This document shows, in pieces, positions 1 to 64,000 of a stretch of 64,000 bases of DNA. Position numbers and translations under genes: made by a program. Numbering within the stretch: position 1 is the first letter of the stretch; the number at the start of each line of letters is the position of its first letter. The notes under the pieces were generated by a model, which had not been told where the DNA came from, searched no databases, and worked only from the letters and a program-made list of their open reading frames with translations. The stretch comes from Catellatospora coxensis (GTDB lineage Bacteria > Actinomycetota > Actinomycetes > Mycobacteriales > Micromonosporaceae). Location: the NCBI RefSeq assembly GCF_016862635.1, contig NZ_BONI01000028.1, forward strand, positions 1 to 64,000. Direction: 5' to 3'.

Positions 1-97
1 ACGCACGAGCGACGTCGCCCGGTCGTGCGAAAGGCGGCGGAACGATCTCAGATTGCCGCATTACCGCTGGTGGCGACCCTCGACAAGGGAACGATGC

Positions 98-113
98 GAC
101 ACATCACAGTGTC
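98..113. promoter_or_regulatory. Candidate operator upstream of sdhCAB
   Basis: The inverted repeat GACAC-N6-GTGTC lies about 95 bp before the sdhC start, in a stretch with no credible gene (1-206). This is the expected place for a regulator site, but the arms are only 5 bp, so chance is possible. I do not recognise the binding protein. Confidence 0.25.
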
Positions 114-206
114 CCGAGTCACATGATCGACATCTTTCGGCGTAACGTGTCCGTGATTGATCCACGCACGTGTTCCCACGACTGCGTATCTCAGGGAGCG
201 ACGAAG

Positions 207-1013
207 ATGACGACGACGGCAACGAGGCCGGCCGGCGCGAAACCGCGCGCCGCGATCGAGGCCAAGACGTTGCGCACCGACCGCTGGTGGCTCGCACCGG
301 TGCTGACGGTCATTGGCCTCACCGCCTGGGTCGCGTACGCGACCTTCCGGGTGTTCATGCAGAAGCTGTACTGGATTGACGCGTACCACTACCTGACGCC
401 GTTCTACTCCCCCTGCGTCTCCCTGGGCTGCGACCCGGCCGCCGCCGAGTTCGGACGGTTCATCCCGGACAACCCGCTGATCCCGTTCGCGGCGCTGTCC
501 CTGCCGTTCCTGCTGCTCTTCCGGCTGACCTGCTACTACTACCGCAAGGCGTACTACCGGTCGTTCTGGCTGTCGCCGCCCGCCTGCGCGGTGCCCGACG
601 GCCACAAGAAGTACTCCGGCGAGACCCGCTTCCCGCTGATCTTCCAGAACGCGCACCGGTACGCCTTCTACGCCGCCGTGCTGATCTCGCTCATCAACAC
701 CTGGGACGCCGTGCTGGCCATGCACTCGCCGACCGGCTTCGGGTTCGGCCTGGGCAACGTGATCCTGTGGATCAACGTGATCATGCTGTGGGCGTACACC
801 GCCTCCTGCCACTCCTGCCGGCACATCATCGGCGGCCGCCTCAAGCACTTCTCCAAGCACCCGGTGCGCTACGCGCTCTGGGGCTGGGTGTCCAAGCTGA
901 ACGCCCGGCACATGGGCCTGGCCTGGATCACGCTGGCGACGCTGGCCCTCACCGACTTCTACATCATGGGTCTCGCCGCCGGCTGGTGGAACGACCTGCG
1001 GTTCATCGGCTGA
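207..1013 (+). CDS. sdhC: Succinate dehydrogenase membrane anchor subunit (Sdh1 type)
   Basis: Predicted membrane subunit (268 aa) that anchors the succinate:quinone oxidoreductase and passes electrons to quinone. Five hydrophobic segments are visible near residues 29-53, 92-115, 148-170, 183-206 and 236-260. A His/Cys-rich stretch (CHSCRH) follows the fourth. Length and gene order (anchor, flavoprotein, Fe-S) match the mycobacterial Sdh1 operon (Rv0249c-Rv0247c), which has a single large anchor instead of separate SdhC and SdhD. The ATG at 207 is chosen because AGGGAG lies 8 nt upstream. An in-frame ATG at 123 would add 28 residues without an SD. First gene of a three-gene operon. Confidence 0.88.
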   Translation: MTTTATRPAGAKPRAAIEAKTLRTDRWWLAPVLTVIGLTAWVAYATFRVFMQKLYWIDAYHYLTPFYSPCVSLGCDPAAAEFGRFIPDNPLIPFAALSLPFLLLFRLTCYYYRKAYYRSFWLSPPACAVPDGHKKYSGETRFPLIFQNAHRYAFYAAVLISLINTWDAVLAMHSPTGFGFGLGNVILWINVIMLWAYTASCHSCRHIIGGRLKHFSKHPVRYALWGWVSKLNARHMGLAWITLATLALTDFYIMGLAAGWWNDLRFIG

Positions 1014-1032
1014 GCCGGGATAGGTGGCACAA

Positions 1033-2916
1033 ATGATCAACATCGAGAAGCACTGGTACGACGTCGTCGTGATCGGCGCCGGCGGCGCGGGTCTGCGCGC
1101 CGCGATCGAGGCCCGGCTGGCCGGCAAGAAGGTCGCCATCATCTCGAAGTCGCTGTTCGGCAAGGCCCACACGGTCATGGCCGAGGGCGGCGCGGCCGCC
1201 GCGATGGGCAACGTCAACCCGAACGACAACTGGATGGTCCACTTCCGCGACACCATGCGCGGCGGCAAGTTCCTCAACAACTACCGGATGGCCGAGCTGC
1301 ACGCCAAGGAGGCGCCGGAGCGGATCTGGGAGCTGGAGACGTACGGCGCGCTCTTCGACCGGACCAAGGACGGCAAGATCTCGCAGCGCAACTTCGGCGG
1401 CCACGAGTACCCGCGCCTGGCCCACGTCGGCGACCGCACCGGCCTGGAGCTGATCCGCACCCTGCAGCAGAAGATCGTCTCGCTGCAGCAGGAGGACAAG
1501 GCCCAGCACGGCGCGTACGACGCCCGCCTGCGGGTCTTCGCCGAATGCACCATCACCGAGCTGCTGCTCGACGAGACCGGCGGCCAGAAGCGCATCGCCG
1601 GCGCGTTCGGCTACCACCGCGAGTCCGGCGAGTTCGTGCTGTTCGAGGCACCCGCCGTGGTGCTGGCCACCGGCGGCGTCGGCCGCTCCTACAAGGTCAC
1701 CTCGAACTCGTGGGAGTACACCGGTGACGGCCACGCGCTGGCCCTGCGGGCCGGGGCGAAGCTGATCAACATGGAGTTCCTGCAGTTCCACCCGACCGGC
1801 ATGGTGTGGCCGCCGTCGGTGCGGGGCATCCTGGTCACCGAGTCGGTCCGCGGCGACGGCGGCATCCTCAAGAACTCCGAGGGCAAGCGCTTCATGTTCG
1901 AGTACGTCCCGGACGTGTTCCGCAAGCAGTACGCGGAGACGCCCGAGGAGGCCGACCGCTGGTACACCGACCCGGACAACAACCGGCGTCCCCCCGAGCT
2001 GCTGCCCCGCGACGAGGTGGCCCGCGCCATCAACTCCGAGGTCAAGGCCGGTCGCGGCACCAAGGCCGGCGGCGTCTACCTCGACATCGCCTCGCGCCGC
2101 CCCGCCGCCGAGATCCTCAAAAAGCTGCCGTCGATGTACCACCAGTTCAAGGAGCTGGCCGACGTCGACATCACCGCGCAGCCGATGGAGGTCGGCCCGA
2201 CCTGCCACTACGTGATGGGCGGCGTCGAAGTCGACCCGGACACCGCGTCCGCGGGCGTGCTGGGCCTCTACGCGGCCGGCGAGGTGTCCGGCGGCATGCA
2301 CGGCTCCAACCGCCTCGGCGGCAACTCCCTGTCCGACCTGCTGGTCTTCGGCAAGCGCGCGGGCGAGTACGCGGCGAGCTACACCGACACCCTCGCCAAG
2401 CGGCCCAAGGTGAACGACAAGCAGGTCGCCGTGGCGGTCGAGGAGGCGCTGACCCCGCTGGCCCGCGACGGCGGCGAGAACCCGTACACCCTGCAGAGTG
2501 ACCTTCAGGACGTCATGGGCGACCTGGTCGGCATCATCCGCCGCAAGGGCGAGCTGCAGGAGTCGCTGTCCCGCCTGTCCGAGCTGAGGGAGCGCATCCG
2601 CAAGGTCGGCGCGACCGGCGGCCGCCGCTACAACCCGGGCTGGCACCTCGCCCTCGACCTGCGCAACATGCTGGTCGTGTCGGAGTGCACGGCGAAGGCG
2701 GCGCTGGAGCGCGAGGAGTCGCGCGGCGGCCACACCCGCGAGGACTTCCCGAAGATGGACTCGAAGTGGCGTCAGGTCAACCTGGTCTGCGCGCTCACCC
2801 CCACCGGCGAGGTGGACCTGACCCACCAGCCGATCCCCACGATGACCCCCGACCTGCTCGCCCTGTTCGACAAGTCCGAGCTGGCCAAGTACATGACCGA
2901 CAAGGAGCTGTCATGA
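1033..2916 (+). CDS. sdhA: Succinate dehydrogenase flavoprotein subunit
   Basis: Oxidises succinate to fumarate on FAD and hands electrons to the Fe-S subunit. 627 aa. An N-terminal dinucleotide-binding motif (VVIGAGGAGLRAA) sits near residue 11. The AHTVMAEGG stretch carries the His expected to hold FAD covalently. HPTGM, the RGDGG loop and GPTCHYVMGG form the active-site regions, and the C-terminal SNRLGGNSLSD motif is intact. The ATG at 1033 fits the family N-terminus and has AGG 8 nt upstream; a GTG at 1024 would add three residues. The stop codon overlaps the ATG of a 24-residue mini-ORF (2913) that leads into sdhB. Confidence 0.95.
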   Translation: MINIEKHWYDVVVIGAGGAGLRAAIEARLAGKKVAIISKSLFGKAHTVMAEGGAAAAMGNVNPNDNWMVHFRDTMRGGKFLNNYRMAELHAKEAPERIWELETYGALFDRTKDGKISQRNFGGHEYPRLAHVGDRTGLELIRTLQQKIVSLQQEDKAQHGAYDARLRVFAECTITELLLDETGGQKRIAGAFGYHRESGEFVLFEAPAVVLATGGVGRSYKVTSNSWEYTGDGHALALRAGAKLINMEFLQFHPTGMVWPPSVRGILVTESVRGDGGILKNSEGKRFMFEYVPDVFRKQYAETPEEADRWYTDPDNNRRPPELLPRDEVARAINSEVKAGRGTKAGGVYLDIASRRPAAEILKKLPSMYHQFKELADVDITAQPMEVGPTCHYVMGGVEVDPDTASAGVLGLYAAGEVSGGMHGSNRLGGNSLSDLLVFGKRAGEYAASYTDTLAKRPKVNDKQVAVAVEEALTPLARDGGENPYTLQSDLQDVMGDLVGIIRRKGELQESLSRLSELRERIRKVGATGGRRYNPGWHLALDLRNMLVVSECTAKAALEREESRGGHTREDFPKMDSKWRQVNLVCALTPTGEVDLTHQPIPTMTPDLLALFDKSELAKYMTDKELS

Positions 2917-2987
2917 GTGAGCGGAGCGAACTCATCATGTCGAACGCCCGTCATGACGGAGCCGAGCGCAGCGAGGTGAGGGCATGA
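2913..2987 (+). CDS. Coupled mini-ORF between sdhA and sdhB (24 aa)
   Basis: Starts by ATGA overlap with the sdhA stop and ends by ATGA overlap with the sdhB start, so ribosomes could be relayed across the 67-bp gap. The peptide begins MSERSE and ends SEVRA, and both ends are encoded by GAGCGNAGCGAG-type repeats. A very similar mini-ORF precedes the ferredoxin reductase gene at 32.3 kb. It may be a translation bridge rather than a functional peptide, or simply spacer. No family is recognised. Confidence 0.35.
   Translation: MSERSELIMSNARHDGAERSEVRA
2918..2987 (+). repeat. GAGCGNAGCGAG-type repeats at the sdhA-sdhB junction
   Basis: Two copies (GAGCGGAGCGAAC at 2919 and GAGCGCAGCGAGG at 2965) fill the junction. 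The second places GAGGTGAGGGC directly before the sdhB ATG, so the repeat supplies its ribosome binding site. Related copies occur at 22414 (xseA/xseB) and twice at 32264-32373. Confidence 0.6.
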
Positions 2988-3979
2988 CCGTCCGGCAATT
3001 CAAGGTGTGGCGCGGCGACGCGGCGGGCGGCCAGCTCAACGACTACAAGGTCGAGGTCAACGAGGGTGAGGTCGTGCTCGACGTCATCCACCGGCTCCAG
3101 GCCACCCAGGAACCCGACCTGGCCTGCCGCTGGAACTGCAAGGCCGGCAAGTGCGGGTCCTGCTCGATGGAGATCAACGGCATGCCCCGCCTCGGGTGCA
3201 TGACCCGGATGTCCACCTTCGAGGAGGACGAGACCATCACGGTCACCCCGCTACGGACCTTCCCGGTCATCCGCGACCTGGTCACCGACGTGTCCTTCAA
3301 CTACCAGAAGGCACAGGAGATGCCCGCGTTCGCGCCGCCCGCCGACGTGGCGCCCGGCGAGTACCGGATGCAGCAGATCGACGTGGAGCGCTCGCAGGAG
3401 TTCCGCAAGTGCATCGAGTGCTTCCTGTGCCAGAACACCTGCCACGTCGTACGCGACCACGACGAGAACAAGCCGGCCTTCTCCGGCCCGCGCCTGTTCA
3501 TCCGCGCCGCCGAGCTGGACATGCACCCGCTCGACGCCCGCCACGACCGCAAGGAGATCGCGCAGCAGTCCCAGGGCCTGGGCTACTGCAACATCACCAA
3601 GTGCTGCACCGAGGTCTGCCCCGAACACATCAAGATCACCGACAACGCCATCATCCCCATGAAGGAACGGGTCGTGGATCGCCGCTATGATCCGCTGGTG
3701 GTATTCGGACGCAAAATTCTCCGCCGTGACCAGCTGGCCGCCACCGCGCCCGCCGGCCCCACCGTGCACGCCGGCCCCGTGACGGTCGCCGACGGCCAGG
3801 CCCCGGTCGACTTCGGCCGCGAGCTCACGCCGCCCCAGCCCGCCGAGGTAAACCCCTCCGGCCACGTGAACCTGAACGAAATGCTCTCCGACCGAGCGGC
3901 CGCGGCCTCCCCCTTCGGCGACGACATCACCTTCCCGGTAAACCCGAACTCCCTGAACTACTACCACCCCGAGCGCTAA
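2984..3979 (+). CDS. sdhB: Succinate dehydrogenase iron-sulfur subunit with long C-terminal extension
   Basis: Electron-transfer subunit, 331 aa. The [2Fe-2S] ferredoxin-like domain shows CRWNCKAGKCGSC near residues 47-59. The C-terminal ferredoxin domain shows CIECFLCQNTC near 138-148 and CNITKCCTEVCP near 204-215 for the [4Fe-4S] and [3Fe-4S] clusters. Mycobacterial Sdh1 B subunits are about 250 aa; this protein carries about 80 extra residues after the last cluster, Pro/Ala-rich and ending NYYHPER, of unknown use. The ATG at 2984 has GAGGTGAGG just upstream, supplied by a repeat. It is the last gene of the operon. Confidence 0.93.
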   Translation: MTVRQFKVWRGDAAGGQLNDYKVEVNEGEVVLDVIHRLQATQEPDLACRWNCKAGKCGSCSMEINGMPRLGCMTRMSTFEEDETITVTPLRTFPVIRDLVTDVSFNYQKAQEMPAFAPPADVAPGEYRMQQIDVERSQEFRKCIECFLCQNTCHVVRDHDENKPAFSGPRLFIRAAELDMHPLDARHDRKEIAQQSQGLGYCNITKCCTEVCPEHIKITDNAIIPMKERVVDRRYDPLVVFGRKILRRDQLAATAPAGPTVHAGPVTVADGQAPVDFGRELTPPQPAEVNPSGHVNLNEMLSDRAAAASPFGDDITFPVNPNSLNYYHPER

Positions 3980-4006
3980 CCCCGCCCGACCCGGCCCCAC
4001 CACGCA

Positions 4007-4097
4007 CAAGATCGCGACGATCTTGCGTGGACTGTGGGTATGACACGCGCAAAGCGGTCATATCCTCAACAGTTCACGCAAGATCGTCGCGATCTTG
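4007..4097 (-). repeat. 91-bp palindromic repeat, family A, copy 1
   Basis: Bounded by CAAGATCGCGACGATCTTG and its reverse complement, each end itself nearly palindromic. The whole element can fold into one long hairpin with imperfect arms of about 38 bp. It is almost the exact reverse complement of copy 2 at 5054-5144, so the two copies flank the AbiEi/DUF559 gene as inverted repeats. Strand is given relative to copy 2. No transposase gene is visible. Confidence 0.85.
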
Positions 4098-4135
4098 GTT
4101 TGGGGGCTGTAGCACAGGGGCGGGGTGGGTGGGGG

Positions 4136-4162
4136 TTGTCCACAAGGAGGGGGTTGTCCACA
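4136..4162 (+). promoter_or_regulatory. Two direct DnaA-box-like 9-mers
   Basis: TTGTCCACA occurs at 4136-4144 and again at 4154-4162, same orientation, 18 bp start to start. This 9-mer is the DnaA box preferred in Streptomyces and relatives. The boxes lie in a G-rich stretch between repeat copy 1 and the AbiEi/DUF559 gene. No dnaA, dnaN or AT-rich unwinding region is near, so this is not oriC. It could titrate DnaA or make the next gene respond to DnaA. Confidence 0.5.
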
Positions 4163-4207
4163 GGGGTGGGGTGTGGGCGGTGGAGTTGAGGGTGGGGTGG
4201 GCGCAAT

Positions 4208-5047
4208 GTGCGGGGCATGGTTGTGCCTGGGACGTTGCGGAAGTTGGGGGCGGCGGGAGTGTCGGTGGAGGCGGTGCGAGCCGCTTGTCGCCGTGGTGAT
4301 CTGAGCCGGGTCTGGCGGGGGGTCTATGCGCTCGACACGGATGAGATCAGCCGGGTGCAGGCGCTGTTCGCGCTGCTCCCCGAGGGGGCTCGGTTGTCCG
4401 GACCCACCGCCGCGAGTTGGTACGGCTTCGGGGTGTCGCCTTCGCCGCTGATCCACGTGACGGTGCCGCAGGGCAGTCCTCACCCGAGACTTGCGGGAGT
4501 GCGGTCCGGCGAGTCGGCCCTCCCGCTCCCCGCGCCGGTGTGGCTGCACGGCGTTCCAATGCTGCCGCCGGAACGCGTCGCGGTGACCCTGACCCGCGTC
4601 GTACGCCGCATCGACGCCCTACCGATCCTGGACGCCGCACTGCGCGCCGATGCCGTCACCCCGGACCTGCTCACGGCCGAGCTGATCACCCACGGCGGCC
4701 TCCCCGGCGTCTGCCAGGCCCGCGAACTGGTCCCCCTTGCCGACGCCCGCGCCGAGTGCCGCCAGGAAAGCCAGCTCCGCCTTATCGTCATCGACGGCGG
4801 ACTCCCCCACCCCGAACCCCAGTTACAGGTCGGCTACTTCCGCCTCGACCTGGGCTACGAGGAACGCAAGGTCGGCCTCGAATACGACGGCTCCTCCCAC
4901 CTCACCCGCGACCGCATCCGCCACGACCGCCACCGCGGCAACTGGCTCGCCACCCAAGGCTGGCGCATGCGCCACTTCACCGACACCGACCTCTACCGCC
5001 ACCCCACCCGAATCCTCACCACCCTCCGCCCCCTCCTAACCCCCTGA
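4208..5047 (+). CDS. AbiEi-like winged-helix plus DUF559 (Vsr/PD-(D/E)XK fold) protein
   Basis: 279 aa. The N-terminal third (AACRRGDLSRVWRGVYAL) resembles the winged-helix domain of AbiEi-type type IV antitoxins. The C-terminus fits the DUF559 nuclease fold: RLDLGYEERKVGLEYDG near residues 212-228 gives the acidic D...E core, followed by H...R..R and GWRMRHFTDTDLY. Such fusions are common, often multicopy, in actinobacterial genomes and are uncharacterised as far as I know. No AbiEii toxin partner adjoins it. The gene sits between inverted copies of repeat family A, with two DnaA-box-like 9-mers upstream. The start is uncertain: GTG 4208, or ATG 4217. Confidence 0.8.
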   Translation: MRGMVVPGTLRKLGAAGVSVEAVRAACRRGDLSRVWRGVYALDTDEISRVQALFALLPEGARLSGPTAASWYGFGVSPSPLIHVTVPQGSPHPRLAGVRSGESALPLPAPVWLHGVPMLPPERVAVTLTRVVRRIDALPILDAALRADAVTPDLLTAELITHGGLPGVCQARELVPLADARAECRQESQLRLIVIDGGLPHPEPQLQVGYFRLDLGYEERKVGLEYDGSSHLTRDRIRHDRHRGNWLATQGWRMRHFTDTDLYRHPTRILTTLRPLLTP

Positions 5048-5053
5048 CCCACG

Positions 5054-5144
5054 CAAGATCGCGACGATCTTGCGTGAACTGTTGAGGATATGACCGCTTT
5101 ACCCGTGTCATACCCACAGTCCAAGCAAGATCGTCGCGATCTTG
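5054..5144 (+). repeat. 91-bp palindromic repeat, family A, copy 2
   Basis: Intact copy starting 6 bp after the DUF559 gene stop and ending 15 bp before the convergent substrate-binding-protein stop. Ends are CAAGATCGCGACGATCTTG and its complement; the core holds GTGAACTGTTG and CCCACAGTCC. It can form a long stem and might act as a two-way terminator here, but other copies lie in non-terminator positions. Confidence 0.85.
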
Positions 5145-5159
5145 GGGGCGCGGGGGGGG

Positions 5160-6095
5160 TTACTTCAGGTGGGTGGTTAGGTCGTCGAGGATTTTGTTGG
5201 CGGCGGTTATGCCGATGCCGGTCATCCAGGTTTCGTCGGCTACGACCTGGGTCTTGCCGGCCTTGACTGCGCTCAGGGTGGACCAGAGGGGGCCGGCGGT
5301 GATCTTCGTCTGCTCGGCGGCGGACTTCTCGCCGTAGGCGGCGATGAAGATGAAGTCGCCGTCGACCTCGGTGAGGCGTTCGGCGCTGACCTTGTCGAAG
5401 CGCTTGTCGTCCTTGGCGGACAGCAGCTGGCGGTCGGGGCGGGCGAGGCCGGTGTCGCCCAGGACGATGCCGGAGAAGGAGTCGGGGCCGTAGATGCGGA
5501 TGTGATCGGGCATGAAGCGGACCAGGGAGATCTTCAGGGTGGCGGCGTTGGGGATGGCTGCGCCGACCTCCTTGGCGCGCTTCTCGTACGCCGCGAGGAG
5601 GTCCTCGGCCTGCTGTTCCTTGCCCAGCGCCGTGCCGTCGAGCAGGAAGTTGGCCTTCCAGGTCTTGCCGACGTTCTCGGTGAAGACGGTGGGGGCGATC
5701 TTCGAGAGTTCGGCGTAGAACTTCTCCTGGCGGAACTTGGAGCCGAGGATCAGGTCGGGCTTGAGCGCGGCGATGCCCTCGAGGTCGGGCTCGTCGAGCA
5801 CGCCGACCTCCTTGATGCCGTCGGTCGCGCCGGCGCCGAAGTACGTCGGCCAGCCGGTGAGCTCCCCTGCGCGGGCCGCGCCGACCGGCTTGACGCCCAG
5901 CGTGAGTGCGGTGTCGACCTTGTCGGTGTCGAGTACGACAACGCGCTTCGGTGCGGCCGGGACCTTGGTGGTGCCCATCGCGTGGGTGACCTCGACGGTG
6001 GCCGCGCCGTCGCCGGCGTTCTCCTTCGCGGAGCCGCAGCCCGCGAGCGCGAGCCCGGCGGCGACGGCCGCCACGAGAACAAGACGCCTCTTCAC
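5160..6095 (-). CDS. Iron-siderophore ABC transporter substrate-binding lipoprotein
   Basis: 311-aa cluster A/FecB-like periplasmic-binding protein that would capture a ferric siderophore for the adjoining permease and ATPase. It has an N-terminal lipoprotein signal with lipobox LAGC (Cys about residue 20). KRVVVLDTDKVDTALTLG and ALKPDLILGSKF are the usual first and second lobe segments of the family. GTG 6095 is chosen because GGAAG lies about 7 nt upstream and it gives a clean signal peptide. It lies downstream of the ATPase gene, separated by repeat copy 3, so it may have its own promoter. The siderophore cannot be read from sequence. Confidence 0.88.
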   Translation of the reverse strand: MKRRLVLVAAVAAGLALAGCGSAKENAGDGAATVEVTHAMGTTKVPAAPKRVVVLDTDKVDTALTLGVKPVGAARAGELTGWPTYFGAGATDGIKEVGVLDEPDLEGIAALKPDLILGSKFRQEKFYAELSKIAPTVFTENVGKTWKANFLLDGTALGKEQQAEDLLAAYEKRAKEVGAAIPNAATLKISLVRFMPDHIRIYGPDSFSGIVLGDTGLARPDRQLLSAKDDKRFDKVSAERLTEVDGDFIFIAAYGEKSAAEQTKITAGPLWSTLSAVKAGKTQVVADETWMTGIGITAANKILDDLTTHLK

Positions 6096-6166
6096 AGCGC
6101 CACTTCCTTCCTGTATCTCAATACACCCCGCCGCTAGCTCCACGACGGAGTCCTCCCGGCTCACGC

Positions 6167-6250
6167 CGAGATCATGACGATCTTGCGCGGACTGTTGGCG
6201 AGATGTCCGCTTGGCGCGTGTCGTACCCACAGTTCGCGCAAGATCGTCGG
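6167..6250 (+). repeat. Palindromic repeat, family A, copy 3 (right end degenerate)
   Basis: Matches copy 2 over GACGATCTTGCG, GGACTGTTGG, CGTGTCGTACCCACAG and CGCAAGATCGTCG. The outermost right arm is lost where it meets the end of the ATPase gene at 6256. It lies upstream of the substrate-binding protein, between genes read in the same direction. Confidence 0.75.
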
Positions 6251-6255
6251 GGTGG

Positions 6256-7092
6256 TCAGGGGTTGGGGATGACGAGGGGGGTGGCGGTGAGGGGGCAGGG
6301 GATGACGGTGCAGGCGAGGGCGAAGACTTCGGTGATCAGGGGGGCGGTGATGACGTCGGCGGGTGGGCCTGAGGCGACGATTCGGCCGTGCTTCATGGCG
6401 ATCACGTGGTCGGCGTAGCGGGCGGCCTGGTTCAGCTCGTGCAGGACCGCCACCACCGTGCGGCCGCCCTGCTGGAGGCGGCGCATCAGGCGGAGCACCT
6501 CGACCTGGTGGGCGACGTCCAGGAAGGTCGTCGGCTCGTCGAGCAGGAGCGCCTCGGTCTGCTGGGCGAGGGCCATGGCGATCCAGACGCGCTGGCGCTG
6601 GCCGCCCGACAGCGCCTCGACCGGGCGGTCGGCGAGTTCGGTGATGTCCGCGTCGGCCAGCGCCGCCTGGACGGCCTCCTGGTCGGCCGGGGACCACTGC
6701 TGCCACCAGCGCTGGTGCGGCTGGCGGCCGCGGGCGACCAGGTCGGCGACGGTGACGCCCTCGGGCACCAGCGGCGACTGCGGCAGCACGCCGAGGCGCT
6801 GGGCGACCCGGCGCGGCGGGAGCTCGTGCAGCAGTTCGCCGTCGAGCAGCACACTGCCGCCCCGCGGCTTGAGCAGCCGGCCGAGGGTCCTCAGCAGCGT
6901 CGACTTGCCGCACGCGTTCGGCCCGATGATGACCGTGAGCTGCCCGCTCGGGATGTCCACGGACAGCCCGTCGATCACGGTGCGGTCGTCGTACCCGACG
7001 ACGAGATCCTGCCCGGCGAGCCTCAGCGCCGCCTCCCGCCGTGCGGGGCTCGTCTCGGCGACACCGGTCGAAGGTGCACTGGCGGGCTTCAT
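6256..7092 (-). CDS. Iron-siderophore ABC transporter ATP-binding protein
   Basis: 278-aa FecE/FepC-type ATPase that drives ferric-siderophore import. Walker A is GPNACGKST, the signature LSGGQRQRV, Walker B ALLLDEPTTFLD, and the switch His is in VLHEL. The ATG at 7092 overlaps the upstream permease stop (ATGA) and has AGGAGG 6 nt upstream, so it is translationally coupled. Third cistron of the fecD-fecC-ATPase run. Confidence 0.93.
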   Translation of the reverse strand: MKPASAPSTGVAETSPARREAALRLAGQDLVVGYDDRTVIDGLSVDIPSGQLTVIIGPNACGKSTLLRTLGRLLKPRGGSVLLDGELLHELPPRRVAQRLGVLPQSPLVPEGVTVADLVARGRQPHQRWWQQWSPADQEAVQAALADADITELADRPVEALSGGQRQRVWIAMALAQQTEALLLDEPTTFLDVAHQVEVLRLMRRLQQGGRTVVAVLHELNQAARYADHVIAMKHGRIVASGPPADVITAPLITEVFALACTVIPCPLTATPLVIPNP

Positions 7093-8093
7093 CGGCGCCT
7101 CCTGATGAGCAGGTAGACCAGGTAGGGGCCGCCGATGCCGGCGGTGAGCACGCCGACGGGCAGCTGGGTCGGGGCGAGCAGCAGCCGGGCCGCGAGGTCG
7201 GCCGCGACGACCAGCGCCGCACCGGCCAGCGCGGACGCGGCCAGCGGCGGGCGTTCGGCCCGGGACAGCCGCCGGGCGACCTGCGGCGCGACCAGCGCGA
7301 CGAAGTCCACCGCGCCGACCTGCGCGGTCGCCGCCGCGGCGAGCACCACGCCGAGCGCCCCGACCGCGACCCGGCGGGCGGCCGGACGGGCCCCGAGGGC
7401 GCGGGCGGTGTCGTCGTCCAGGGCGCTGGTCCGCAGTGCCCGTGCCGCCCACAGCAGCAGCGGCAGGGCGAGCAGCAGCACCAGGCCGAGCGCGCCGGCC
7501 TCCTCGTAGCCGCGGCCGTTGAGTGAGCCGATGAGCCAGATCTGGGCGCGCAGCGCGTCGATGGTCTCCGCCGACGACATCACGACCTCGATGCCGGCCC
7601 GCAGCGCGAACGCGACGGCGACCCCGGCCAGCACGAACCGGTTCGCCGCGAACCCGGTGCGCGCGCCGAAGGCGAACACCACGACCGCGGCGAGCAGGCC
7701 GCCCGCCATGGCCGCGGGGGCGATCAGCTGGTACGCCATGCCGGAGGTCAGCGCGATGGTGGCGGCCAGGCCCGCGCCCTGAGTCACGCCGATGACGTCG
7801 GGGCTGGACAGGGGGTTGCGGGCCACGGACTGGATCAGCGCGCCGCCCAGCCCGAACGCCGCCCCGCAGGCCGCCCCGAGCACCACACGCGGCCAGCGCA
7901 GCTCGCGTACCACCAGGTCGTAGTCGGTGCCGCCGGTCAGCAGGGAGCGCACCACGTCACCCGGCGGCACGGTCATCGTGCCGAGGCTGACCGCGGCGAT
8001 CATCGCGGCCACCAGCACGGCGCCGAGCCCCAGCGTGACCAGCAGGGTGCGGCGCGGCAGCACGAAGCTCGCCGGCCCGACAGAGACGATCAT
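7089..8093 (-). CDS. FecCD-family iron-siderophore permease (second)
   Basis: 334-aa inner-membrane permease with about nine to ten hydrophobic segments. Family landmarks are RWPRVVLGAACGAAFGLGGALIQ and NPLSSPDVIGVTQGAG near the N-terminal third, and VALVAPQVARRL before the last helices. It pairs with the next permease to form the heterodimeric channel. Its first 17 codons are repeated, degenerately, twice in tandem just upstream (8094-8203), where they form a bridging mini-ORF whose stop overlaps this ATG. The stop overlaps the ATPase start. Confidence 0.92.
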   Translation of the reverse strand: MIVSVGPASFVLPRRTLLVTLGLGAVLVAAMIAAVSLGTMTVPPGDVVRSLLTGGTDYDLVVRELRWPRVVLGAACGAAFGLGGALIQSVARNPLSSPDVIGVTQGAGLAATIALTSGMAYQLIAPAAMAGGLLAAVVVFAFGARTGFAANRFVLAGVAVAFALRAGIEVVMSSAETIDALRAQIWLIGSLNGRGYEEAGALGLVLLLALPLLLWAARALRTSALDDDTARALGARPAARRVAVGALGVVLAAAATAQVGAVDFVALVAPQVARRLSRAERPPLAASALAGAALVVAADLAARLLLAPTQLPVGVLTAGIGGPYLVYLLIRRRR

Positions 8094-8211
8094 GCGGGCA
8101 CCACCGGGCAGGACGGCACCGGGCTCGCGGAACCGACGGAGACGATCACGCGGGCACCACCCGGCAGGGCGGCACGAGGCTCGCGGAACCGACCGACGAT
8201 CACGCGGTCAC
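8085..8211 (-). repeat. Tandem repeat of the permease 5' end at a gene junction
   Basis: A unit of 53-56 bp (GTGATCGTC...GTCGGTTCCGCGAGC on the minus strand) occurs twice upstream of the permease. The unit matches the permease's own first codons (ATGATCGTCTCTGTCGGG), so the junction looks like a triplication of the start region followed by drift. Each unit keeps a GTG or ATG start. Confidence 0.7.
8090..8203 (-). CDS. Bridging mini-ORF between the two permease genes (37 aa)
   Basis: GTG at 8203 overlaps the upstream permease stop (GTGA), and its own TGA overlaps the next permease ATG (ATGA). It is formed by the tandem units described for 8085-8211 and spans the whole intergenic gap. It probably serves, if anything, to keep ribosomes on the message between cistrons. 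The peptide resembles the downstream permease N-terminus (VIVSVGSAS) but has no membrane segment. Confidence 0.35.
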   Translation of the reverse strand: MIVGRFREPRAALPGGARVIVSVGSASPVPSCPVVPA

Positions 8212-9201
8212 TACCTTCGCCCGGCGGACCAGCCACAGCAGCACGGGCGCGCCGACCAAGGCCGTGACCACACCCGCGGGGACCTCGCCGGGCGGCGTGA
8301 TGACTCGGCCCAGCACGTCCGCGAACAGCACCAGGGCCGCGCCGAGCAGCGCCGACAGCGGCAGCACCCAGCGGTGCGCGGTGCCGACCAGCGCGCGGGC
8401 CAGGTGCGGCACGGCGAGGCCGACGAACGCGATCGGCCCGGCCAGCGCGACGGCCGCCCCGGTGAGCACGATCGCGGCGACGGCGGCGGCCAGCCGTACC
8501 CGCTGAATGCGGTGGCCCAGGCCGCGGGCGACGTCGTCGCCCAGCGCCAGCGCGTCCAGGCCGCGCGCCGCGACCACCGCGAGCACCAGCCCGACCAGCA
8601 GGAACGGCGTCACCTGCGCGGCCATGGCGGAGGTACGCCCGGCGATGGAGCCGACGACCCAGAAGCGGTACTGCTCGAAGGTGGCGGCGTCGATGCTGAG
8701 GATGCCGTAGATGAGCGCGCCGAGCCCGGCGTCGATCGCTGCGCCGGACAGCGCGAGGCTCACCGGGCCGGAGCCGTCCCGGGTGCGGGCGGCCACGATG
8801 AACACCAGCGCCCCGGCGACCGCGGCCCCGGCCAGCCCGAACCAGATCCAGGAGGCGAGGCTCGCGGCCCCGGCGAACGCGATCGCGATGACGACACCGG
8901 TCGCCGCGCCTGCGGAGATGCCCAGGACCCGGGCCTCGGCGAGCGGGTTGCGGGTCAGCGCCTGCATGATCACGCCGGCCAGCGCCAGCGCCGCGCCCAC
9001 CTCGAGCCCGACGAGGGTACGCGGCACCCGCAGCTCACGGACGATCAGCGCGGCCTCGGTCGGTGCCGGGTGCAGCAGCGCGTCGAGCGCCTCGGCCAGG
9101 GGGACGTGCCGGCTGCCGACGGTCAGGCTCGCCGCGACCGCGGCCAGCAGCACGAGCACGCCGAGCACGACGACACCGCCGCGCCTCACCGCACCGTGCA
9201 C
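8200..9201 (-). CDS. FecCD-family iron-siderophore permease (first)
   Basis: 333-aa inner-membrane permease, first gene of the importer operon. It shows LRVPRTLVGLEVGAALALAGVIMQ and NPLAEARVLGISAGA, then FVGLAVPHLAR, all typical of FecD/BtuC-type permeases, with about ten membrane helices. The start is GTG 9201, with GGGGAGG 6 nt upstream. An upstream in-frame TTG at 9243 has no SD and sits only 12 bp from the iron box, too close if the promoter overlaps that box. Repression by iron through IdeR/DmdR is expected. Confidence 0.9.
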   Translation of the reverse strand: MHGAVRRGGVVVLGVLVLLAAVAASLTVGSRHVPLAEALDALLHPAPTEAALIVRELRVPRTLVGLEVGAALALAGVIMQALTRNPLAEARVLGISAGAATGVVIAIAFAGAASLASWIWFGLAGAAVAGALVFIVAARTRDGSGPVSLALSGAAIDAGLGALIYGILSIDAATFEQYRFWVVGSIAGRTSAMAAQVTPFLLVGLVLAVVAARGLDALALGDDVARGLGHRIQRVRLAAAVAAIVLTGAAVALAGPIAFVGLAVPHLARALVGTAHRWVLPLSALLGAALVLFADVLGRVITPPGEVPAGVVTALVGAPVLLWLVRRAKVVTA

Positions 9202-9255
9202 CACGAGCCTCCCCGGCCGCCCGCTTCGTAGGGGTTCAGCCAACGGAAACGGAGC

Positions 9256-9274
9256 TTAGGTAAGGCAGGCCTTA
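9256..9274. promoter_or_regulatory. Iron box (IdeR/DmdR operator)
   Basis: TTAGGTAAGGCAGGCCTTA matches 14 of 19 positions of the actinobacterial iron box TTAGGTTAGGCTAACCTAA, with both outer half-sites preserved. It lies 55 bp upstream of the GTG 9201 start of the siderophore importer, the expected promoter position. Binding of Fe(II)-loaded IdeR here would shut off uptake in iron-replete cells. Confidence 0.8.
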
Positions 9275-9293
9275 ATTGTCGAGGTGGCGTGAG

Positions 9294-9728
9294 CTACGCC
9301 CCATCTCCCATGAACTTCGGCAGGGCCGCGACGATCGGTGCGTCGGCGGGCAGCCACGGCACGGTGTGCAGCTCGTGCGCGGCCAGCCAGCGGAACTCGG
9401 CGTGCTCGATCAGCTGCGGCACGCCCTCGACCAGCCGCGCCGTGTACACCTTGAGCACCGCGCGGCCGTGGCCGAGCAGCACGTCCTGGCCGACCCGCTC
9501 GCCGACCTCGACGGTCACGCCCAGCTCCTCCTCGCACTCGCGGACGAGCGCGTCGTGCTCCGTTTCACCCGGCTCCACCTTTCCGCCAGGAAACTCCCAC
9601 CGTCCGGCCACCTCGGCCGGTTCGGAACGCTCACAGGCCAGCACGCGCCCGTCGGCGATGATGGCAGCACCGACGATGATTCGGATCTCGGAGGAGAAGT
9701 TAGGCACGGCGGACAGCGTGCCAGACAA
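9294..9728 (-). CDS. Nudix hydrolase (MutT family)
   Basis: 144-aa nucleotide-pyrophosphohydrolase-like protein. A complete Nudix box, GKVEPGETEHDALVRECEEE, spans about residues 49-68, giving the metal-binding REXXEE core. The GRWEFPGGK lead-in and the 8-strand length fit MutT-type 8-oxo-dGTP diphosphatases, although substrate cannot be assigned from sequence. The start is weakly supported: TTG 9728 has no clear SD, and GTG 9707 (VPNFSSEIRIIVGAA) matches the usual family start as well. Confidence 0.85.
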   Translation of the reverse strand: MSGTLSAVPNFSSEIRIIVGAAIIADGRVLACERSEPAEVAGRWEFPGGKVEPGETEHDALVRECEEELGVTVEVGERVGQDVLLGHGRAVLKVYTARLVEGVPQLIEHAEFRWLAAHELHTVPWLPADAPIVAALPKFMGDGA

Positions 9729-9923
9729 ACCGGCTTCATGGTGAACGCGGTGTCACCGAGCGAGTCCGCGCTGCACACACCGTCCCGTGAAGTGCAGGAA
9801 GTCGGTTTTGTTCGCGTGGACACGCGCCGCGATACCAGGCAGGATAGGTCTCACCGAAGTGTCGGTGCGGACAAGATTCGGCCACAAGCCGATATCGCCG
9901 CGTGGGAGGTATCGGAGGTGCGG

Positions 9924-10229
9924 ATGGGTGCGGTCTGGAAACGGGGCCGACGACGCGACTACATCAGCGACGCACTCTCCCAACTCACCGGCTGGGTCCA
10001 CGAAGGCGACTGCCTCAAGCGCACCCTTCCCCTCGACGACACCGAACACGCGATGCTGACCGAGCACATCTCGGTCGCCGCGGACACCTTCGGCGTACGC
10101 CCCCACATCCGCCGCCTCGACGGCCGCACCCAGATCCAGCTCTGCGCCGGTGACAACGGTGCGCTCACCTCCGCCGAGATCGGCATGGCAGCCCGCGTCG
10201 AGGCCGCCTACCAGTCCCTGAACCCGTAG
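9924..10229 (+). CDS. Pterin-4a-carbinolamine dehydratase-like protein, active site not conserved
   Basis: 101 aa. LTGWVHEGDCLKRTL, an alpha region and a terminal DNGALTSAEIGMAARVEAAY segment follow the pterin-4a-carbinolamine dehydratase (PhhB/DCoH) fold. In active enzymes an E-x3-HH-P motif and a later His before D supply catalysis; here the matching stretches read FGVRPHI and LCAGDNG, so at least two of the three histidines seem lost. It may have become a binding or regulatory protein. ATG 9924 has GGAGG 5 nt upstream; GTG 9918 in the same frame is an alternative. It ends 4 bp before the GNAT gene. Confidence 0.65.
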   Translation: MGAVWKRGRRRDYISDALSQLTGWVHEGDCLKRTLPLDDTEHAMLTEHISVAADTFGVRPHIRRLDGRTQIQLCAGDNGALTSAEIGMAARVEAAYQSLNP

Positions 10230-10233
10230 CGCG

Positions 10234-10686
10234 GTGAACATCATCGTCCGGCCGGCCACGCCTGCCGACGAGAGCCGCTGGCGCGAGCTCTGGGACGCGT
10301 ACACCCGCTTCTACGAGCGCGAGCCCGACGAGACGATCACCCGGCACCTGTGGGCACGCGTCCTGGACGACGGCGTCCCGGTGTACGCCGTGGTCGCGGA
10401 GTCCGACGGGACCGTCATCGGGATCGCGAACTACCTGCTGCACGAGAACACGTCCGCCCTCACCCCGTCCTGCTACCTGCAGGACCTGTACGTCGACCCG
10501 GCGGCCCGTGCCCGCGGCTGCGGGGCGGCGCTGATCGACTGGCTGTGGGGGCAGACCCGAGCACACGGCTGGGCGACCCTGTACTGGCAGACCAGGGAGA
10601 ACAACTACCGGGCGCGGGCGCTCTACGACCGGTACACCCCGCACAGCGGCTTCCTGCGCTACGTCCTGCGCAACAACCCGGGCTGA
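10234..10686 (+). CDS. GNAT-family N-acetyltransferase
   Basis: 150-aa single-domain acetyltransferase that would move acetyl from acetyl-CoA to an amine. LYVDPAARARGCGAALIDWL near residues 84-103 contains the R/Q-x-x-G-x-G/A acetyl-CoA loop (RARGCGA). The C-terminal WQTRENNYRARALYDRYTPHSGFLRY completes the GNAT fold. GTG start. It follows the pterin-dehydratase-like gene by 4 bp, so the two are probably co-transcribed. The substrate is unknown. Confidence 0.88.
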   Translation: MNIIVRPATPADESRWRELWDAYTRFYEREPDETITRHLWARVLDDGVPVYAVVAESDGTVIGIANYLLHENTSALTPSCYLQDLYVDPAARARGCGAALIDWLWGQTRAHGWATLYWQTRENNYRARALYDRYTPHSGFLRYVLRNNPG

Positions 10687-11018
10687 CCCGGCTGCCGCGT
10701 CCTCGCCAGGGGTGGCGGGCGCGGTCCAAAGGGAAACGCTCGCCGGGCCGCCACCACATGGACTCGCTTGCCAGTGCCGGGTGCGGCTACACGATCTTGC
10801 TGCCGACGTACTCGCCGATAGGGCCGTTCGTCCCACACTCGATCGCCTGACCAGGACTCCTGGCCCATCTCCCATGGGCACGGCCGGGCCGGAGGGACCG
10901 GGCGACGATGAGTCCGCCATCTCGCGCAGCGCCCGGTCTCTCCATCTCCGGCCAGCACCAGTCATGGCATACGGCTTTCTCGGGCAACTTTCTTCGCCCC
11001 ACGGCATAGGGTGACGTC
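10687..11018. other. 332-bp gap, no gene recognised
   Basis: Between the GNAT gene and the small ORF at 11019. Open frames exist on both strands but show no family likeness and no SD. The minus-strand frame over 10787-11050 overlaps the start of the next gene. A decayed gene is possible. The last 30 bp hold the leader of the 11019 gene. Confidence 0.5.
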
Positions 11019-11321
11019 ATGCCGGAGACCGAGATCAACTTCGTCGGCACGGCCGATCCGAAGGCATCGGCAACCGCGATCGGCCGCCAGCTCGGCCTCG
11101 ATTTCGCCGAACGCGAAAGCCTTTTTCTCGGCGACCGTTATCTTCGGGCCACGCCGCCATGGGGCGAGGTCATCATCCAGCGAAACGATGACATGGGCGA
11201 ACCGGCCGAACCCAGTCATCCGGAAGCGCCGACCGTCGTCCGGATTCACGTCGACGCGGCTCACGAGTCGCGCATCGGCACGGCCCTGCGGAGACTCGGA
11301 TTCACCCAGGTCGCATCCTGA
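11019..11321 (+). CDS. Hypothetical protein, 100 aa
   Basis: Not recognised. A small acidic soluble protein with no signal peptide or membrane segment. AGGGTGA lies about 5 nt before the ATG, and codon use (mostly G/C third positions) suggests a real gene. Central features are LFLGDRYLRATPPWGEVIIQRN and a C-terminal VVRIHVDAAHESRIGTALRRLGF that looks like a beta-alpha unit. It converges with the DUF1877-like gene, 14 bp apart. Confidence 0.6.
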   Translation: MPETEINFVGTADPKASATAIGRQLGLDFAERESLFLGDRYLRATPPWGEVIIQRNDDMGEPAEPSHPEAPTVVRIHVDAAHESRIGTALRRLGFTQVAS

Positions 11322-11335
11322 TCGAGATGACCTGG

Positions 11336-11836
11336 TCAGGACATCCACACGAGGACTGCTTCGTGATCGGCGGCAGCCGCACGGAACAGAGTCGCCACGT
11401 CGTCGTAGGCGTCCTCCAGGTATGACAGCGCCCAGTCCTCCGCCCAGATGTCCGGGTACACCTCGGCCGAGGTCAGCTCCGCCGGGTGGTACTGCGCGGC
11501 GACTGATGAGAACGGGGTGACCTCGAAGAACCGGGCCGCCTCGGCCACCTGGGCGGCGGTGAGCAGTCGCGGTGAGTCGTAACCCCACTCGTCGTCGGTC
11601 ATCGGCTCGCCGCCCGCGATGACGTCGACCGGCGGGTTCAGCTTCGCCAGCAGGAACTGCAGGCCGGCCCACGCCTTGTCGGTGTCCACGCCGCGCGCCG
11701 CCCCGCCGTCGTCCTCGCCACCGTCGCCCAGGTCGGCCACGTACGAGTAGGCCGCGTTCGGTTCCTCGGTCAGGCGCCGCCGCAGTTCGGTCAACTCGGT
11801 CGGACGCAGCCGCAGGTAGTCCGTAATCATGCTCAT
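11336..11836 (-). CDS. DUF1877 (YfbM-like) family protein
   Basis: 166 aa. The start MSMITDYLRLRPTEL, the middle LDTDKAW-like segment (VDTDKAWAGLQFLL), GGEPMTDDEWGYDSPRLL and the end WAEDWALSYLEDAYDDVATLFRAAAADHEAVLVWMS follow the YfbM/DUF1877 pattern. These small cytosolic proteins often occur near contact-dependent or polymorphic toxin immunity genes, but no toxin is visible here. The start is ATG 11836; 13 extra upstream codons would be possible from 11875. Function unknown. Confidence 0.75.
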   Translation of the reverse strand: MSMITDYLRLRPTELTELRRRLTEEPNAAYSYVADLGDGGEDDGGAARGVDTDKAWAGLQFLLAKLNPPVDVIAGGEPMTDDEWGYDSPRLLTAAQVAEAARFFEVTPFSSVAAQYHPAELTSAEVYPDIWAEDWALSYLEDAYDDVATLFRAAAADHEAVLVWMS

Positions 11837-11956
11837 GGCCCGACATCCTGCACGGCGGGCATGACAGAGCACCACCCGCTCAAGCAGCCTTGGCCTACCT
11901 CTGTTGCGCGCCTGGACGGGTCACTGCGCAGCGTCGAGCTGTGGCAGGCTGACGCG

Positions 11957-12634
11957 ATGGTCGACGAGGCCGGGAACGTCCGGAACAGCAGGAAGTCACT
12001 GATCTGGTTCTGTGTCATGTGGTTCGTGGCGCTGGTGTCGACGGTCCTGTCGCTCGGCGTCCTCGGGTACAGCCCCTACCTGGTGCAGCAGGAATACGGC
12101 GGTGTGATCTCACTGGGCCTGCTGTTCGTCGCCGGGGCGCTGTTCGTCGTGGGCGCACGTCTGCTCAGGTTCAGGTCGCAGTGGGCGCGGACCACGGTGG
12201 TGGTGCTTCCCTCGCTGGTCGGTGTGGTCGGGCTGTGCGCTTGGGGAGGGTATGTCTACATGGAGCCGATGTTTCGCTCCGGACCCGTGGAGACCCTCGC
12301 CGCCTCGCCCGACGGAAGGTTCGAGGTCGTGGGCCAGAGCGAGGGGTTTATCACGACATTTCAGGTGCTGCGACTGCGCTCGCGGGAAGGTCTGCTGAGC
12401 CGCGAGTCCCCCGAGATCGCCTGCTTCGGCAACGGCACCATGGACAGCCCCGAGGTGCTGCTCGGACGTCTCGCCTTCACCGGACCAGCCCAGGTCACAC
12501 TGTGGTCCGACGACGGGGGCGTCGGCGTGGTCGACTTCGACCCCGAGACGTTGCAGCCGGCACACCCGTACGACCGTTGCCTGGTGGATACGTCCGATGC
12601 TCCGGGTCCCTCGCAGGTCTTGAGCAACGGCTGA
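11957..12634 (+). CDS. Predicted membrane protein with extracytoplasmic domain
   Basis: 225 aa from ATG 11957. Three hydrophobic helices fall near residues 15-36, 47-66 and 76-98, followed by a C-terminal soluble part that opens SPDGRFEVVGQSEGF, a beta-propeller-like phrase, and contains two Cys. No family recognised. The 11957 ATG has GGCAGG 8 nt upstream. An upstream in-frame ATG at 11861 would leave only 24 bp to the divergent DUF1877-like gene, so the shorter form is preferred. Confidence 0.65.
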   Translation: MVDEAGNVRNSRKSLIWFCVMWFVALVSTVLSLGVLGYSPYLVQQEYGGVISLGLLFVAGALFVVGARLLRFRSQWARTTVVVLPSLVGVVGLCAWGGYVYMEPMFRSGPVETLAASPDGRFEVVGQSEGFITTFQVLRLRSREGLLSRESPEIACFGNGTMDSPEVLLGRLAFTGPAQVTLWSDDGGVGVVDFDPETLQPAHPYDRCLVDTSDAPGPSQVLSNG

Positions 12635-12656
12635 TCGACTCGGCCGGGGTGCGGGA

Positions 12657-13010
12657 TCACCGACGGCGTGACCAGCCCGGAGGCGGCGGTGGTTCGACAC
12701 GCGCCGGTCCATGCCGATCGCGGATGTAGGTGGCGTAATCCACGAAGTGCCGTCGCCGACCGAGGAAATGCGGGTAATGCTCGAAATGCCAGCGGCATTC
12801 CTCGATGAACTCGGTGTGGTCGTTCAGGCCGAGGCGCCGGCAGACATCGGCGAACTCGTCCAAGCCGTCCAGCATCTCCGCGCACTGCGCCGGCGTCGCC
12901 CCGTCGGCGCCCCAGAGCACCCCGGCGGGAAGCTCATGGAGCGCATACGCGATCCAATCCCGGTCGCGCGCATAGCGTGCCCGGTCCGCTGACTCCTGCC
13001 CGGTTCCCAC
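12657..13010 (-). CDS. Hypothetical protein, 117 aa
   Basis: Not recognised. A charged, aromatic-rich soluble protein (RDRDWIAYALHELPAGVLWG, CRWHFEHYPHFLGRRRHFVDYATYIRDR) with a proline-rich tail (PPPPPGW). GTG start with no strong SD. It converges with the membrane-protein gene, 22 bp away. Codon use looks coding. No partner or domain can be named. Confidence 0.55.
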   Translation of the reverse strand: MGTGQESADRARYARDRDWIAYALHELPAGVLWGADGATPAQCAEMLDGLDEFADVCRRLGLNDHTEFIEECRWHFEHYPHFLGRRRHFVDYATYIRDRHGPARVEPPPPPGWSRRR

Positions 13011-13076
13011 AAGGCATTGTGACCTGCCGCGCTCCGCTGAGAACGCGGATCGAGCCAGGCAGGAGCCGGACCGGAA

Positions 13077-14162
13077 CTAGACGTTGAACCTGAACTCCAC
13101 CACGTCGCCGTCGGACATGACGTACTCCTTGCCCTCCATGCGGACCTTGCCGGCCGCCTTCGCCGCGGACATGGAGCCGGCCGCCATCAGGTCGTCGTAC
13201 GCCACGATCTCGGCCTTGATGAAGCCGCGCTGGAAGTCGGTGTGGATGACCCCGGCGGCCTCGGGGGCGGTCGCGCCGACCGGGATGGTCCAGGCGCGCG
13301 CCTCCTTCGGGCCCGCGGTGAGGTACGTCTGCAGGCCGAGCGTGCCGAATCCGACCCGGATCAGCTGGTTGAGGCCCGGCTCGGACTGCCCGATGGACTC
13401 CAGCATCTCGGCCGCGTCCTCCGGGGACAGGTCGATCAGCTCGGACTCGATCTTCGCGTCCATGAACACGGCCTCGGCCGGGGCGACCAGGGCCCGCAGC
13501 TCGTCGAGGAACTCGTTGTTGTGCAGCTCGGCCTCGTCGACGTTGAAGACGTACAGGAACGGCTTCGCGGTCATCAGGTGCAGCTCGCGCAGCTCGGCGA
13601 GGTCGATGCCGGCCTTGGCGGCGCCGGCGAACAGCGTGGTGCCGCCGTCGAGCACGGCGTGGGCGGCCTTGGCGGCGGCGACGATCCCGGCTCGGTCCTT
13701 GCGGACCTTGGCCTCCTTCTCGAGCCGCGGCAGCGCCTTCTCGATGGTCTGCAGGTCGGCGAGCATCAGCTCGGTGTTGATGGTCTCGATGTCGTCACTC
13801 GGCGAGACCTTGCCGTCGACGTGCACCACGTTCGGGTCGCTGAAGGCGCGTACGACCTGGCAGATGGCGTCGCAGTCGCGGATGTTGGCGAGGAACGCGT
13901 TGCCCTTGCCCTGGCCCTTCGAGGCGCCCTTGACCAGGCCCGCGATGTCGGTGAAGCTCACCGGCGCGGGCAGGATGCGCTGCGAGCCGTAGAGCTCGGC
14001 GAGCTTGTCCAGCCGCTGGTCGGGCAGCCCGACGACGCCGACGTTCGGCTCGATCGTGGCGAACGGGTAGTTCGCCGCGAGCACGTTGTTGCGGGTCAGC
14101 GCGTTGAACAGGGTGCTCTTGCCGACGTTGGGCAGGCCGACGATACCGATGCTGAGGCTCAC
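13077..14162 (-). CDS. ychF: Redox-regulated ATPase YchF (Obg-like)
   Basis: 361-aa Obg-family P-loop protein, universal and ribosome-associated, that prefers ATP over GTP. The G1 motif GLPNVGKST lies at residues 8-16, G3 is DIAGLVKGASKGQGKGNAFL, and the C-terminal TGS-like domain includes GVIHTDFQRGFIKAEI. In this family the usual NKxD is replaced, here NVDE. GTG 14162 gives the normal family N-terminus (MSLSIGIVG). No operon partner. Confidence 0.95.
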   Translation of the reverse strand: MSLSIGIVGLPNVGKSTLFNALTRNNVLAANYPFATIEPNVGVVGLPDQRLDKLAELYGSQRILPAPVSFTDIAGLVKGASKGQGKGNAFLANIRDCDAICQVVRAFSDPNVVHVDGKVSPSDDIETINTELMLADLQTIEKALPRLEKEAKVRKDRAGIVAAAKAAHAVLDGGTTLFAGAAKAGIDLAELRELHLMTAKPFLYVFNVDEAELHNNEFLDELRALVAPAEAVFMDAKIESELIDLSPEDAAEMLESIGQSEPGLNQLIRVGFGTLGLQTYLTAGPKEARAWTIPVGATAPEAAGVIHTDFQRGFIKAEIVAYDDLMAAGSMSAAKAAGKVRMEGKEYVMSDGDVVEFRFNV

Positions 14163-14509
14163 GACAGCAAATCTTACTGACCCGCCCGATCCGGCTCCCG
14201 TCCGCGCCCCGCGCAGTGACCGCAGTCGCCCTGCCCACGCGAGCAAGGAGTGCGGCAGGCTGCCCGCGACGGTGCCCACGGCCCGGAGAACGAACCGGAT
14301 ATAAGTCGCTATTCAGCCGGCCTTGGCGGCAGATCTGCACGTTGATCCGTTTTTGTGGACGCTGGACGCTGCCATAGGGACGTCCAGCGTCCACAAAAAC
14401 GGATCTTCGCGTTCGTCGGCGCGGATCGTGGGCTTCGGGTGGGCAAGGAGCCGAGGTGAGGTCCGATTTCCGCTAGCAGGTCGGCGGTGCCGACAGGCAG
14501 GGTGGAGGC
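14163..14509. other. Divergent intergenic region ychF / Ada-AlkA
   Basis: 347 bp between two divergently read genes. It must contain both promoters. Its only clear structure is the perfect 25-bp inverted repeat at 14344-14405. No credible ORF. Confidence 0.5.
14344..14405. repeat. Perfect inverted repeat with 25-bp arms
   Basis: The left arm begins GATCCGTTTTTGTGGACGCT and the right arm is its exact complement over 25 bp, separated by 12 bp. It lies between divergent genes, so it is not an ordinary terminator. Perfect arms with a T5/A5 tract suggest a recent small palindromic element or a strong cruciform. Only one copy was seen in this window. Confidence 0.8.
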
Positions 14510-16015
14510 GTGGAGAGCTATTACCGGGCGGTGAGCAGTCGGGACGGGCGGTTTGACGGCCGGTTCTGGTTCGGGGTGACGTCGACGGGGATCTACTGTC
14601 GGCCGTCGTGCCCGGCCCGGACACCCAAAGCGGAGAACGTGAAGTACTTCCCCAGCGCGGCTGCCGCCGCTCGGAACGGGTTTCGGGCCTGCCGGCGGTG
14701 TGCGCCGGATTCGGTGCCGGGCTCGCCGCAGTGGGACAACCGGGCCGACGTGACGGCGCGGGCGGTGCGGCTCATCGGGGACGGTGTCGTGGACCGGGGC
14801 GGTGTGCCGGAGCTGGCGTCCCGGCTGGGGTATACCGAGCGGCATCTGAACCGGCTGCTCACGGAGGAGCTGGGGGCGGGGCCGCTGGCGCTGGCACGGA
14901 CGCAGCGGGCGCAGACCGCGAAGACGCTGATCACGAAGACCGGGCTCGGGCTGTCGGAGATCGCGTTCGCCGCTGGGTTCGGCAGCATCCGGCAGTTCAA
15001 CGACACCTTCCGCGAGGTGTACGGCTGCGCACCCTCCACGCTGCGGCGCGAGGGCACGCCGGTCGACGGGGTGGTGTCGTTGCGGCTGAGTTACCGCGCG
15101 CCGTTGCACACGGAGGCGCTGTTCGGCTTCCTCGGCGCGCGCACGATCACCGGCGTGGACAGCCACGCCGACGGCCGCTACACCCGGTCGATGCGCCTGC
15201 CCCACGGTCCCGCGACGGTCACCCTCTGGGCGGCGAACACCGGCGCGGCCGGGAGCCTCGGCGCAGCGCGCGGTGCCGCAGACCGCGAACCCACCGACCC
15301 GGATGGGGCGCTCGGCGCGGGGACGAGGGCCGGGTTCATCGAGGCCGAGCTGCGGTTGTCGGACATGCGGGACCTGACGCCGGCAGTGGCGCGATGCCGT
15401 CGGCTGCTGGATCTGGACGCCGACCCCGACGCGGTGGACTCGGTGCTGGCCGGTGATCCCGCGCTGGCCGGAGCCGTCGCGGCCGAGCCCGGGGTGCGGC
15501 TGCCGCGCAGCGTGGACGGGTTCGAGATGGCGGTGCGGGCCGTGGTGGGGCAGCAGATCAGCGTGGCGGGCGCGCGTACCGTGCTGACCCGGCTCCTGCC
15601 GCCGGACGACCAGGGCCGAGCCGACCGGCCCGACCTGCCCACGAGGTTCTTCCCCACGCCGGAGCAGCTGCTCGCGCTGCCCGACGAGGCGTTCTCGATG
15701 CCCGCGTCGCGACGGCGCACCCTGCGCGCGGTCGCCGAGGCGGTGCGCGACGGGCTGCGCCTGGACGCGGGCAGTGATCGGGCCGCGACCAGGGAGGCGC
15801 TGCTGGCGCTGCCCGGGGTGGGCCCGTGGACCGCCGACTACATCGCGCTGCGCGCGCTGGGCGATCCGGACGTCCTGCTGACCACCGACCTGGGCACCCG
15901 TCGCGGCGCGAAGGCGCTCGGCCTGCCCGACGACCCCGACGACCTCGCCCGGCACGCCGAACGCTGGCGGCCGTGGCGCTCGTACGCACAGATCCGACTC
16001 TGGAGAGCAGCATGA
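14510..16015 (+). CDS. alkA: Ada methyl-phosphotriester/AraC regulator fused to AlkA DNA-3-methyladenine glycosylase
   Basis: 501-aa alkylation-damage protein in three parts. The Ada zinc domain (residues 1-75) has the four Cys (YCRPSCP, ACRRC), one of which accepts methyl from phosphotriesters. An AraC helix-turn-helix (about 90-180) would activate repair genes. The AlkA domain (about 190-501) has the HhH-GPD motif LPGVGPWTADYIALR and catalytic Asp in LLTTDLG. GTG 14510 follows GGTGGAGG. The ogt gene overlaps the stop by ATGA, so both act in the adaptive response to alkylation, probably self-regulated. Confidence 0.92.
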   Translation: MESYYRAVSSRDGRFDGRFWFGVTSTGIYCRPSCPARTPKAENVKYFPSAAAAARNGFRACRRCAPDSVPGSPQWDNRADVTARAVRLIGDGVVDRGGVPELASRLGYTERHLNRLLTEELGAGPLALARTQRAQTAKTLITKTGLGLSEIAFAAGFGSIRQFNDTFREVYGCAPSTLRREGTPVDGVVSLRLSYRAPLHTEALFGFLGARTITGVDSHADGRYTRSMRLPHGPATVTLWAANTGAAGSLGAARGAADREPTDPDGALGAGTRAGFIEAELRLSDMRDLTPAVARCRRLLDLDADPDAVDSVLAGDPALAGAVAAEPGVRLPRSVDGFEMAVRAVVGQQISVAGARTVLTRLLPPDDQGRADRPDLPTRFFPTPEQLLALPDEAFSMPASRRRTLRAVAEAVRDGLRLDAGSDRAATREALLALPGVGPWTADYIALRALGDPDVLLTTDLGTRRGAKALGLPDDPDDLARHAERWRPWRSYAQIRLWRAA

Positions 16016-16461
16016 TCACGATCGAGACACCGGCCGGCCCGTTCACGATGACCGGGGACGGGGTGGCGGTCACGGCCGCCGTCTTCGGCGACACCCTGCC
16101 CGAGGGCTGGGCGGAGCCGGGCGAGGTGCCGTCCGGGGCGGTCGAGGCGGTCGAGGCCTACTTCGGCGGCGACCTGGCGGCCCTGGCCGGCATCGAGGTG
16201 AACCAGCACGGCACGGCGTACCTGGAGCAGTGCTGGGATCTGTTGCGCACGCTGGACGAGCCGGTGTCGTACACCCGGCTGGCCGAGCTGACCGGCCGCC
16301 CGGCGGCGGTGCGCGCGGCGGCGCAGGGCTGCGCCCGCAACCAGGTCGCGCTGATCGTGCCCTGCCACCGGGTGCTGCGCGCCGACGGCACGCTCGGCGG
16401 CTACCGGTGGGGGCTGGACGTCAAGCGGTGGCTGCTGAAGCACGAGTCGGCGCGGCGCTGA
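16012..16461 (+). CDS. ogt: Methylated-DNA--protein-cysteine methyltransferase
   Basis: 149-aa suicide enzyme that takes the methyl group from O6-methylguanine. The active-site motif IVPCHRVLRADG is intact near residue 115 with the acceptor Cys. The preceding helix-turn-helix (VSYTRLAELTGRPAAVRAAAQGCARN) contains the recognition Arg region. The ATG at 16012 overlaps the upstream alkA stop (ATGA), indicating coupled translation with the Ada-AlkA gene. Confidence 0.95.
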   Translation: MITIETPAGPFTMTGDGVAVTAAVFGDTLPEGWAEPGEVPSGAVEAVEAYFGGDLAALAGIEVNQHGTAYLEQCWDLLRTLDEPVSYTRLAELTGRPAAVRAAAQGCARNQVALIVPCHRVLRADGTLGGYRWGLDVKRWLLKHESARR

Positions 16462-16634
16462 GACCGGGCTCACGCGGAGTCATGTATTTCCTACTAGCCC
16501 GATAGGAGTTATCGAGTTACGCTGTCCAGGTAATTGCTGAGTCGCTCGTGGAGGGTCCCGTGCCGCGAACGTTCCGATGTCGCCGGGCATTCGCACACCT
16601 GCCCACCCGACCCGCAACGACCAGGAGTTCCGAG

Positions 16635-17186
16635 ATGACAGTCCTGCTCACCGAGCCCGCGTACACCGACGTGGCGGTGCCGATCGTCCACCGCTCCGCC
16701 GCCATCCCGGCGGACGGCGACGAACCGCTCACGGTCACGCTGACCCTCAAGCTGACCGGCCCCGACGCGGCGACGACCGCGACCCGCCTGGTGCACGCGC
16801 TGGCCGACGCGGAACCGCTGCGCGACACGGTCTGGGACGGCGAGCTCGCCGCACCCGAGCCGCCCGCGCTGCCCAGCCCCGAGAACCCGGTGCTGATCGA
16901 CACGACCAGCCGCACCGTCACCATCCACGGCGAGCCGGTGCGGTTCACCCGCCGCGAGTTCGAGCTGCTGTTCTTCCTGGTACGCCACACCGGCGCGGCG
17001 TTCACCCGGCTGCAACTGATGCGGGCGGTCTGGGGGCACGAGTTCAGCGGCGAGCGCACCGTGGACGTGCATGTGCGCCGGTTGCGCGCCAAGCTCGGCG
17101 AGCACGGCGCGGCGCTGGCCACGGTGCACGGCTTCGGCTACCGGCTGGAGCCGGGCAGGGGCATCGGGCTGCGGCGCACCGCCTGA
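16635..17186 (+). CDS. Winged-helix (OmpR/PhoB-type) DNA-binding protein without receiver domain
   Basis: 183 aa. The C-terminal half (from about residue 90) is a full trans_reg_C domain: VRFTRREFELLFFLVRHTGAAFTR, RAVWG, and RTVDVHVRRLRAKLGE with a terminal GFGYRLE wing. The first 85 residues lack the phospho-acceptor receiver fold and are not recognised. It could be a phosphorylation-independent regulator. ATG 16635 has AGGAG about 8 nt upstream. It stands alone between ogt and the S10 peptidase. Target genes unknown. Confidence 0.8.
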   Translation: MTVLLTEPAYTDVAVPIVHRSAAIPADGDEPLTVTLTLKLTGPDAATTATRLVHALADAEPLRDTVWDGELAAPEPPALPSPENPVLIDTTSRTVTIHGEPVRFTRREFELLFFLVRHTGAAFTRLQLMRAVWGHEFSGERTVDVHVRRLRAKLGEHGAALATVHGFGYRLEPGRGIGLRRTA

Positions 17187-17215
17187 CGCGATCAACCGCA
17201 GTAGGGTCTGTCGCC

Positions 17216-18661
17216 ATGGCAGACGAGCAGAAGAACAACGGCGCTCCCACCCCGGACGTCGAGCCCGCCGACGACCTCAGCGTCACCCACCACGAGGTCG
17301 CCGGGCTCCGCTACACCGCCACCGCGGGCCGGCTCGTGGTGCGCGCCGAGTCGCACACCGACGACGCGTTCGACGGGCACCAGGCCAAGGCCGAGATGTT
17401 CGTGGTCGCGTACACGCTGGACGGCGCCGACGCGGCCACCAGGCCGGTGACGTTCGCCTTCAACGGCGGCCCCGGGTCGTCCAGCGTGTGGCTGCACCTG
17501 GGGCTGCTCGGGCCGCGCCGGGTGGTGATGGGTGACGCGGGCGCGCTGACCGCCCCGCCGTACGGGCTGGCCGACAACGCCGAGACCCTGCTGCGCCACT
17601 CCGACCTCGTCTTCATCGACCCGGTGTCGACCGGGTACTCGCGGGCGGTCAAGGGCGGCAAGAGCAAGGAGCACCACGGGTTCAGCGGCGACGTGGACAG
17701 CGTCGGCGAGCTGATCCGGCTGTGGACGTCCCGGCACGGGCGCTGGGGCTCGCCGAAGTTCCTGTGCGGGGAGTCGTACGGCACGCTGCGCGCCGCGGCC
17801 CTGGCCCACCACCTGCAGGACCGGCACGGCATGTGGCTCAACGGGCTGATGCTGGTGTCGAGCGTGCTCAACATCGGCACGCTGGAGTTCCACCCGCACC
17901 ACGACGGGGCGTACCCGCTGTTCCTGCCGACGTATGCGGCGATCGCGCACTACCACGGGCTGCACGGCGACCGGCCGCTGCGCGAGGTGCTGGCCGAGGC
18001 GGAGGAGTTCGCCGACCGGTCCTACCCGTGGGCGCTGGCCCGGGGCGCGCGGCTGTCGGAGGCGGAGCGGACCGCGGCGGTCGGCACGCTGGCCCGGCTG
18101 ACCGGCCTGGACCCCGACTACGTGGACCGGGTGAACCTGCGGCCCGAGCACGTGCGCTTCTTCACGGAGCTGCTGCGCTCGCGGCGGCGCACGGTGGGTC
18201 GGCTGGACGGGCGGTTCCTGGGCTGGGACGCCGACTACGGGCGCGAGCACTGGTCCAGTGACCCGTCCCTGGACGCGATCATGGGGCCGTACACCGCGGC
18301 GATCAACCAGTACCTGCGCTCCGACCTGGGGTACCGCAACGATCTGCCGTACAAGACGCTCACCGGCGACGTGCAGCCGTGGTCGTTCAAGGAGTTCGAG
18401 GGGCAGCACGTCAACGTGGCCGACAAGCTGGCCGCGGCGATGCGCGCCAACCCGCACCTGCGGGTGCAGGTGGCCTGCGGCTACCACGACGGCGCGACCC
18501 CCTACTACGCCTCCGAGCACACCTTCGCGCACCTGGAGATCCCCGCCGCGCTGCGCGGCAACATCGAGTTCCGGTACTACGAGGCCGGCCACATGATGTA
18601 CGTGCACGAGCCGAGCCGCCTGGCCCAGGCGCGGCACCTGGCGGAGTTCGTCACGGCATGA
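17216..18661 (+). CDS. S10 serine carboxypeptidase-like peptidase
   Basis: 481-aa alpha/beta-hydrolase peptidase of family S10. An oxyanion-type NGGPGSSS motif lies near residues 84-91, the nucleophile in GESYG (about 185), the acid in CGYHDGATPYY, and the His in EAGHMMYVHEPS near the C-terminus. No signal peptide is visible, so it may be cytosolic. S10 enzymes release C-terminal residues at acidic pH; the substrate here is unknown. ATG 17216. It is monocistronic, with the wHTH regulator upstream in the same direction 29 bp away. Confidence 0.9.
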   Translation: MADEQKNNGAPTPDVEPADDLSVTHHEVAGLRYTATAGRLVVRAESHTDDAFDGHQAKAEMFVVAYTLDGADAATRPVTFAFNGGPGSSSVWLHLGLLGPRRVVMGDAGALTAPPYGLADNAETLLRHSDLVFIDPVSTGYSRAVKGGKSKEHHGFSGDVDSVGELIRLWTSRHGRWGSPKFLCGESYGTLRAAALAHHLQDRHGMWLNGLMLVSSVLNIGTLEFHPHHDGAYPLFLPTYAAIAHYHGLHGDRPLREVLAEAEEFADRSYPWALARGARLSEAERTAAVGTLARLTGLDPDYVDRVNLRPEHVRFFTELLRSRRRTVGRLDGRFLGWDADYGREHWSSDPSLDAIMGPYTAAINQYLRSDLGYRNDLPYKTLTGDVQPWSFKEFEGQHVNVADKLAAAMRANPHLRVQVACGYHDGATPYYASEHTFAHLEIPAALRGNIEFRYYEAGHMMYVHEPSRLAQARHLAEFVTA

Positions 18662-18840
18662 CGCCACCGCCCTGGCGCGGCCGGCGACGGTGATCGCGGA
18701 CGGCACATCGGACCCGTGATGTCACCGCGCCGGCCCCGGGCGGCGGACCCGCCGGCGGGCGAACAAATCTCACTCCTGGTCTGCCGCGGGAGGGCGATCG
18801 CATCTAGGCTCTGTGCGCCGTGCCTAATGAGGAGCCGTTC

Positions 18841-20073
18841 GTGTCGTCGTCAGATTTCCGCGAGTTCCAGCAGATCTGGCAGCCCCGGATCGCCGCCGAG
18901 ATCTACGCGTTCACCGGCGACCGCGGGGCCGCCGGCGAGATCGCCCAGGAGGTCTTCAGCCTGGCGGGCAGCCGCTGGACCAGGCTGGAACGGCAGGAGG
19001 ACCCGGTCCGCTGGTCCCGCCAGGAGGCCTGGCAGCGCGTCGACGAGCGGTGGCTCGGCACGTCCCGGCCCGGTGGCGACGAGTCCGCTCCCGCGATGGT
19101 CGCCGCGCTGGCCGAGCTTCCCCCGTCCACCCGCCGGACCGTGGTGCTGCTGCTGGCCGAGGTGCCCTCGCACGAGTACGTCGCGCTCGGCGCGACCGCG
19201 ATCCCCGCCGCGCAGTGGGACGAGGCGCTGGAATACCTGGCCACCGCACTGCCCGGGCACGATCCGGCCACCCTGTTCGCACAGCTGTGCACCGGCTGGG
19301 AGATCACGGTGCCGCGTGCGCGCATGGACGCTGAGCCGCCGAAACGGGCGCGCTCGCACTCTCTCGCCCCGACGCGCCGCTCACGCCGTAAGGGCTCCCT
19401 GGTGGCCCTCGGGGCGGTGGCCCTGCTGGTGGCAGGGGTCGTCGGCGTGACGAAGTGGGCTGCGGAACCGGCCGGAGGCAGCGCCGCGCCGGAGGTCTCC
19501 GCGAGCGCCACCCCGGAGCTCGCCTGGCCCGAACCGTCCGCGACAGAGGAACCGCTGCCGACCCCGAGCGGCACGACCGCCCCGCCGACCGCCCCGCCGA
19601 GTGCCCAGCCCGGTGCCTCCCCGGGCAGGCCGACCCCCAGCCCGACCCGGCCAGGCACCTCACCGCGTCCGGGCAACCCGCCGGCCAGCCCGACCAAGTC
19701 CCCCACCCCCTCGCCGTCGCCGCCCTGCCAGGTGTCGGTCAACGTCACCGCCACCGGGCCCGACTCCGGCGGTGCCCTGGAGTTCACCGCCGAGGCGGTC
19801 GGCGGGAAGCTGGAGTTCTGCGGCACCCAGCGGGCGGTGTGGTGGGCCAGCTACACGCTGGGCGAGGACGGTGTGCTGCACCGGGCCGGGTCGGGCACGC
19901 AGAACCTGAACAAGGACGCGCCGACCTGGTCCACCACGATCGCGTTCGCCCCCTGCGGCGGAGCCTGGTACTACGGCGTCAACGCGGTCAGCTTCCCCGA
20001 CGACATCCAGGTCGCCGACCAGGACGCCGCCTTCGGCGGCAACAAGCTGGACCACGGCGCGAGCCCCTGCTGA
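18841..20073 (+). CDS. Sigma-70-like domain fused to transmembrane and extracytoplasmic domain
   Basis: 410 aa. Residues 1-130 look like a degenerate ECF sigma factor: region-2-like IAAEIYAFTGDRGAAGEIAQEVFS and region-4-like LAELPPSTRRTVVLLL, with a weak helix-turn-helix. A basic stretch precedes one membrane helix near residues 187-206 (VALGAVALLVAGVVGVT). A Pro/Ser/Thr-rich stalk of about 80 residues follows, and then a secreted domain of about 120 residues with Cys. GTG 18841 has GAGGAG 6 nt upstream; GTG 18820 is possible. A larger cousin is at 40891. It may sense the cell surface, or the sigma part may be inactive. Confidence 0.7.
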   Translation: MSSSDFREFQQIWQPRIAAEIYAFTGDRGAAGEIAQEVFSLAGSRWTRLERQEDPVRWSRQEAWQRVDERWLGTSRPGGDESAPAMVAALAELPPSTRRTVVLLLAEVPSHEYVALGATAIPAAQWDEALEYLATALPGHDPATLFAQLCTGWEITVPRARMDAEPPKRARSHSLAPTRRSRRKGSLVALGAVALLVAGVVGVTKWAAEPAGGSAAPEVSASATPELAWPEPSATEEPLPTPSGTTAPPTAPPSAQPGASPGRPTPSPTRPGTSPRPGNPPASPTKSPTPSPSPPCQVSVNVTATGPDSGGALEFTAEAVGGKLEFCGTQRAVWWASYTLGEDGVLHRAGSGTQNLNKDAPTWSTTIAFAPCGGAWYYGVNAVSFPDDIQVADQDAAFGGNKLDHGASPC

Positions 20074-20140
20074 CCGACTCCCTCCCGCCGCGATCATCCC
20101 GGCCACGGGCGGAAACGCCTACTCCTGGCGTCACGAAGTT

Positions 20141-20189
20141 AAGAAGGGCACCTTCTACAACGCGGAGCGTTGTAGAAGGTGCCCTTCTT
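20141..20189. terminator. Perfect 23-bp-arm hairpin, family B palindrome
   Basis: Arms AAGAAGGGCACCTTC...AACGC and the exact complement, loop GGA, ending in a short T run on both sides. It lies between the convergent sigma-like gene and ispH, so it can serve as a terminator in both directions. The same word recurs downstream of the mycosin gene (53402-53445), so it is also a dispersed repeat. Confidence 0.75.
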
Positions 20190-20197
20190 TGTTCGGG

Positions 20198-21166
20198 TCA
20201 GGAGGCGGCGGCGGCCTTCATGTCGCGCTTGAGTTCCTGCGGCAGGGAGAAGGTCAGGCGCTCCTGGACCGTGACGACCTCCTCGACATCGGCGAAACCG
20301 AGTTCGGCCAGGCGGGCCAGCACCTCGGTGACCAGCTCCTCGGGCACGCTCGCGCCGGAGGAGAGGCCGACCGTGGTCGCGTCCGCGAGCCAGGCGGGGT
20401 CGATCTCGTGGGCGAAGTCGATCAGGTGGCCCTGGCGCGCGCCCGCGTTCACGGCGACCTCGACCATGCGGACCGAGTTCGACGAGTTGCGCGAGCCGAC
20501 CACCAGGATCACGTCGCAGTCGGGGGCGATCTGCTTCATCACCTGCTGGCGGTTCTGCGTCGCGTAGCAGATGTCGTCGCTGGGCGGCGACTGCAGCAGC
20601 GGCAGCTTCTCCTTGAGCTTGGCCACGGTCTCCATGGTCTCGTCGACGCTGAGCGTGGTCTGCGACAGCCAGACGACCTTGCTCGGGTCGCGCACCGTCA
20701 CCGCGTCCACGCCCTCGGGGCCGTCCACGAGCTGGATGTGCTCGGGGGCCTCGCCGGAGGTGCCGATGACCTCCTCGTGGCCCTCGTGGCCGATGAGCAG
20801 GATGTCGTAGTCCTCCGCCGCGAACCGCTTCGCCTCGTGGTGGACCTTGGTCACCAGCGGGCAGGTGGCGTCGATCGCCTTGAGATTGCGCTCACGGGCC
20901 TGGTCGTGCACCACCGGGGCGACGCCGTGCGCCGAGAAGATCACGGTGGAGCCCTCGGGGACCTCCTCGTTCTCCTCGACGAAGATCGCGCCCTTGGCCT
21001 GCAGCGTGGTGACCACGTGCTTGTTGTGCACGATCTCCTTGCGCACGTAGATGGGGGCGCCGTAGAGCTTCAGCGCCTCCTCCACGGTCTGCACGGCGCG
21101 GTCCACGCCGGCACAGTAACCACGGGGCTTGGCCAGCAGGACACGCTTGCGAGGAGTCTCGATCAC
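20198..21166 (-). CDS. ispH: 4-hydroxy-3-methylbut-2-enyl diphosphate reductase
   Basis: 322-aa [4Fe-4S] enzyme for the last step of the MEP isoprenoid pathway, making IPP and DMAPP. The three cluster Cys are in PRGYCAG (residue about 18), IDATCPLV (about 101) and [11 protein letters not shown] (about 200). Substrate-binding SAHGVAP and GSRNSSNS are also present. GTG 21166 is preceded at 6 nt by the -10-like box TACGAT, so the mRNA is probably leaderless. xseA starts 22 bp away on the other strand. Confidence 0.96.
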
Positions 21167-21172
21167 CCGACC

Positions 21173-21182
21173 ATCGTACCGT
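21173..21182. promoter_or_regulatory. Overlapping divergent -10 boxes of ispH and xseA
   Basis: TACGAT on the minus strand (21173-21178) sits 6 nt before the ispH GTG, and TACCGT on the plus strand (21177-21182) sits 6 nt before the xseA ATG. The two hexamers share two base pairs. Both genes therefore appear leaderless and cannot be initiated at the same moment from one DNA copy. Confidence 0.55.
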
Positions 21183-21188
21183 CGGCCT

Positions 21189-22439
21189 ATGGTGAGCCCT
21201 GTGACGGAGCAGAGCTCGGCGGAGCAGCCGTGGCCCGTAAGAGTGGTCAGCCAGAAGATCAGCGCCTGGATCGGGCGACTCGGCTGGATCTGGGTCGACG
21301 GGCAGGTGGCGCAGCTCTCCCGGCGGCCCGGGTCGGCCACGGTCTTCCTCACCCTGCGTGACCCGTCGGCCGACCTGAGCCTGACCGTCACCGCCAGCCG
21401 CGACGTGCTCGACAGCGGAGCGCCGCAGCTCGACGAGGGTGCGCGGGTGGTCGTACACGCGAAACCCGAGTGGTTCGCCCAGCGCGGCACGCTGAGCCTG
21501 CGCGCCGACGAGATCCGCCAGGTCGGCGTGGGCGAGCTGCTGGCCCGCCTGGAGCAGCTGAAGAAGCTGCTGCACGCCGAGGGCCTGTTCGACCCGCGGC
21601 GCAAGCGGCGGCTGCCGTTCCTGCCCCGCCGGATCGGCCTGATCACGGCACGGGCCAGCGCCGCCGAGCGGGACGTGCTCACCAACGCGCGCCGCCGCTG
21701 GCCGGCCGTGGACTTCCGAGTGGTCAACGTCACCGTGCAGGGGCCGACCGCGGTCCCGTCGATCATCGGGGCGCTGCAGTCGCTGGACAACGACGAGAGC
21801 GTGGACGTGATCATCATGGCCCGCGGCGGCGGCGCGGTCGAGGACCTGCTCCCGTTCAGTGACGAGGCGCTGTGCCGGGCGGTGTTCGCCTGCCGTACGC
21901 CGGTTATCTCCGCGATCGGGCACGAACCGGACACTCCGCTGGTCGACTGGGTGGCCGACGTACGCGCGTCGACGCCGACGGACGCGGCCAAGCGGGTGGT
22001 GCCCGATCTGGGTGACGAGATTCGCCTGATCGAGCAGGCCCGGGGGCGGGTCAACCGGGCGATGCGGCACCGGGTCGAGCGCGAGCAGCAGCGTCTCGAC
22101 AGCCTGCGCAGCAGGCCGGCGCTGGCGAAGCCGTACCAGATGATCGAGACTCGGGCGACCGACGTCGCCGCGCTGCGCGATCGCGCGGCGCGGGCGCTGA
22201 CCCACCGCGTGCACCGGGCCGAGGGCGACCTCACGCACACCCTGGCCCGACTCCGGGCGCTGTCCCCCGCCGCCACCCTGACCAGGGGGTACGCCATCGT
22301 CCAGCGCGCCGACGGCCACGTCGTCCGTGCCGCGTCCGAAGTCACGTCCGGCGACACCCTCCGCGTCCGCCTCGCCAAGGGCGAACTGACCAGCACCGTC
22401 ACCACGACCACCGACGAGCGAAGCGAGGAGAAGGCATGA
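21189..22439 (+). CDS. xseA: Exodeoxyribonuclease VII large subunit
   Basis: 416-aa catalytic subunit of exonuclease VII, which degrades single-stranded DNA to oligonucleotides. An N-terminal OB fold (residues 20-115) is followed by the nuclease core with [32 protein letters not shown] and [18 protein letters not shown], then a coiled-coil region and RGYAIV near the end. It ends DERSEEKA, encoded by a GAGCGNAGCGAG repeat that provides the xseB ribosome binding site. ATG 21189 is probably a leaderless start; the next codon, GTG 21192, is also possible. The stop overlaps xseB. Confidence 0.94.
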
Positions 22440-22440
22440 G
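22414..22440 (+). repeat. SD-plus-start repeat at the xseA/xseB junction
   Basis: GACGAGCGAAGCGAGGAG followed by AAGGCATGAGC. It encodes the last xseA codons, the SD and the ATG of xseB. The reverse complement of the same sequence, with few changes, occurs twice at 32264-32373. Confidence 0.65.
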
Positions 22441-22669
22441 CAAGCGCACCGGGGCCGAGGACAAGGGCAGTGGCGGCGGCGTCGCCGAGGAGAAGCTGTC
22501 CTACGAGCAGGCTCGGGGTGAGCTGGCCGAGGTGGTACAGAAGCTGGAGTCCGGCGGCGGCACCCTGGAGGAGTCCCTGGCCCTCTGGGAACGCGGCGAG
22601 CACCTGGCCGCCGTCTGCCAGCGCTGGCTCGACGGCGCCAAGGCCAAACTCGACGCCGCCTCCTCCTGA
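22436..22669 (+). CDS. xseB: Exodeoxyribonuclease VII small subunit
   Basis: 77-aa partner of Xse[49 protein letters not shown] is the classic small-subunit helical hairpin. The ATG overlaps the xseA stop (ATGA) and its SD (GAGGAGAAGG) is provided by a repeat. A short charged N-terminal tail ([13 protein letters not shown]) is extra compared with the core family. Confidence 0.95.
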
Positions 22670-22715
22670 CCACCCGCCCCACCCACGTGCGGCCCACCCG
22701 CCGCCCGCCTCGGGT

Positions 22716-22778
22716 CGCAACTCTTGACGAGTCGCGGTCATACCTGCCCGCCGAAGCCGCGACTCTTTCAGAGTTGCG
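22716..22778. terminator. Inverted repeat, family C palindrome
   Basis: Left arm CGCAACTCTTGACGAGTCGC and right arm GCGACTCTTTCAGAGTTGCG, imperfect complements, around a loop of about 20 bp. It lies between the convergent xseB and the permease gene. The CGCAACTCTT core is shared with the hairpin at 60766-60824, suggesting a repeat family used at convergent gene ends. Confidence 0.65.
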
Positions 22779-22805
22779 GCAGGTGCGGGGGCGGTGGGGC
22801 GAGGG

Positions 22806-23726
22806 CTAGCCGCGGGCGGCGATGCGGACGGCGAGGAGGGTGAGGGCGGCGCCGGTGATGGTCAGGAGGTCGGGGCGGCCGGCGGGGCCGGGGATGACGG
22901 CGTCGATGGCGAGCGCGCCGAGGATCTGGCCGGCGATCATGCCGAGGCCGAGGAGCAGTACGCCGATGCGGTGGACGACGGCGGCGGAGATCGCGATGAA
23001 GACGATGCCGAGCGGGCCGCCGACGTAGAGCCAGGGTTCGGTGGGGAACGCGCCGGGCGGGCCGCCGCCGCGTACCGCGGACTCGACGGCGAGCGCGACC
23101 AGCAGCGCGACCGTGCCCACCGCGAAGTTCAGCAGGGTCGCGGGCCACGGGGAGGTCGCGGCCAGCGCCACCCGCCCGTTGACGGCCTGCTGCCAGGCCA
23201 CCCCGATGCCCGCTAGCAGCGGCAGCGCGGCGAGGCCGAGCGAGCGCGGGTCGCCGAAGCTGTCGCCGACCGCGATGACCACGGCGACGACGCACAGCAG
23301 CGCGCCGAGCGCCCGGTTGCGGGTGATCAGCCGCGGGCCGCCGGGGCCGACGCCGAGCCGGTCCATGGCCAGGCTGGACGCGGACTGCCCGGCGACCAGC
23401 GCCACGATGAAGATCGAGACGCCGAGCCAGGGCACGGTCAGGCCCTGGGTGGTGACCAGGAACGCGCCGCAGGCCCCGCCGACGCACTGCCACCAGCGCA
23501 GCTGCCCGGAGCGCAGCGCGTGCAGGATGCGGCGGGTGTTGCGGCGCATCCACGGCAGGCCCAGCAGCATCACGACCAGGCCGACGCCGAACGAGACGGT
23601 GGCGGCGGCGATGCCGTCGCCGAGCTGGTGGCCGAGTTCGCCGTTGATGCGGGACTGCACGGCCAGGCAGCTGCCGCCGAGCACGGCCAGGGCCACGAAG
23701 GCGGCCCGGTCGGAGCCGAGGCTCAC
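22806..23726 (-). CDS. DMT superfamily membrane protein (YdcZ/DUF606 type)
   Basis: 306-aa integral membrane protein with ten predicted helices arranged as two repeats of the DUF606/YdcZ module: an N-terminal half with [32 protein letters not shown] and a C-terminal half with [32 protein letters not shown]. Many family members are single five-helix units; this is the fused form. GTG 23726. It starts 22 bp after the glpX stop in the same direction, so it is probably co-transcribed. Substrate unknown. Confidence 0.85.
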
Positions 23727-23748
23727 GACCGGGCCTCAGCGGTTCGGA

Positions 23749-24747
23749 TCACGCGAAGTCGACCACCGAGTAGCCGGCGAGCTTCTCCAGGCGGTGGTAC
23801 GAGTCGATGACGCGGATGGTGCCCGACTTCGAGCGCATGACGATCGACTGGGTGTACGCGCCGTTGTCCCGGTAGCGCACGCCGCGCAGCAGGTCGCCGG
23901 AGGTGACGCCGGTGGCCACGAAGAACACGTTCTCGCCGGTGACCAGGTCGTCGGTGGTGAGCACCCGGTCGAGGTCGTGCCCGGCGGCGATGGCGCGCTC
24001 GCGCTCGGCGTCGTCCTGCGGCCACAGCCGGCCCTGCATCGCGCCGCCGAGGCACTTGAGCGCGCACGCGGCGGTGATGCCCTCGGGCGTGCCGCCGATG
24101 CCCATCAGCACGTCGACGTCGGACTGGTCGCGGGCCGCGTAGATGGCCCCGGCGATGTCGCCGTCGGAGATGAAGTTGATCCGCGCGCCCGCGTCGCGTA
24201 CCTCGCGGACCAGGTCGGCGTGGCGGGGCCGGTCCAGGATGCACACGGTCAGGTCGGACACGCGCACCCGCTTGGCCTTGGCGATGCGGCGCAGGTTCTC
24301 GGTCCAGCCGGCGGTGATGTCGATGACGTCGGCCGCCTCGGGGCCCACGACCAGCTTCTCCATGTAGAAGACGGCACTCGGGTCGAACATCGCGCCGCGC
24401 TCGGCGACGGCGAGCACCGCCAGCGCGTTCGGCATGCCCTTGCTCATCAGCGTGGTGCCGTCGATCGGGTCCACGGCGACGTCGACCTCGGGGCCGGTGC
24501 CGTCGCCGACCCGCTCGCCGTTGAACAGCATCGGGGCGTTGTCCTTCTCGCCCTCGCCGATGACGACGGTGCCGGTCATCGGCAGCGAGTTGATCAGCTT
24601 GCGCATGGCGTCGACGGCCGCGCCGTCGCCGCCCTCCTTGTCACCGCGGCCGACCCAGCGGCCCGCGGCCATGGCCGCCGCCTCGGTCACCCGGACGAGA
24701 TCGAGTGCCAGGTTCCGGTCGAGATCCTGCGGAGTACGGGTCGCCAT
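23749..24747 (-). CDS. glpX: Class II fructose-1,6-bisphosphatase
   Basis: 332-aa gluconeogenic phosphatase (fructose-1,6-bisphosphate to fructose-6-phosphate). Metal and substrate motifs are [23 protein letters not shown] and [23 protein letters not shown] 24747 has AGGAGGAGC just upstream. Divergent from a DUF4245 gene, a pairing widespread in actinobacteria. With the PEPCK gene at 38.7 kb it gives the window two of the three committed gluconeogenic steps. Confidence 0.96.
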
Positions 24748-24869
24748 GCTGCTCCTCCTACGATCGGCTGACCTGATCCTGTCATGCCCCGGCCTGAACG
24801 TACGTTCGGGATGTTGCATCGAGGTGACCTCGTGACGGTGTGACCTGTGACATCGGTCAAGATGGTGGG

Positions 24870-25406
24870 GTGAGCAGCGTGGAGACGGCGGAGACCGAGC
24901 AGACGTCCGTGCCGGCGTCGGGTGGCCGCACCCCGAAGGACATGGCCCTGTCGCTCGGCGTGCTGCTGGTCCCGGTGCTGCTCCTGGTGCTGGGCTACCG
25001 GCTGTTCTACGGCTGGGACACCGCGGTGACGGTGGACCCGGCGAACGCGATCGCGAGCGCGGAGCGGGCCTCGTTCGCCCCGCTGCCGATGGCGGCCCCG
25101 GACGGCTGGCAGACCGTGACCGCGAAGTGGGAGCCGGGCGTGCTGCGCATCGGCTACCTCGACCCGGACAACCACGGCGCCCGGCTGGTGCAGTCCCGCG
25201 CCGCGCTGGACACCCTGGTCAAGGACGAGCTGGCCGGCAAGGCCCAGGCCGACGGCGAGACCGTGGTCGGCACGGTGACCTGGCAGCGCTTCCGTGGACC
25301 GGACGGGCAGACCGCGCTGGCCCGGACGGCCGGCAACACCACCACGCTGCTGGTCGGCGCGGAGAGTGCCGACCTGACCGGGCTGGCTGCGGCGATCGCC
25401 CGCTGA
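24870..25406 (+). CDS. DUF4245 membrane-anchored protein
   Basis: 178 aa. One N-terminal membrane helix (about residues 27-47, [23 protein letters not shown]) is followed by an extracytoplasmic domain containing [34 protein letters not shown] and [22 protein letters not shown], the DUF4245 pattern. It is almost always found beside glpX in actinobacteria, but its function is unknown. GTG 24870, with GGTGGG immediately upstream. Confidence 0.85.
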
Positions 25407-25653
25407 CCGGACGCCCGTTCGCGCCTTCGGGCGGAACAGGTCTGTCGGATTCTCCCCACCATTTCTGCCTCGCCGGGCGAGCCGGGACCAGACGATCCGG
25501 GGACCCCCTCCGCCGTACAGGCGGACGCCGCGCGTAATCGTCAACGACTACGGTGATACCCGCCCGCCGCGCCGTCGCGAGACGAACTCGTGCCGCGCGG
25601 GCCACGAACCCGCACGGGCCCGCTCTGCGCCGCGAAGCCACGAGGACATCACC

Positions 25654-26646
25654 ATGACTGCTCACCCTTCCCCGGACCTTTCGCGTGCCCCTCGCCGGGC
25701 CCCGTCCGGCGGGCGGCCCGCCGGCCCCCGCGGCAACCGGGTCAACGCCGCGATCGCCGGCGGGCTCGCCGTGCTCGCGCTGGCCACCTGCGCCGCCGCG
25801 GCGCACCGGCCGACGCTGGACCCCGCGCAGGCCACCGCCGTCGCCGCCGAGCTGCGCGCGCTGTACGAGCGCATCCAGGGCAGCCCCGCCCAGCGCTCCG
25901 CCGCGCTGGTCATCGCCCACGTGGCCCGCGAGGAGCCGGTGCGCGCGTGCATGAAGTCGTCGGGTTTCCGGTACACGCTCGCCCCGTTCGCCGACCCGCT
26001 CGCCGACAGCCCGCGCCTGCTGCTGCCGACCGAGGTGTCCGCGGTCGTCGACCCGGGCGCCGCCGACGCGCTCAAGCTGGTCCCGCAGGCCGTGGCGGAG
26101 GAGCCGGAGGCCGCCGTGGCGCGGCCCAAGGACCCGTCGTACCAGCGGCTGTCCGCGGCCAAGCGGCGGCTCTACGACGACACCGCGCTGATGTGCGAGC
26201 CCCCGATCGAGGGGCAGACCGAGGTGAGCACCCCGGAGGTCAGCGGCGACCTGGACGCCGAGTTCCTCGACATGCTGCGCCGCATCGGCGCCGACGTCGA
26301 GGTGGCGTCGCGGATGGAGTTCTACTCCTCGTGCATGGCCAAGCTCGGCTACCCCGTGCACACGGTCGGCGAGCTGTACGCGGCGGTGAGCGCGAAGTTC
26401 CGCGATGACGAGGGCACGCCGCTGCGGCCCGAGTCCTCGCTGATGCCGCACGCCACGGCGTACCAGCAGGAGGCGGTCAAGGCCGACACCACCTGCCGCA
26501 CCCCGGCCTGGGCCGGCGCGATGAGCCTGGCGCAGGCCGAGCTGGCCGCGTTCACCGAGGACCACGCCGACCAGCTCGCCGCGCTGGACGCCGCGTGGGC
26601 GGCCCTGGAGGCCCGCGCCGCGGAGGCCCGCGCGAAGCTCGCGTGA
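25654..26646 (+). CDS. Secreted or membrane-anchored hypothetical protein
   Basis: 330 aa. A positively charged N-terminus and one hydrophobic helix near residues 32-51 (AIAGGLAVLALATCAAAA) suggest export. The rest is Ala-rich and helical with three spaced Cys motifs, CMKSSGF, CMAKLGY and CRTPAW, plus a fourth Cys in MCEPP. The CM-x3-G motif recurs in actinobacterial exported proteins of unknown role. No catalytic motif. Its stop is 51 bp before the next membrane-protein gene. Confidence 0.65.
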   Translation: MTAHPSPDLSRAPRRAPSGGRPAGPRGNRVNAAIAGGLAVLALATCAAAAHRPTLDPAQATAVAAELRALYERIQGSPAQRSAALVIAHVAREEPVRACMKSSGFRYTLAPFADPLADSPRLLLPTEVSAVVDPGAADALKLVPQAVAEEPEAAVARPKDPSYQRLSAAKRRLYDDTALMCEPPIEGQTEVSTPEVSGDLDAEFLDMLRRIGADVEVASRMEFYSSCMAKLGYPVHTVGELYAAVSAKFRDDEGTPLRPESSLMPHATAYQQEAVKADTTCRTPAWAGAMSLAQAELAAFTEDHADQLAALDAAWAALEARAAEARAKLA

Positions 26647-26697
26647 CCGCCGGGCGACGGGGCCACGAAGATTGCCGATGAGTGCGATCCTGCCGGG

Positions 26698-28449
26698 ATG
26701 ACCGCGCGGATCTCGCTCGCCTGGCTCGCCCACCCGGTGTCGCTGCTGGCACTCGCCTTGTTGCTGGTCAACGACCATGTGCTCAAGGCCGCCTGGCCGG
26801 GGACGGTGACCGGCAAGCTCAGCGACGTGGCCGGGCTGCTGGTGGCGCCGCCGCTGCTCGCGGTCCTGGTGACCTTATTCGCGCCGCGACTGCCGTCGCG
26901 CGGGGTCGCGGTCGGCACGACGGTCGCGGTCGGCGTCGGCTTCGCCGCCGTCAAATCCAGCGGTACGGCAGCGGCCGCCGCCTCGGCGCTGTGGACCGTC
27001 GTGGCCGGACCGTCGACCGTGCGCGCCGACCTCACCGACCTGCTGGCATTGCCCGCCCTGCTCGGCGCGCTCGCGGTGTGGCGGCACGCCCGCACCCGCC
27101 CCGCCCCCGCCCGCCTCACCAGGCTGCTGCGCATCGGTGTGGTGCTGCCGCTGGCAATGCTCGGCGTCGCCGCCACGTCGGCGGATCAGACCGGGACCAC
27201 GGTCAGCGCCTCGGTCGACGAGTCGCAGCGGCTGGTCGTGCAGGCCGACCGCGGTTACCTGGTGAGCACGGACGGCGGGCGCACGTTCCAGCGACAGGGC
27301 CTCGAACAGGTCGACTACGGCGAGCTGACGCATTCGGCCGGCATGCAGTGCCTGCCCGACCGGTCGCTCTGCTACCGCCCCGTGCGCGACCGGCTGCGCG
27401 TGGAGCAGTCGGGTGACGGCGGGTCGACCTGGACGGTGGCGTGGGAGCTGCCCGAACGCACCCGTGAACTGCTGGCCCGCGAGCACGGTGGCCTGCTCGG
27501 GACGTCCGGCGTGATGTCGTACGACCTGGTGGTCCTGCCGCTGGAGAGCGGTCACGTGGTGGTGGCGGCCAACGGGCGCGACGGCCTCGTCGTGCGGGAC
27601 GTGACCGGGACCTGGACCCGTGTCGGCGACGGGGCCGAGCCGGCCGAGCCGCTGCCGTCCGGGCTGCTGCCGGTGCGGCAGTGGTTCGCCCACATCTGGC
27701 CCGAGCTGGGCTGGGTGCTGCTGGCCGCGCTGTGGTGCCTGACCGCCGCGACGGTCGTGGGCCTGCACCGCTCGGGTGCCCGCCGCAGCGCGCTGACCGT
27801 GGGCCTGATCGCGGCGCTGGGACCCTGCCTGCTGGCGATGAGCCCGCTGGTCGCCCTGGACTGGACGCACCTGCTGTGGCGGGACGGCGAGGGTATCGGG
27901 TCGGCCTGGAACGAGGGCCTGACCGCGCTGGCCGGGCTGCTGCTGGCAGCGGGATCGCTGGCCGTGCTGATCGTTCCGGTGGTGGTCGTGTCGATCGGGT
28001 GGGGCCGACGGGTGCTGGACCGGCGGCACGTCCGCCTGGCCATCCCCGCCGGAGTCGTGGTCTACCTGCCGTACGTGGTCTGGGGCTCCGGTGCGACGAC
28101 GGACTACCGGGCGGTCTCGGTGGCCGCGCTGGCGGTCTTCGCGCTCGCCCTGATCGGCGCGATCGTGCATGCGGCCCTCGCCCGGCCCGCACAGCCGCCC
28201 GCGACCTGGCAGATCCCCGCGCATCCGCTCCGCACTCCGCGTGCCCCGATCGACGCCGGCGATGCCGCCGCCCCGGTCCGGCTGTCCTCCGGCGCGGCCC
28301 AGCCGACGGCGCCCGGTGGGGACGCCGCTGCCGCCGTCCAGCAACCGGACGGCGAGGACGCGGGGACTCCCCTGCCAGGGCTGCGGTCCGCCGCCCCGTC
28401 GGGCGGCGGACCGGATGATGAGGCGACCCCGCCCACACCGGAAGGCTGA
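26698..28449 (+). CDS. Polytopic membrane protein with Asp-box extracytoplasmic insert
   Basis: 583 aa. Three to four N-terminal helices (residues 4-160), then a soluble insert (about 165-330) with two Asp-box-like motifs, STDGGRTFQ and SGDGGSTWTVAWE, as seen in BNR/sialidase-type propellers. More helices follow (about 335-500), and the tail is Pro/Ala-rich and disordered. Two Asp boxes are too few for a full propeller, so the fold is uncertain. No family recognised. ATG 26698, same direction as the preceding secreted protein. Confidence 0.7.
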   Translation: MTARISLAWLAHPVSLLALALLLVNDHVLKAAWPGTVTGKLSDVAGLLVAPPLLAVLVTLFAPRLPSRGVAVGTTVAVGVGFAAVKSSGTAAAAASALWTVVAGPSTVRADLTDLLALPALLGALAVWRHARTRPAPARLTRLLRIGVVLPLAMLGVAATSADQTGTTVSASVDESQRLVVQADRGYLVSTDGGRTFQRQGLEQVDYGELTHSAGMQCLPDRSLCYRPVRDRLRVEQSGDGGSTWTVAWELPERTRELLAREHGGLLGTSGVMSYDLVVLPLESGHVVVAANGRDGLVVRDVTGTWTRVGDGAEPAEPLPSGLLPVRQWFAHIWPELGWVLLAALWCLTAATVVGLHRSGARRSALTVGLIAALGPCLLAMSPLVALDWTHLLWRDGEGIGSAWNEGLTALAGLLLAAGSLAVLIVPVVVVSIGWGRRVLDRRHVRLAIPAGVVVYLPYVVWGSGATTDYRAVSVAALAVFALALIGAIVHAALARPAQPPATWQIPAHPLRTPRAPIDAGDAAAPVRLSSGAAQPTAPGGDAAAAVQQPDGEDAGTPLPGLRSAAPSGGGPDDEATPPTPEG

Positions 28450-28461
28450 GCGGCGTGCCGG

Positions 28462-29379
28462 TCAGGCGGCGCGGTAGCTCGCGGCGGTCTCGGCCAGGGT
28501 CACGTCCAGCGGCGTCGGCTTGAGGCCGAAGACCTGCTCGGTGTGCGAGCTGTCCATGACGAACGGCGCGGCGAACTGGTAGTGCGTGGTCCGCATCTCC
28601 TTGAGCATCTTGGAGAACAGGCCGGCGGTCCACAGCGCCGGGTAGGGCACCCGGGTGACCTTCGGCGCGGGCAGGCCGATCAGCTCGTTCGCGCGCCGGG
28701 CCGCCTCGCGGATGGAGATCGGCGGCGGGGTGGGCACCAGCCAGGCCTGGCCCCAGGCGCGCTCGTCGGTGGCGAGCGTGACCAGGGTGCGGGCCACGTC
28801 GGCGATCGCGGTCCAGCTGTGCGGGGCGTCCGGGTCGCCCATGACGTACGCGGTGCCGCCCTTCGCGGTGCGGGACAGCGCCGTCTCGTTCAGCACCCCG
28901 TACGAGCCGGGCCCGGCGAAGTCGCTGGCCCTGGCCTCGGTGGCGCGCAGCCGGCCGGCCCGGTGCGCGGCCAGCGCGTCCTCCCACATCCGCACCCGCA
29001 GCGCGAGTTTCGGATGGGTCGCGGCGAGGGGGGTGTCGTGGGTGATCGGGCCGGTGACGGGGCCGTACCCGTACAGGTTGCCCATGGTCACCAGGACCGC
29101 GCCGGACGTCTGCGCGGCGTGCAGCAGCGACGCGGCCAGCGGCGGCCAGCCGATGAGCCAGCGGTGGTACGCCGGATTGGCGCAGTTGTAGAGGGCCGTC
29201 GCCCCTCCGGCCAGTTCCGCGAGCCGCGCCGGGTCCGCGGCGTCGGCCGCGACCAGCTCGACGCCGGGGGCCTGCGGGCCGGTGCCCCGGCGGGTGACGA
29301 TGCGGACCTGCTCGCCGCGCTCGGCCAGCAGCAGTGCGGTGGCGGTGCCGACAGGTCCCGCGCCGACGATCACGTGCAT
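28462..29379 (-). CDS. NAD-dependent epimerase/dehydratase family protein
   Basis: 305-aa Rossmann protein of the extended/atypical SDR type. The N-terminal VIVGAGPVGTATALLLAERG is the dinucleotide site; the catalytic YxxxK is not obvious in the expected place (NLYGYGPV is present). LVPTPPPISIREAARRANELIGLP resembles the C-terminal substrate segment of NmrA/epimerase relatives. It is divergent from a TetR gene with operator-like palindromes between them, so it is the likely regulated target. Substrate unknown. Confidence 0.8.
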   Translation of the reverse strand: MHVIVGAGPVGTATALLLAERGEQVRIVTRRGTGPQAPGVELVAADAADPARLAELAGGATALYNCANPAYHRWLIGWPPLAASLLHAAQTSGAVLVTMGNLYGYGPVTGPITHDTPLAATHPKLALRVRMWEDALAAHRAGRLRATEARASDFAGPGSYGVLNETALSRTAKGGTAYVMGDPDAPHSWTAIADVARTLVTLATDERAWGQAWLVPTPPPISIREAARRANELIGLPAPKVTRVPYPALWTAGLFSKMLKEMRTTHYQFAAPFVMDSSHTEQVFGLKPTPLDVTLAETAASYRAA

Positions 29380-29407
29380 CTCAGTCTCCAGATCTCTGCT
29401 TCATTTC

Positions 29408-29422
29408 GAGAGCACCGCTCTC
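29408..29422. promoter_or_regulatory. TetR operator-like palindrome 1
   Basis: GAGAGC-ACC-GCTCTC, a perfect 6+6 palindrome 29 bp from the epimerase start. A second site with the same core lies at 29462. Paired sites between a TetR gene and its divergent target are typical of autorepression with target control. Confidence 0.7.
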
Positions 29423-29461
29423 TGATGAGAACAGTCAACACGCCGCCAGCCGGAACTGTCA

Positions 29462-29474
29462 AGAGCACTGCTCT
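29462..29474. promoter_or_regulatory. TetR operator-like palindrome 2
   Basis: AGAGCACTGCTCT, a palindrome sharing GAGCA-C-TGCTC-type half-sites with the site at 29408. It is 24 bp before the tetR start. Confidence 0.7.
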
Positions 29475-29498
29475 CGTTTTGTTGCTACGCTCTCGAGC

Positions 29499-30218
29499 AT
29501 GACCGCCAAGAACATCCGCGCCCGCGTACGCGACGAGCTGACCAGCGAGATCAAGGCCATCGCGCGGCGGCAGCTCGCCACCGAGGGGGCCAACCTGTCG
29601 CTGCGCGCGGTCGCCCGGGAGCTGGGTATGGTCTCGTCCGCGGTCTACCGTTACTTCCCCAGCCGCGACGATCTGCTCACCGCGCTGATCATCGACTGCT
29701 ACGACGAGCTGGGCGCGGCTGCCGAGACCGCCGAGGCGGCCGTGGACCGTGCCGACCTGCTCGGGCGGTGGCTCGCGACCGGCCACGGCATCCGGGACTG
29801 GGCCCTGGCCAACCCGGCCGAGTACGCCCTGATCTACGGCTCGCCGGTGCCCGGCTACAAAGCCCCCGAGACCACGGTCGGCCCGGCGACCCGCACCACG
29901 GACCTGCTGCTCGGCCTGCTGGCCGACGGGGTCGCCACGGGCGCGCTGGTCGCCGATGCCGCCGAGCCGGGTCGGGCCGCCGGGACCGCTCCGCCGGTGC
30001 CCGTGGAGCTGGGAGCCGAGCTGGACCGGATCGCCGCGGCAGCGTGCCCGACCGTGCCGCGTGAGATCCTGGCCCGGGGCCTGACCGGCTGGATCCAGAT
30101 GTTCGGCGTGGTCACCTTCGAGCTGTTCGGGCGGTTCCAGAACATGATCGAGGACAGCCGCCGCGCGTTCCACGACCACCAGCTGCGGGTGATGGCGGGC
30201 TACATCGGTCTGCGGTGA
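29499..30218 (+). CDS. TetR/AcrR family transcriptional regulator
   Basis: 239 aa. The N-terminal TetR helix-turn-helix is complete: LRAVARELGMVSSAVYRYFPSRDDLLTALI (about residues 34-63). The C-terminal ligand domain (GHGIRDWALANPAEYALIYGSPVPGY) matches the TetR_C_13-like (WHG) actinobacterial subgroup. It likely represses itself and the divergent epimerase through the two GAGCA/TGCTC palindromes at 29408 and 29462. Ligand unknown. Confidence 0.92.
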   Translation: MTAKNIRARVRDELTSEIKAIARRQLATEGANLSLRAVARELGMVSSAVYRYFPSRDDLLTALIIDCYDELGAAAETAEAAVDRADLLGRWLATGHGIRDWALANPAEYALIYGSPVPGYKAPETTVGPATRTTDLLLGLLADGVATGALVADAAEPGRAAGTAPPVPVELGAELDRIAAAACPTVPREILARGLTGWIQMFGVVTFELFGRFQNMIEDSRRAFHDHQLRVMAGYIGLR

Positions 30219-30264
30219 CGGGTACGGCATTGCCCGGCCGTCGCGGGGCCGCCACACTATCCGG

Positions 30265-31188
30265 GTGATCGTGGTAGCCGGAGAGCAAGTAGTCGACCTC
30301 GTCCCGGCCGGGGCCGGCCTGCTGCGGGCCGCGCTCGGCGGCGGCCCCGCCAACACCGCCATCGCGGCGGCCCGGCTCGGCGCGCCCGTGGCGATGGCGG
30401 CCCGGGTCGGGCGCGACTCGTTCGGCAGCGCGTTCCGTCAGCGGCTGACCTCGTCCGGCGTGGACGGGCAGTACCTGGTCGCCACCTCGCAGCCGTCGGC
30501 GCTGGCGCTGGCCACGGTCGACGACGGCGGCGAGGCGCAGTACGACTTCTGGCTGGCCGGGGCCGCCGACTTCGGCTGGCGCGAGCGCGAGCTGCCCGAG
30601 CTGCCCGACGGCAGCACCATCCACATCGGCTCGCTGGCCGCGTTCCTGCCGCCGGGCGCGGACACGCTGGAGCGCTGGGCGCTGCGCCACCGCGACCGGT
30701 GCACGATCACCTTCGACCCGAACGTGCGCGGCGTCGCGCTGGCCCGCCCGGACTCCCTGGTCCGGCTGGAGCGGCTGGTCGAGCTGGCCCACCTGGTACG
30801 CGCCAGCGAGGGCGACCTGACCCACGCGTACCCGCACGTGCCGCCGATGGAGACGGCGCGCCGCTGGCTGGCCGCCGGCCCGCGGCTGCTGGTGCTGACC
30901 CACGGGGACGCGGGCGCGGTGGCGCTGACCGCGACCGACGAGGTGACCGTGGCCGCCCCGGCCATCACGATGATCGACACCATCGGCGCCGGCGACACCG
31001 CGATGGGCGCCCTCCTGGCCTGGCTCCACAACGCCGGCCGCCTCACCGACCAGCTAAAACGCGAACTGCCCCCGGAAACCCTGCGCCTGATGCTGCGCCA
31101 CATGTGCGACGCCGCCGCCCTCACCTGCACCCGCCCCGGCGCCGACCCGCCCACCCTCGACGAACTCCGCGCCTTCCAACTCCTCTGA
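30265..31188 (+). CDS. PfkB-family carbohydrate kinase
   Basis: 307-aa sugar kinase of the ribokinase/fructokinase fold. LGGGPANTAIAAARLGAPV is the first PfkB signature (about residues 24-42), and DTIGAGDTAMGALLAWL (about 240-256) carries the anion hole and catalytic Asp. The substrate is probably fructose or a related hexose (fructokinase-like), not provable from sequence. GTG 30265 has only CACTAT a few bases upstream and no SD, so the transcript may be leaderless. Confidence 0.9.
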   Translation: MIVVAGEQVVDLVPAGAGLLRAALGGGPANTAIAAARLGAPVAMAARVGRDSFGSAFRQRLTSSGVDGQYLVATSQPSALALATVDDGGEAQYDFWLAGAADFGWRERELPELPDGSTIHIGSLAAFLPPGADTLERWALRHRDRCTITFDPNVRGVALARPDSLVRLERLVELAHLVRASEGDLTHAYPHVPPMETARRWLAAGPRLLVLTHGDAGAVALTATDEVTVAAPAITMIDTIGAGDTAMGALLAWLHNAGRLTDQLKRELPPETLRLMLRHMCDAAALTCTRPGADPPTLDELRAFQLL

Positions 31189-31222
31189 CCCAACACCCGC
31201 GGCCCGGCGGCCCGCAGCCCAC

Positions 31223-31289
31223 CGCGTTGATCATGAACTTATGGCACGGTTCGACGGCGTGTCGCTGCCATAACCTCATGATCAACGCG
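31223..31289. terminator. Long inverted repeat between convergent genes
   Basis: Left arm CGCGTTGATCATGAACTTAT(GGCA), right arm TGCCATAACCTCATGATCAA(CGCG): 24-bp arms with two mismatches and a 19-bp loop. It lies between the convergent PfkB and ferredoxin-reductase genes, so it may end both transcripts. It is less GC-rich than its surroundings, which hints at a small repeat element rather than a simple terminator. Confidence 0.65.
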
Positions 31290-31312
31290 GAGAGAGAGTG
31301 GGCGGTGGGTGG

Positions 31313-32281
31313 TCAGACGACGTCTTCGGAGGAGTGGCCGGGGAAGAGGTGTGCGGACGGGTCGATGACGATGGCGGCGTTGTTGACAGCGGTGGCGGCC
31401 TCGCCGAACCCGGTCGCGATGAGGCGGACCTTGCCTGGGTACTCGACGATGTCGCCGGCGGCGAAAATGCGCGGCAGGTTGGTGGCCATCGTGGAGTCCA
31501 CGGTGATGTGGCGCTTGTCCAGGGCCAGGCCCCACATGGCGAGCGGGCCCAGGTCGGCGGTGAAGCCGAGCGCGGCGACGACGACGTCGGCGGGGATCTC
31601 CTCGGTGCCGTTCAGCTCGACCGACTCCACCCGGCCGCTGCCGAGGATCTTGGTGACCTGGCTGTTGACCTCGATGCGCACCGGCAGCGCCTTGACCCGG
31701 GCCACGGTCGCGGCGTGGGCCCGGAACTTGTCCCGCCGGTGCACCAGGGTCACGCTCGCGGCGACCCCGGCCAGCGCCAGCGCCCAGTCGAACGCCGAGT
31801 CGCCGCCGCCCACGATCACCACGTGCTTGCCGGCCAGCATCGTGGGGTCCGGCACGAAGAAGATGATGCCGTCGCCGGCGAAACCGGCCGCCGCGGGCAG
31901 CGGGCGGGGCGTGAACGAACCCAGGCCACCGGTGATCAGCACCGCGCCGCAGCGCACCTCGGTGCCGTCGCCGAGGCCGAGGATCGGCGCGCCGTCCTCG
32001 TACGTCAGCGCCGCGGCCTGCACGCCCAGCCGGTACGCCGGCGAGAACGCGCCCGCCTGCGCGACGAGATTCGCGATCAGCTCGCGCCCGCGCACCGCCG
32101 GGAAGCCGGCCACGTCGAAAATCATCTTCTCCGGGTACATGGCGGTGACCTGGCCGCCCGCCTCCGGCAGCGCGTCGACGACCAGCGTGCTCAGCCCCCG
32201 GAACCCGGCGTAGTACGCCGCGAACAGGCCGGTCGGCCCCGCCCCGATGATCGCGACATCGACCTCGCTACGCTCGCTCAC
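31313..32281 (-). CDS. Ferredoxin--NADP(+) reductase (thioredoxin-reductase-like type)
   Basis: 322-aa flavoprotein with two Rossmann sites, VAIIGAGPTGLFAAYYAG (FAD, about residues 9-26) and HVVIVGGGDSAFDWALAL (NAD(P)H, about 155-172), plus a terminal FAD motif IFAAGDIVEYPGK. The redox CxxC of true thioredoxin reductases is absent, as expected of the YumC/FNR2 group that reduces ferredoxin or flavodoxin. The first residues MSERSE come from the GAGCGNAGCGAG repeat, which also supplies the SD. A bridging mini-ORF overlaps the GTG start (GTGA). Confidence 0.85.
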   Translation of the reverse strand: MSERSEVDVAIIGAGPTGLFAAYYAGFRGLSTLVVDALPEAGGQVTAMYPEKMIFDVAGFPAVRGRELIANLVAQAGAFSPAYRLGVQAAALTYEDGAPILGLGDGTEVRCGAVLITGGLGSFTPRPLPAAAGFAGDGIIFFVPDPTMLAGKHVVIVGGGDSAFDWALALAGVAASVTLVHRRDKFRAHAATVARVKALPVRIEVNSQVTKILGSGRVESVELNGTEEIPADVVVAALGFTADLGPLAMWGLALDKRHITVDSTMATNLPRIFAAGDIVEYPGKVRLIATGFGEAATAVNNAAIVIDPSAHLFPGHSSEDVV

Positions 32282-32373
32282 GCCTTCTCCTCGCCACGCT
32301 CGTCGGCGGCGTTCCGGAAGCCCATGGTTCGCTCGCTACGCTCGCTCACGCTTCTCCTCGCCACGCTCGTCGA
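32264..32373 (-). repeat. Two near-identical SD-plus-start repeats upstream of the ferredoxin reductase
   Basis: A unit of about 42 bp (CTCGCTACGCTCGCTCACG, then CTTCTCCTCGCCACGCTCGT on the plus strand) occurs at 32264-32305 and 32333-32373. Read on the minus strand each copy is GACGAGCGTGGCGAGGAGAAG, a GTG start, then AGCGAGCGTAGCGAG. One copy starts the reductase and the other starts a mini-ORF. It matches the xseA/xseB junction repeat. Confidence 0.75.
32278..32349 (-). CDS. Bridging mini-ORF before the ferredoxin reductase (23 aa)
   Basis: GTG 32349 with SD GGCGAGGAGAAG, both inside a repeat. The peptide begins MSERSE and ends RGEEKA. The TGA overlaps the reductase GTG (GTGA). Same design as the 24-aa mini-ORF between sdhA and sdhB. 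Likely a translation relay or a by-product of repeat insertion. Confidence 0.35.
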   Translation of the reverse strand: MSERSERTMGFRNAADERGEEKA

Positions 32374-32428
32374 TGATGTGAGCAGAACCGGCGTCGCCCG
32401 GATCGAGCCATTCGACTCGTTCGCTCAT
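32336..32428 (-). CDS. Possible small ORF, 30 aa
   Basis: ATG 32428, beginning MSERVEWLDPGDAGSAH and continuing into the upstream repeat copy (DERGEEK). It overlaps the bridging mini-ORF in another frame. It could be a real small protein whose end was changed by repeat insertion. No homologue is recognised, and the SD is weak. Confidence 0.25.
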   Translation of the reverse strand: MSERVEWLDPGDAGSAHIIDERGEEKRERA

Positions 32429-32437
32429 GGGGTGAAC

Positions 32438-33226
32438 CTAACCGCGCGCGGGCTTCTCCTCAATGGCCGCGTTGATATCCGCGGCGAAGTGCGAGACCTG
32501 GGTATAGACGCCGGGGTATGCCGCGCGGCCGCACCCCACGCCCCAGCTGACGATGCCGACCTGCACCCAGCGCGTGCCGTCGCGCCGCAGCAGCGGGCCG
32601 CCCGAGTCGCCCTGGCAGCTGTCCTTGCCGCCGTGCGCGAGGTCGCCGGCGCAGATCATGTCCGAGTCGGTGAAGCCGTACCCGTGCGAGCGGTAGATCT
32701 TGCCGCAGGTCCCGTCGCCGACGAACGGCACCTGCACCTTGCGCAGGTAGCGCTGCTGGGCGCGGGAGCCCTCGCGGGTCGCGCCCCAGCCGACCGCGGT
32801 GAGCGTGCCGCCGTCCAGGCCGCCGCCGGAGGGCAGCGCGACCACCGGCACGCCGACGGGCCGGGACAGCCGGATCACGGCCCAGTCGTCGCCGCGGGTC
32901 ACGTCGGAGAAGCCGCGGGCCCGCCACACGTGGCTGCTGCGCACCTGGAACGTCTTGCCGGAGCCGAGGTCGGCCGAGCCGCCCCGCACGCTGATCGAGG
33001 AGTTGGCGCCGGTACGGCTGACGCAATGCGCGGCGGTGAGCACGTACTGGCTGCGCACCAGGGTGCCCGCGCAGCCGTTGCCCAGCCGCACCATCCACGG
33101 GAACTCCCCCGCTCCGGCGCGGGACCCGCCGATGACCTCGACCTGCGGCGGGTCGGCGGGTTCGGCCGCGGCGGGCGACGCCACCGCCATCGCCGCCACG
33201 CACATGAACAGCGCGATCGCCCGCAT
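32438..33226 (-). CDS. Secreted trypsin-like serine protease (S1)
   Basis: 262 aa with a signal peptide (MRAIALFMCVAAMAVASPAAA), then a short propeptide and the S1 domain starting VIGGSRAG. Catalytic triad: His in LTAAHC, Asp in DDWAVIRL, Ser in GDSGGP. The Asp six residues before the Ser (KDSCQGDSGG) predicts trypsin-like Arg/Lys specificity. Six Cys fit three disulfides. ATG 33226 is preferred because GGAGG lies 6 nt upstream; ATG 33232 sits directly on the SD. Confidence 0.93.
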   Translation of the reverse strand: MRAIALFMCVAAMAVASPAAAEPADPPQVEVIGGSRAGAGEFPWMVRLGNGCAGTLVRSQYVLTAAHCVSRTGANSSISVRGGSADLGSGKTFQVRSSHVWRARGFSDVTRGDDWAVIRLSRPVGVPVVALPSGGGLDGGTLTAVGWGATREGSRAQQRYLRKVQVPFVGDGTCGKIYRSHGYGFTDSDMICAGDLAHGGKDSCQGDSGGPLLRRDGTRWVQVGIVSWGVGCGRAAYPGVYTQVSHFAADINAAIEEKPARG

Positions 33227-33355
33227 CAGCATCCTCCGAGGTCGACGGTGATGCCGATATTAGCTTGTTTGGGCGATTAATCCTTTATGTTGCTGATCCC
33301 CACCCATCGCGGATAGCATCACTCCCCATTATCTGATTAGGTATCGTCAACCGCG

Positions 33356-33988
33356 ATGAAGATTTCCGAGCTGAGCCGCACCAGCGGCGTATCGCTGCCC
33401 ACGGTCAAGTACTACCTGCGCGAGGGGTTGCTCCCACCCGGCCGCCCGACGGGCCGTAACCAGGCCGAATACGGCGACGCGCACCTGCGGCGGCTGCGCC
33501 TGATCCGGGCGCTGCTCGACGTCGGCAACCTGAGCGTGGCCGGGGTGCGCCAGGTGCTGCAGGCCGTCGACGACGCCGAGCTGCCCGGCCACCACCTGCT
33601 CGGCACCGCGCACGAGGCGATCGCGGGAGTGCCGCGGGCTGATCGCGGCACGCCCGGCTGGCAGGCGGCGCGGGCCGAGGCCGGCCGGATCGTGGCGGGC
33701 CGGGGCTGGCGGGTGCACGAGCGGGCCCCCGCCCTGGACCAGCTCGCCGACGCCATCGCGGCGCTGCGCGAGCTCGGGCAGGAGGACATGCTGGCGATGG
33801 TCGACGATTACGCCGAGGCGACCGAGCGGCTGGCCCGCCAGGAAGTGGCCCTGGTGCTGGCCCGCGGTGACCGGGCCGCCATGGTCGAGGGCCTGGTCAC
33901 CGGCACCGTGCTCGGCGAGGCCGTGCTCACCGCACTGCGCCGGCTGGCCCAGGAGCACACCAGCGCCGGCCTCGCCGGGCCCGGCTGA
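33356..33988 (+). CDS. MerR family transcriptional regulator
   Basis: 210 aa. The N-terminal MerR helix-turn-helix and wing, MKISELSRTSGVSLPTVKYYLREGLLPPGR, is followed by a dimerisation helix and a helical C-terminal domain of about 130 residues without the Cys of metal sensors. It is divergent from the trypsin-like protease across an AT-rich 122-bp gap (33233-33355) that must hold both promoters, so the protease may be a target. Ligand unknown. Confidence 0.9.
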   Translation: MKISELSRTSGVSLPTVKYYLREGLLPPGRPTGRNQAEYGDAHLRRLRLIRALLDVGNLSVAGVRQVLQAVDDAELPGHHLLGTAHEAIAGVPRADRGTPGWQAARAEAGRIVAGRGWRVHERAPALDQLADAIAALRELGQEDMLAMVDDYAEATERLARQEVALVLARGDRAAMVEGLVTGTVLGEAVLTALRRLAQEHTSAGLAGPG

Positions 33989-33992
33989 CGGG

Positions 33993-34655
33993 TCAGTACC
34001 AGCCCTTCGCCTCGGAGTGCGCCCAGGCGTCACACGGCTTGCCGTAGCGCTTCTTGATGTAGTCCAGGCCCCACTTGATCTGCGTGGCGGGGTTGGTCTG
34101 CCAGTCGTCGCCGAACTTCGCCATCTTGTCGCCGGGCAGCGACTGCGGGATGCCGTACGCCCCGGAGCTCTTGTTCTCGGCCCGGTGGTTCCAGCCGGAT
34201 TCCCGGGTCCACAGCTTGTTGAGGCAGGCCATCTGGGTGAGGTCCATGCCCGCGGCGAGCACCAGCGCGCACCCGATCGCACGGTTGCCGCTGAACTCGT
34301 TGCAGCTGCTGGGAATGGGCCCGAAGTCGACCGTGGCGGTGCGGTTGGCGCCGCGGCGGCTGGCCTCCTTCTCCACGGCGGCGGCACGGGCGGCGGCGGC
34401 CTTGGCCTCGGCCGCGGCGCGGTCCTGCGCCGCCAGGTGGAGCTGGTGCTGCTGCAGGGTGAGCGCGGCCGACTCGGCCTGCGCCACGATGTGCGCCTGG
34501 CCCCCGCCCTGCGCGTCGGCCTGCAACGACGCGGTCTCGTCGAGCCGCATCGCACCGGCCACCCCGCCCAGCAGGGTCAGCACGGCGAGGCCACGGACGA
34601 TCACGCGGCTGGTCGCGGGGTGCGCCCGGCGAGGGGCGCGGCGTTGCCGGGACAC
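33993..34655 (-). CDS. Exported transglycosylase-like (SLT/lysozyme-fold) protein
   Basis: 220 aa. A membrane or signal helix lies near residues 18-36. The coiled, Ala/Glu-rich middle (VAQAESAALTLQQHQLHLAAQDRAAAEAKAA) is followed by a C-terminal domain with LWTRESGWNHRAENKSSGAYGIPQSLPG and WGLDYIKKRYG, with the catalytic Glu in ESGWN. It would cleave peptidoglycan outside the membrane. Paralogue of the gene at 36387. GTG 34655 has AGAGGA about 7 nt upstream. It stands downstream of the PIN-PhoH gene. Confidence 0.85.
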   Translation of the reverse strand: MSRQRRAPRRAHPATSRVIVRGLAVLTLLGGVAGAMRLDETASLQADAQGGGQAHIVAQAESAALTLQQHQLHLAAQDRAAAEAKAAAARAAAVEKEASRRGANRTATVDFGPIPSSCNEFSGNRAIGCALVLAAGMDLTQMACLNKLWTRESGWNHRAENKSSGAYGIPQSLPGDKMAKFGDDWQTNPATQIKWGLDYIKKRYGKPCDAWAHSEAKGWY

Positions 34656-34820
34656 AGGGGATCCTCTCGGCGGTGGGGGCCCCGGGTCCGTCCGCAGTCG
34701 GGGGTGGACGGTCGCAGGGGAGCACGCCCTGCCGGGCAACGCGCGGGCCGCTCGGCGCGCCGGGGGATGGCACGCCGGGGCGCCGGGTTGCGGGGCGCTC
34801 GACCCCACCCTTACGCAAAG

Positions 34821-34882
34821 GACCGGGGCCTGTCGTCGCCCGGCCAGGCGACTGTGGCCCCGGTCACACCCGAAAGGGTGTC
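34821..34882 (-). terminator. Tandem hairpins after the PIN-PhoH gene
   Basis: ACACCC-GAAA-GGGTGT (34866-34881) is a tetraloop hairpin. Next to it GACCGGGGCC...GGCCCCGGTC (34821-34865) has an inner GTCGCC/GGCGAC stem. They lie 15-75 bp past the phoH stop. Strong GC stems without a T run are usual for actinobacterial terminators. Confidence 0.65.
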
Positions 34883-34896
34883 AAATCAGGACGGAA

Positions 34897-36216
34897 TCAC
34901 TCCTCCAGAAGATCGGTGACCACCTCGGCGATGGCAGAACGCTCCGACCGGGTGAGGGTCACGTGCGCGAAGAGCGGATGCCCCTTGAGGGTCTCGATCA
35001 CCGCCGTGACACCGTCGTGCCGACCGACCCTCAGATTGTCGCGCTGCGCCACGTCGTGGGTGAGCACCACCCGCGAACCCGCGCCGATGCGCGACAGCAC
35101 GGTGAGCAGCACGCCCCGCTCCAGCGACTGCGCCTCGTCGACGATGACGAACGCGTCGTGCAGGCTGCGGCCGCGGATGTGGGTCAGCGGCAGCACCTCC
35201 AGCATGCCCCGGTGCAGCACCTCGTCGCGTACGTTGTCGTGCACCAGCGCGCCGAGGGTGTCGAACACCGCCTGCGCCCAGGGCGACATCTTCTCCGCCT
35301 CGGTGCCGGGCAGGTAGCCCAGCTCCTGGCCGCCGACGGCGTACAGCGGGCGGAAGACGATGACCTTCTTGTGCTTGCCCCGCTCCATCACCTGCTCCAG
35401 GCCGGCGCACAGGGCCAGCGCCGACTTGCCGGTGCCCGCCCGGCCGCCCAGCGAGACGATGCCGATGCTGTCGTCGAGCAGCAGGTCCAGCGCGATGCGC
35501 TGCTCCGCCGAGCGCCCGCGCAGCCCGAACGCCTCGCGGTCGCCGCGGACCAGCCGCACCGTCTTGTCCGTGTGCACGCGCCCGAGCGCCGAGCCGCGGC
35601 CCGCGTGCAGGATCAGTCCGGTGTGGACGGGCAGTCCCGCCGCTTCGTCATGGTCGATGCCCTCTCCGGCGTAGAGCGCGGCCATGTCGGCGTCCGACAG
35701 GTCCACCTCCGCCAGGCCGGACCAGGTCGGGTCGACCGCCTGGTCGTGCCGGTACTCGTCAGCCGCCAGGCCCACCGCGGCGGCCTTGACCCGCAACGGC
35801 ATGTCCTTGCTGACCAGGGTCACCTGCTGCCCGTCCGCCGCGAGCCCGAGCGCCACCGCGAGGATGCGCGAATCATTCGAGTCGTTGCGACCGAACTGTC
35901 GGTCCACCTCACGGCGGAGCGCGCTGGGCAACAGCTGCGGGTCGCTGTGGTTCAGCTCTACTCGCAGCGTTCCGCCGGCGTCGTTCACCGGCAGCGGCAC
36001 GTCCAGCCTGCCGTGCTTGATGCGCAGGTCGTCGAGCAGTCGCAGCGACTGCCGGGCGAACCAGCCGAGCTCCGGGTGGTGCCGCTTGCCCTCCAGCTCG
36101 GAGATGACCACGAGCGGCAGCACGACGTTGTGCTCGGAGAAGCGGCGGATCGCGGCCGGATCCGCCAGCAGCACGGAGGTGTCGAGTACGTACGTTCGTA
36201 TCGGGACATCGACCAT
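34897..36216 (-). CDS. PIN-domain/PhoH ATPase fusion (PhoH2-like)
   Basis: 439 aa. The N-terminal PIN ribonuclease domain (residues 1-150) shows the acidic residues D (YVLDTSVLL), E (ISELEGKRH) and D ([16 protein letters not shown]). The C-terminal PhoH domain (about 230-439) shows Walker [14 protein letters not shown] and Walker [11 protein letters not shown]. In mycobacteria PhoH2 is an ATP-dependent RNA-unwinding ribonuclease, and its upstream antitoxin gene is phoAT. No phoAT-like ORF is seen before this start. Confidence 0.92.
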
Positions 36217-36322
36217 GACTCACGCTAACCGCAAGAAACCCGTTTGGCCAGCATGTCTTCGCGATCAGTACGACGATCCGCCGATGTCGGCATCACCCGG
36301 TCGGGGGATGCCGAGGCCAGAT

Positions 36323-36376
36323 CGCCGCTCGCTTCACGTAGTCGCTGCGTGACTGAAGGTCGTGAAACGAGCGGCG
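36323..36376 (-). terminator. Hairpin after the second transglycosylase-like gene
   Basis: CGCCGCTCGCTTCACG and CGTGAAACGAGCGGCG are 16-bp arms with one mismatch and a 22-bp loop, 11 bp past the stop of the 36387 gene. A probable transcription terminator between it and PIN-PhoH. Confidence 0.65.
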
Positions 36377-36386
36377 AATCCGCGTG

Positions 36387-37079
36387 TCAGTACCAGCTGA
36401 CGTCCTGGAAATGCGCCCACGCGCCGGCAGGTGTCTGGTACCGGTTCTTGATGTAGTCCAAGCCCCACTTGATCTGCGTGGCGGGGTTGGTCTTCCAGTC
36501 GTCGCCGAACTTCGCCATCTTGTCGCCGGGCAGCGCCTGCGGGATGCCGTACGCGCCCGAGCCGGAGTTCTCCGCCTTGTGGTTCCAGCCGCTCTCGTGC
36601 TGCCACAGCTTCACGAGCGGGCTCATCTGGCTGTACCCGAAGCCGAAGCTGGGCAGCAGCTTGCACGCGGTGAGCTGGTTGCCGGTGAACGCCTTGCACG
36701 AGGTCGGCGTGGGTGTCGAGGCGGTGCGCTTGACGGCCGGCTTCGGGGCGGTGGTCGGCACGTGCGCCTTGGGCGTGGTGGCCCGGGGCGGGCTCACGCT
36801 CGGCGTCGGGGTGGCCGAGGCGCTCGGGGACGCCTCCAGGAGGCGGTCGTAGTCGCGGGTGGCCGCCTCGGCCTCGGCGGCGCGGGCCGCGGCGAGGTCG
36901 GTGGCCACGGGCTCCGGGTCGGACTTTCCGGCCAGGCCGTAGCCGGCCGCGCCGAGCACGGCGGCGCAGAGCACGCCGAGCGCGATCTTCCGGGAGTGGG
37001 CGGCCAGCAGGCGGGCCGGGCCGCTGCGCTGACGGACTTCACGATGGCGGCCCAGCAGGGGGTCACGGGGTGTCGACAC
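36387..37079 (-). CDS. Exported transglycosylase-like (SLT/lysozyme-fold) protein, paralogue
   Basis: 230 aa. A signal/anchor helix (KIALGVLCAAVLGAAGYGL, about residues 31-49), a Ser/Pro/Thr-rich linker, and the same C-terminal catalytic domain as the 33993 gene: LWQHESGWNHKAENSGSGAYGIPQALPG and WGLDYIKNRY, with Glu in ESGWN. Both end in an aromatic WY. GTG 37079; its SD (AGGGA) lies in the stem of a predicted leader structure at 37085-37141, so translation may be regulated. Confidence 0.85.
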   Translation of the reverse strand: MSTPRDPLLGRHREVRQRSGPARLLAAHSRKIALGVLCAAVLGAAGYGLAGKSDPEPVATDLAAARAAEAEAATRDYDRLLEASPSASATPTPSVSPPRATTPKAHVPTTAPKPAVKRTASTPTPTSCKAFTGNQLTACKLLPSFGFGYSQMSPLVKLWQHESGWNHKAENSGSGAYGIPQALPGDKMAKFGDDWKTNPATQIKWGLDYIKNRYQTPAGAWAHFQDVSWY

Positions 37080-37084
37080 GAGTC

Positions 37085-37141
37085 GGTCCCTTCGTAGGGG
37101 GTTGCCGCGCCTCGGGGGGAGGAAGGCGCTGGTCAGGGACC
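37085..37141 (-). promoter_or_regulatory. Structured leader that buries the ribosome binding site
   Basis: On the minus strand GGTCCCT (37141-37135) can pair with AGGGACC (37091-37085), enclosing an inner stem AGCGCC/GGCGCT-type (AGCGCCT...AGGCGC) and an unpaired GGCAACCCCCTACGA. The right side of the outer stem contains the AGGGA ribosome binding site, five bases before the GTG 37079 start. This is an on/off layout for a riboswitch or thermosensor. It does not match a class I can name. Confidence 0.45.
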
Positions 37142-37246
37142 CTGCCGGGTTTTCCGGCGCCGTGCCAAGCCGGTCACGTGGATCGTGAAACAGGTCACAA
37201 TCTCAACGGGAGCGCAGGTGGGAGAGGGGAAGAAATCGGACTCAGG

Positions 37247-38017
37247 CTATGCGCCGAAACGGCGCTGGCGACCGGCGTACGCCCGCAGCGCCCGCAGGAA
37301 GTCCACGTGCCGGAAGTCCGGCCAGTTCAGCTCGCAGAAGTAGAACTCCGAGTGCGCGGACTGCCACAGCAGGAAGCCGGACAGCCGCTGCTCGCCGCTG
37401 GTCCGGATGATCAGATCCGGGTCGGGCTGGCCGCGGGTGTAGAGGTGCTCGGCGATGTGCTCGACGTCGAGCTTCTCGGCCACCTCCTCCAGCGTCGCGC
37501 CGGCCTTCGCGTGCTCCTGCAGCAGCGAGCGGACCGCGTCGGCGATCTCCCGGCGGCCGGTGTAGCCGACCGCGATGTTGACGTGCGCGCCGCCGTGGCG
37601 GCCCGCGGTGCGCTCCTGGGCGGCCTTCAGCGCGGCGGCGGTGTCGGCGGGCAGCAGGTCCAGCGCCCCGACCATCCGCAGCTGCCAGGGGTTGCCGTCC
37701 TCGGCCAGCTCGGTGCTCAGGTCCTCGATGATCTGCAGCAGCGGGTCCAGCTCGGCAGCCGGGCGGCGCAGGTTGTCCGTGGCCAGCAGGTACAGCGTGA
37801 CGTGGGCGATGCCGGCCTCGTCGCACCACCGCAGCAGTTCCTTGATCCGCTCGGCGCCGACCCGGTGGCCGTCGTTGGGGTCCACGTAGCCCATGTCGCG
37901 CGCCCAGCGGCGGTTGCCGTCGCACATGACGCCGACGTGCCGGGGACGCGGTTTGCCCGCCAGCAGCTGGATCAGGCGGCGTTCGTACACGGAGTAGACG
38001 AGGTCGCGGAGTTTCAT
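37247..38017 (-). CDS. uppS: Isoprenyl transferase (cis-prenyl diphosphate synthase)
   Basis: 256-aa cis-prenyltransferase that elongates FPP or GPP with IPP units for lipid-carrier synthesis. The DGNRRWA motif (about residues 33-39) carries the catalytic Asp; RTSGEQRLSGFLLWQSAHSEFYF near the C-terminus is the IPP-binding region. Length and N-terminus MKLRDLVYSVYERRLI resemble the mycobacterial Rv1086 short-chain (Z-FPP) type, so chain length is uncertain. TAGGCT lies 7 nt before the ATG with no SD, suggesting a leaderless mRNA. Confidence 0.92.
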   Translation of the reverse strand: MKLRDLVYSVYERRLIQLLAGKPRPRHVGVMCDGNRRWARDMGYVDPNDGHRVGAERIKELLRWCDEAGIAHVTLYLLATDNLRRPAAELDPLLQIIEDLSTELAEDGNPWQLRMVGALDLLPADTAAALKAAQERTAGRHGGAHVNIAVGYTGRREIADAVRSLLQEHAKAGATLEEVAEKLDVEHIAEHLYTRGQPDPDLIIRTSGEQRLSGFLLWQSAHSEFYFCELNWPDFRHVDFLRALRAYAGRQRRFGA

Positions 38018-38024
38018 CCTGGGC

Positions 38025-38030
38025 AGCCTA
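38025..38030 (-). promoter_or_regulatory. -10 box of a leaderless uppS transcript
   Basis: TAGGCT on the minus strand, 7 nt before the uppS ATG, a spacing that would put the first transcribed base at the start codon. No SD sequence is present. Confidence 0.5.
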
Positions 38031-38046
38031 ACGCCGCTTGCGCAGA

Positions 38047-38502
38047 TCAGCGCGGCTGCCAGGCGTCCGGGACCGTGGTGAGGTCTCGGACGGCCTCCGG
38101 CAGCTGACCGGTGACGGCCTGGGCCAGGGTCACCTCGTCGACGACGCCGCGCACCGCGGACCGCACCGCGACCCATACCAGCGGCAGGTGGGTGGAGGTG
38201 CCGGTGTAGCTGGTCTGCTCAGGGCGGTGCCCCCGGACTCCGGCCAGCGGCCCGTCCACGGCGCGCAGGACCGTGCCGATGGTCACCTCGGCCGGTGGCG
38301 AGCTGAGGCTGTACCCGCCGTCCGCTCCCCGGACGGCGTGGATGACGCCGCTGCGCCGCAGATCGGCGAGCACCGCCTCCAGGAACTTGCGCGGCAGCCC
38401 CTGCGCGTCCGCCAGTGCCTGCGCCGAGATGGTGGCCGGGTAAGCGTTGGCCAGCTCCAGAGCGGCCCGGACCGCATAGTCGCCTCTAGCCGAGATCTGC
38501 AC
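38047..38502 (-). CDS. Rrf2 family transcriptional regulator
   Basis: 151 aa beginning MQISARGDYAVRAALELA, the conserved Rrf2 start, with a winged helix (ISAQALADAQGLPRKFLEAVLADLRRSGVIHAVRGADGGYSL). The IscR/NsrR Cys triad is absent from the dimerisation region, so no Fe-S cluster is expected. GTG 38502 is chosen for that N-terminus. It lies between uppS and pckG in the same direction, with a terminator and repeat copy 4 upstream. Target unknown. Confidence 0.88.
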   Translation of the reverse strand: MQISARGDYAVRAALELANAYPATISAQALADAQGLPRKFLEAVLADLRRSGVIHAVRGADGGYSLSSPPAEVTIGTVLRAVDGPLAGVRGHRPEQTSYTGTSTHLPLVWVAVRSAVRGVVDEVTLAQAVTGQLPEAVRDLTTVPDAWQPR

Positions 38503-38517
38503 ACCCCCATGATGCCC

Positions 38518-38548
38518 GCAGGCCCCCCGACTCCGCCGGGGGGCCTGC
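38518..38548 (-). terminator. GC-rich hairpin after pckG
   Basis: GCAGGCCCCCC and GGGGGGCCTGC, an 11-bp perfect stem with a 9-nt loop, between the pckG stop and the Rrf2 gene. A likely terminator for pckG. Confidence 0.65.
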
Positions 38549-38558
38549 GCGACTGTTC

Positions 38559-38641
38559 CAAGATCGTGACGATCTTGCGCGAACTGTTGGGGATTCGTCC
38601 GTTTGGGGCGAGTCGCCCCCACAGTTCAAGCAAGATCGCCG
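38559..38641 (+). repeat. Palindromic repeat, family A, copy 4 (right end degenerate)
   Basis: CAAGATCGTGACGATCTTGC, GAACTGTTGGGGAT and CCCACAGTTCAAGCAAGATCG match copies 2, 3 and 5; the core differs. The outer right arm is lost near the end of pckG at 38658. It lies between pckG and the Rrf2 gene, both on the minus strand. Confidence 0.75.
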
Positions 38642-38657
38642 CTCATGGCGGGGAGGG

Positions 38658-40493
38658 TTACTCCGTGACGTTCAGGCGGGCTTTGAGGGCGTCTAGCTCG
38701 GACCAGAGGACGGCGGGGAGCTTGTCGCCGAACTTGTCGAACCACTCGGTGATCTGCGGGATCTCGGCGGTCCACTCGTCCTGGCGGACTTCGAGGGCGA
38801 GTTCGACGTCCTTGGTGGGGAGGTCGAGGCCGGTGAGGTCGAGGTCCTCGGCGCGGGGGACGAAGCCGACGGGGGTTTCGACCGCGGCGGCCTCGCCCTC
38901 CAGGCGCTCGACGACCCACTTGAGGACGCGCGAGTTCTCGCCGAATCCGGGCCACAGGAAGCGGCCGTCGTCACCGCGGCGGAACCAGTTGACGTAGAAG
39001 ATCGCGGGCAGCTTGTCGGCGTTGCCGTCGACGCCCTTGCCCATGGCGATCCAGTGGCGGAAGTAGTCGCCGGCGTTGTAGCCGATGAACGGCAGCATCG
39101 CCATCGGGTCGCGGCGGACCACGCCGACCTGGCCGACCGCGGCGGCGGTCGTCTCCGAGGACAGGGTCGCGCCCTGGAAGACGCCGTGCACCCAGTCGCG
39201 GGCCTGGCTGACCAGCGGGATCGTGGTCTTGCGGCGGCCGCCGAACAGGATCGCCGAGATCGGCACACCCTGCGGGTCGTCGTACTCCGGCGCCAGGATC
39301 GGGCACTGCGTGATCGGGGTGCAGAAGCGCGAGTTCGGGTGGCTGGAGACCTGCTCGGAGTCCGGGGTCCAGTCGTTGCCGTGCCAGTCGGTGAGGTGGG
39401 CCGGGGGCTCGCCCATGCCCTCCCACCAGATGTCGCCGTCGTCGGTGCGGGCCACGTTGGTGAACAGCGAATTGCCGGCGGCGAGCGTACGCATCGCGTT
39501 CGGGTTGGTCTTCCAGTCCGTGCCCGGCGCGACGCCGAACAGGCCGTACTCCGGGTTCACCGCGTACAGGCGGCCGTCGGGGCCGAAGCGCATCCAGGCG
39601 ATGTCGTCGCCGAGGGTCTCGACCTTCCAGCCGGGGATGGTCGGCTCCAGCATGGCGAGGTTGGTCTTGCCGCACGCCGACGGGAACGCCGCCGCGATGT
39701 AGTGCACCTTGCCGGCCGGGCTGGTCAGCTTGAGGATCAGCATGTGCTCGGCGAGCCAGCCCTCGTCGCGGCCCATCACGCTGGCGATGCGCAGCGAGTA
39801 GCACTTCTTGCCCAGCAGCGAGTTGCCGCCGTAGCCCGAGCCGAACGACCAGATCTCGCGGGTCTCCGGGAAGTGGGAGATGTACTTGGTGGTCGAGCAC
39901 GGCCACGGCACGTCGGCCTGGCCCGGCTCCAGCGGCGCGCCGACCGAGTGCAGCGCGGGCACGAAGTCCGCGGTCTCGCCCATGGCCTCCAGCACCTTGG
40001 CGCCCATGCGGGTCATGATGCGCATGCTGGCCACGACGTACGCCGAGTCGGTGATCTCGACGCCGAACATCGGGTTCTCCGCGTCCAGCGGGCCCATGCA
40101 GAACGGGATGACGTACATGGTGCGGCCGCGCATGCAGCCCCGGTACAGCTCGGTCATGAGCTGCTTCATCTCGGCCGGGGCCATCCAGTTGTTGGTCGGG
40201 CCGGCGTCGGCCTCGTCGACCGAGCAGATGAACGTGCGCTCCTCGACCCGCGCCACGTCGGACGGGTCGGTGCGCGCCCAGAAGGAGTTGGGTCGCTTGA
40301 CCGGGTCCAGCTGGACCAGGCTGCCCGCGGTGACGAGTTCGGCGGTGAGCCGCGTCCACTCGTCCTCGGAGCCGTCGCACCACACGATGCTGTCCGGCGT
40401 GGTGAGCTCTGCGATCTGGCGCACCCAGGCGAGCAGCTTCGGGTGCGAGGTCGGATGCTGGTCAAGCCCTGCGATGACTGCCGGCGCGGTCAT
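38658..40493 (-). CDS. pckG: Phosphoenolpyruvate carboxykinase (GTP)
   Basis: 611-aa gluconeogenic enzyme: oxaloacetate + GTP to PEP + CO2 + GDP. The kinase loop [13 protein letters not shown], metal site [13 protein letters not shown], the R-loop and the [11 protein letters not shown] nucleotide region are intact. Length and [19 protein letters not shown] identify the GTP class. The ATG follows GAGGAGAACTCC. A CTTGTG-N8-CACAAG palindrome about 120 bp upstream may be an operator. Confidence 0.97.
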
Positions 40494-40890
40494 GGAGTTC
40501 TCCTCGTGGTCGTCTTTGACCGACGGATACGACGGACCACGGCCGGGTGGCCGTGCGTCGTCCGGGATGTGGCCTCAGCGTAAGCCCGGTTTGTTGCCTG
40601 AGACCCTTCCCGCCTTGTGAATAAGTGCACAAGCGTCGGTCTGGGTGCTTCTTCGCGCACGATTCTTCGGCCGAACGCGCACGTTTCCGCAAATCCCCTT
40701 TTTGATCACAGCGCAGCGCGACAGCACTGACGCGAGCGGACCCCGTCACCTACTACCACTACCCGTTCCGGGCTCCGGCGAACGCGCTTATCGCGACTTC
40801 ATCATGAGCTCCGCATATTCCGCAAATCGGGTGATTGGTCTAACGTCCCTAGCAGCCGGCGAAACCGTGACATTCCCCCCGGAGGCGGCC
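40494..40890. other. 397-bp divergent region pckG / ECF fusion gene
   Basis: No credible gene. It holds the pckG promoter side, with the palindrome at 40614-40633, and the leader of the ECF fusion gene, including an AT-richer patch near 40680-40710 and an SD (GGAGG, 40881-40885). An upstream in-frame ATG at 40804 exists but lacks an SD. Confidence 0.5.
40614..40633. promoter_or_regulatory. Candidate operator upstream of pckG
   Basis: CTTGTG-N8-CACAAG inverted repeat about 120 bp before the pckG start, in a short AT-rich patch. The spacing resembles GntR/LacI-class half-site arrangements but the binder is not identified. Confidence 0.35.
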
Positions 40891-43680
40891 GTGACCAGTG
40901 CGTTTTACCCTGCCCAGGATCAGCCCACCGACCCGCAGAGCGACCCGCAACTCATCTGCCTGGTACGCGGCGGCGACACCGACGCGTTCGGGCTGCTCTA
41001 CGAACGCCACCTCGAATCGGCGCGGCGGCTCGCCCGGGTGCTCAGCACCGATCACGCCGACGCCGACGACCTGATCGCGGACACCTTCGCCAAGGTGCTG
41101 GCGGTGCTGCGCAACGGCGGCGGGCCGGACACCGCGTTCCGGGCGTACCTGCTCACCACCATGCGGCACACCCGCTACGACCGGGCCCGGCGCGAGCGCC
41201 GCGTCGAACTCACCGACGACCTCACCCGCTACGAGAGGGCGGAACCCGTCGACGACCCGACCATCTCCCGGCTGGAGACGTCGTACGCGGCGCGCGCCTT
41301 CAACCGGCTGCCCGAGCGCTGGCGGGCCGTGCTCTGGCACACCGAGGTCGAGGGCGAGAGCCCGTCCCAGGTCGCGCCGCTGCTCGGGCTCACCCCGAAC
41401 GGCGTCGCCGCGCTGGCCTACCGGGCCCGGGAACGGCTGCGCCAGATGTACCTGCAGGAGCACATCGCGCTCACCGGCAACCCGCGCTGCCACTGGACCG
41501 GGTCGCACCTGGCCGGATACGTGCGCGCCGCGCTGGCCAAACGCGATCGAAGCAAGGTCGACGAGCACCTGTCCGGCTGCGCCGAATGCCGCCGCCTGCA
41601 CCGCGAGCTGACCGAGGAGAACGCCGGCCTGCGCGGTGTCGTCGCACCCCTGTTACTGGGAGCCGCCGCGCCGGCCTACCTGGCCGACGTGGGCACGCTC
41701 GGCGGCCGGCTGACCGCCGCCTGGGGAGCGCTCGTGCTGTGGTGGGACCAGGTCGGGGAGAACCTCGGCACGTGGTCGGCCGCGGCGGCCACGGTGGCGC
41801 TCGCCGCCGGGCGGTGGCTGCTGACCGCGCCCGGCCGCCTGATCAGCCGGTACGGCGGCGCGAGCATCGTCGCCGGGAGCGGCGTGGGCATCGCGGCGCT
41901 GGCCGGGATCGCCGTGTTCGTCGCGATGACGGCGACCCCGACGCCACCCACGGCCCCGTCGCGGGCGGTGCCGGTGCCGGCGCCCGCCGCGCCACCGGTG
42001 TTCGTACCCGCGCCGCCGTCGCCCGCGGAGCCGTTGCCCGCAGTGTCGTCACCCGTGGTCCCCACCTCTCGACCGTCGCCGCCCGGCCGCACCGCGCAGC
42101 CCCCGGCGATCGCCCTGCCCCCGGCTCGCCCGCCGGCCGCCGTGCCCATACCGCCGCCCGCGGCCCCCGCTCCCGTGGCGCCGGCACCGGTGGCTCCGGC
42201 GCCGCCGGCGGAGCCTGACGCCGAGGTGTCGGCACCGGAGCTCACCGAGGTCGACCTCGTGGCCGGCCGCGCGGGCACGCTGCCCATCCCGGTGCGCGCC
42301 TCCTCCGACGATCGTGCCGACCAGCCGGAGAACGCCCCTGGCGCATCGGCTGAGCAGACCGGCGGTGCCGCCGACGCAACAGCCGCGCGGTTCCTGAGCC
42401 TGCCTGCGAGCATCGCCACGGAGCCCGAGTCGGTGCCGAGCGCTTCCCCGGTCGCCGCGCCGCCAGGAGCGGTGCGCATCGACGTGACGCTGCCGGCCGG
42501 GCTGCGGCTGGCCGGGACTGCCGCCGGGGACGGCTGGCAGTGCGAGGCGACCGCCACCGGGGCGTCCTGCGACCGGCCGCGCTGGAAGAAGGGGGCCCGC
42601 TCGGTGGCGCGGCTGCCGGTGCTGGCCGATACCACGGTCAGCGGCTTCCAGGAGATCGGCGTCGCCGCGACGTACGGGCAGCGGCAGCGCGCGACCGTGT
42701 TCCGGGTGCCGGTCGCGCCGTCCGGGCTGCGCCTCGGGCACGCCGCCCGGGGCCGGGTCGACGTCGCGCTCGCGGGCAGCGCCCTGCTGTCGTGCCGGCC
42801 GCGCCCGCTGTGCCTGCTCGGCGCGGACAACAACGTGCTGGACATGACGCCGCTGCTGCCCGCGTTCGGCGAGCCCGCCGCACCCGGCGGCCTGCTGGAC
42901 GAGCCGGGACCGGCCGGGCCGGACGGGCCGATCGCCGCGCTCGCCGGGGAGAAGGCGGCCAGCGGAGCCCGGCTGGAGCTGCCGGACGGCGCGAAGGTCC
43001 GCTGGGCCGGCCTGGTCGTCGCCGCGTCGGCCGCCGAGCTGCCCGAACTGGTCGCGCTGCACGGCCCGAAGGGCGACTGGTCGCCGGTGGAGGTGCGGTT
43101 CGGGCACGCCGAGTCGGGCACGGCGCTGACCCAGGGCTTCGCCGACGTCACGAAACTGCTGCGCAAGGGCGGCGGCGGGGATTGGTGGCTGGCCGCGCCG
43201 GCCGAGCCGCTGCCCCGCGGCAGGAAGCAGTTCGCGGGCTGGACCCTGGCCGTGGTGTACGAGCACCGGGACCTGCCGCGCGGTGAGGCGGCGGTTTACC
43301 TCGGGCCGCGTACCGGGCGCGGCGACGCGGCGACCGTCATCGGGCTGGGTGGCGCGGGACCGGTCCGGATCGGGCTCGCCCTGTGGGACGGCGACCTCGC
43401 GCTGACCGGCGACGAGCTGCTCATCGACGGTGTGCCGGCGGGCGAGCCGGGCAACCTCGGCGGCGGCCGCAACGCCGGGGCCGCCGCGCTGGCCTGCCGC
43501 CCCGTACCCGGCCTGTGCCCCTGGCGCACACCCGGTCTGGACGTGCTCCGGGTGGACGGCAAGGCCCCCGCCGGCGGCGTCGCCGAGCTGCGCACGGGCG
43601 GCGATCCGCTGGAGGTGGGACTGCTCGCGGTGGTCACCGGGCCGCCGCGCACGCCGGGCAAGGCCGCGCCGGCACGGTAG
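40891..43680 (+). CDS. ECF sigma factor fused to zinc-finger anti-sigma, transmembrane and adhesin-like ectodomain
   Basis: 929 aa. Residues 18-95 are sigma region 2 (DAFGLLYERHLESARRLARVL, DADDLIADTFAKVL), and 130-185 region 4 (FNRLPERWRAVLWHTEVEGESPSQVAPLLGLTPNGV). About 200-235 holds a zinc-finger anti-sigma motif, H-x3-C-x2-C in EHLSGCAEC. One helix near 326-348 crosses the membrane. A Pro-rich stalk of about 140 residues leads to a secreted region with a DUF11-like segment (RIDVTLPAGLRLAG) and a WTLAVVYEHRDLPRG domain typical of surface proteins. GTG 40891 has GGAGG 5 nt upstream. It may be a one-protein surface-sensing sigma system; cleavage would be needed to free the sigma part. Confidence 0.82.
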   Translation: MTSAFYPAQDQPTDPQSDPQLICLVRGGDTDAFGLLYERHLESARRLARVLSTDHADADDLIADTFAKVLAVLRNGGGPDTAFRAYLLTTMRHTRYDRARRERRVELTDDLTRYERAEPVDDPTISRLETSYAARAFNRLPERWRAVLWHTEVEGESPSQVAPLLGLTPNGVAALAYRARERLRQMYLQEHIALTGNPRCHWTGSHLAGYVRAALAKRDRSKVDEHLSGCAECRRLHRELTEENAGLRGVVAPLLLGAAAPAYLADVGTLGGRLTAAWGALVLWWDQVGENLGTWSAAAATVALAAGRWLLTAPGRLISRYGGASIVAGSGVGIAALAGIAVFVAMTATPTPPTAPSRAVPVPAPAAPPVFVPAPPSPAEPLPAVSSPVVPTSRPSPPGRTAQPPAIALPPARPPAAVPIPPPAAPAPVAPAPVAPAPPAEPDAEVSAPELTEVDLVAGRAGTLPIPVRASSDDRADQPENAPGASAEQTGGAADATAARFLSLPASIATEPESVPSASPVAAPPGAVRIDVTLPAGLRLAGTAAGDGWQCEATATGASCDRPRWKKGARSVARLPVLADTTVSGFQEIGVAATYGQRQRATVFRVPVAPSGLRLGHAARGRVDVALAGSALLSCRPRPLCLLGADNNVLDMTPLLPAFGEPAAPGGLLDEPGPAGPDGPIAALAGEKAASGARLELPDGAKVRWAGLVVAASAAELPELVALHGPKGDWSPVEVRFGHAESGTALTQGFADVTKLLRKGGGGDWWLAAPAEPLPRGRKQFAGWTLAVVYEHRDLPRGEAAVYLGPRTGRGDAATVIGLGGAGPVRIGLALWDGDLALTGDELLIDGVPAGEPGNLGGGRNAGAAALACRPVPGLCPWRTPGLDVLRVDGKAPAGGVAELRTGGDPLEVGLLAVVTGPPRTPGKAAPAR

Positions 43681-43683
43681 GCT
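43678..43683 (+). promoter_or_regulatory. -10 box of a leaderless GtrA transcript
   Basis: TAGGCT, 6 nt before the GTG at 43690, overlapping the stop codon of the ECF fusion gene. No SD precedes the GTG. Confidence 0.45.
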
Positions 43684-43689
43684 CGCGGG

Positions 43690-44202
43690 GTGACCCCCAA
43701 ACCGCCGAGCCCGCCACCTGCCCCAGCACTGCCGCTGAGGCTTGTCGCGCAGTTCCGGCACCTGATCCACGAGCTGGGCAAGTTCGGTGTCGTCGGCGGT
43801 GCCGCGTACGTCGTCGATCTTGTGATCTTCAATCTGCTGCTGTCGACGACCGGCTGGCTGACCGCCACGGTCATCTCCACCACGGTCGCGGCGACCGGCG
43901 CCTTCATCGGCAACCGGTACTGGACCTGGCGTGACCGCGAGCGCTCCAGCCTGGCCCGGGAGTACCTGCTCTACTTCTTCTTCAACGTGGTCGGGCTCGG
44001 CATCAGCGTCGGCGTGCTGTGGCTCAGCCACGACGTGCTCGGCGCCGTGTGGCCGCAGCTGTTCCAGACCCGCCTGGCCGACAACGTCGCCAAGATGCTG
44101 GTCGGCAACGCGATCGCCAGCATCTTCCGGTTCTGGGCATACCGGCGTTTCGTGTTCAACGGCGCGCCGGCCGCCGCGCCCGCCCCGGCCCAGGTCGGGT
44201 GA
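43690..44202 (+). CDS. GtrA family membrane protein (first of a pair)
   Basis: 170-aa protein with four helices in the GtrA/DPMS pattern: KFGVVGGAAYVVDLVIFNLLL, ISTTVAATGAFIGNRYWTWRDR, YLLYFFFNVVGLGISVGVLWL and VAKMLVGNAIASIFRFWAYRRFVF. GtrA-type proteins are thought to help flip polyprenyl-linked sugars or serve cell-wall glycosylation. It has a Pro-rich N-terminus. GTG 43690 with TAGGCT 6 nt upstream looks leaderless. Followed by a second GtrA gene. Confidence 0.88.
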   Translation: MTPKPPSPPPAPALPLRLVAQFRHLIHELGKFGVVGGAAYVVDLVIFNLLLSTTGWLTATVISTTVAATGAFIGNRYWTWRDRERSSLAREYLLYFFFNVVGLGISVGVLWLSHDVLGAVWPQLFQTRLADNVAKMLVGNAIASIFRFWAYRRFVFNGAPAAAPAPAQVG

Positions 44203-44252
44203 GTTGGCTTGCATTCGGAGTTGCGATGCCGCCCCCTTCGCACCGACTCGCG

Positions 44253-44258
44253 TAAGGT
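44253..44258 (+). promoter_or_regulatory. -10 box of a second leaderless GtrA transcript
   Basis: TAAGGT, 6 nt before the GTG at 44265. No SD is present. It suggests the two adjacent gtrA-like genes are transcribed separately. Confidence 0.45.
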
Positions 44259-44264
44259 GACCCA

Positions 44265-44990
44265 GTGCGCCCTGACCTGACGATGTTCGATCGCCTGCTG
44301 CCCTCACGACTCCGCAAGATGGGTCCCGAGGCTCTCAAGTTCGCCATCGTCGGCGGCGTCAACACCGTGGTCAACTTCGTGGTGCTGAACGCCCTGGTCC
44401 TGACGGTGTTCCCGACGGGCCAGCTGAAGGCCAACGTGGTGGCGACCATCGTGGCGATGGTCACGTCCTACCTGATGAACCGGCACTGGACCTACCGCGA
44501 CCGGATGAGCCAGGCGATGGGACGCGAGTTCCTGCTGTTCGTCGTGTTCAACGCCGCGGGCCTGGCCATCGAGCTGGCCATCATGGGCGCCACCAAGTAC
44601 ATGCTGGGCCTGCACGGTCTGCTGGCGCTCAACGCGGCCAAGTTCCTCGGCCTGGTGCTCGGCACGCTCTTCCGCTTCTACACCTACCGCACCTTCGTGT
44701 TCGCCCCCGCGAACCAGGTGGCCGTCGCGGCGGGCGGCGTCGACGCCGACTTCGGCCCGGCCCACGTGCACCTCGACAGCGTCGAGGAGCTGGTCGACGC
44801 CGAGGCGGCCGCGAGCGCGCTGGCCGGCGTGCCGGTGCCCGCGCAGGTGCGCGCGGACGACTTCTCCCGGCTCACCGCCCCGCTCGAGGCCGAGTTCGCC
44901 GCCGAGCAGCTGGCCGCCCTGGACGCGGAGTTCACCGACACGGAGCTCGCCGAGGAGCTCACGCGCGCGAAGCCGCGCCCAGAGCGGTAG
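44265..44990 (+). CDS. GtrA family membrane protein with acidic C-terminal tail
   Basis: 241 aa. Four GtrA helices: LKFAIVGGVNTVVNFVVLNALVL, VATIVAMVTSYLMNRHWTYRDR, FLLFVVFNAAGLAIELAIMGATKYML and AAKFLGLVLGTLFRFYTYRTFVF. An added cytosolic tail of about 85 residues is rich in Glu and Ala and ends in basic residues (TRAKPRPER); this is absent from the first GtrA protein and may be a protein-contact region. Leaderless GTG. Converges with the bPH2 gene, 6 bp apart. Confidence 0.88.
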   Translation: MRPDLTMFDRLLPSRLRKMGPEALKFAIVGGVNTVVNFVVLNALVLTVFPTGQLKANVVATIVAMVTSYLMNRHWTYRDRMSQAMGREFLLFVVFNAAGLAIELAIMGATKYMLGLHGLLALNAAKFLGLVLGTLFRFYTYRTFVFAPANQVAVAAGGVDADFGPAHVHLDSVEELVDAEAAASALAGVPVPAQVRADDFSRLTAPLEAEFAAEQLAALDAEFTDTELAEELTRAKPRPER

Positions 44991-44996
44991 CCGGAC

Positions 44997-45545
44997 TCAC
45001 TTCTTCTCTTCGACCTTGGACGGCTGAGCCGGGGCGGCCGGGCGCTCGTTGTCGTTGTACGAGTGCGCGTCCCGGTCGGCCTCGACCAGCTCGTACAGCG
45101 TCGTCTGCACCTTCTCGACGTGCGGGATGTCGTTGAGCACCGACTGCCCGCGCTCGCCCGCCGACTCGATGGTCAGCGTGCCGCAGCCGAGCAGCCGCTC
45201 GATGAACTTCTGGCTCATCGCGTGGTCGTTCACCCGCGACAGCGGGATGTCCCGGCGGTCGCGCGAGAAGACACCGGTCTGCAGCAGCACGCGCTCGTTG
45301 GTCAGCACGTAGTGCGTGGTGCGCCAGACCAGCCACGGCCAGAACGTCAGCCAGGCCACGGCGACCAGGGCCAGGCCCGCCACGATGTAGACCAGGATCG
45401 CGTCGAGGTCGAACAGCAGCGCGGTGATCACCGCCGCCACCGCCAGCACCAGGACCGTCACCGGCCGGATCATGGCCTTCCAATGGGGGTGCAGGTCGAG
45501 CACCACGTGCTCGTCCGCGGTCAACACGTCCTCGGGGAACGCCAT
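44997..45545 (-). CDS. Membrane protein with bacterial PH domain (bPH2/DUF304)
   Basis: 182 aa. Two helices at residues 26-47 and 51-74 (VTVLVLAVAAVITALLFDL, ILVYIVAGLALVAVAWLTFWPWLVW) precede a bPH2 domain, THYVLTNERVLLQTGVFSRDRRDIPLSRVNDHAMSQKFIERLLGCGTLTIESAG, the hallmark of DUF304 proteins. The C-terminus is charged. Role unknown; such proteins are widespread and membrane-associated. ATG 45545 has AGGAGG just upstream; an upstream frame from 45650 lacks an SD. Confidence 0.88.
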   Translation of the reverse strand: MAFPEDVLTADEHVVLDLHPHWKAMIRPVTVLVLAVAAVITALLFDLDAILVYIVAGLALVAVAWLTFWPWLVWRTTHYVLTNERVLLQTGVFSRDRRDIPLSRVNDHAMSQKFIERLLGCGTLTIESAGERGQSVLNDIPHVEKVQTTLYELVEADRDAHSYNDNERPAAPAQPSKVEEKK

Positions 45546-45718
45546 CCGTGCCTCCTCGTTACAGCCTGCGATCAAACGCACGATTGTCCGCGAGCAGGGT
45601 AGTTCCACGAGGCGACGCCGAGCCATCCGCCATCGGTGCTCCGTCGGCAATCGGTCTGTCCCGGGCCCGGAGCGGAGCCGCGGACCGTATTCCTTTCGCG
45701 CCGCTGCCGCTGACCCGC

Positions 45719-46513
45719 TCAGCGCAGGTGGACGACGTCGCCCGCGGCGACCGGCCGGTCACCGGCAGCGGTCCGCACGACGAGACGGCCGTCCGGGTCG
45801 ACGGTCACCGCCTCTCCCGTCAGGTCCGTGGTGCCGCCGGGCAACATGACGGACACCTGCCGGCCGAGGGTCGCGCACATCCGCAGGTACGCGTCCCGCA
45901 GGCCGCTCTTGTCCGGGTCGCCGCCCGCCTGCTGCCACGCGTCGTAGCGCGCGCCCAGCCGCTCCAGCAGCACGGCCAGCAGTTCGGTCCGGTCCGCCTC
46001 GGCCGCGCCGGCCAGCAGCAGCGAGGTCGCGGGCAGGCCGGTCGGGGTGTCGGGCAGTTCCTCGGACCGCAGGCTCACGTTCAGGCCGATGCCGATCACC
46101 ACCGCGCCGGGCGCGGGCACCTCGGCCAGCAGCCCGGCACATTTGCGCCCGCCGATCAGCAGGTCGTTGGGCCACTTCAGGGCGGACTCCAGCCCCGTCA
46201 CCGCGCGTACCGCCTCGGCCAGCGCGACCCCGCCGAGCAGCGGGAGCCAGCCCCAGCCGGAGACGTCCGAGGCCGGGCGCAGCAGCACGGACACGGCCAG
46301 TCCGGCGCGCGGCGGCGACTGCCAGGTGCGGCCGAGCCGGCCCCGCCCCGCCGTCTGCGACTCCGTGGTCACGACCAGGCCCTCCGCCGCGCCGTCCCGC
46401 GCGGCCGCGGCGGCGTCGGCGTTGGTGGAACCGGTCTCCTCGCTCACCTCGACGTGCCATTGCGGCAGCGCCGCGAGTCGTGCCCGGTCCAGCGGCGGCC
46501 TGATCATCTCCAC
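45719..46513 (-). CDS. birA: Biotin--[acetyl-CoA-carboxylase] ligase
   Basis: 264-aa enzyme that attaches biotin, via biotinyl-AMP, to the BCCP lysine of carboxylases such as the AccA3 product at 59 kb. GRGRLGRTWQSP is the biotinyl-AMP loop, ALKWPNDLLIGGRKCAGLLAE the substrate site, and a C-terminal SH3-like domain (LPGGTTDLTGEAVTVDPDGRLVV) is present. There is no N-terminal winged helix, so it is a class I ligase without repressor function. GTG 46513, or ATG 46507. Confidence 0.95.
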   Translation of the reverse strand: MEMIRPPLDRARLAALPQWHVEVSEETGSTNADAAAAARDGAAEGLVVTTESQTAGRGRLGRTWQSPPRAGLAVSVLLRPASDVSGWGWLPLLGGVALAEAVRAVTGLESALKWPNDLLIGGRKCAGLLAEVPAPGAVVIGIGLNVSLRSEELPDTPTGLPATSLLLAGAAEADRTELLAVLLERLGARYDAWQQAGGDPDKSGLRDAYLRMCATLGRQVSVMLPGGTTDLTGEAVTVDPDGRLVVRTAAGDRPVAAGDVVHLR

Positions 46514-46537
46514 CGCAGCAGCGTATCGGCGCGCGGG

Positions 46538-47221
46538 TCAGCCGGCGTGGCGGGCGCGCACCGGCGCGGCGTCGTCGCCGGGCACGGACATCGGGCCGAG
46601 CCACTCCGGCAGCACGATCTCGGTGTCCCCCGGCTCGGCGGACACCCGCCGCCCCCGCTGGATGCTCTCCACCCGGTGGTGCCGCAACGGCGCCCGCTCT
46701 CCCCGCGGCTCCGCCCGCCGAGCGGCAGGCCGCGGCTTCAGCGCCACGACGGGGCTCGACGCCTCTTCCGACGACCCACGCGCCGCCCTGTCCACGTCTG
46801 CCACCAGACCGACCTCCAGGCCGTCCACGTCAGCCACGGAACCCCGCACCGCGCCCGAGGCCTCGGCCGGCACGCCACGCACCGGGCTCGGCCGGCGGGC
46901 AGCGAGCCCCGTCGCGGAGCCGCGTACCGCACCGCTCGCGGTCTCGCCCGCCGCGCCGGCGCTGCTCCCGGCCGCCCCGGCCCCAGCCGCCCCGGCCTCG
47001 GCGGCCCTGGTCAGCGCCGCACCGCGCCGCGGTCCCGGTCGCGGCCGGGACGGCGGAAACCCGCCCTTGACGGGCGGATCCACCTCCCTGGGCGCGCGGT
47101 CATCCGACTGCCACGGCCGCACCACGGCAAGCACCGTAAACCCGCCCACCAGCAGCAGTACCCCGAACAGCGTCGTCACAACATTCTCAACGATTCGCCC
47201 GAACCGGACGAAACGAGCCAC
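46538..47221 (-). CDS. Hypothetical single-pass membrane protein with long disordered tail
   Basis: 227 aa. One N-terminal helix (NVVTTLFGVLLLVGGFTVLAVV, about residues 13-34) and a long low-complexity, Ala/Pro/Arg-rich tail ending in EPGDTEIVLPEWLGPMSVPGDDAAPVRARHAG. No family. GTG start. It follows no operon partner except birA 24 bp downstream. Conserved only in plausibility; the low-complexity tail makes coding certainty moderate. Confidence 0.55.
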   Translation of the reverse strand: MARFVRFGRIVENVVTTLFGVLLLVGGFTVLAVVRPWQSDDRAPREVDPPVKGGFPPSRPRPGPRRGAALTRAAEAGAAGAGAAGSSAGAAGETASGAVRGSATGLAARRPSPVRGVPAEASGAVRGSVADVDGLEVGLVADVDRAARGSSEEASSPVVALKPRPAARRAEPRGERAPLRHHRVESIQRGRRVSAEPGDTEIVLPEWLGPMSVPGDDAAPVRARHAG

Positions 47222-47231
47222 CCAAACGACG

Positions 47232-47315
47232 CATGATCACGACGATCTTGCGTGAACTGTGGTCCTTTCGTCCGATACGCGCGTGTCGTACCCACAGTCC
47301 ACGCAAGATCGCCGC
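47232..47315 (+). repeat. Palindromic repeat, family A, copy 5 (right end degenerate)
   Basis: ATCACGACGATCTTGCGTG, GAACTGTGG, CGCGTGTCGTACCCACAG and CCACGCAAGATCG match copies 2-4. It lies between the divergent hypothetical membrane protein (start 47221) and the accD gene (47412), a position where a terminator would make no sense. Confidence 0.75.
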
Positions 47316-47411
47316 CCTGGAGGTGGGTGGGGGGCGGGGTGAGGGGGGTGAGGGGGGTGGTGTGGTGTAGATGACTGAACGGGGGTTCAGGTGGGTTATA
47401 GAGTCCGGGGC

Positions 47412-49007
47412 GTGACTACTACGGTGCCGGACAAGGGCCGGGTTGATGGGCGGACCACGGCGGGGAAGCTTGCCGACTTTGAGCGGCGGGTTGAGGAGGC
47501 CGTGCACGCGGGGTCGGCTCGGGCGGTGGAGAAGCAGCATGCGCGGGGGAAGAAGACCGCGCGGGAGCGGATCGCGATGCTGCTTGACGAAGGTTCCTTT
47601 GTCGAGCTCGACGAGTTGGCGCGGCATCGGTCGACGGCGTTCGGGCAGGAGCGGAACCGGCCGTACGGCGACGGGGTGGTCACCGGGTACGGGACCGTGG
47701 ACGGGCGGCCGGTGTGCGTGTTCGCGCAGGACTTCACCGTGTTCGGCGGGTCGCTGGGTGAGGTGTTCGGGGAGAAGATCGTCAAGGTGATGGACCTGGC
47801 GATGAAGACCGGGTGCCCGGTGGTCGGGATCAACGACTCGGGTGGGGCGCGGATCCAGGAGGGGGTGGTCTCGCTCGGGTTGTACGGGGAGATCTTCTTC
47901 CGGAATGTGCGGGCGTCGGGGGTGATTCCGCAGATCTCGCTGGTGATGGGGCCTTGTGCGGGTGGGGCGGTGTACTCGCCGGCGGTCACGGACTTCACGG
48001 TGATGGTCGATCAGACCTCGCACATGTTCATCACGGGGCCGGACGTCATCAAGACGGTGACCGGCGAGGACGTGGGCATGGAGGAGCTGGGCGGGGCGCG
48101 GACGCACAACACCAAGAGCGGCAACGCGCACTATCTGGCCTCTGACGAGCAGGACGCGGTCGACTATGTGAAGGCGCTGCTGGCGTACCTGCCGAGCAAC
48201 AACCTGGACGCCGCGCCGGTCTGGCCGGCCGTCGCGGACCTGGCGACCAGCGACACCGACGCGGAGTTGGACACGCTGATCCCGGACTCGGCGAACCAGC
48301 CGTACGACATGCACGCGGTGCTGGAGTCGATCCTCGACGACGGCGAGTTCCTGGAAGTGCAGCCGCTGTACGCGCAGAACATCCTGACCGGGTTCGGGCG
48401 GGTCGAGGGGCGGCCGGTCGGTGTGGTCGCGAACCAGCCGATGCACTTCGCGGGCTGCCTGGACATCGCGGCGTCGGAGAAGGCCGCGCGTTTCGTGCGC
48501 ACCTGTGACGCGTTCAACATCCCGGTGCTGACCTTCGTGGACGTGCCCGGCTTCCTGCCCGGCACGAGCCAGGAGTGGGACGGCATCATCCGCCGCGGCG
48601 CGAAGCTCATCTACGCGTACGCCGAGGCCACCGTCCCGAAGATCACCGTGATCACCCGCAAGGCGTACGGCGGCGCGTACGACGTCATGGGGTCCAAGCA
48701 CCTCGGCGCGGACCTCAACTTCGCGTGGCCGACGGCGCAGATCGCGGTGATGGGCGCGCAGGGCGCGGTCAACATCCTCTACCGCGCGGAGCTGGCCGCG
48801 GCCGACGATCCGGTGGCCCGCCGCGCCGAGCTGATCGACGAGTACGAGGACGCCCTGGCCAACCCGTACGTGGCCGCCGAGCGCGGGTACGTGGACGCGG
48901 TGATCCGGCCGTCGGCGACCCGTGCGCACATCGTGCGTGGCCTGCGCACGCTGGCCGCCAAGCGGGAGACGCTGCCGCCCAAGAAGCACGGGAACATCCC
49001 GTTGTGA
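47412..49007 (+). CDS. accD5: Acyl-CoA carboxylase carboxyltransferase (beta) subunit
   Basis: 531 aa, biotin-dependent carboxyltransferase that moves CO2 from BCCP to acetyl-CoA or propionyl-CoA. The N-domain holds [23 protein letters not shown] and [20 protein letters not shown], an acyl-CoA oxyanion site; the C-domain holds [59 protein letters not shown]. It fits the actinobacterial AccD5/PccB group; acetyl versus propionyl preference is not certain. The GTG start follows TCCGGGG. It heads a region with a NYN gene and accE. Confidence 0.95.
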
Positions 49008-49117
49008 CGGGATGTCGGGCCGCTCGGCATCCCGCTGTGAGCATGCGTGTTAATCGTTGAGTGACGGTCATGTGGCAGAACGTTCACGCTGACCGGTCAC
49101 TGTGCGACTATGTCGGG

Positions 49118-50080
49118 ATGACCGTGCAGGAGCCTGCCGATCGCCATCTGCTGCCGCGCCGCTACACGGTGCTGGTGGACGTGGGCTACCTGTACGCGGC
49201 CTCCGGGGAGCTGCTGCTTGGCACGTCGAACCGCTCGGAGTTCAAAGTGGACGCCGAGCGGATGATTCACGCGCTCATGGCGCAGGCGGCGAGTTGCCTC
49301 GGGGCCGATCTGCTGCGGCTGTACTGGTTCGACGCGGCACGCGACCGGGTGCCCACCATCGACCAGCGCGTCATCGCGCAGATGGCGCAGGTCAAGCTGC
49401 GGCTGGGCAACCTGAACCTGCGCGGGCAGCAGAAGGGCGTGGACGCGCAGATCCGCAGCGACCTGGAGACGCTGGCCCGGCACCGTTCGGTCACCGACGC
49501 GGTGCTGGTCGCCGGCGACGAGGACATGCTCTCGGCGGTCGAGGGGGCGCAGAGCTACGGCGTGCGGGTGCACCTGTGGGGCGTCGAGCCGCCGTACGGC
49601 ACCAACCAGGCCGAGCGGCTGGTGTGGGAGAGCGACACGGTGTACACGCTGGACGCGGACTTCGTCCGGCCGTACTTCACGGCGACCGGGCGGATCCGTA
49701 CGCCCACGCCCGCCGAGGTGTTCTCCGGCCGCCCCGCCATCGCGCTGCCTGCCGCGCAGGTCTCGGCTCCCCCGGAGCCGCGCCCGGTGCCGGCCGCGCG
49801 CCGCTGGCAGCCGCAACCGCCGGAGCGCACCCAGCTCGTCGACATCGGCGAGTACGTGGCCCAGAAGTGGATCCTCACCCGCGGCCGTGACAACATCGGC
49901 GACCTGCTGCCGGGGCCGCTGCTGCCGACGGTCATCGACAAGGAGCTGCTGGTGGAGGCGGAGAAGGAGCTCGGCATCTCGCTGCGCCCCTTCGAGAAGG
50001 CACGGCTGTGGGTCCGCGACGGCTTCTGGTCGCGGGTGTATCGAGAGTTCGGCCTGGCCAGGCCGCACGGGGAGGGTTGA
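49118..50080 (+). CDS. NYN-domain (PIN-like) putative RNase
   Basis: 320 aa. The N-terminal NYN domain (residues 15-175) has acidic residues in TVLVDVGYLY, LYWFDAARDR, QKGVDAQIRSDL and VLVAGDEDML, the usual four-acid metal site of this RNase-like fold. The C-terminal quarter, TQLVDIGEYVAQKWILTRGRDNIGDLLPGPLLP, looks helical and may contact RNA. ATG 49118 follows GTCGGG. It sits between accD and accE, where most actinobacteria have no gene. Substrate unknown; possibly tRNA or mRNA processing. Confidence 0.85.
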   Translation: MTVQEPADRHLLPRRYTVLVDVGYLYAASGELLLGTSNRSEFKVDAERMIHALMAQAASCLGADLLRLYWFDAARDRVPTIDQRVIAQMAQVKLRLGNLNLRGQQKGVDAQIRSDLETLARHRSVTDAVLVAGDEDMLSAVEGAQSYGVRVHLWGVEPPYGTNQAERLVWESDTVYTLDADFVRPYFTATGRIRTPTPAEVFSGRPAIALPAAQVSAPPEPRPVPAARRWQPQPPERTQLVDIGEYVAQKWILTRGRDNIGDLLPGPLLPTVIDKELLVEAEKELGISLRPFEKARLWVRDGFWSRVYREFGLARPHGEG

Positions 50081-50081
50081 G

Positions 50082-50282
50082 ATGACGGAGCAGCCGATGA
50101 TCCGGATCGAACGGGGCACGCCGACGGCCGAGGAGGTCGCGGCGCTGGTGGCGGTGCTGTCGGCCCGTCCCGCGGCGAGCGCCGAGCCGGTGGCGCAGGT
50201 GTCGGCGTGGTGGCGCAGCGGGCTGCCCGCGGTGACCGCGGCCGGGCCCGGCGCCTGGCGGAGCTCCGGCCTGCCCCGCTGA
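50082..50282 (+). CDS. accE: Acyl-CoA carboxylase epsilon subunit
   Basis: 66-aa AccE-like peptide that would stabilise the AccA3-AccD complex. IRIERGTPTAEEVAALVAVLSAR, then VSAWWRSG, is the family pattern. The ATG lies 1 bp after the upstream NYN gene stop; the SD GGAGGG overlaps its end. It is too short to stand out unless the family is known. Its presence on the far side of the NYN gene supports co-transcription accD-NYN-accE. Confidence 0.85.
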   Translation: MTEQPMIRIERGTPTAEEVAALVAVLSARPAASAEPVAQVSAWWRSGLPAVTAAGPGAWRSSGLPR

Positions 50283-50417
50283 GCAGCGGGTGAGCGCGGC
50301 CGATAGCCCGGTGTGCATCCTTGCCCCATTTCGGTAGTCTGCTAGCGCTGGACCGCGTTGGTCACTGACCGCGGCACCGCCGATCGCGGACGAGAACCCC
50401 TGGGGAGGGCGTGCGAG

Positions 50418-50999
50418 ATGGGTCTGCCCGAAGAGGACAAAGGACCTGCCTGGCTGCGTGACTACGGTCGCGAGAGCGGGTACACGAAGGCGAACACGTT
50501 CACGGGTTACGACGACGGCTCGCTCGCCGTCGACCTGCAGAGCCTGGTCGACTTCGCCGAAGCGCTGGAGACGGAGCACACCAAGGACTACCGGCCGCAC
50601 GCGCAGGAGGTCTTCAAGGACATGTCCGCGAAGGTCGCCGACCCGCACGCCGACTTCATCGAGCTGTGCGCCAGCCTGGGCTGGCAGCGGGAGCTGCTGG
50701 TGCAGACCTCCGACGCGCTGCTCAAGCACGATCAGGCGGTGCTGGCGTTCGTCACCGCCGCCCGCGAGATCAGCAAGAAGTACGGCGAGGCCGACGCGCT
50801 CGGCGCGGCCAGGGCGCAGGACGTCAACAAGAACCTGGCCGTCGCGGTGCCCACCACCGCGCAGGTGCCGACGACCGCGCAGCAGCCCGGCACCACCACG
50901 GCGCCGACCACCACCGCACCCGGCACCACCGCGCCGACCACGACGATCCCGCAGGTCAACCCGACGGGCGGCACCACGACCGACGGAGGGGACTACTGA
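50418..50999 (+). CDS. Predicted type VII secretion substrate (helical, YxxxD signal)
   Basis: 193 aa. The first 130 residues form two predicted long helices (SLAVDLQSLVDFAEALETEH and ELLVQTSDALLKHDQAVLAFVTAAREI), the EsxA/EspB-like hairpin. It is followed by YGEAD, which fits the YxxxD/E type VII export signal just after the second helix. The C-terminus is Thr/Pro-rich. No WxG is seen, though GWQRE sits in the turn. ATG 50418 has GGAGG upstream. It overlaps no gene and leads into a second helical protein and a mycosin: probably one operon. Confidence 0.68.
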   Translation: MGLPEEDKGPAWLRDYGRESGYTKANTFTGYDDGSLAVDLQSLVDFAEALETEHTKDYRPHAQEVFKDMSAKVADPHADFIELCASLGWQRELLVQTSDALLKHDQAVLAFVTAAREISKKYGEADALGAARAQDVNKNLAVAVPTTAQVPTTAQQPGTTTAPTTTAPGTTAPTTTIPQVNPTGGTTTDGGDY

Positions 51000-51000
51000 T

Positions 51001-52251
51001 ATGGGCATCCCACCCGAGGACCGCGCCCCGGCCGGCACCAACTGGTACGGCAAGTCGATGCAGCAGATGTGGGACCTGGTGGCGGGCCGTCAGCTGGAGC
51101 CCCACTACACCCAGGCGTCCGGCTGGAAGCGGGCCGGCGAGCTGGCCTACCTGCACAAGAGCCGCCTGCAGACGTACCGGGAACGGCTCGCGCAGGCCTG
51201 GCCGCCGGAGTCCAGCGACGCCGCCAAGGCGTACCTGGCCAAGCTCGACGAGCTGATCCTCGCGGTCGAGGACGTGGCCCGCGTGTCCACCCAGAACCAC
51301 CAGTACTCCCGGGACATCCCGGCCGCGTTCAGCGAGGCCGAGCGCAAGCTGCAGCCGATCCGCGAGGAGTACGACCGGATCGACCGCGCCCTGCGCAACG
51401 GCCAGCCGACGCCGCTCCCGAGTGGACAGACGCCGGAGAAGTTTCTGGAGGGCAAGCTGAACGAGGCCCGTGGCGTGATGCGCGGGCTGTCGGCGGACCT
51501 GTCCCTGGTCCGGGTCGGCATGGCTCCGCCACGGCCGTACCTGCCGCCGGTCAAGCACCAGAGCGGCGACGAGCGGGACTACGGCGGCGTGGTGCCGCCG
51601 GTGATCCCGCCGGTGCTGCCGTACGGCGGTGCGGTCGCGCCGACGCCCACCGTGACCGGTGCCACGCTGGCCCCGGTGCCGGTGGCCACCGGCCCCAACC
51701 TCACCGGACTGACCCCGACGCCGACGGCTCCCCCGCCCACGCCGACGATCCCCGGCCCGCCCGGGCCGGTCACCCCCGTCGGCACGCCGCCGTTCACCAC
51801 CGGCCCGGTGATCGGCGCTCCGCCGCCGATGCTGCCCGGCATGGGCAAGCCCACCATCGGCACCCCGGTCATCGGCAACCCCGGTCCGAACCTCGGCGGG
51901 CCGCGCGCGATGCCTGCGGGCGGGGTCATCGGCGGCGCTCCCGGTGGCGGCATGGGTGCTCGCCCCGGCGTCGCGGGAGCCCGCGCCAACCCGGTCGGCG
52001 GCATGATCGGCGGACCGGGCGGCGGCATGGGCGGCCGCGGCGCGGCGGGCACGGTCAGCGGACGCGGCACGAACGGCTTCGGCGCGCCCATGGGCGGTGC
52101 GCCCGGGGCCGGCCGGCGACGCGACGAGGACGATCCCGACTTCGATCCGGACACCCTGTGGGCCGTGGATCAGGGCGGTGCGCCGGTGCTGGACGCGCCG
52201 GACGCGCCCGGTCCGGTGGACCCGGGTCCGGCGATCGGGCTCGCCCGATGA
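51001..52251 (+). CDS. Predicted type VII secretion substrate (EspB/PPE-like, Gly/Pro-rich tail)
   Basis: 416 aa. A helical N-terminus of about 180 residues contains NWYGKSMQQMWDLV and QAWPPESSDAAKAYLAKLDELI (WxP at the helix break), like PPE/EspB folds. A very Gly/Pro-rich tail (about 190-380) ends with DEDDPDFDPDTLWAVDQGGAPVL, a tail motif I associate with type VII-secreted proteins of this family. It starts 1 bp after the previous gene stop and overlaps the mycosin gene by ATGA. Confidence 0.68.
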   Translation: MGIPPEDRAPAGTNWYGKSMQQMWDLVAGRQLEPHYTQASGWKRAGELAYLHKSRLQTYRERLAQAWPPESSDAAKAYLAKLDELILAVEDVARVSTQNHQYSRDIPAAFSEAERKLQPIREEYDRIDRALRNGQPTPLPSGQTPEKFLEGKLNEARGVMRGLSADLSLVRVGMAPPRPYLPPVKHQSGDERDYGGVVPPVIPPVLPYGGAVAPTPTVTGATLAPVPVATGPNLTGLTPTPTAPPPTPTIPGPPGPVTPVGTPPFTTGPVIGAPPPMLPGMGKPTIGTPVIGNPGPNLGGPRAMPAGGVIGGAPGGGMGARPGVAGARANPVGGMIGGPGGGMGGRGAAGTVSGRGTNGFGAPMGGAPGAGRRRDEDDPDFDPDTLWAVDQGGAPVLDAPDAPGPVDPGPAIGLAR

Positions 52252-53399
52252 GGTTTGCCGCACGTCTGGCGGCGGCGAGCCTGCTCGCCGCCGTCACCAC
52301 GGTCGGGGTGGGCGCTCCCGCCCACGCCGACCGCTACCGCAACGACCAGTGGTACCTGCCGTTCCTGCGGGTCAGCGAGGCACACGCGATCAGCCAGGGC
52401 GAAGGCGTGACCGTCGCCCTCATCGACAGCGGGGTGGAGGGCAAGCACCCCGACCTCGACGGCAACGTGCTCAAGGGCTTCGACACGATCGTCGGCGGCG
52501 ACGGCGACGGCTGGGGCGACGACGAGGGCCACGGCAGCAGCATGGCCGGCCTGATCGCCGGGCACGGGCACGGCTCCGGCAACCGGGACGGCGTGCTGGG
52601 CATGGCCCCGAAGGCGAAGATCCTGCCGATCCGGATCTCCACGGCCAAGGGGCACGGTGGCGGCGACGCGATCGCCATCGGCATCGACGAGGCCGTCAAG
52701 CGTGGCGTGAAGATCATCTCGATCTCGGAGTCGGCCCCGTCGGCGGACTCCTCCGTGCTGATCAAGGCGGTGGAACGCGCCCACGCGGCAGGGGTGCTGG
52801 TGATCGCCGCCGCGGGCAACCAGCCGGACAACTTCTACGTCGCGGCCCCGGGCCGGTACCCCGGCGCGGTCGCGGTGGGCGCGGTGGACCAGAAGGGCGC
52901 GGTCGCCCCGGTGTCGGTACGCGGTGCGGAGGTGCAGCTGGTCGCTCCGGGCGTCGACATCACCAGCACCAGCCGCATCAACAAGGCCGCGAACACGCAG
53001 TACCGCAAGTCCACCGGCACCAGCCCGGCGACCGCCATCACGGCCGGGGTCGCGGCGCTGGTGTGGTCGAAGTACCCCCAGCTCACCGCTGACCAGGTGC
53101 TGGAGCGGATGACCCGCACCGCTGTCGACAAGGGCCCCGCGGGCCGGGACAACGACTACGGCTTCGGCCTCGTCGACCCCGTCGCCGCGCTCACCGCCCC
53201 GGCCGCGTCACCGTCGGCCGCCGCCCCCACCGCCGCGCCCTCGGTCGAGGTGTCCCTGCCCGAACTGCCCGGCACCCCGGACAACGGCGGCCTGAGCGGC
53301 CTCTTCACGGGCGTCGGCCTGGTCGTCATCCTGCTCGTCGGCGTTGCCCTTGTCGTCGCCGGCATCGTCGTGTTCCTGGTCCTACGCAAACGCCGCTAA
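52248..53399 (+). CDS. Type VII secretion-associated serine protease (mycosin)
   Basis: 383-aa subtilisin-like membrane-anchored protease of the MycP group. A signal peptide (1-27), the catalytic triad Asp60 (LIDSG), His95 (GHGSSMA) and Ser259 (GTSPATA), oxyanion Asn191 (AAGN), a Pro/Ala linker and a C-terminal membrane helix (about 350-378) before basic residues. MycP matures ESX substrates and holds the secretion channel together. The ATG overlaps the upstream substrate gene. No EccB, EccC, EccD or EccE gene is in the window. Confidence 0.9.
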   Translation: MRFAARLAAASLLAAVTTVGVGAPAHADRYRNDQWYLPFLRVSEAHAISQGEGVTVALIDSGVEGKHPDLDGNVLKGFDTIVGGDGDGWGDDEGHGSSMAGLIAGHGHGSGNRDGVLGMAPKAKILPIRISTAKGHGGGDAIAIGIDEAVKRGVKIISISESAPSADSSVLIKAVERAHAAGVLVIAAAGNQPDNFYVAAPGRYPGAVAVGAVDQKGAVAPVSVRGAEVQLVAPGVDITSTSRINKAANTQYRKSTGTSPATAITAGVAALVWSKYPQLTADQVLERMTRTAVDKGPAGRDNDYGFGLVDPVAALTAPAASPSAAAPTAAPSVEVSLPELPGTPDNGGLSGLFTGVGLVVILLVGVALVVAGIVVFLVLRKRR

Positions 53400-53401
53400 A
53401 G

Positions 53402-53445
53402 GAAGGGCACCTTCACATCGCTATGCGTTGTAGAAGGTGCCCTTC
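53402..53445 (+). terminator. Hairpin after the mycosin gene, family B palindrome
   Basis: GAAGGGCACCTTC and GAAGGTGCCCTTC, a 13-bp perfect stem just after the mycosin stop, followed by TTAACG. The right half with GCGTTGTA before it repeats the word found in the hairpin at 20141-20189. A probable terminator of the type VII cassette. Confidence 0.7.
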
Positions 53446-53541
53446 TTAACGCCTTGAGCCGCTGAGCTGGGCGGGAACGGCCGGAAAACGGCGGTCGCCG
53501 CGTGCCGCCGCCCGTGGCGGGCCCGGTGGCCCGTACGCCGG

Positions 53542-53547
53542 TACGCT
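53542..53547 (+). promoter_or_regulatory. -10 box of a leaderless maf transcript
   Basis: TACGCT, 7 nt before the maf ATG, with no SD. It would start the mRNA at or next to the start codon. Confidence 0.45.
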
Positions 53548-53554
53548 GCCCTGC

Positions 53555-54178
53555 ATGGCAGCTCGACCGACCTTCATCCTCGCCTCCGCGAGCCCGGCCC
53601 GGCGCACCCTGCTCGACTCCGCGGGCATCGACGCCGAAGTCGTCGTCAGCGGGGTCGACGAGGACGCCGTCGAAGCGACCACGGCGGAGGCGCTGAGCGC
53701 CGTGCTGGCCCGGATGAAGGCGAACGCGGTCGCCGAGCGCCTGCGGCACAGCGCCGCGGCCCCGGCCAGGGCACTCGTCCTGGGCTGCGACTCGGTGCTC
53801 GCCTTCGACGGGCAGATCCTCGGCAAGCCCGACGACGCCGACGACGCCGTCAAGCGCTGGCAGGCGATGCGGGGGCGCAGCGGCGTGCTGCACACCGGCC
53901 ACTGCCTGGTGGAGCTGCCCACCGGCCGGGTCACCGAGGAGGTCGGCTCGACCGTGGTCCACTTCGCGGACCTCAGCGACGCCGAGATCGAGGCGTACGT
54001 GGCCACCGGTGAGCCGCTGTGGGTCGCGGGCTCCTTCACCATCGACGGGCTGGGCGGCCCCTTCGTCGAGCGCATCGAGGGCGACCACACCAACGTGGTC
54101 GGGCTCTCCCTGCCGCTGCTGCGCCGCCTGCTGGCCGCGCTGGACATCCCGATCACGGAGCTCTGGCGGCAGCGCTGA
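53555..54178 (+). CDS. maf: Maf-family nucleotide pyrophosphatase
   Basis: 207-aa house-cleaning nucleotide diphosphatase. N-terminal LASASPARRTLLDSAGI gives the SxSPRR-type motif; VDEDAVE, GCDSVLAFDGQILGKP and IDGLGGPFVERIEGDHTNVVGL follow. Maf genes often sit beside accA3-type carboxylase genes in actinobacteria; here several other genes separate them. Substrate may be dTTP/UTP or m5-type nucleotides. Confidence 0.93.
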   Translation: MAARPTFILASASPARRTLLDSAGIDAEVVVSGVDEDAVEATTAEALSAVLARMKANAVAERLRHSAAAPARALVLGCDSVLAFDGQILGKPDDADDAVKRWQAMRGRSGVLHTGHCLVELPTGRVTEEVGSTVVHFADLSDAEIEAYVATGEPLWVAGSFTIDGLGGPFVERIEGDHTNVVGLSLPLLRRLLAALDIPITELWRQR

Positions 54179-54216
54179 CCGGCCCGCCTGACATAGGGTC
54201 GGCGTAGGGTCACCCG

Positions 54217-54236
54217 CCACCGGCCAGGGCCGGTGG
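54217..54236 (+). terminator. Short hairpin between maf and the O-methyltransferase
   Basis: CCACCGGCCAGGGCCGGTGG, a near-perfect stem-loop 38 bp past the maf stop. It may end the maf transcript or attenuate the methyltransferase. Confidence 0.45.
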
Positions 54237-54308
54237 TGTGCGGGGCGAGCACACGGGCCTCGCGCGTTGCGACAGCTCGGCCCGGTGGCCGAGCAGCGAG
54301 GAGGAGTC

Positions 54309-54968
54309 ATGGGCCGCGCCTTCATCACGGTCACCGACGAGCTGCACGACTACGTCGTCGCACACGGCACCCCGCCCGGCGACCTGGAACGCGACCTGGT
54401 CGCCGAGACGCTGCGGGCGACCGGCGGCGCGTCCCGGATGCAGATCGAGCCGGAGTACGCCGCGCTGCTAACTATGCTGACGAGGCTGGTGAACGCCCGC
54501 CACGCGGTCGAGGTGGGCACCTTCACCGGCATGTCCTCGCTGGCCATCGGCCGGGGGCTGGCCGACGGCGGCAGGCTGGTCTGCTTCGACATCTCGGCCG
54601 AGTACACGGCCATCGCGCAGCGCTTCTGGCAGCGCGCCGGCCTGGACGACCGCATCGAGCTGCGCCTCGGCCCGGCCGTCGAAGGGCTGGCCGCGCTGCC
54701 CGCCGAACCCCACCTCGACCTCGCCTTCATCGACGCCGACAAGGAGGGCTACGCGGCGTACTGGGACGCCCTGGTGCCGCGGATGCGGCCCGGCGGGATG
54801 CTGATCGTGGACAACGTGCTGTGGTCAGGCCACGTCCTGGACGAGAAGCCCAAGGACACCTCCACCGCCGCGCTGATCGCCTTCAACGCCAAGGCCGCCG
54901 CCGACGACCGCGTCGACGTCGTCATGCTCCCCTTCTCCGACGGCGTCACCCTGGCCCGCAAGCGCTGA
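54309..54968 (+). CDS. SAM-dependent O-methyltransferase (CCoAOMT-like, class I)
   Basis: 219 aa. The SAM-binding motif VEVGTFTGMSSLAIGRGL (about residues 65-82), metal-binding and catalytic FIDADKEGY (about 143-151), and MLIVDNVLWSGHVLD near 171-185 match the bacterial cation-dependent O-methyltransferase family. It acts on catechol-like substrates in known cases; substrate here unknown. ATG 54309 has GGAGGAG upstream. Confidence 0.92.
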   Translation: MGRAFITVTDELHDYVVAHGTPPGDLERDLVAETLRATGGASRMQIEPEYAALLTMLTRLVNARHAVEVGTFTGMSSLAIGRGLADGGRLVCFDISAEYTAIAQRFWQRAGLDDRIELRLGPAVEGLAALPAEPHLDLAFIDADKEGYAAYWDALVPRMRPGGMLIVDNVLWSGHVLDEKPKDTSTAALIAFNAKAAADDRVDVVMLPFSDGVTLARKR

Positions 54969-55024
54969 CCGGCCCAGCCCAGCCCGGCCCGGTGCGGCCG
55001 GCGCGGCGGGCGCGGCCGGTGCAT

Positions 55025-55085
55025 GATCGCCGTTTCCGGTCATGATCTGCGGTTCGACACCAGGTTCTGACCCGAACCGGCGATC
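55025..55085. terminator. Inverted repeat between convergent genes
   Basis: GATCGCCGTTTCCGGTCA and TGACCCGAACCGGCGATC, 18-bp arms with two mismatches around a 25-bp loop. It lies between the convergent O-methyltransferase and MFS genes. GATC ends resemble other palindromes here (31223, 14344). Confidence 0.55.
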
Positions 55086-55113
55086 TTCCCTGGCACCCCG
55101 TCTCGGGGACGCC

Positions 55114-56382
55114 TCAGGCCGGATCGGCGGCCAGGGCCGGGGTGAGCGGGGTCCGGGCGGTGGCGGCGAAGCGCCAGGCCAGGTAAGCGGCGCCCGCGAT
55201 CAGCAGCGGGATGAACAGGAACGCGGTATGCGCGCCGACCTGGTCGGCGACCAGGCCGAGCAGCAGCGGACCCGCACCGAAGCTGACGGCCATCGAGTAC
55301 GACGCCACCCCGGCGGCCCGGTCCGCCTGGCCCGGTGCGGCCGCCACGGCCAGCGAGATGGCCAGCGGGTAGTGCATGGCGTTGCCGAGCCCGACCACGA
55401 CCAGCCCCGCCACGGCCACCACCGCGCTGCCCGCGGTCCAGAAGACGGTGAACCCGGCGAGGCTCAGCGCCAGCGCACCGAAGTAGAGCGGGATCGAGGA
55501 CAGCCGCAGCGCGATGCGGGCCCCGACCAGCCTGCCGGCGAACATCCCGCCGACCATCGCGGACATGACCGCGGTGGCCGCCCCGGCGGACAGCCCGACC
55601 TGGCCGCGCAGCACCTCGGCGGTCCACATCGACAGCACGACCTCGACCGCGCCGGTGACCGTCATCATGCCCCAGGCCAGCCAGTACGCCCCCGGTAGCC
55701 GCGCGCTGCGGGGGCGGACCGGACCGGCGCCGGCCGCCGCGGCAACCCGGTCGGCGTCGGCGGGCGGCACGGGCAGGCCCGTCCCGGCCACGACCGGCTG
55801 GGAGGAGGCGGGACCGGACGGGACGCGTACCCCCTTGATCTTGGCGACGACCGCGACCAGCGTGATGAGGGCGACCAGCAGGGCGAGCCCGGCCCGCCAG
55901 CCCCAGCCCGCGCGGATGGTCGCGCCGATGATCAGCGGGGCGGCCAGGCCGGCGGCGCAGGCGACGGCGTTGGCCTCGCTGATCGCGGCGGGGCCGGCCG
56001 GTCCGTGCCGTTCGGACAGCGCGGAGACGATGCCGCCGATCGCGGCGATGCCGGCCGTGGCGATGACGACGGTGAGCCCGATGGTGACCGCGAAGTACGC
56101 GGGCAGCAGCACGTACCCGAGCACGCACGCGCCGATGACGGCCTGGCAGGCCCAGAGGACGGGGCCGCGGCCGAAGCGCCGGGACAGGTGGGGGTAGAGC
56201 GCGCCGCCGGCGACCGCGCCGACCGCGATGGCGGTGCTGTGCAGCCCGGCCACGGCGGCCGAGGTGCCCTGCTCGGCGCGCAGCAGCGGCACGATCGGGC
56301 CGAAGCCGTAGTTGAAGTAGCCCCAGAGCCCCAGCTGAAGGTAGATCAACCAGGTGGCGAGGTCACGCGAAAGCCGGGGCAC
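55114..56382 (-). CDS. MFS transporter
   Basis: 422-aa major-facilitator protein with about twelve helices and the loop LYPHLSRRFGRGPVLW after helix 2 (motif A-like). Central cytosolic loop about residues 185-230. No regulator neighbour. The family (CynX/sugar-type or drug efflux) cannot be named from sequence; substrate unknown. Confidence 0.88.
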   Translation of the reverse strand: MPRLSRDLATWLIYLQLGLWGYFNYGFGPIVPLLRAEQGTSAAVAGLHSTAIAVGAVAGGALYPHLSRRFGRGPVLWACQAVIGACVLGYVLLPAYFAVTIGLTVVIATAGIAAIGGIVSALSERHGPAGPAAISEANAVACAAGLAAPLIIGATIRAGWGWRAGLALLVALITLVAVVAKIKGVRVPSGPASSQPVVAGTGLPVPPADADRVAAAAGAGPVRPRSARLPGAYWLAWGMMTVTGAVEVVLSMWTAEVLRGQVGLSAGAATAVMSAMVGGMFAGRLVGARIALRLSSIPLYFGALALSLAGFTVFWTAGSAVVAVAGLVVVGLGNAMHYPLAISLAVAAAPGQADRAAGVASYSMAVSFGAGPLLLGLVADQVGAHTAFLFIPLLIAGAAYLAWRFAATARTPLTPALAADPA

Positions 56383-56441
56383 CCACCGAAGCTACGCTCC
56401 TTACAGGTACCCCGGCCTCGGGTTGAGACGGAGCCAACACC

Positions 56442-57203
56442 TCAGCGCACGGACTTGGCGAACGTCCGCGACGAGATGATCAACGCGACCACGGTCAGCG
56501 GGGTGAGGATCGCCAGCGCCTGCCAGACCGCGTCGTCACCCGGGTTGCCCGCGAACAGCGCGCGCACCCCGTCGGTCGCCCACTTGAACGGGTTGGCCTT
56601 GGCGACGTTCTTCAGCCATTCCGGGGCGAAGGTGAGCGGCAGGAAGATGCCCGCCAGCAGCATGATCGGCTGGATGACCGTGTTCAGCATCGGCGCCATG
56701 GCGTCCTCGCTGCGCAGGGTCAGGCCCAGCGCGTAGCCGGTCGACGACAGCAGCAGCGTCATCAGGCCGATCAGCAGGTATGCCAGCAGCGCGTCGCCGA
56801 CCGCCACCCGCAGCCCGAACGGCACCGCGAGCAGCGTCACCAGCACGGCCTGGAACAGCAGCTGCACGACGTCGCGCAGCGAGCGGCCGAGCAGCAGCGC
56901 GACCCGGCTGACCGGGGTGACCCGGTTGCGCTCGATCACGCCGGCCCGCAGCTCGGCGATGATGCCGAACCCGGAGAAGGCGCTGAACAGGGCGACCATG
57001 ACCAGCATGCCGGGTACGAAGATCCGGTACGCCTGCTCGTCGGTCATCGGCCCGCCCTGGCTGAGCGCCTGCTTCATCAGCGGCGCGAACAGCAGCAGGT
57101 AGAACATCGGCTGGATGATGCCGACGGCGACCCAGACGGGGTTGCGCAGCAGCAGCTGCATCTGGCGCTGGAAGACCAGCCAGGTGTCACGAAGGAACTT
57201 CAC
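56442..57203 (-). CDS. ABC-2 type permease (DrrB-like)
   Basis: 253-aa integral membrane subunit with six helices, including PVWVAVGIIQPMFYLLLFAPLM near the N-terminus and the conserved PIMLLAGIFLPL and FKWATDGVRALF in the second half. It partners the DrrA-like ATPase, whose stop lies 3 bp upstream. DrrAB pumps export drugs or lipids; the natural substrate is unknown. Confidence 0.92.
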   Translation of the reverse strand: MKFLRDTWLVFQRQMQLLLRNPVWVAVGIIQPMFYLLLFAPLMKQALSQGGPMTDEQAYRIFVPGMLVMVALFSAFSGFGIIAELRAGVIERNRVTPVSRVALLLGRSLRDVVQLLFQAVLVTLLAVPFGLRVAVGDALLAYLLIGLMTLLLSSTGYALGLTLRSEDAMAPMLNTVIQPIMLLAGIFLPLTFAPEWLKNVAKANPFKWATDGVRALFAGNPGDDAVWQALAILTPLTVVALIISSRTFAKSVR

Positions 57204-57206
57204 TGC

Positions 57207-58160
57207 TCAGCTCTCCCTCAGGCTGCGGCCGGTCTTGGCCAGGAACACGTCGTCGAGGCTGGGGCGGTGCAGCTCGATGCCCTCGATGGCGACGCCCTCG
57301 GCGTCCAGGGTGCGCAGCACGTGCGGGATGGCGCTCGCGCCGTCCTCGACGTACAACCGCAGGGACTGCTCGGTGGTCTCGACCTTGCGCACGTACTCGG
57401 CGGTACCGAACAGGTCGGCGGCCCTGGCCACCTCGCGCGCGTTGACGGAGACGACGTCGCCGAGCACCTCCTGCTTGAGGTCGGCGGGCGTGCCCTCGGC
57501 GACGATCTGGCCGTGGTCCATGATCGCCAGCCGGTCGCAGAGCGCGTCGGCCTCGTCCAGGTAGTGCGTGGTGAGGAAGACGGTCATGCCCATCTCGCGC
57601 AGCTTGCGCACCTCGCCCCACATGTGGGCGCGGGACTGCGGGTCCAGGCCGGTGGTCGGCTCGTCGAGGAAGACGACCTTCGGGGAGTGGATGATGCCGA
57701 GCGCGATGTCGACGCGGCGGCGCTGGCCGCCGGAGTAGGTCTTGCAGCGGCGGTCGGCGTACTCGGACAGCTCGAAGGTGTCCAGGGCCTCGGCGGCGCG
57801 GCGCTGGGCGTCGGCCTTGCCGATGCCGTACATGCGCGCGTGCAGCACCAGCTCCTCGCGGCCGGTGGACTCGTCCCAGGTGCTGCCGCCCTGGGCGACG
57901 TAGCCGATGCGGCGACGCACCTCGCCCGGCTCCTTGCGCAGGTCGGCGCCCGCGATGACGGCGCTGCCGCCGTCGGGCTCCAGCAGGGTCGCGAGCATCC
58001 GCAGGGTGGTGGTCTTGCCGGCGCCGTTCGGGCCGAGGAAGCCGAAGATCTCGCCCTCGGCGACGCTCAGGTCGACGCCGCGTACCGCCTCCACGGTCTT
58101 CGTCTCGCGACCGGCACGGGAGCGGAAGGACTTCCGCAGCCCGGAGGTCTCGATGATCAT
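57207..58160 (-). CDS. ABC transporter ATP-binding protein (DrrA-like)
   Basis: 317 aa. Walker A GPNGAGKTTTLRML, Q-loop GYVAQGG, signature TYSGGQRRRVDIALG, Walker B VVFLDEPTTGLD, H-loop LTTHYLDEAD, and a C-terminal domain typical of DrrA (daunorubicin-type). It is coupled to the permease by a 3-bp gap, and the PadR gene lies 64 bp upstream. A promoter with TTGACT-N18-TAGGCT lies in that gap, with palindromes at the -35 and in the spacer. Confidence 0.94.
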   Translation of the reverse strand: MIIETSGLRKSFRSRAGRETKTVEAVRGVDLSVAEGEIFGFLGPNGAGKTTTLRMLATLLEPDGGSAVIAGADLRKEPGEVRRRIGYVAQGGSTWDESTGREELVLHARMYGIGKADAQRRAAEALDTFELSEYADRRCKTYSGGQRRRVDIALGIIHSPKVVFLDEPTTGLDPQSRAHMWGEVRKLREMGMTVFLTTHYLDEADALCDRLAIMDHGQIVAEGTPADLKQEVLGDVVSVNAREVARAADLFGTAEYVRKVETTEQSLRLYVEDGASAIPHVLRTLDAEGVAIEGIELHRPSLDDVFLAKTGRSLRES

Positions 58161-58188
58161 TTTTACTCCAAGGTCAGGGGTGACCTGG

Positions 58189-58227
58189 AGCCTAGGACCG
58201 CGGTCCGACAGTAGTCAAGTTTGATTA
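58189..58227 (-). promoter_or_regulatory. Promoter and overlapping operators of the drrAB-like operon
   Basis: TTGACT (58218-58213) and TAGGCT (58194-58189) on the minus strand, spaced 18 bp, about 30 bp before the ATPase start. A perfect 12-bp palindrome, GGACCGCGGTCC (58195-58206), fills the spacer, and TAGTCAAGTTTGATTA (58212-58227), nearly palindromic, covers the -35. The PadR protein encoded just upstream is the likely binder. Confidence 0.6.
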
Positions 58228-58833
58228 ATCGGTTGCGGAGTGACCGAACCCGCGCTTCCAGCGCTCCTGCAACTCATCCGACAGGTACGGCTCCCCCGCC
58301 TCGATGCGCTCGGCCACCCGCTCGCACCAGGCGATCTCGCCCTCGTTGCGAGCCACACCCAGTTCGAGCATCCAGCGCACGTGGGTCGGCTTGTTCTCCG
58401 GCACCGCCCAGCCCGAGGCGATCGCCGCCGCGGCGCCCTCGTTGTCGGCCCGCAGCCGCGTGGCCCGGTGCCGCAGCGCGGCGGCCACCTCGTCCCGGGG
58501 CAGCTCCGTCATCAGCGAGAACCCCGCCAGGAACGGGTCCTCCACCTCCCGCTGCTCCCACAGCGCCGCCGACAGCAGGTCACGGAACTGCTCATCCCCC
58601 TTCGGGGTCATCTCGTATCGCGTCCGCGCGGGCCGCCCGCCCACCTGCTCGCTGCCGACCTCCCGCAGCGCGCCCTCCTCGGCGAGCTTCTTCAGCGCGT
58701 GGTACACCGAACCGGGCTGCACGTTGGCCCACTTGTCGGCGTGCCAGCTCAGCAGCTCCCGGCGTACGTCGTAGCCGTGCACCGGCTGCGCCATGCGCAC
58801 CACGCCGAGGATCATCATTCGGGTCGTCGACAC
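58225..58833 (-). CDS. PadR family transcriptional regulator
   Basis: 202 aa. Winged helix HGYDVRRELLSWHADKWANVQPGSVYHALKKLAEEGALREVGSE (about residues 19-62) with Y and P landmarks of PadR, then a Vir-type helical C-terminal dimerisation domain. It lies upstream of a DrrAB-like exporter with operator-like palindromes in its promoter, so it likely controls that pump in response to the exported compound. GTG start. Confidence 0.93.
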   Translation of the reverse strand: MSTTRMMILGVVRMAQPVHGYDVRRELLSWHADKWANVQPGSVYHALKKLAEEGALREVGSEQVGGRPARTRYEMTPKGDEQFRDLLSAALWEQREVEDPFLAGFSLMTELPRDEVAAALRHRATRLRADNEGAAAAIASGWAVPENKPTHVRWMLELGVARNEGEIAWCERVAERIEAGEPYLSDELQERWKRGFGHSATD

Positions 58834-58990
58834 GGTGAACAGTGTGCGGCCGGATCAGCGATCCGGGGTATGCCACCCCCACCAGCAGTGATCTGAACGA
58901 GCGTTCATGACACAGGTCACATGGCACCTGAGCGCTCGTTAATGATCAACTCCACCGATAGACTCCGCCCAGGCCCGTTCGGGGAGGACG

Positions 58991-60751
58991 ATGATGACGA
59001 TGCTGTCCAAAGTGTTGATCGCGAACCGTGGCGAGATCGCCGTACGCGTGGCACGCGCGTGCCGCGACGCGGGCCTGGCCAGCGTCGCCGTGTACGCCGA
59101 CGGCGACCGCGACGCCCTGCACGTGACCATCGCCGACGAGGCGTACGCGCTAGGCGGCGAGACCAGCGCCGACACCTACCTGCGCATCGACAAGCTGATC
59201 GAGGTCGCGCAGCGCTCCGGTGCGGACGCGGTGCACCCCGGCTACGGCTTCCTCTCCGAGAACGCCGCGTTCGCCGAAGCCGTCATCGAAGCGGGCCTGA
59301 CCTGGGTCGGCCCCACCCCGCAAGCCATCCGCGACCTCGGCGACAAGGTCACCGCCCGGCACATCGCCCAGCGTGCCGGCGCTCCCCTGGTCCCCGGCAC
59401 GCCCGACCCGGTGAAGCACGCCGACGAGATCGTCGCCTTCGCCCAGCAGCACGGGCTGCCCGTCGCCATCAAGGCGGCGTTCGGCGGCGGCGGCCGCGGC
59501 CTCAAGGTCGCCCGCACCATCGAGGAGATCCCCGAGCTGTTCGACTCGGCCACCCGCGAGGCGGTCGCCGCGTTCGGCCGGGGCGAGTGCTTCGTCGAGC
59601 GATACCTCGACCGGCCCCGCCACGTCGAGGCGCAGGTGCTGGCCGACCAGCACGGCAACGTCATCGTGGTGGGCACCCGCGACTGCTCGCTGCAGCGCCG
59701 CCACCAGAAGCTGGTCGAGGAGGCCCCCGCGCCGTTCCTGACCGACACCCAGCGCGCCGCCATTCACGACTCGGCAAAGGCGATCTGCCGCGAGGCCGGA
59801 TACCACGGCGCGGGCACCGTCGAATACCTCGTCGGCGTCGACGGCACCATCTCCTTCCTGGAGGTCAACACCCGGCTCCAGGTCGAGCACCCGGTCACCG
59901 AGGAGACCTCCGGCATCGACCTGGTCCGCGAGCAGTTCCGCATCGCCGCGGGCGAGAAGCTGCGCCTGCAGGCCGATCCGGCCCCGCGCGGCCACTCGAT
60001 CGAGTTCCGGATCAACGGCGAGGACCCGGGCCGCAACTTCCTGCCCGCCCCCGGCGCGATCACCCGGATGCACCTGCCCGGCGGTCCCGGCGTACGCGTC
60101 GACACGGGCTTCGAGACCGGCAACGTGATCAGCGGCAACTTCGACTCGCTGCTCGCCAAGGTGATCATCACCGGCGAGAACCGCACCGAGGCCCTGGAGC
60201 GGGCCCGCCGCGCCCTGGACGAGATGGTCGTCGAGGGCATGGCCACCGCTCTGCCGTTCCACCGCGCCATCGTCCGCGACCCCGCGTTCGTCGAGTTCAC
60301 CGTGCACACCCGGTGGATCGAGACGGAGTGGCACAACACCGTGCCGCCGTTCGCCGCCGCGGTCGCCACCGACGAGGAGGCCGGCGAGCGGCAGACCGTC
60401 GTGGTCGAGGTCGGCGGCAAGCGCCTGGAGGTCTCCCTTCCGGCCTCGTTCGGGGGTACGGCAGCAGCCGCGCCCGCCGCGGCCGGACGCCCCGCCAAGC
60501 GGGCCGGAGCCAGGCGCGGCGCGAAGGTCGCCGCGGGCGGCGACGCGCTGACCGCCCCCATGCAGGGCACCATCGTCAAGCTCGCGGTCGCCGACGGCGA
60601 CACCGTGGCCGAGGGCGACACCGTCGTGGTCCTGGAGGCCATGAAGATGGAACAGCCCCTCACCGCCCACAAGGCGGGCGTCATCACCGGCCTGAGCGCG
60701 GCGGTCGGCGAGGTCGTCCAGTCCGGCACCACCCTCTGCGAGATCAAGTAA
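58991..60751 (+). CDS. accA3: Acyl-CoA carboxylase alpha subunit (biotin carboxylase + BCCP)
   Basis: 586 aa. The biotin carboxylase domain has [17 protein letters not shown], the ATP-grasp [10 protein letters not shown] loop, [22 protein letters not shown] and the carboxylation residues. The BCCP domain at the C-terminus carries the biotinyl Lys in [11 protein letters not shown]. It supplies carboxybiotin to AccD-type partners (accD at 47.4 kb); BirA at 45.7 kb would biotinylate it. The SD GGGGAGG is 3 nt before ATG 58991 and 6 before ATG 58994; the latter start is equally good. Confidence 0.96.
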
Positions 60752-60765
60752 CCCTCCGCCTGCCG

Positions 60766-60824
60766 CAACTCTTAAAGACTTGCGGCCTCAGAGACGCTCT
60801 GAGGCCGCAAGTCTTTAAAAGTTG
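60766..60824. terminator. Inverted repeat, family C palindrome
   Basis: CAACTCTTAAAGACTTGCGG (then CCTCAGAG) and its complement, 28-bp arms with one mismatch and a 3-nt loop, between the convergent accA3 and guaB1 genes. The CGCAACTCTT core recurs at 22716. A likely two-way terminator and a repeat element. Confidence 0.75.
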
Positions 60825-60837
60825 AGGAGCTCTGCGG

Positions 60838-62334
<1,497 letters not shown>

Positions 62335-63381
62335 TCAGAGACGCCGCCAGGTCGCGGCACGGCCGACGCCGTCCACTGCCACGATGTCGTCTTTCCGGAG
62401 TTGGTCGAGGACGATGCGAATGGTCGGATCGCTGATCCCCGGAAGCGCCTGGCGGATATCGGCAAGCCGAAAGACACCGGGTGCCTGCCGCCGGACGTAG
62501 TCACGGACGCGGTCCTGTTTGTTCCCCGTGCTGCGGTCGGCGGCCGCGCGCCGGCCGAACAATCGGTAGGCCTCAGCCAGCGTCGCGACGAAGTAGCCGA
62601 GCCAGGGCCACGGATCGGCTCGGTGCTCATGCCAGCCGCGGGTGGAGTTCAGCAGTGCCTGGTAGTACTCGTCCGCCGAATCAGCGATCAGCTGTTCGAG
62701 GCTCACGTAGCGGACCACCTCGTATCCGGAGTCGGCCAGCAGGGCGTTGGTGATCACCCGGGCGACCCGTCCGTTGCCGTCCTCGAAGGGATGCACGATG
62801 GTCAGGTCCAGCACGAAAAGCCCGATGAGCAGCACCGGGTGGTGGGTACCGGCAGCCATCGCAGCCTGGAAGCGGTCGATCAGCTCCGCCATGTAGAACT
62901 CGGTCCGCGCGGCGGGCACGGGGCGGAACCTGACCGTGGTGCTGCCGTCGGCGGCACGATCGACCACCACGTTGTCGTGCGGCTTGAACTGCCCGCCGGG
63001 GCTGGCCGTCCGGCCGAAGAGCAACCGGTGGAGGTGCAGCACCAGACCAAGGTTCACGGGTTGCCACGACGACTGGAACAGATAGTCGAGCGCGTCCCGG
63101 TATCCGGCCAGTTCCTGCTCGCTGCGTGTACGCAGGACCATGGTCCGGCCCTCGATGATCTTCTCAGCCCGAAGCTGGTCCGGGACGACGATGCCTTCGA
63201 TCTCGGACGACGCGGTGACACTGGCGACCCGCGCTCGCCTGGCCAGCGATGCGAGCACTCCGGGCAGCTGGTTGCGATAGAGCCCCTCGGAACCCTGGCC
63301 GATGTCGACCGTCCTGAGCAACGTGACGACACGTGCCGGAACGCTACCCAGCAGCGTGTCGAGTTCCGTGAACCCGTGCAC
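62335..63381 (-). CDS. Fic family protein with winged-helix C-terminus
   Basis: 348 aa. The Fic core HPFEDGNGRVAR (about residues 195-206) matches HPFx(D/E)GNGRxxR, so AMP or similar transfer is possible. An N-terminal TASSEIEG fits the inhibitory (S/T)xxxE(G/N) motif, making this a class II, self-inhibited Fic protein. The C-terminal wHTH (ADIRQALPGISDPTIRIVLDQLRKDDIVAVDG) could bind DNA or RNA. GTG 63381 is chosen because GGTAGG lies 7 nt upstream. A long AT-rich palindrome lies just before it. Confidence 0.88.
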   Translation of the reverse strand: MHGFTELDTLLGSVPARVVTLLRTVDIGQGSEGLYRNQLPGVLASLARRARVASVTASSEIEGIVVPDQLRAEKIIEGRTMVLRTRSEQELAGYRDALDYLFQSSWQPVNLGLVLHLHRLLFGRTASPGGQFKPHDNVVVDRAADGSTTVRFRPVPAARTEFYMAELIDRFQAAMAAGTHHPVLLIGLFVLDLTIVHPFEDGNGRVARVITNALLADSGYEVVRYVSLEQLIADSADEYYQALLNSTRGWHEHRADPWPWLGYFVATLAEAYRLFGRRAAADRSTGNKQDRVRDYVRRQAPGVFRLADIRQALPGISDPTIRIVLDQLRKDDIVAVDGVGRAATWRRL

Positions 63382-63400
63382 GCGGAAACCTACCAATCAA

Positions 63401-63446
63401 TGAGCTAAACATACTAAGAACGAGTCGGATTAGTTAGTTTAGCTCA
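63401..63446. promoter_or_regulatory. AT-rich palindrome upstream of the Fic gene
   Basis: TGAGCTAAACATACTAA and TTAGTTAGTTTAGCTCA, 17-bp arms with two mismatches and a 12-bp loop, 20 bp before the Fic start in otherwise very GC-rich DNA. It could be the Fic protein's operator (its own wHTH is a candidate binder) or an end hairpin of the upstream transglutaminase mRNA. A smaller hairpin (CGCTAA-GCGT-TTAGCG) lies next to it at 63450. Confidence 0.6.
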
Positions 63447-63449
63447 TTG

Positions 63450-63465
63450 CGCTAAGCGTTTAGCG
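63450..63465 (-). terminator. Small hairpin overlapping the transglutaminase-like stop
   Basis: CGCTAA-GCGT-TTAGCG, a 6-bp perfect stem that includes the stop codon of the transglutaminase-like gene. It may be part of its termination signal. Confidence 0.4.
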
Positions 63466-64000
63466 GATCCGGGTCAGCGTGACCTCGACGGACTGGCCGG
63501 TGTTGGAGGGACCCGCGTAGACGCCCTTGAGTGGGGGTACGTCGCCGTAGTCGCGGCCGCGGCCGACGGTCACGTGGCGCTCGCCGACCGGGACACCGTT
63601 CGTCGGGTCGTACGCCTGCCACTGGCCCGACCACCACTCCACCCAGGCGTGGCTCTGCCCGGTGACGGGCTTGCCCAGCGGCGCGTCCGGGGTCGGGTGC
63701 AGGTAGCCGGAGACGTACCGGGCGGGCAGGCCCATGGCCCGCAGCAGCGCCACCGACAGGTGCGAGATGTCCTGGCAGACGCCCTGCTTCTGCCGCCACA
63801 CGTGCACCGCGTCGGTCATCACCCCGGTGGCCCCCGGCGTGTACTCGACCTCCCGCCGGACCAGGTCGAACACGGCCGGTGCCGCCTCGTCCGGCCCGTA
63901 CGCGGCACGCAGCTCGGCGGCGAGCGCGCCCAGTTCCTCGTCGAGCGCCGTGCGCGGCGTGGGCAGCAGCAGCTCCTGCCAGCGGTCGACCTCGTCCGGG
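63460..64000 (-). CDS. Transglutaminase-like domain protein (partial, runs off the window)
   Basis: 180 codons visible; the frame stays open to the right edge (position 64000), so the N-terminus is missing. The papain-like triad is complete: Cys in KQGVCQDISHLSVALLRAMGLPARYVSGYL, His in GQSHAWVEWW, Asp in AYDPTNG. This is the bacterial transglutaminase-like cysteine protease domain, whose role is unknown in most cases. Such genes usually sit with an alpha-E and a circularly permuted ATP-grasp protein, which may lie beyond the edge. Reads toward the Fic gene in the same direction. Confidence 0.88.
   Translation of the reverse strand, partial: PDEVDRWQELLLPTPRTALDEELGALAAELRAAYGPDEAAPAVFDLVRREVEYTPGATGVMTDAVHVWRQKQGVCQDISHLSVALLRAMGLPARYVSGYLHPTPDAPLGKPVTGQSHAWVEWWSGQWQAYDPTNGVPVGERHVTVGRGRDYGDVPPLKGVYAGPSNTGQSVEVTLTRIR

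Follow-up and report, generated by a model that had tools for sequence, protein, structure and literature searches.

The window, by which we mean the whole 64-kb stretch of DNA analysed here, carries an intact open reading frame of 279 amino acids with a GTG start (4208-5047), set between two 91-bp palindromes, P1 and P2, of a family that we call F1 (Table 1). Read as reverse complements, the two palindromes differ at 3 of 91 positions, and a repeat search returns arms of 103 nt (3995-4097 and 5054-5156) that are 92% complementary. The initial annotation had described near-exact inverted copies of a 91-bp repeat around one gene and three further copies at 6167, 38559 and 47232. A profile made from 40 copies of the own genome, the window's copies among them, bears out both statements, as it recovers these five places in the window and no sixth. 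Rfam gave no match for positions 3700-6500 up to an E value of 1. By Pfam, the neighbours of the unit are Fer2_3 (the sdhB-like gene), Peripla_BP_2, ABC_tran and two FecCD genes, and no AbiEii toxin or other defence gene adjoins the nuclease gene among these window neighbours. The ABC ATPase also matches AAA_21; the Pfam name of that family mentions AbiEii, and ABC ATPases match it. Elsewhere in the window, an AT-rich 52-bp palindrome of no recognised family (CAATGAGCTAAACATACTAA..) lies at 63398-63449.

Table 1. Positions in the 64-kb window of the nuclease gene, its palindromes and related features.
Feature	Position	Strand	Evidence or remark
P1, upstream palindrome, family F1	4007..4097	- (strand on which the asymmetric core reads)	One long hairpin when folded
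AbiEi-like / EDxHD-Vsr-like nuclease gene (DUF559, MTES_1575), 279 aa	4208..5047	+	ORF, Pfam, structure, selection
P2, downstream palindrome, family F1, inverted relative to P1	5054..5144	+	Repeat search, profile
F1 copy, dispersed, between Peripla_BP_2 gene and ABC ATPase gene	6167..6257	+	Profile; present in G002, degraded in G004
F1 copy, dispersed	38559..38649	+	Profile; common to G001, G004, G005, G006, G010
F1 copy, dispersed	47232..47322	+	Profile
F5 palindrome (GATCCGTTTTTGTGGACGCTGGACG)	14344..14405		Twin adjoins DUF559 paralogue at C1:233783 (L211)
F2 palindrome	31222..31290		Another F2 palindrome adjoins DUF559 paralogue on contig C46
sdhB-like gene, adjoining the unit on the left	2984..3979	+	Found in 11/11 Catellatospora genomes
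ORF with NUDIX box (by eye)	9294..9728	-	Directly after sdhB at empty site; directly after P2 in G001, G005, G006, G010

Computation assigns to the protein an AbiEi-type winged-helix half and a nuclease half of EDxHD/Vsr type whose active site is invariant; cleavage is untested. Pfam matches DUF559 (E 4e-5; 23.7 bits, above the cut-off of 20.6) and, 0.9 bit under its cut-off of 38.2, MTES_1575 (E 3e-9; 37.3 bits), with AbiEi_4 and AbiEi_3_N also below cut-off, and the PADLOC AbiEi models match residues 14-156 (best E 5e-10). The AlphaFold2 model, predicted from an alignment of 82 sequences, has a pLDDT of 95.1 and a pTM of 0.90. Foldseek relates its N-terminal half to Rv2827c (1zel, E 2.2e-5) and AbiEi (6y8q, E 1.3e-4), and it finds the catalytic domain of I-Bth0305I (3r3p, E 1.8e-3, TM-score to target 0.73) and Vsr (1cw0, E 0.046, TM-score to target 0.50). 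Profile matches to 3hrl (E 2e-6) and 3r3p (E 4e-3) align the E and G columns in both; the His column is aligned with a His in 3hrl and not in 3r3p. Residues D142, E187, D214, E225, H231 and D240 are invariant in 82/82 aligned homologues, their assignment to particular EDxHD roles being inference, and dN/dS of 0.17-0.31 among six orthologues indicates purifying selection, the values for the window's gene against the other five being 0.19-0.31. The domain and fold matches, the invariant residues and the dN/dS values argue together for a maintained protein with a DNA-binding half and a nuclease half. The features of the EDxHD and Vsr nucleases (fold, conserved acidic and His residues) are thus met by computation, and so is the AbiEi-type DNA-binding N-terminal half of type IV toxin-antitoxin systems, on PADLOC and Foldseek, with the Pfam AbiEi matches below cut-off.

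The relatives of the two halves differ from the present case in several respects. AbiEi, a type IV antitoxin, and Rv2827c share the N-terminal fold, and each binds inverted repeats of 23 bp in the promoter of its own gene (PMC7319586); here, a nuclease domain is added, no toxin gene adjoins in the window, and the repeats lie on both sides of the gene and throughout the genome. I-Bth0305I and Vsr share the catalytic fold, and the former dimerises on a target that is nearly 60 bp long (PMC3943268); here, no intron or known repair partner is seen, and a palindrome family takes the place of a single homing site. A defence nuclease that spares the palindromes or is tethered by them, as self-marking or decoy sites, would suit the PADLOC match and the presence of MTES_1575-type nucleases in proposed defence proteins, as stated in PMC3710099. 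Against it, no toxin or other defence gene adjoins in the window, and it hardly accounts for a genome that has several such pairs, each with a different palindrome. We regard it as very improbable.

F1 is a dispersed family in the own genome (9.35 Mb in 222 contigs). BLAST finds at least 40 copies (the best 40 of 70 candidates), those other than P2 being 81-93% identical to the query copy, and pattern searches find 33 copies with exact 12-nt arms and 57 with 9-nt arms, the reversed-pattern control giving 0 in both cases. The copies are imperfect hairpins with arms GATCTTGCG..CGCAAGATC and an asymmetric core around GGCGTGTCGTACCCACAG, and the outer 9 bp are also paired at 8 or more positions in 16 of 39. 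The flank before a copy is C-rich and the one after it G-rich (mean skew from -0.49 to +0.48). Of these 39 copies, 16 have convergent genes as neighbours, 13 tandem genes and 1 divergent genes, 6 fall inside predicted frames and 3 are unclear; the counts come from a crude gene caller, and the six in-frame copies are perhaps miscalled. No clear excess of target-site duplications over shuffled flanks was seen at the ends of the 39 copies, and the few excess matches fall within the conserved arms.

Short dispersed palindromes are typical of MITEs and REPs, and the palindromes could in principle belong to another transposase, of RAYT/IS200 or DDE type, with the DUF559 gene as a bystander. This is hardly credible, as one gene family is conservedly flanked, with sequences that change together, and as a search with Y1_Tnp at E 0.001 gives no match in two congeners with 94 and 38 copies (G001 and G010). 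The Y1 match of the own genome is interrupted by a stop, and an IS605 OrfB helix-turn-helix frame comes after it; a RAYT/IS200 mobiliser was rejected on these grounds. A DDE-type MITE is disfavoured by the target-duplication result above (matching transposon ends were not searched).

Comparison of the own genome (G000) with ten other Catellatospora genomes (G001-G010) connects the family with the gene. The gene is present in 7 of 11 genomes: besides the own copy there are orthologues of 80-90% identity in five, and a broken one in G005. G003, G007, G008 and G009 hold only paralogues of 28-34% identity. At 7/7 gene-bearing loci, the own included, an F1 palindrome stands on each side with the cores in inverted orientation; the gene with its two palindromes is one unit, as had been proposed from the window alone. 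Palindrome number goes with gene presence. By pattern there are 57 F1 copies in G000, 94 in G001, 44 in G002, 31 in G004, 91 in G006 and 38 in G010, a further 44 in G005 with its broken gene, 3 in gene-less G003, and 0 in each of the outgroup genomes G007, G008 and G009. The initial annotation had asked for the element to be sought in the complete genome and in relatives, and would have been refuted by its absence elsewhere; with 31-94 copies in each of seven gene-bearing genomes, that refutation does not arise.

The empty sites that it had proposed to look for in relatives exist. In the outgroup genomes G007-G009, the order is sdhB, a terminator-like hairpin (by eye) and the NUDIX gene; in G001, G005, G006 and G010 it is sdhB-[P-gene-P]-NUDIX. 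A ferric-transport-like cluster stands between P2 and the NUDIX gene in G000, G002 and G004. Because this cluster (window 5160-9243; Peripla_BP_2, ABC, two FecCD) is present in three genomes and absent beside P2 in the other four, its gain or loss took place immediately next to the palindrome. For comparison with a homing endonuclease, the empty site of G007-G009 has no palindrome, and P1 and P2 are both complete. At the place of the unit, G003 has one shortened F1 palindrome and one F5 palindrome. A tree of 2.4 kb ending with sdhB places G003 inside the gene-bearing clade, on branches of 8 and 6 species with support of 100/100 and 100/99. Since G003 is nested in this way and keeps a shortened F1, loss of the gene is the simplest reading, and its three remaining copies indicate that gene loss goes with near-absence of the family, on a single event only, whereas the broken gene of G005 is still accompanied by 44 copies.

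The occupied and empty states between sdhB and NUDIX raise the question of a conventional mobile element, in which the two palindromes and the gene travel together in one piece and the scattered copies are its solo ends or relics. Family-wide, the unit is indeed found at several places (23 left-flank clusters among 69 flanks and 29 right-flank clusters among 73), and some genomes have 2-4 homologues at E 1e-30. The place is, however, conserved within clades, most genomes have one homologue against tens of palindromes, no target duplication stands out from shuffled flanks, and the flanking copies are complete palindromes, not simple ends. We consider this element quite unlikely, and it remains one of the two serious rivals to the reading preferred below.

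The second serious rival has bearing on what occupies single sites, for which 64-kb blocks from the ten congeners were compared. At site 38559, F1 is present in G000, G001, G004, G005, G006 and G010 and absent from the outgroup G007-G009; it is missing in G002 and G003 too, and each of these retains a CAAGATC remnant, for which simple deletion across short repeats is also an explanation. Site 14231-14449 holds F1 in six species, F5 in G000, nothing in G003 and an F2-like palindrome in G008 and G009, and it was not resolved in G007. Site 31222 holds F2 in G000 and G010, F3 in G001, G005 and G006, an F6-like palindrome in G003, other families in G008 and G009, and nothing in G002, G004 and G007; taken with its syntenic sites in L232-L271, 31222-31290 shows families F2, F3, F6-like, F4-like and F8 across the species. 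From the contents of these last two sites, one 3' niche holds different families in different species. No clean recent insertion was seen at the compared Catellatospora sites 38559, 14231-14449 and 31222. Two repeated hairpins of Catellatospora, F8 (TTGCTCTGCACCC) and the 44-bp F7 (GAAGGGCACCTTC), noted at L217, L218, L206, L208, L211 and L074, have no known partner gene.

Such a change of families at one site would be odd for operators, and it counts against a regulator-only account, in which an AbiEi-like repressor is served by palindromes kept as operators and gene-end terminators and nothing is mobilised. This account draws on the promoter binding of AbiEi and Rv2827c noted above, on an upstream palindrome 55-190 bp from the start in most loci having one, on the 16 copies between convergent genes and one between divergent genes (crude gene caller), and on the unit occupying the place of the outgroup's terminator-like hairpin (by eye) after sdhB. 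A pure regulator would need neither an active site invariant in 82/82 homologues nor a second palindrome just past the stop codon. On balance we think the account unlikely, without dismissing it.

The own genome contains 12 genes of this type, namely 11 with a PF18741 or PF04480 match and C85 from a protein search. Five have a long palindrome at the gene, and in each case the palindrome belongs to a different family: C28, the window's gene 4208-5047 (F1, both sides), C13 (F4, both sides), C46 (F2, upstream), C79 (F3, upstream) and C1 (F5, downstream). Further copies of F1-F5 occur elsewhere in the 437 kb sampled from this genome. The initial annotation would have been refuted had paralogues never been flanked by the element; the orthologues are flanked by it in 7/7 genomes, and paralogues are often flanked by other palindromes. 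No long palindrome lies within 600 bp of the remaining seven own-genome genes (C71, C19, C76, C5, C16, C85 and C32), although C71, a helicase fusion, has an F4 copy 662 bp upstream and C32 has a 44-bp hairpin only. C5, C76, C19, C16 and C71 are without a palindrome within this distance yet keep the nuclease motif, and the E-DG-H motif is retained, exactly or in near form, in six palindrome-less genes besides C85. The AbiEi-DUF559-like paralogue C85 (L212, G000:C85, 9630-10550) has lost this motif and has no adjoining palindrome.

Beyond Catellatospora, a homologue at E 1e-30 or better is found in 106 of 354 Micromonosporaceae genomes and 16 of 44 genera; the protein searches at family and class level took the best 7-8 candidates per genome. 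Flanks were examined at fetched loci only, with at least 400 bp on both sides, and so not at all homologues, and five duplicate loci (L078, L085, L086, L087 and L107) were left out of the counts. At a score of at least 12, palindromes stand on both sides of 51 of 68 family loci, on one side of 8 and at none of the flanks of 9; at score 14 the numbers are 42, 15 and 11. The Catellatospora paralogue loci (n=22) give 10, 10 and 2 in the same order, and the best-match loci of other Actinomycetes (n=25) give 6, 4 and 15, or 1, 6 and 18 at score 14. Among 22,240 control windows, which overlap and are not independent, 0.85% have palindromes on both sides and 16% on one side (0.18% and 11% at score 14). 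One-sided palindromes alone are therefore weak evidence. An earlier flank score set against mismatched pairs placed 26 of 73 loci above all 20 controls; it is blunt, because the control loci hold related palindromes and C/G-rich tracts align. The check asked for in the initial annotation, whether the gene always lies between inverted copies, holds for the seven orthologues and not family-wide: among both-sided homologue loci the inverted orientation fits better in 34 and the direct one in 21, with 14 ties. A universal inverted orientation is not borne out by these numbers, and orientation is constant for F1 only.

The palindromes around homologues differ by clade (GATCATGnAGTTGTGG, GATCTTGCAGTT, GATCTTGCACTT, GATCTAGGGCAT and others), and distant paralogues carry further ones (GATCATGAACTT, GACTTGCCTGGCA, CAGTTTCGGGGAAA and CAACTCTTAAAGAGT). 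On a tree of 122 proteins, the palindrome label changes 34 times, against a mean of 81.8 after shuffling and no equally low value in 200 shuffles; near relatives contribute to the low count. The labels are patterns that we wrote ourselves, and at both-sided loci they agree in 54 cases and differ in 14 (6 A2 against B, with near-identical motifs, 1 B against F1, and 7 with one side outside the patterns). As far as computation on sequences can establish it, palindrome type follows the protein tree, and the palindrome changes as the protein diverges. Each protein clade goes with a palindrome particular to it; a single palindrome shared by all DUF559 genes is not borne out.

The pattern of the commonest arms (A/B) occurs in 194 of 354 Micromonosporaceae genomes, in up to 177 copies, with 0 for the reversed control throughout. 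In genus g23, the median is 47 palindromes in the 72 genomes with the gene and 13 in the 88 without (p 2e-13). In the other genera except Catellatospora, 5 or more are found in 19 of 27 genomes with the gene and 8 of 156 without. Neither test is corrected for kinship. The 11 Catellatospora genomes were excluded because the pattern catches another family there; it has 69 matches in the own genome, and six places among the matches listed are all F2-like. It had been anticipated that an element common in genomes without any DUF559 gene would refute a link to this protein. Within the genus this does not occur (0, 0, 0 and 3 copies), but outside it 27 of the 88 gene-less g23 genomes have 20 or more similar palindromes. 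Three genomes (G086, G105 and G349) have 36-52 matching palindromes and no homologue at E 1e-30, and may represent remnants, a diverged partner or a counter-example. In genus g45 (family f2, order-level relatives), 13 of 17 genomes have at least 8 homologues each, and some of these genes adjoin AGACGCA palindromes (L175, L178, L184, L187 and L188).

The arrangement is closest to that of REP/REPIN palindromes and RAYT (TnpA-REP). RAYT is a HUH tyrosine (Y1) enzyme; the enzyme here joins an AbiEi-like winged helix to an EDxHD/Vsr-like nuclease. Both have short palindromes, present in at least tens of copies, on the flanks of a gene that is mostly single-copy, and in both the repeat changes with the protein clade. 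Two features of REP/RAYT are met, many dispersed extragenic palindromes (57 in the own genome) and a gene flanked by repeat copies (7/7 Catellatospora orthologues; palindromes on both sides at 51/68 family loci). A Y1 transposase in the flanked gene is not, as Pfam, PADLOC, AlphaFold2 and Foldseek give AbiEi and EDxHD/Vsr instead. Since the defining Y1 enzyme is absent, the system is REP/RAYT-like and not a member. The palindromes here, mostly 55-91 bp with an asymmetric core, are longer than REPs, given as 20-40 bp in PMC3733652. The same paper describes TIRtrons, in which a tyrosine transposase gene stands between inverted repeats, with dispersed families in some species; the layout is alike, and the enzyme differs.

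We consider it very likely that protein and palindrome family are paired. That the protein maintains or spreads its palindrome is probable, spread being inferred and binding and cleavage being untested, and we give the same credence to each protein being the dedicated enzyme of its own palindrome family, in the manner of REP/RAYT with an unrelated nuclease. A dimer would bind the two palindrome arms, a step inferred from the known binding of AbiEi proteins to inverted repeats; the nuclease may nick at or near the GATC-containing arms, perhaps of an extruded hairpin; and the cut or copied hairpin would be re-inserted during replication or repair, mostly at 3' gene ends. The two flanking copies would serve as source and operator. 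Without the gene, copies would be deleted piecemeal and the family would shrink. The gene itself is mostly single-copy and stays at one place within clades. Several results count against a dedicated enzyme: no fresh insertion was caught, the copies other than P2 are 81-93% identical to the query copy and no target duplication rises above shuffled flanks; one or both flanks are without a palindrome at 17/68 family loci, and 15/25 loci of other Actinomycetes have none; five own-genome paralogues (C5, C76, C19, C16 and C71) combine the nuclease motif with the lack of a palindrome within 600 bp; the His column finds no His in 3r3p; the gene-loss case is one event, and the palindrome-rich gene-less g23 genomes remain.

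To our knowledge, no enzyme class other than RAYT is accepted as partnering REP-like palindromes, and how RAYT brings about spread has not been settled. We found no DUF559, AbiEi or MTES_1575 protein tied to dispersed palindromic repeats in the open PubMed Central literature, to which the search was confined. Here, an unrelated nuclease class goes with palindromes of its own across many genera of a single family, and also at some loci in other families of actinobacteria. With somewhat more reserve than for the dedicated enzyme, we favour the view that actinobacterial AbiEi-DUF559 proteins form a second class of enzymes dedicated to repeats, which evolved independently, and that several separate protein/palindrome pairs in a genome (by position, five in this one) are in competition for shared 3' intergenic niches, one site holding different families between species. 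If true, this would assign a function to a large group whose present annotation is unknown or antitoxin-like, would account for the origin of many palindromes in these high-GC genomes, and would provide natural protein/DNA pairs that change in step and are usable for direct tests of recognition.
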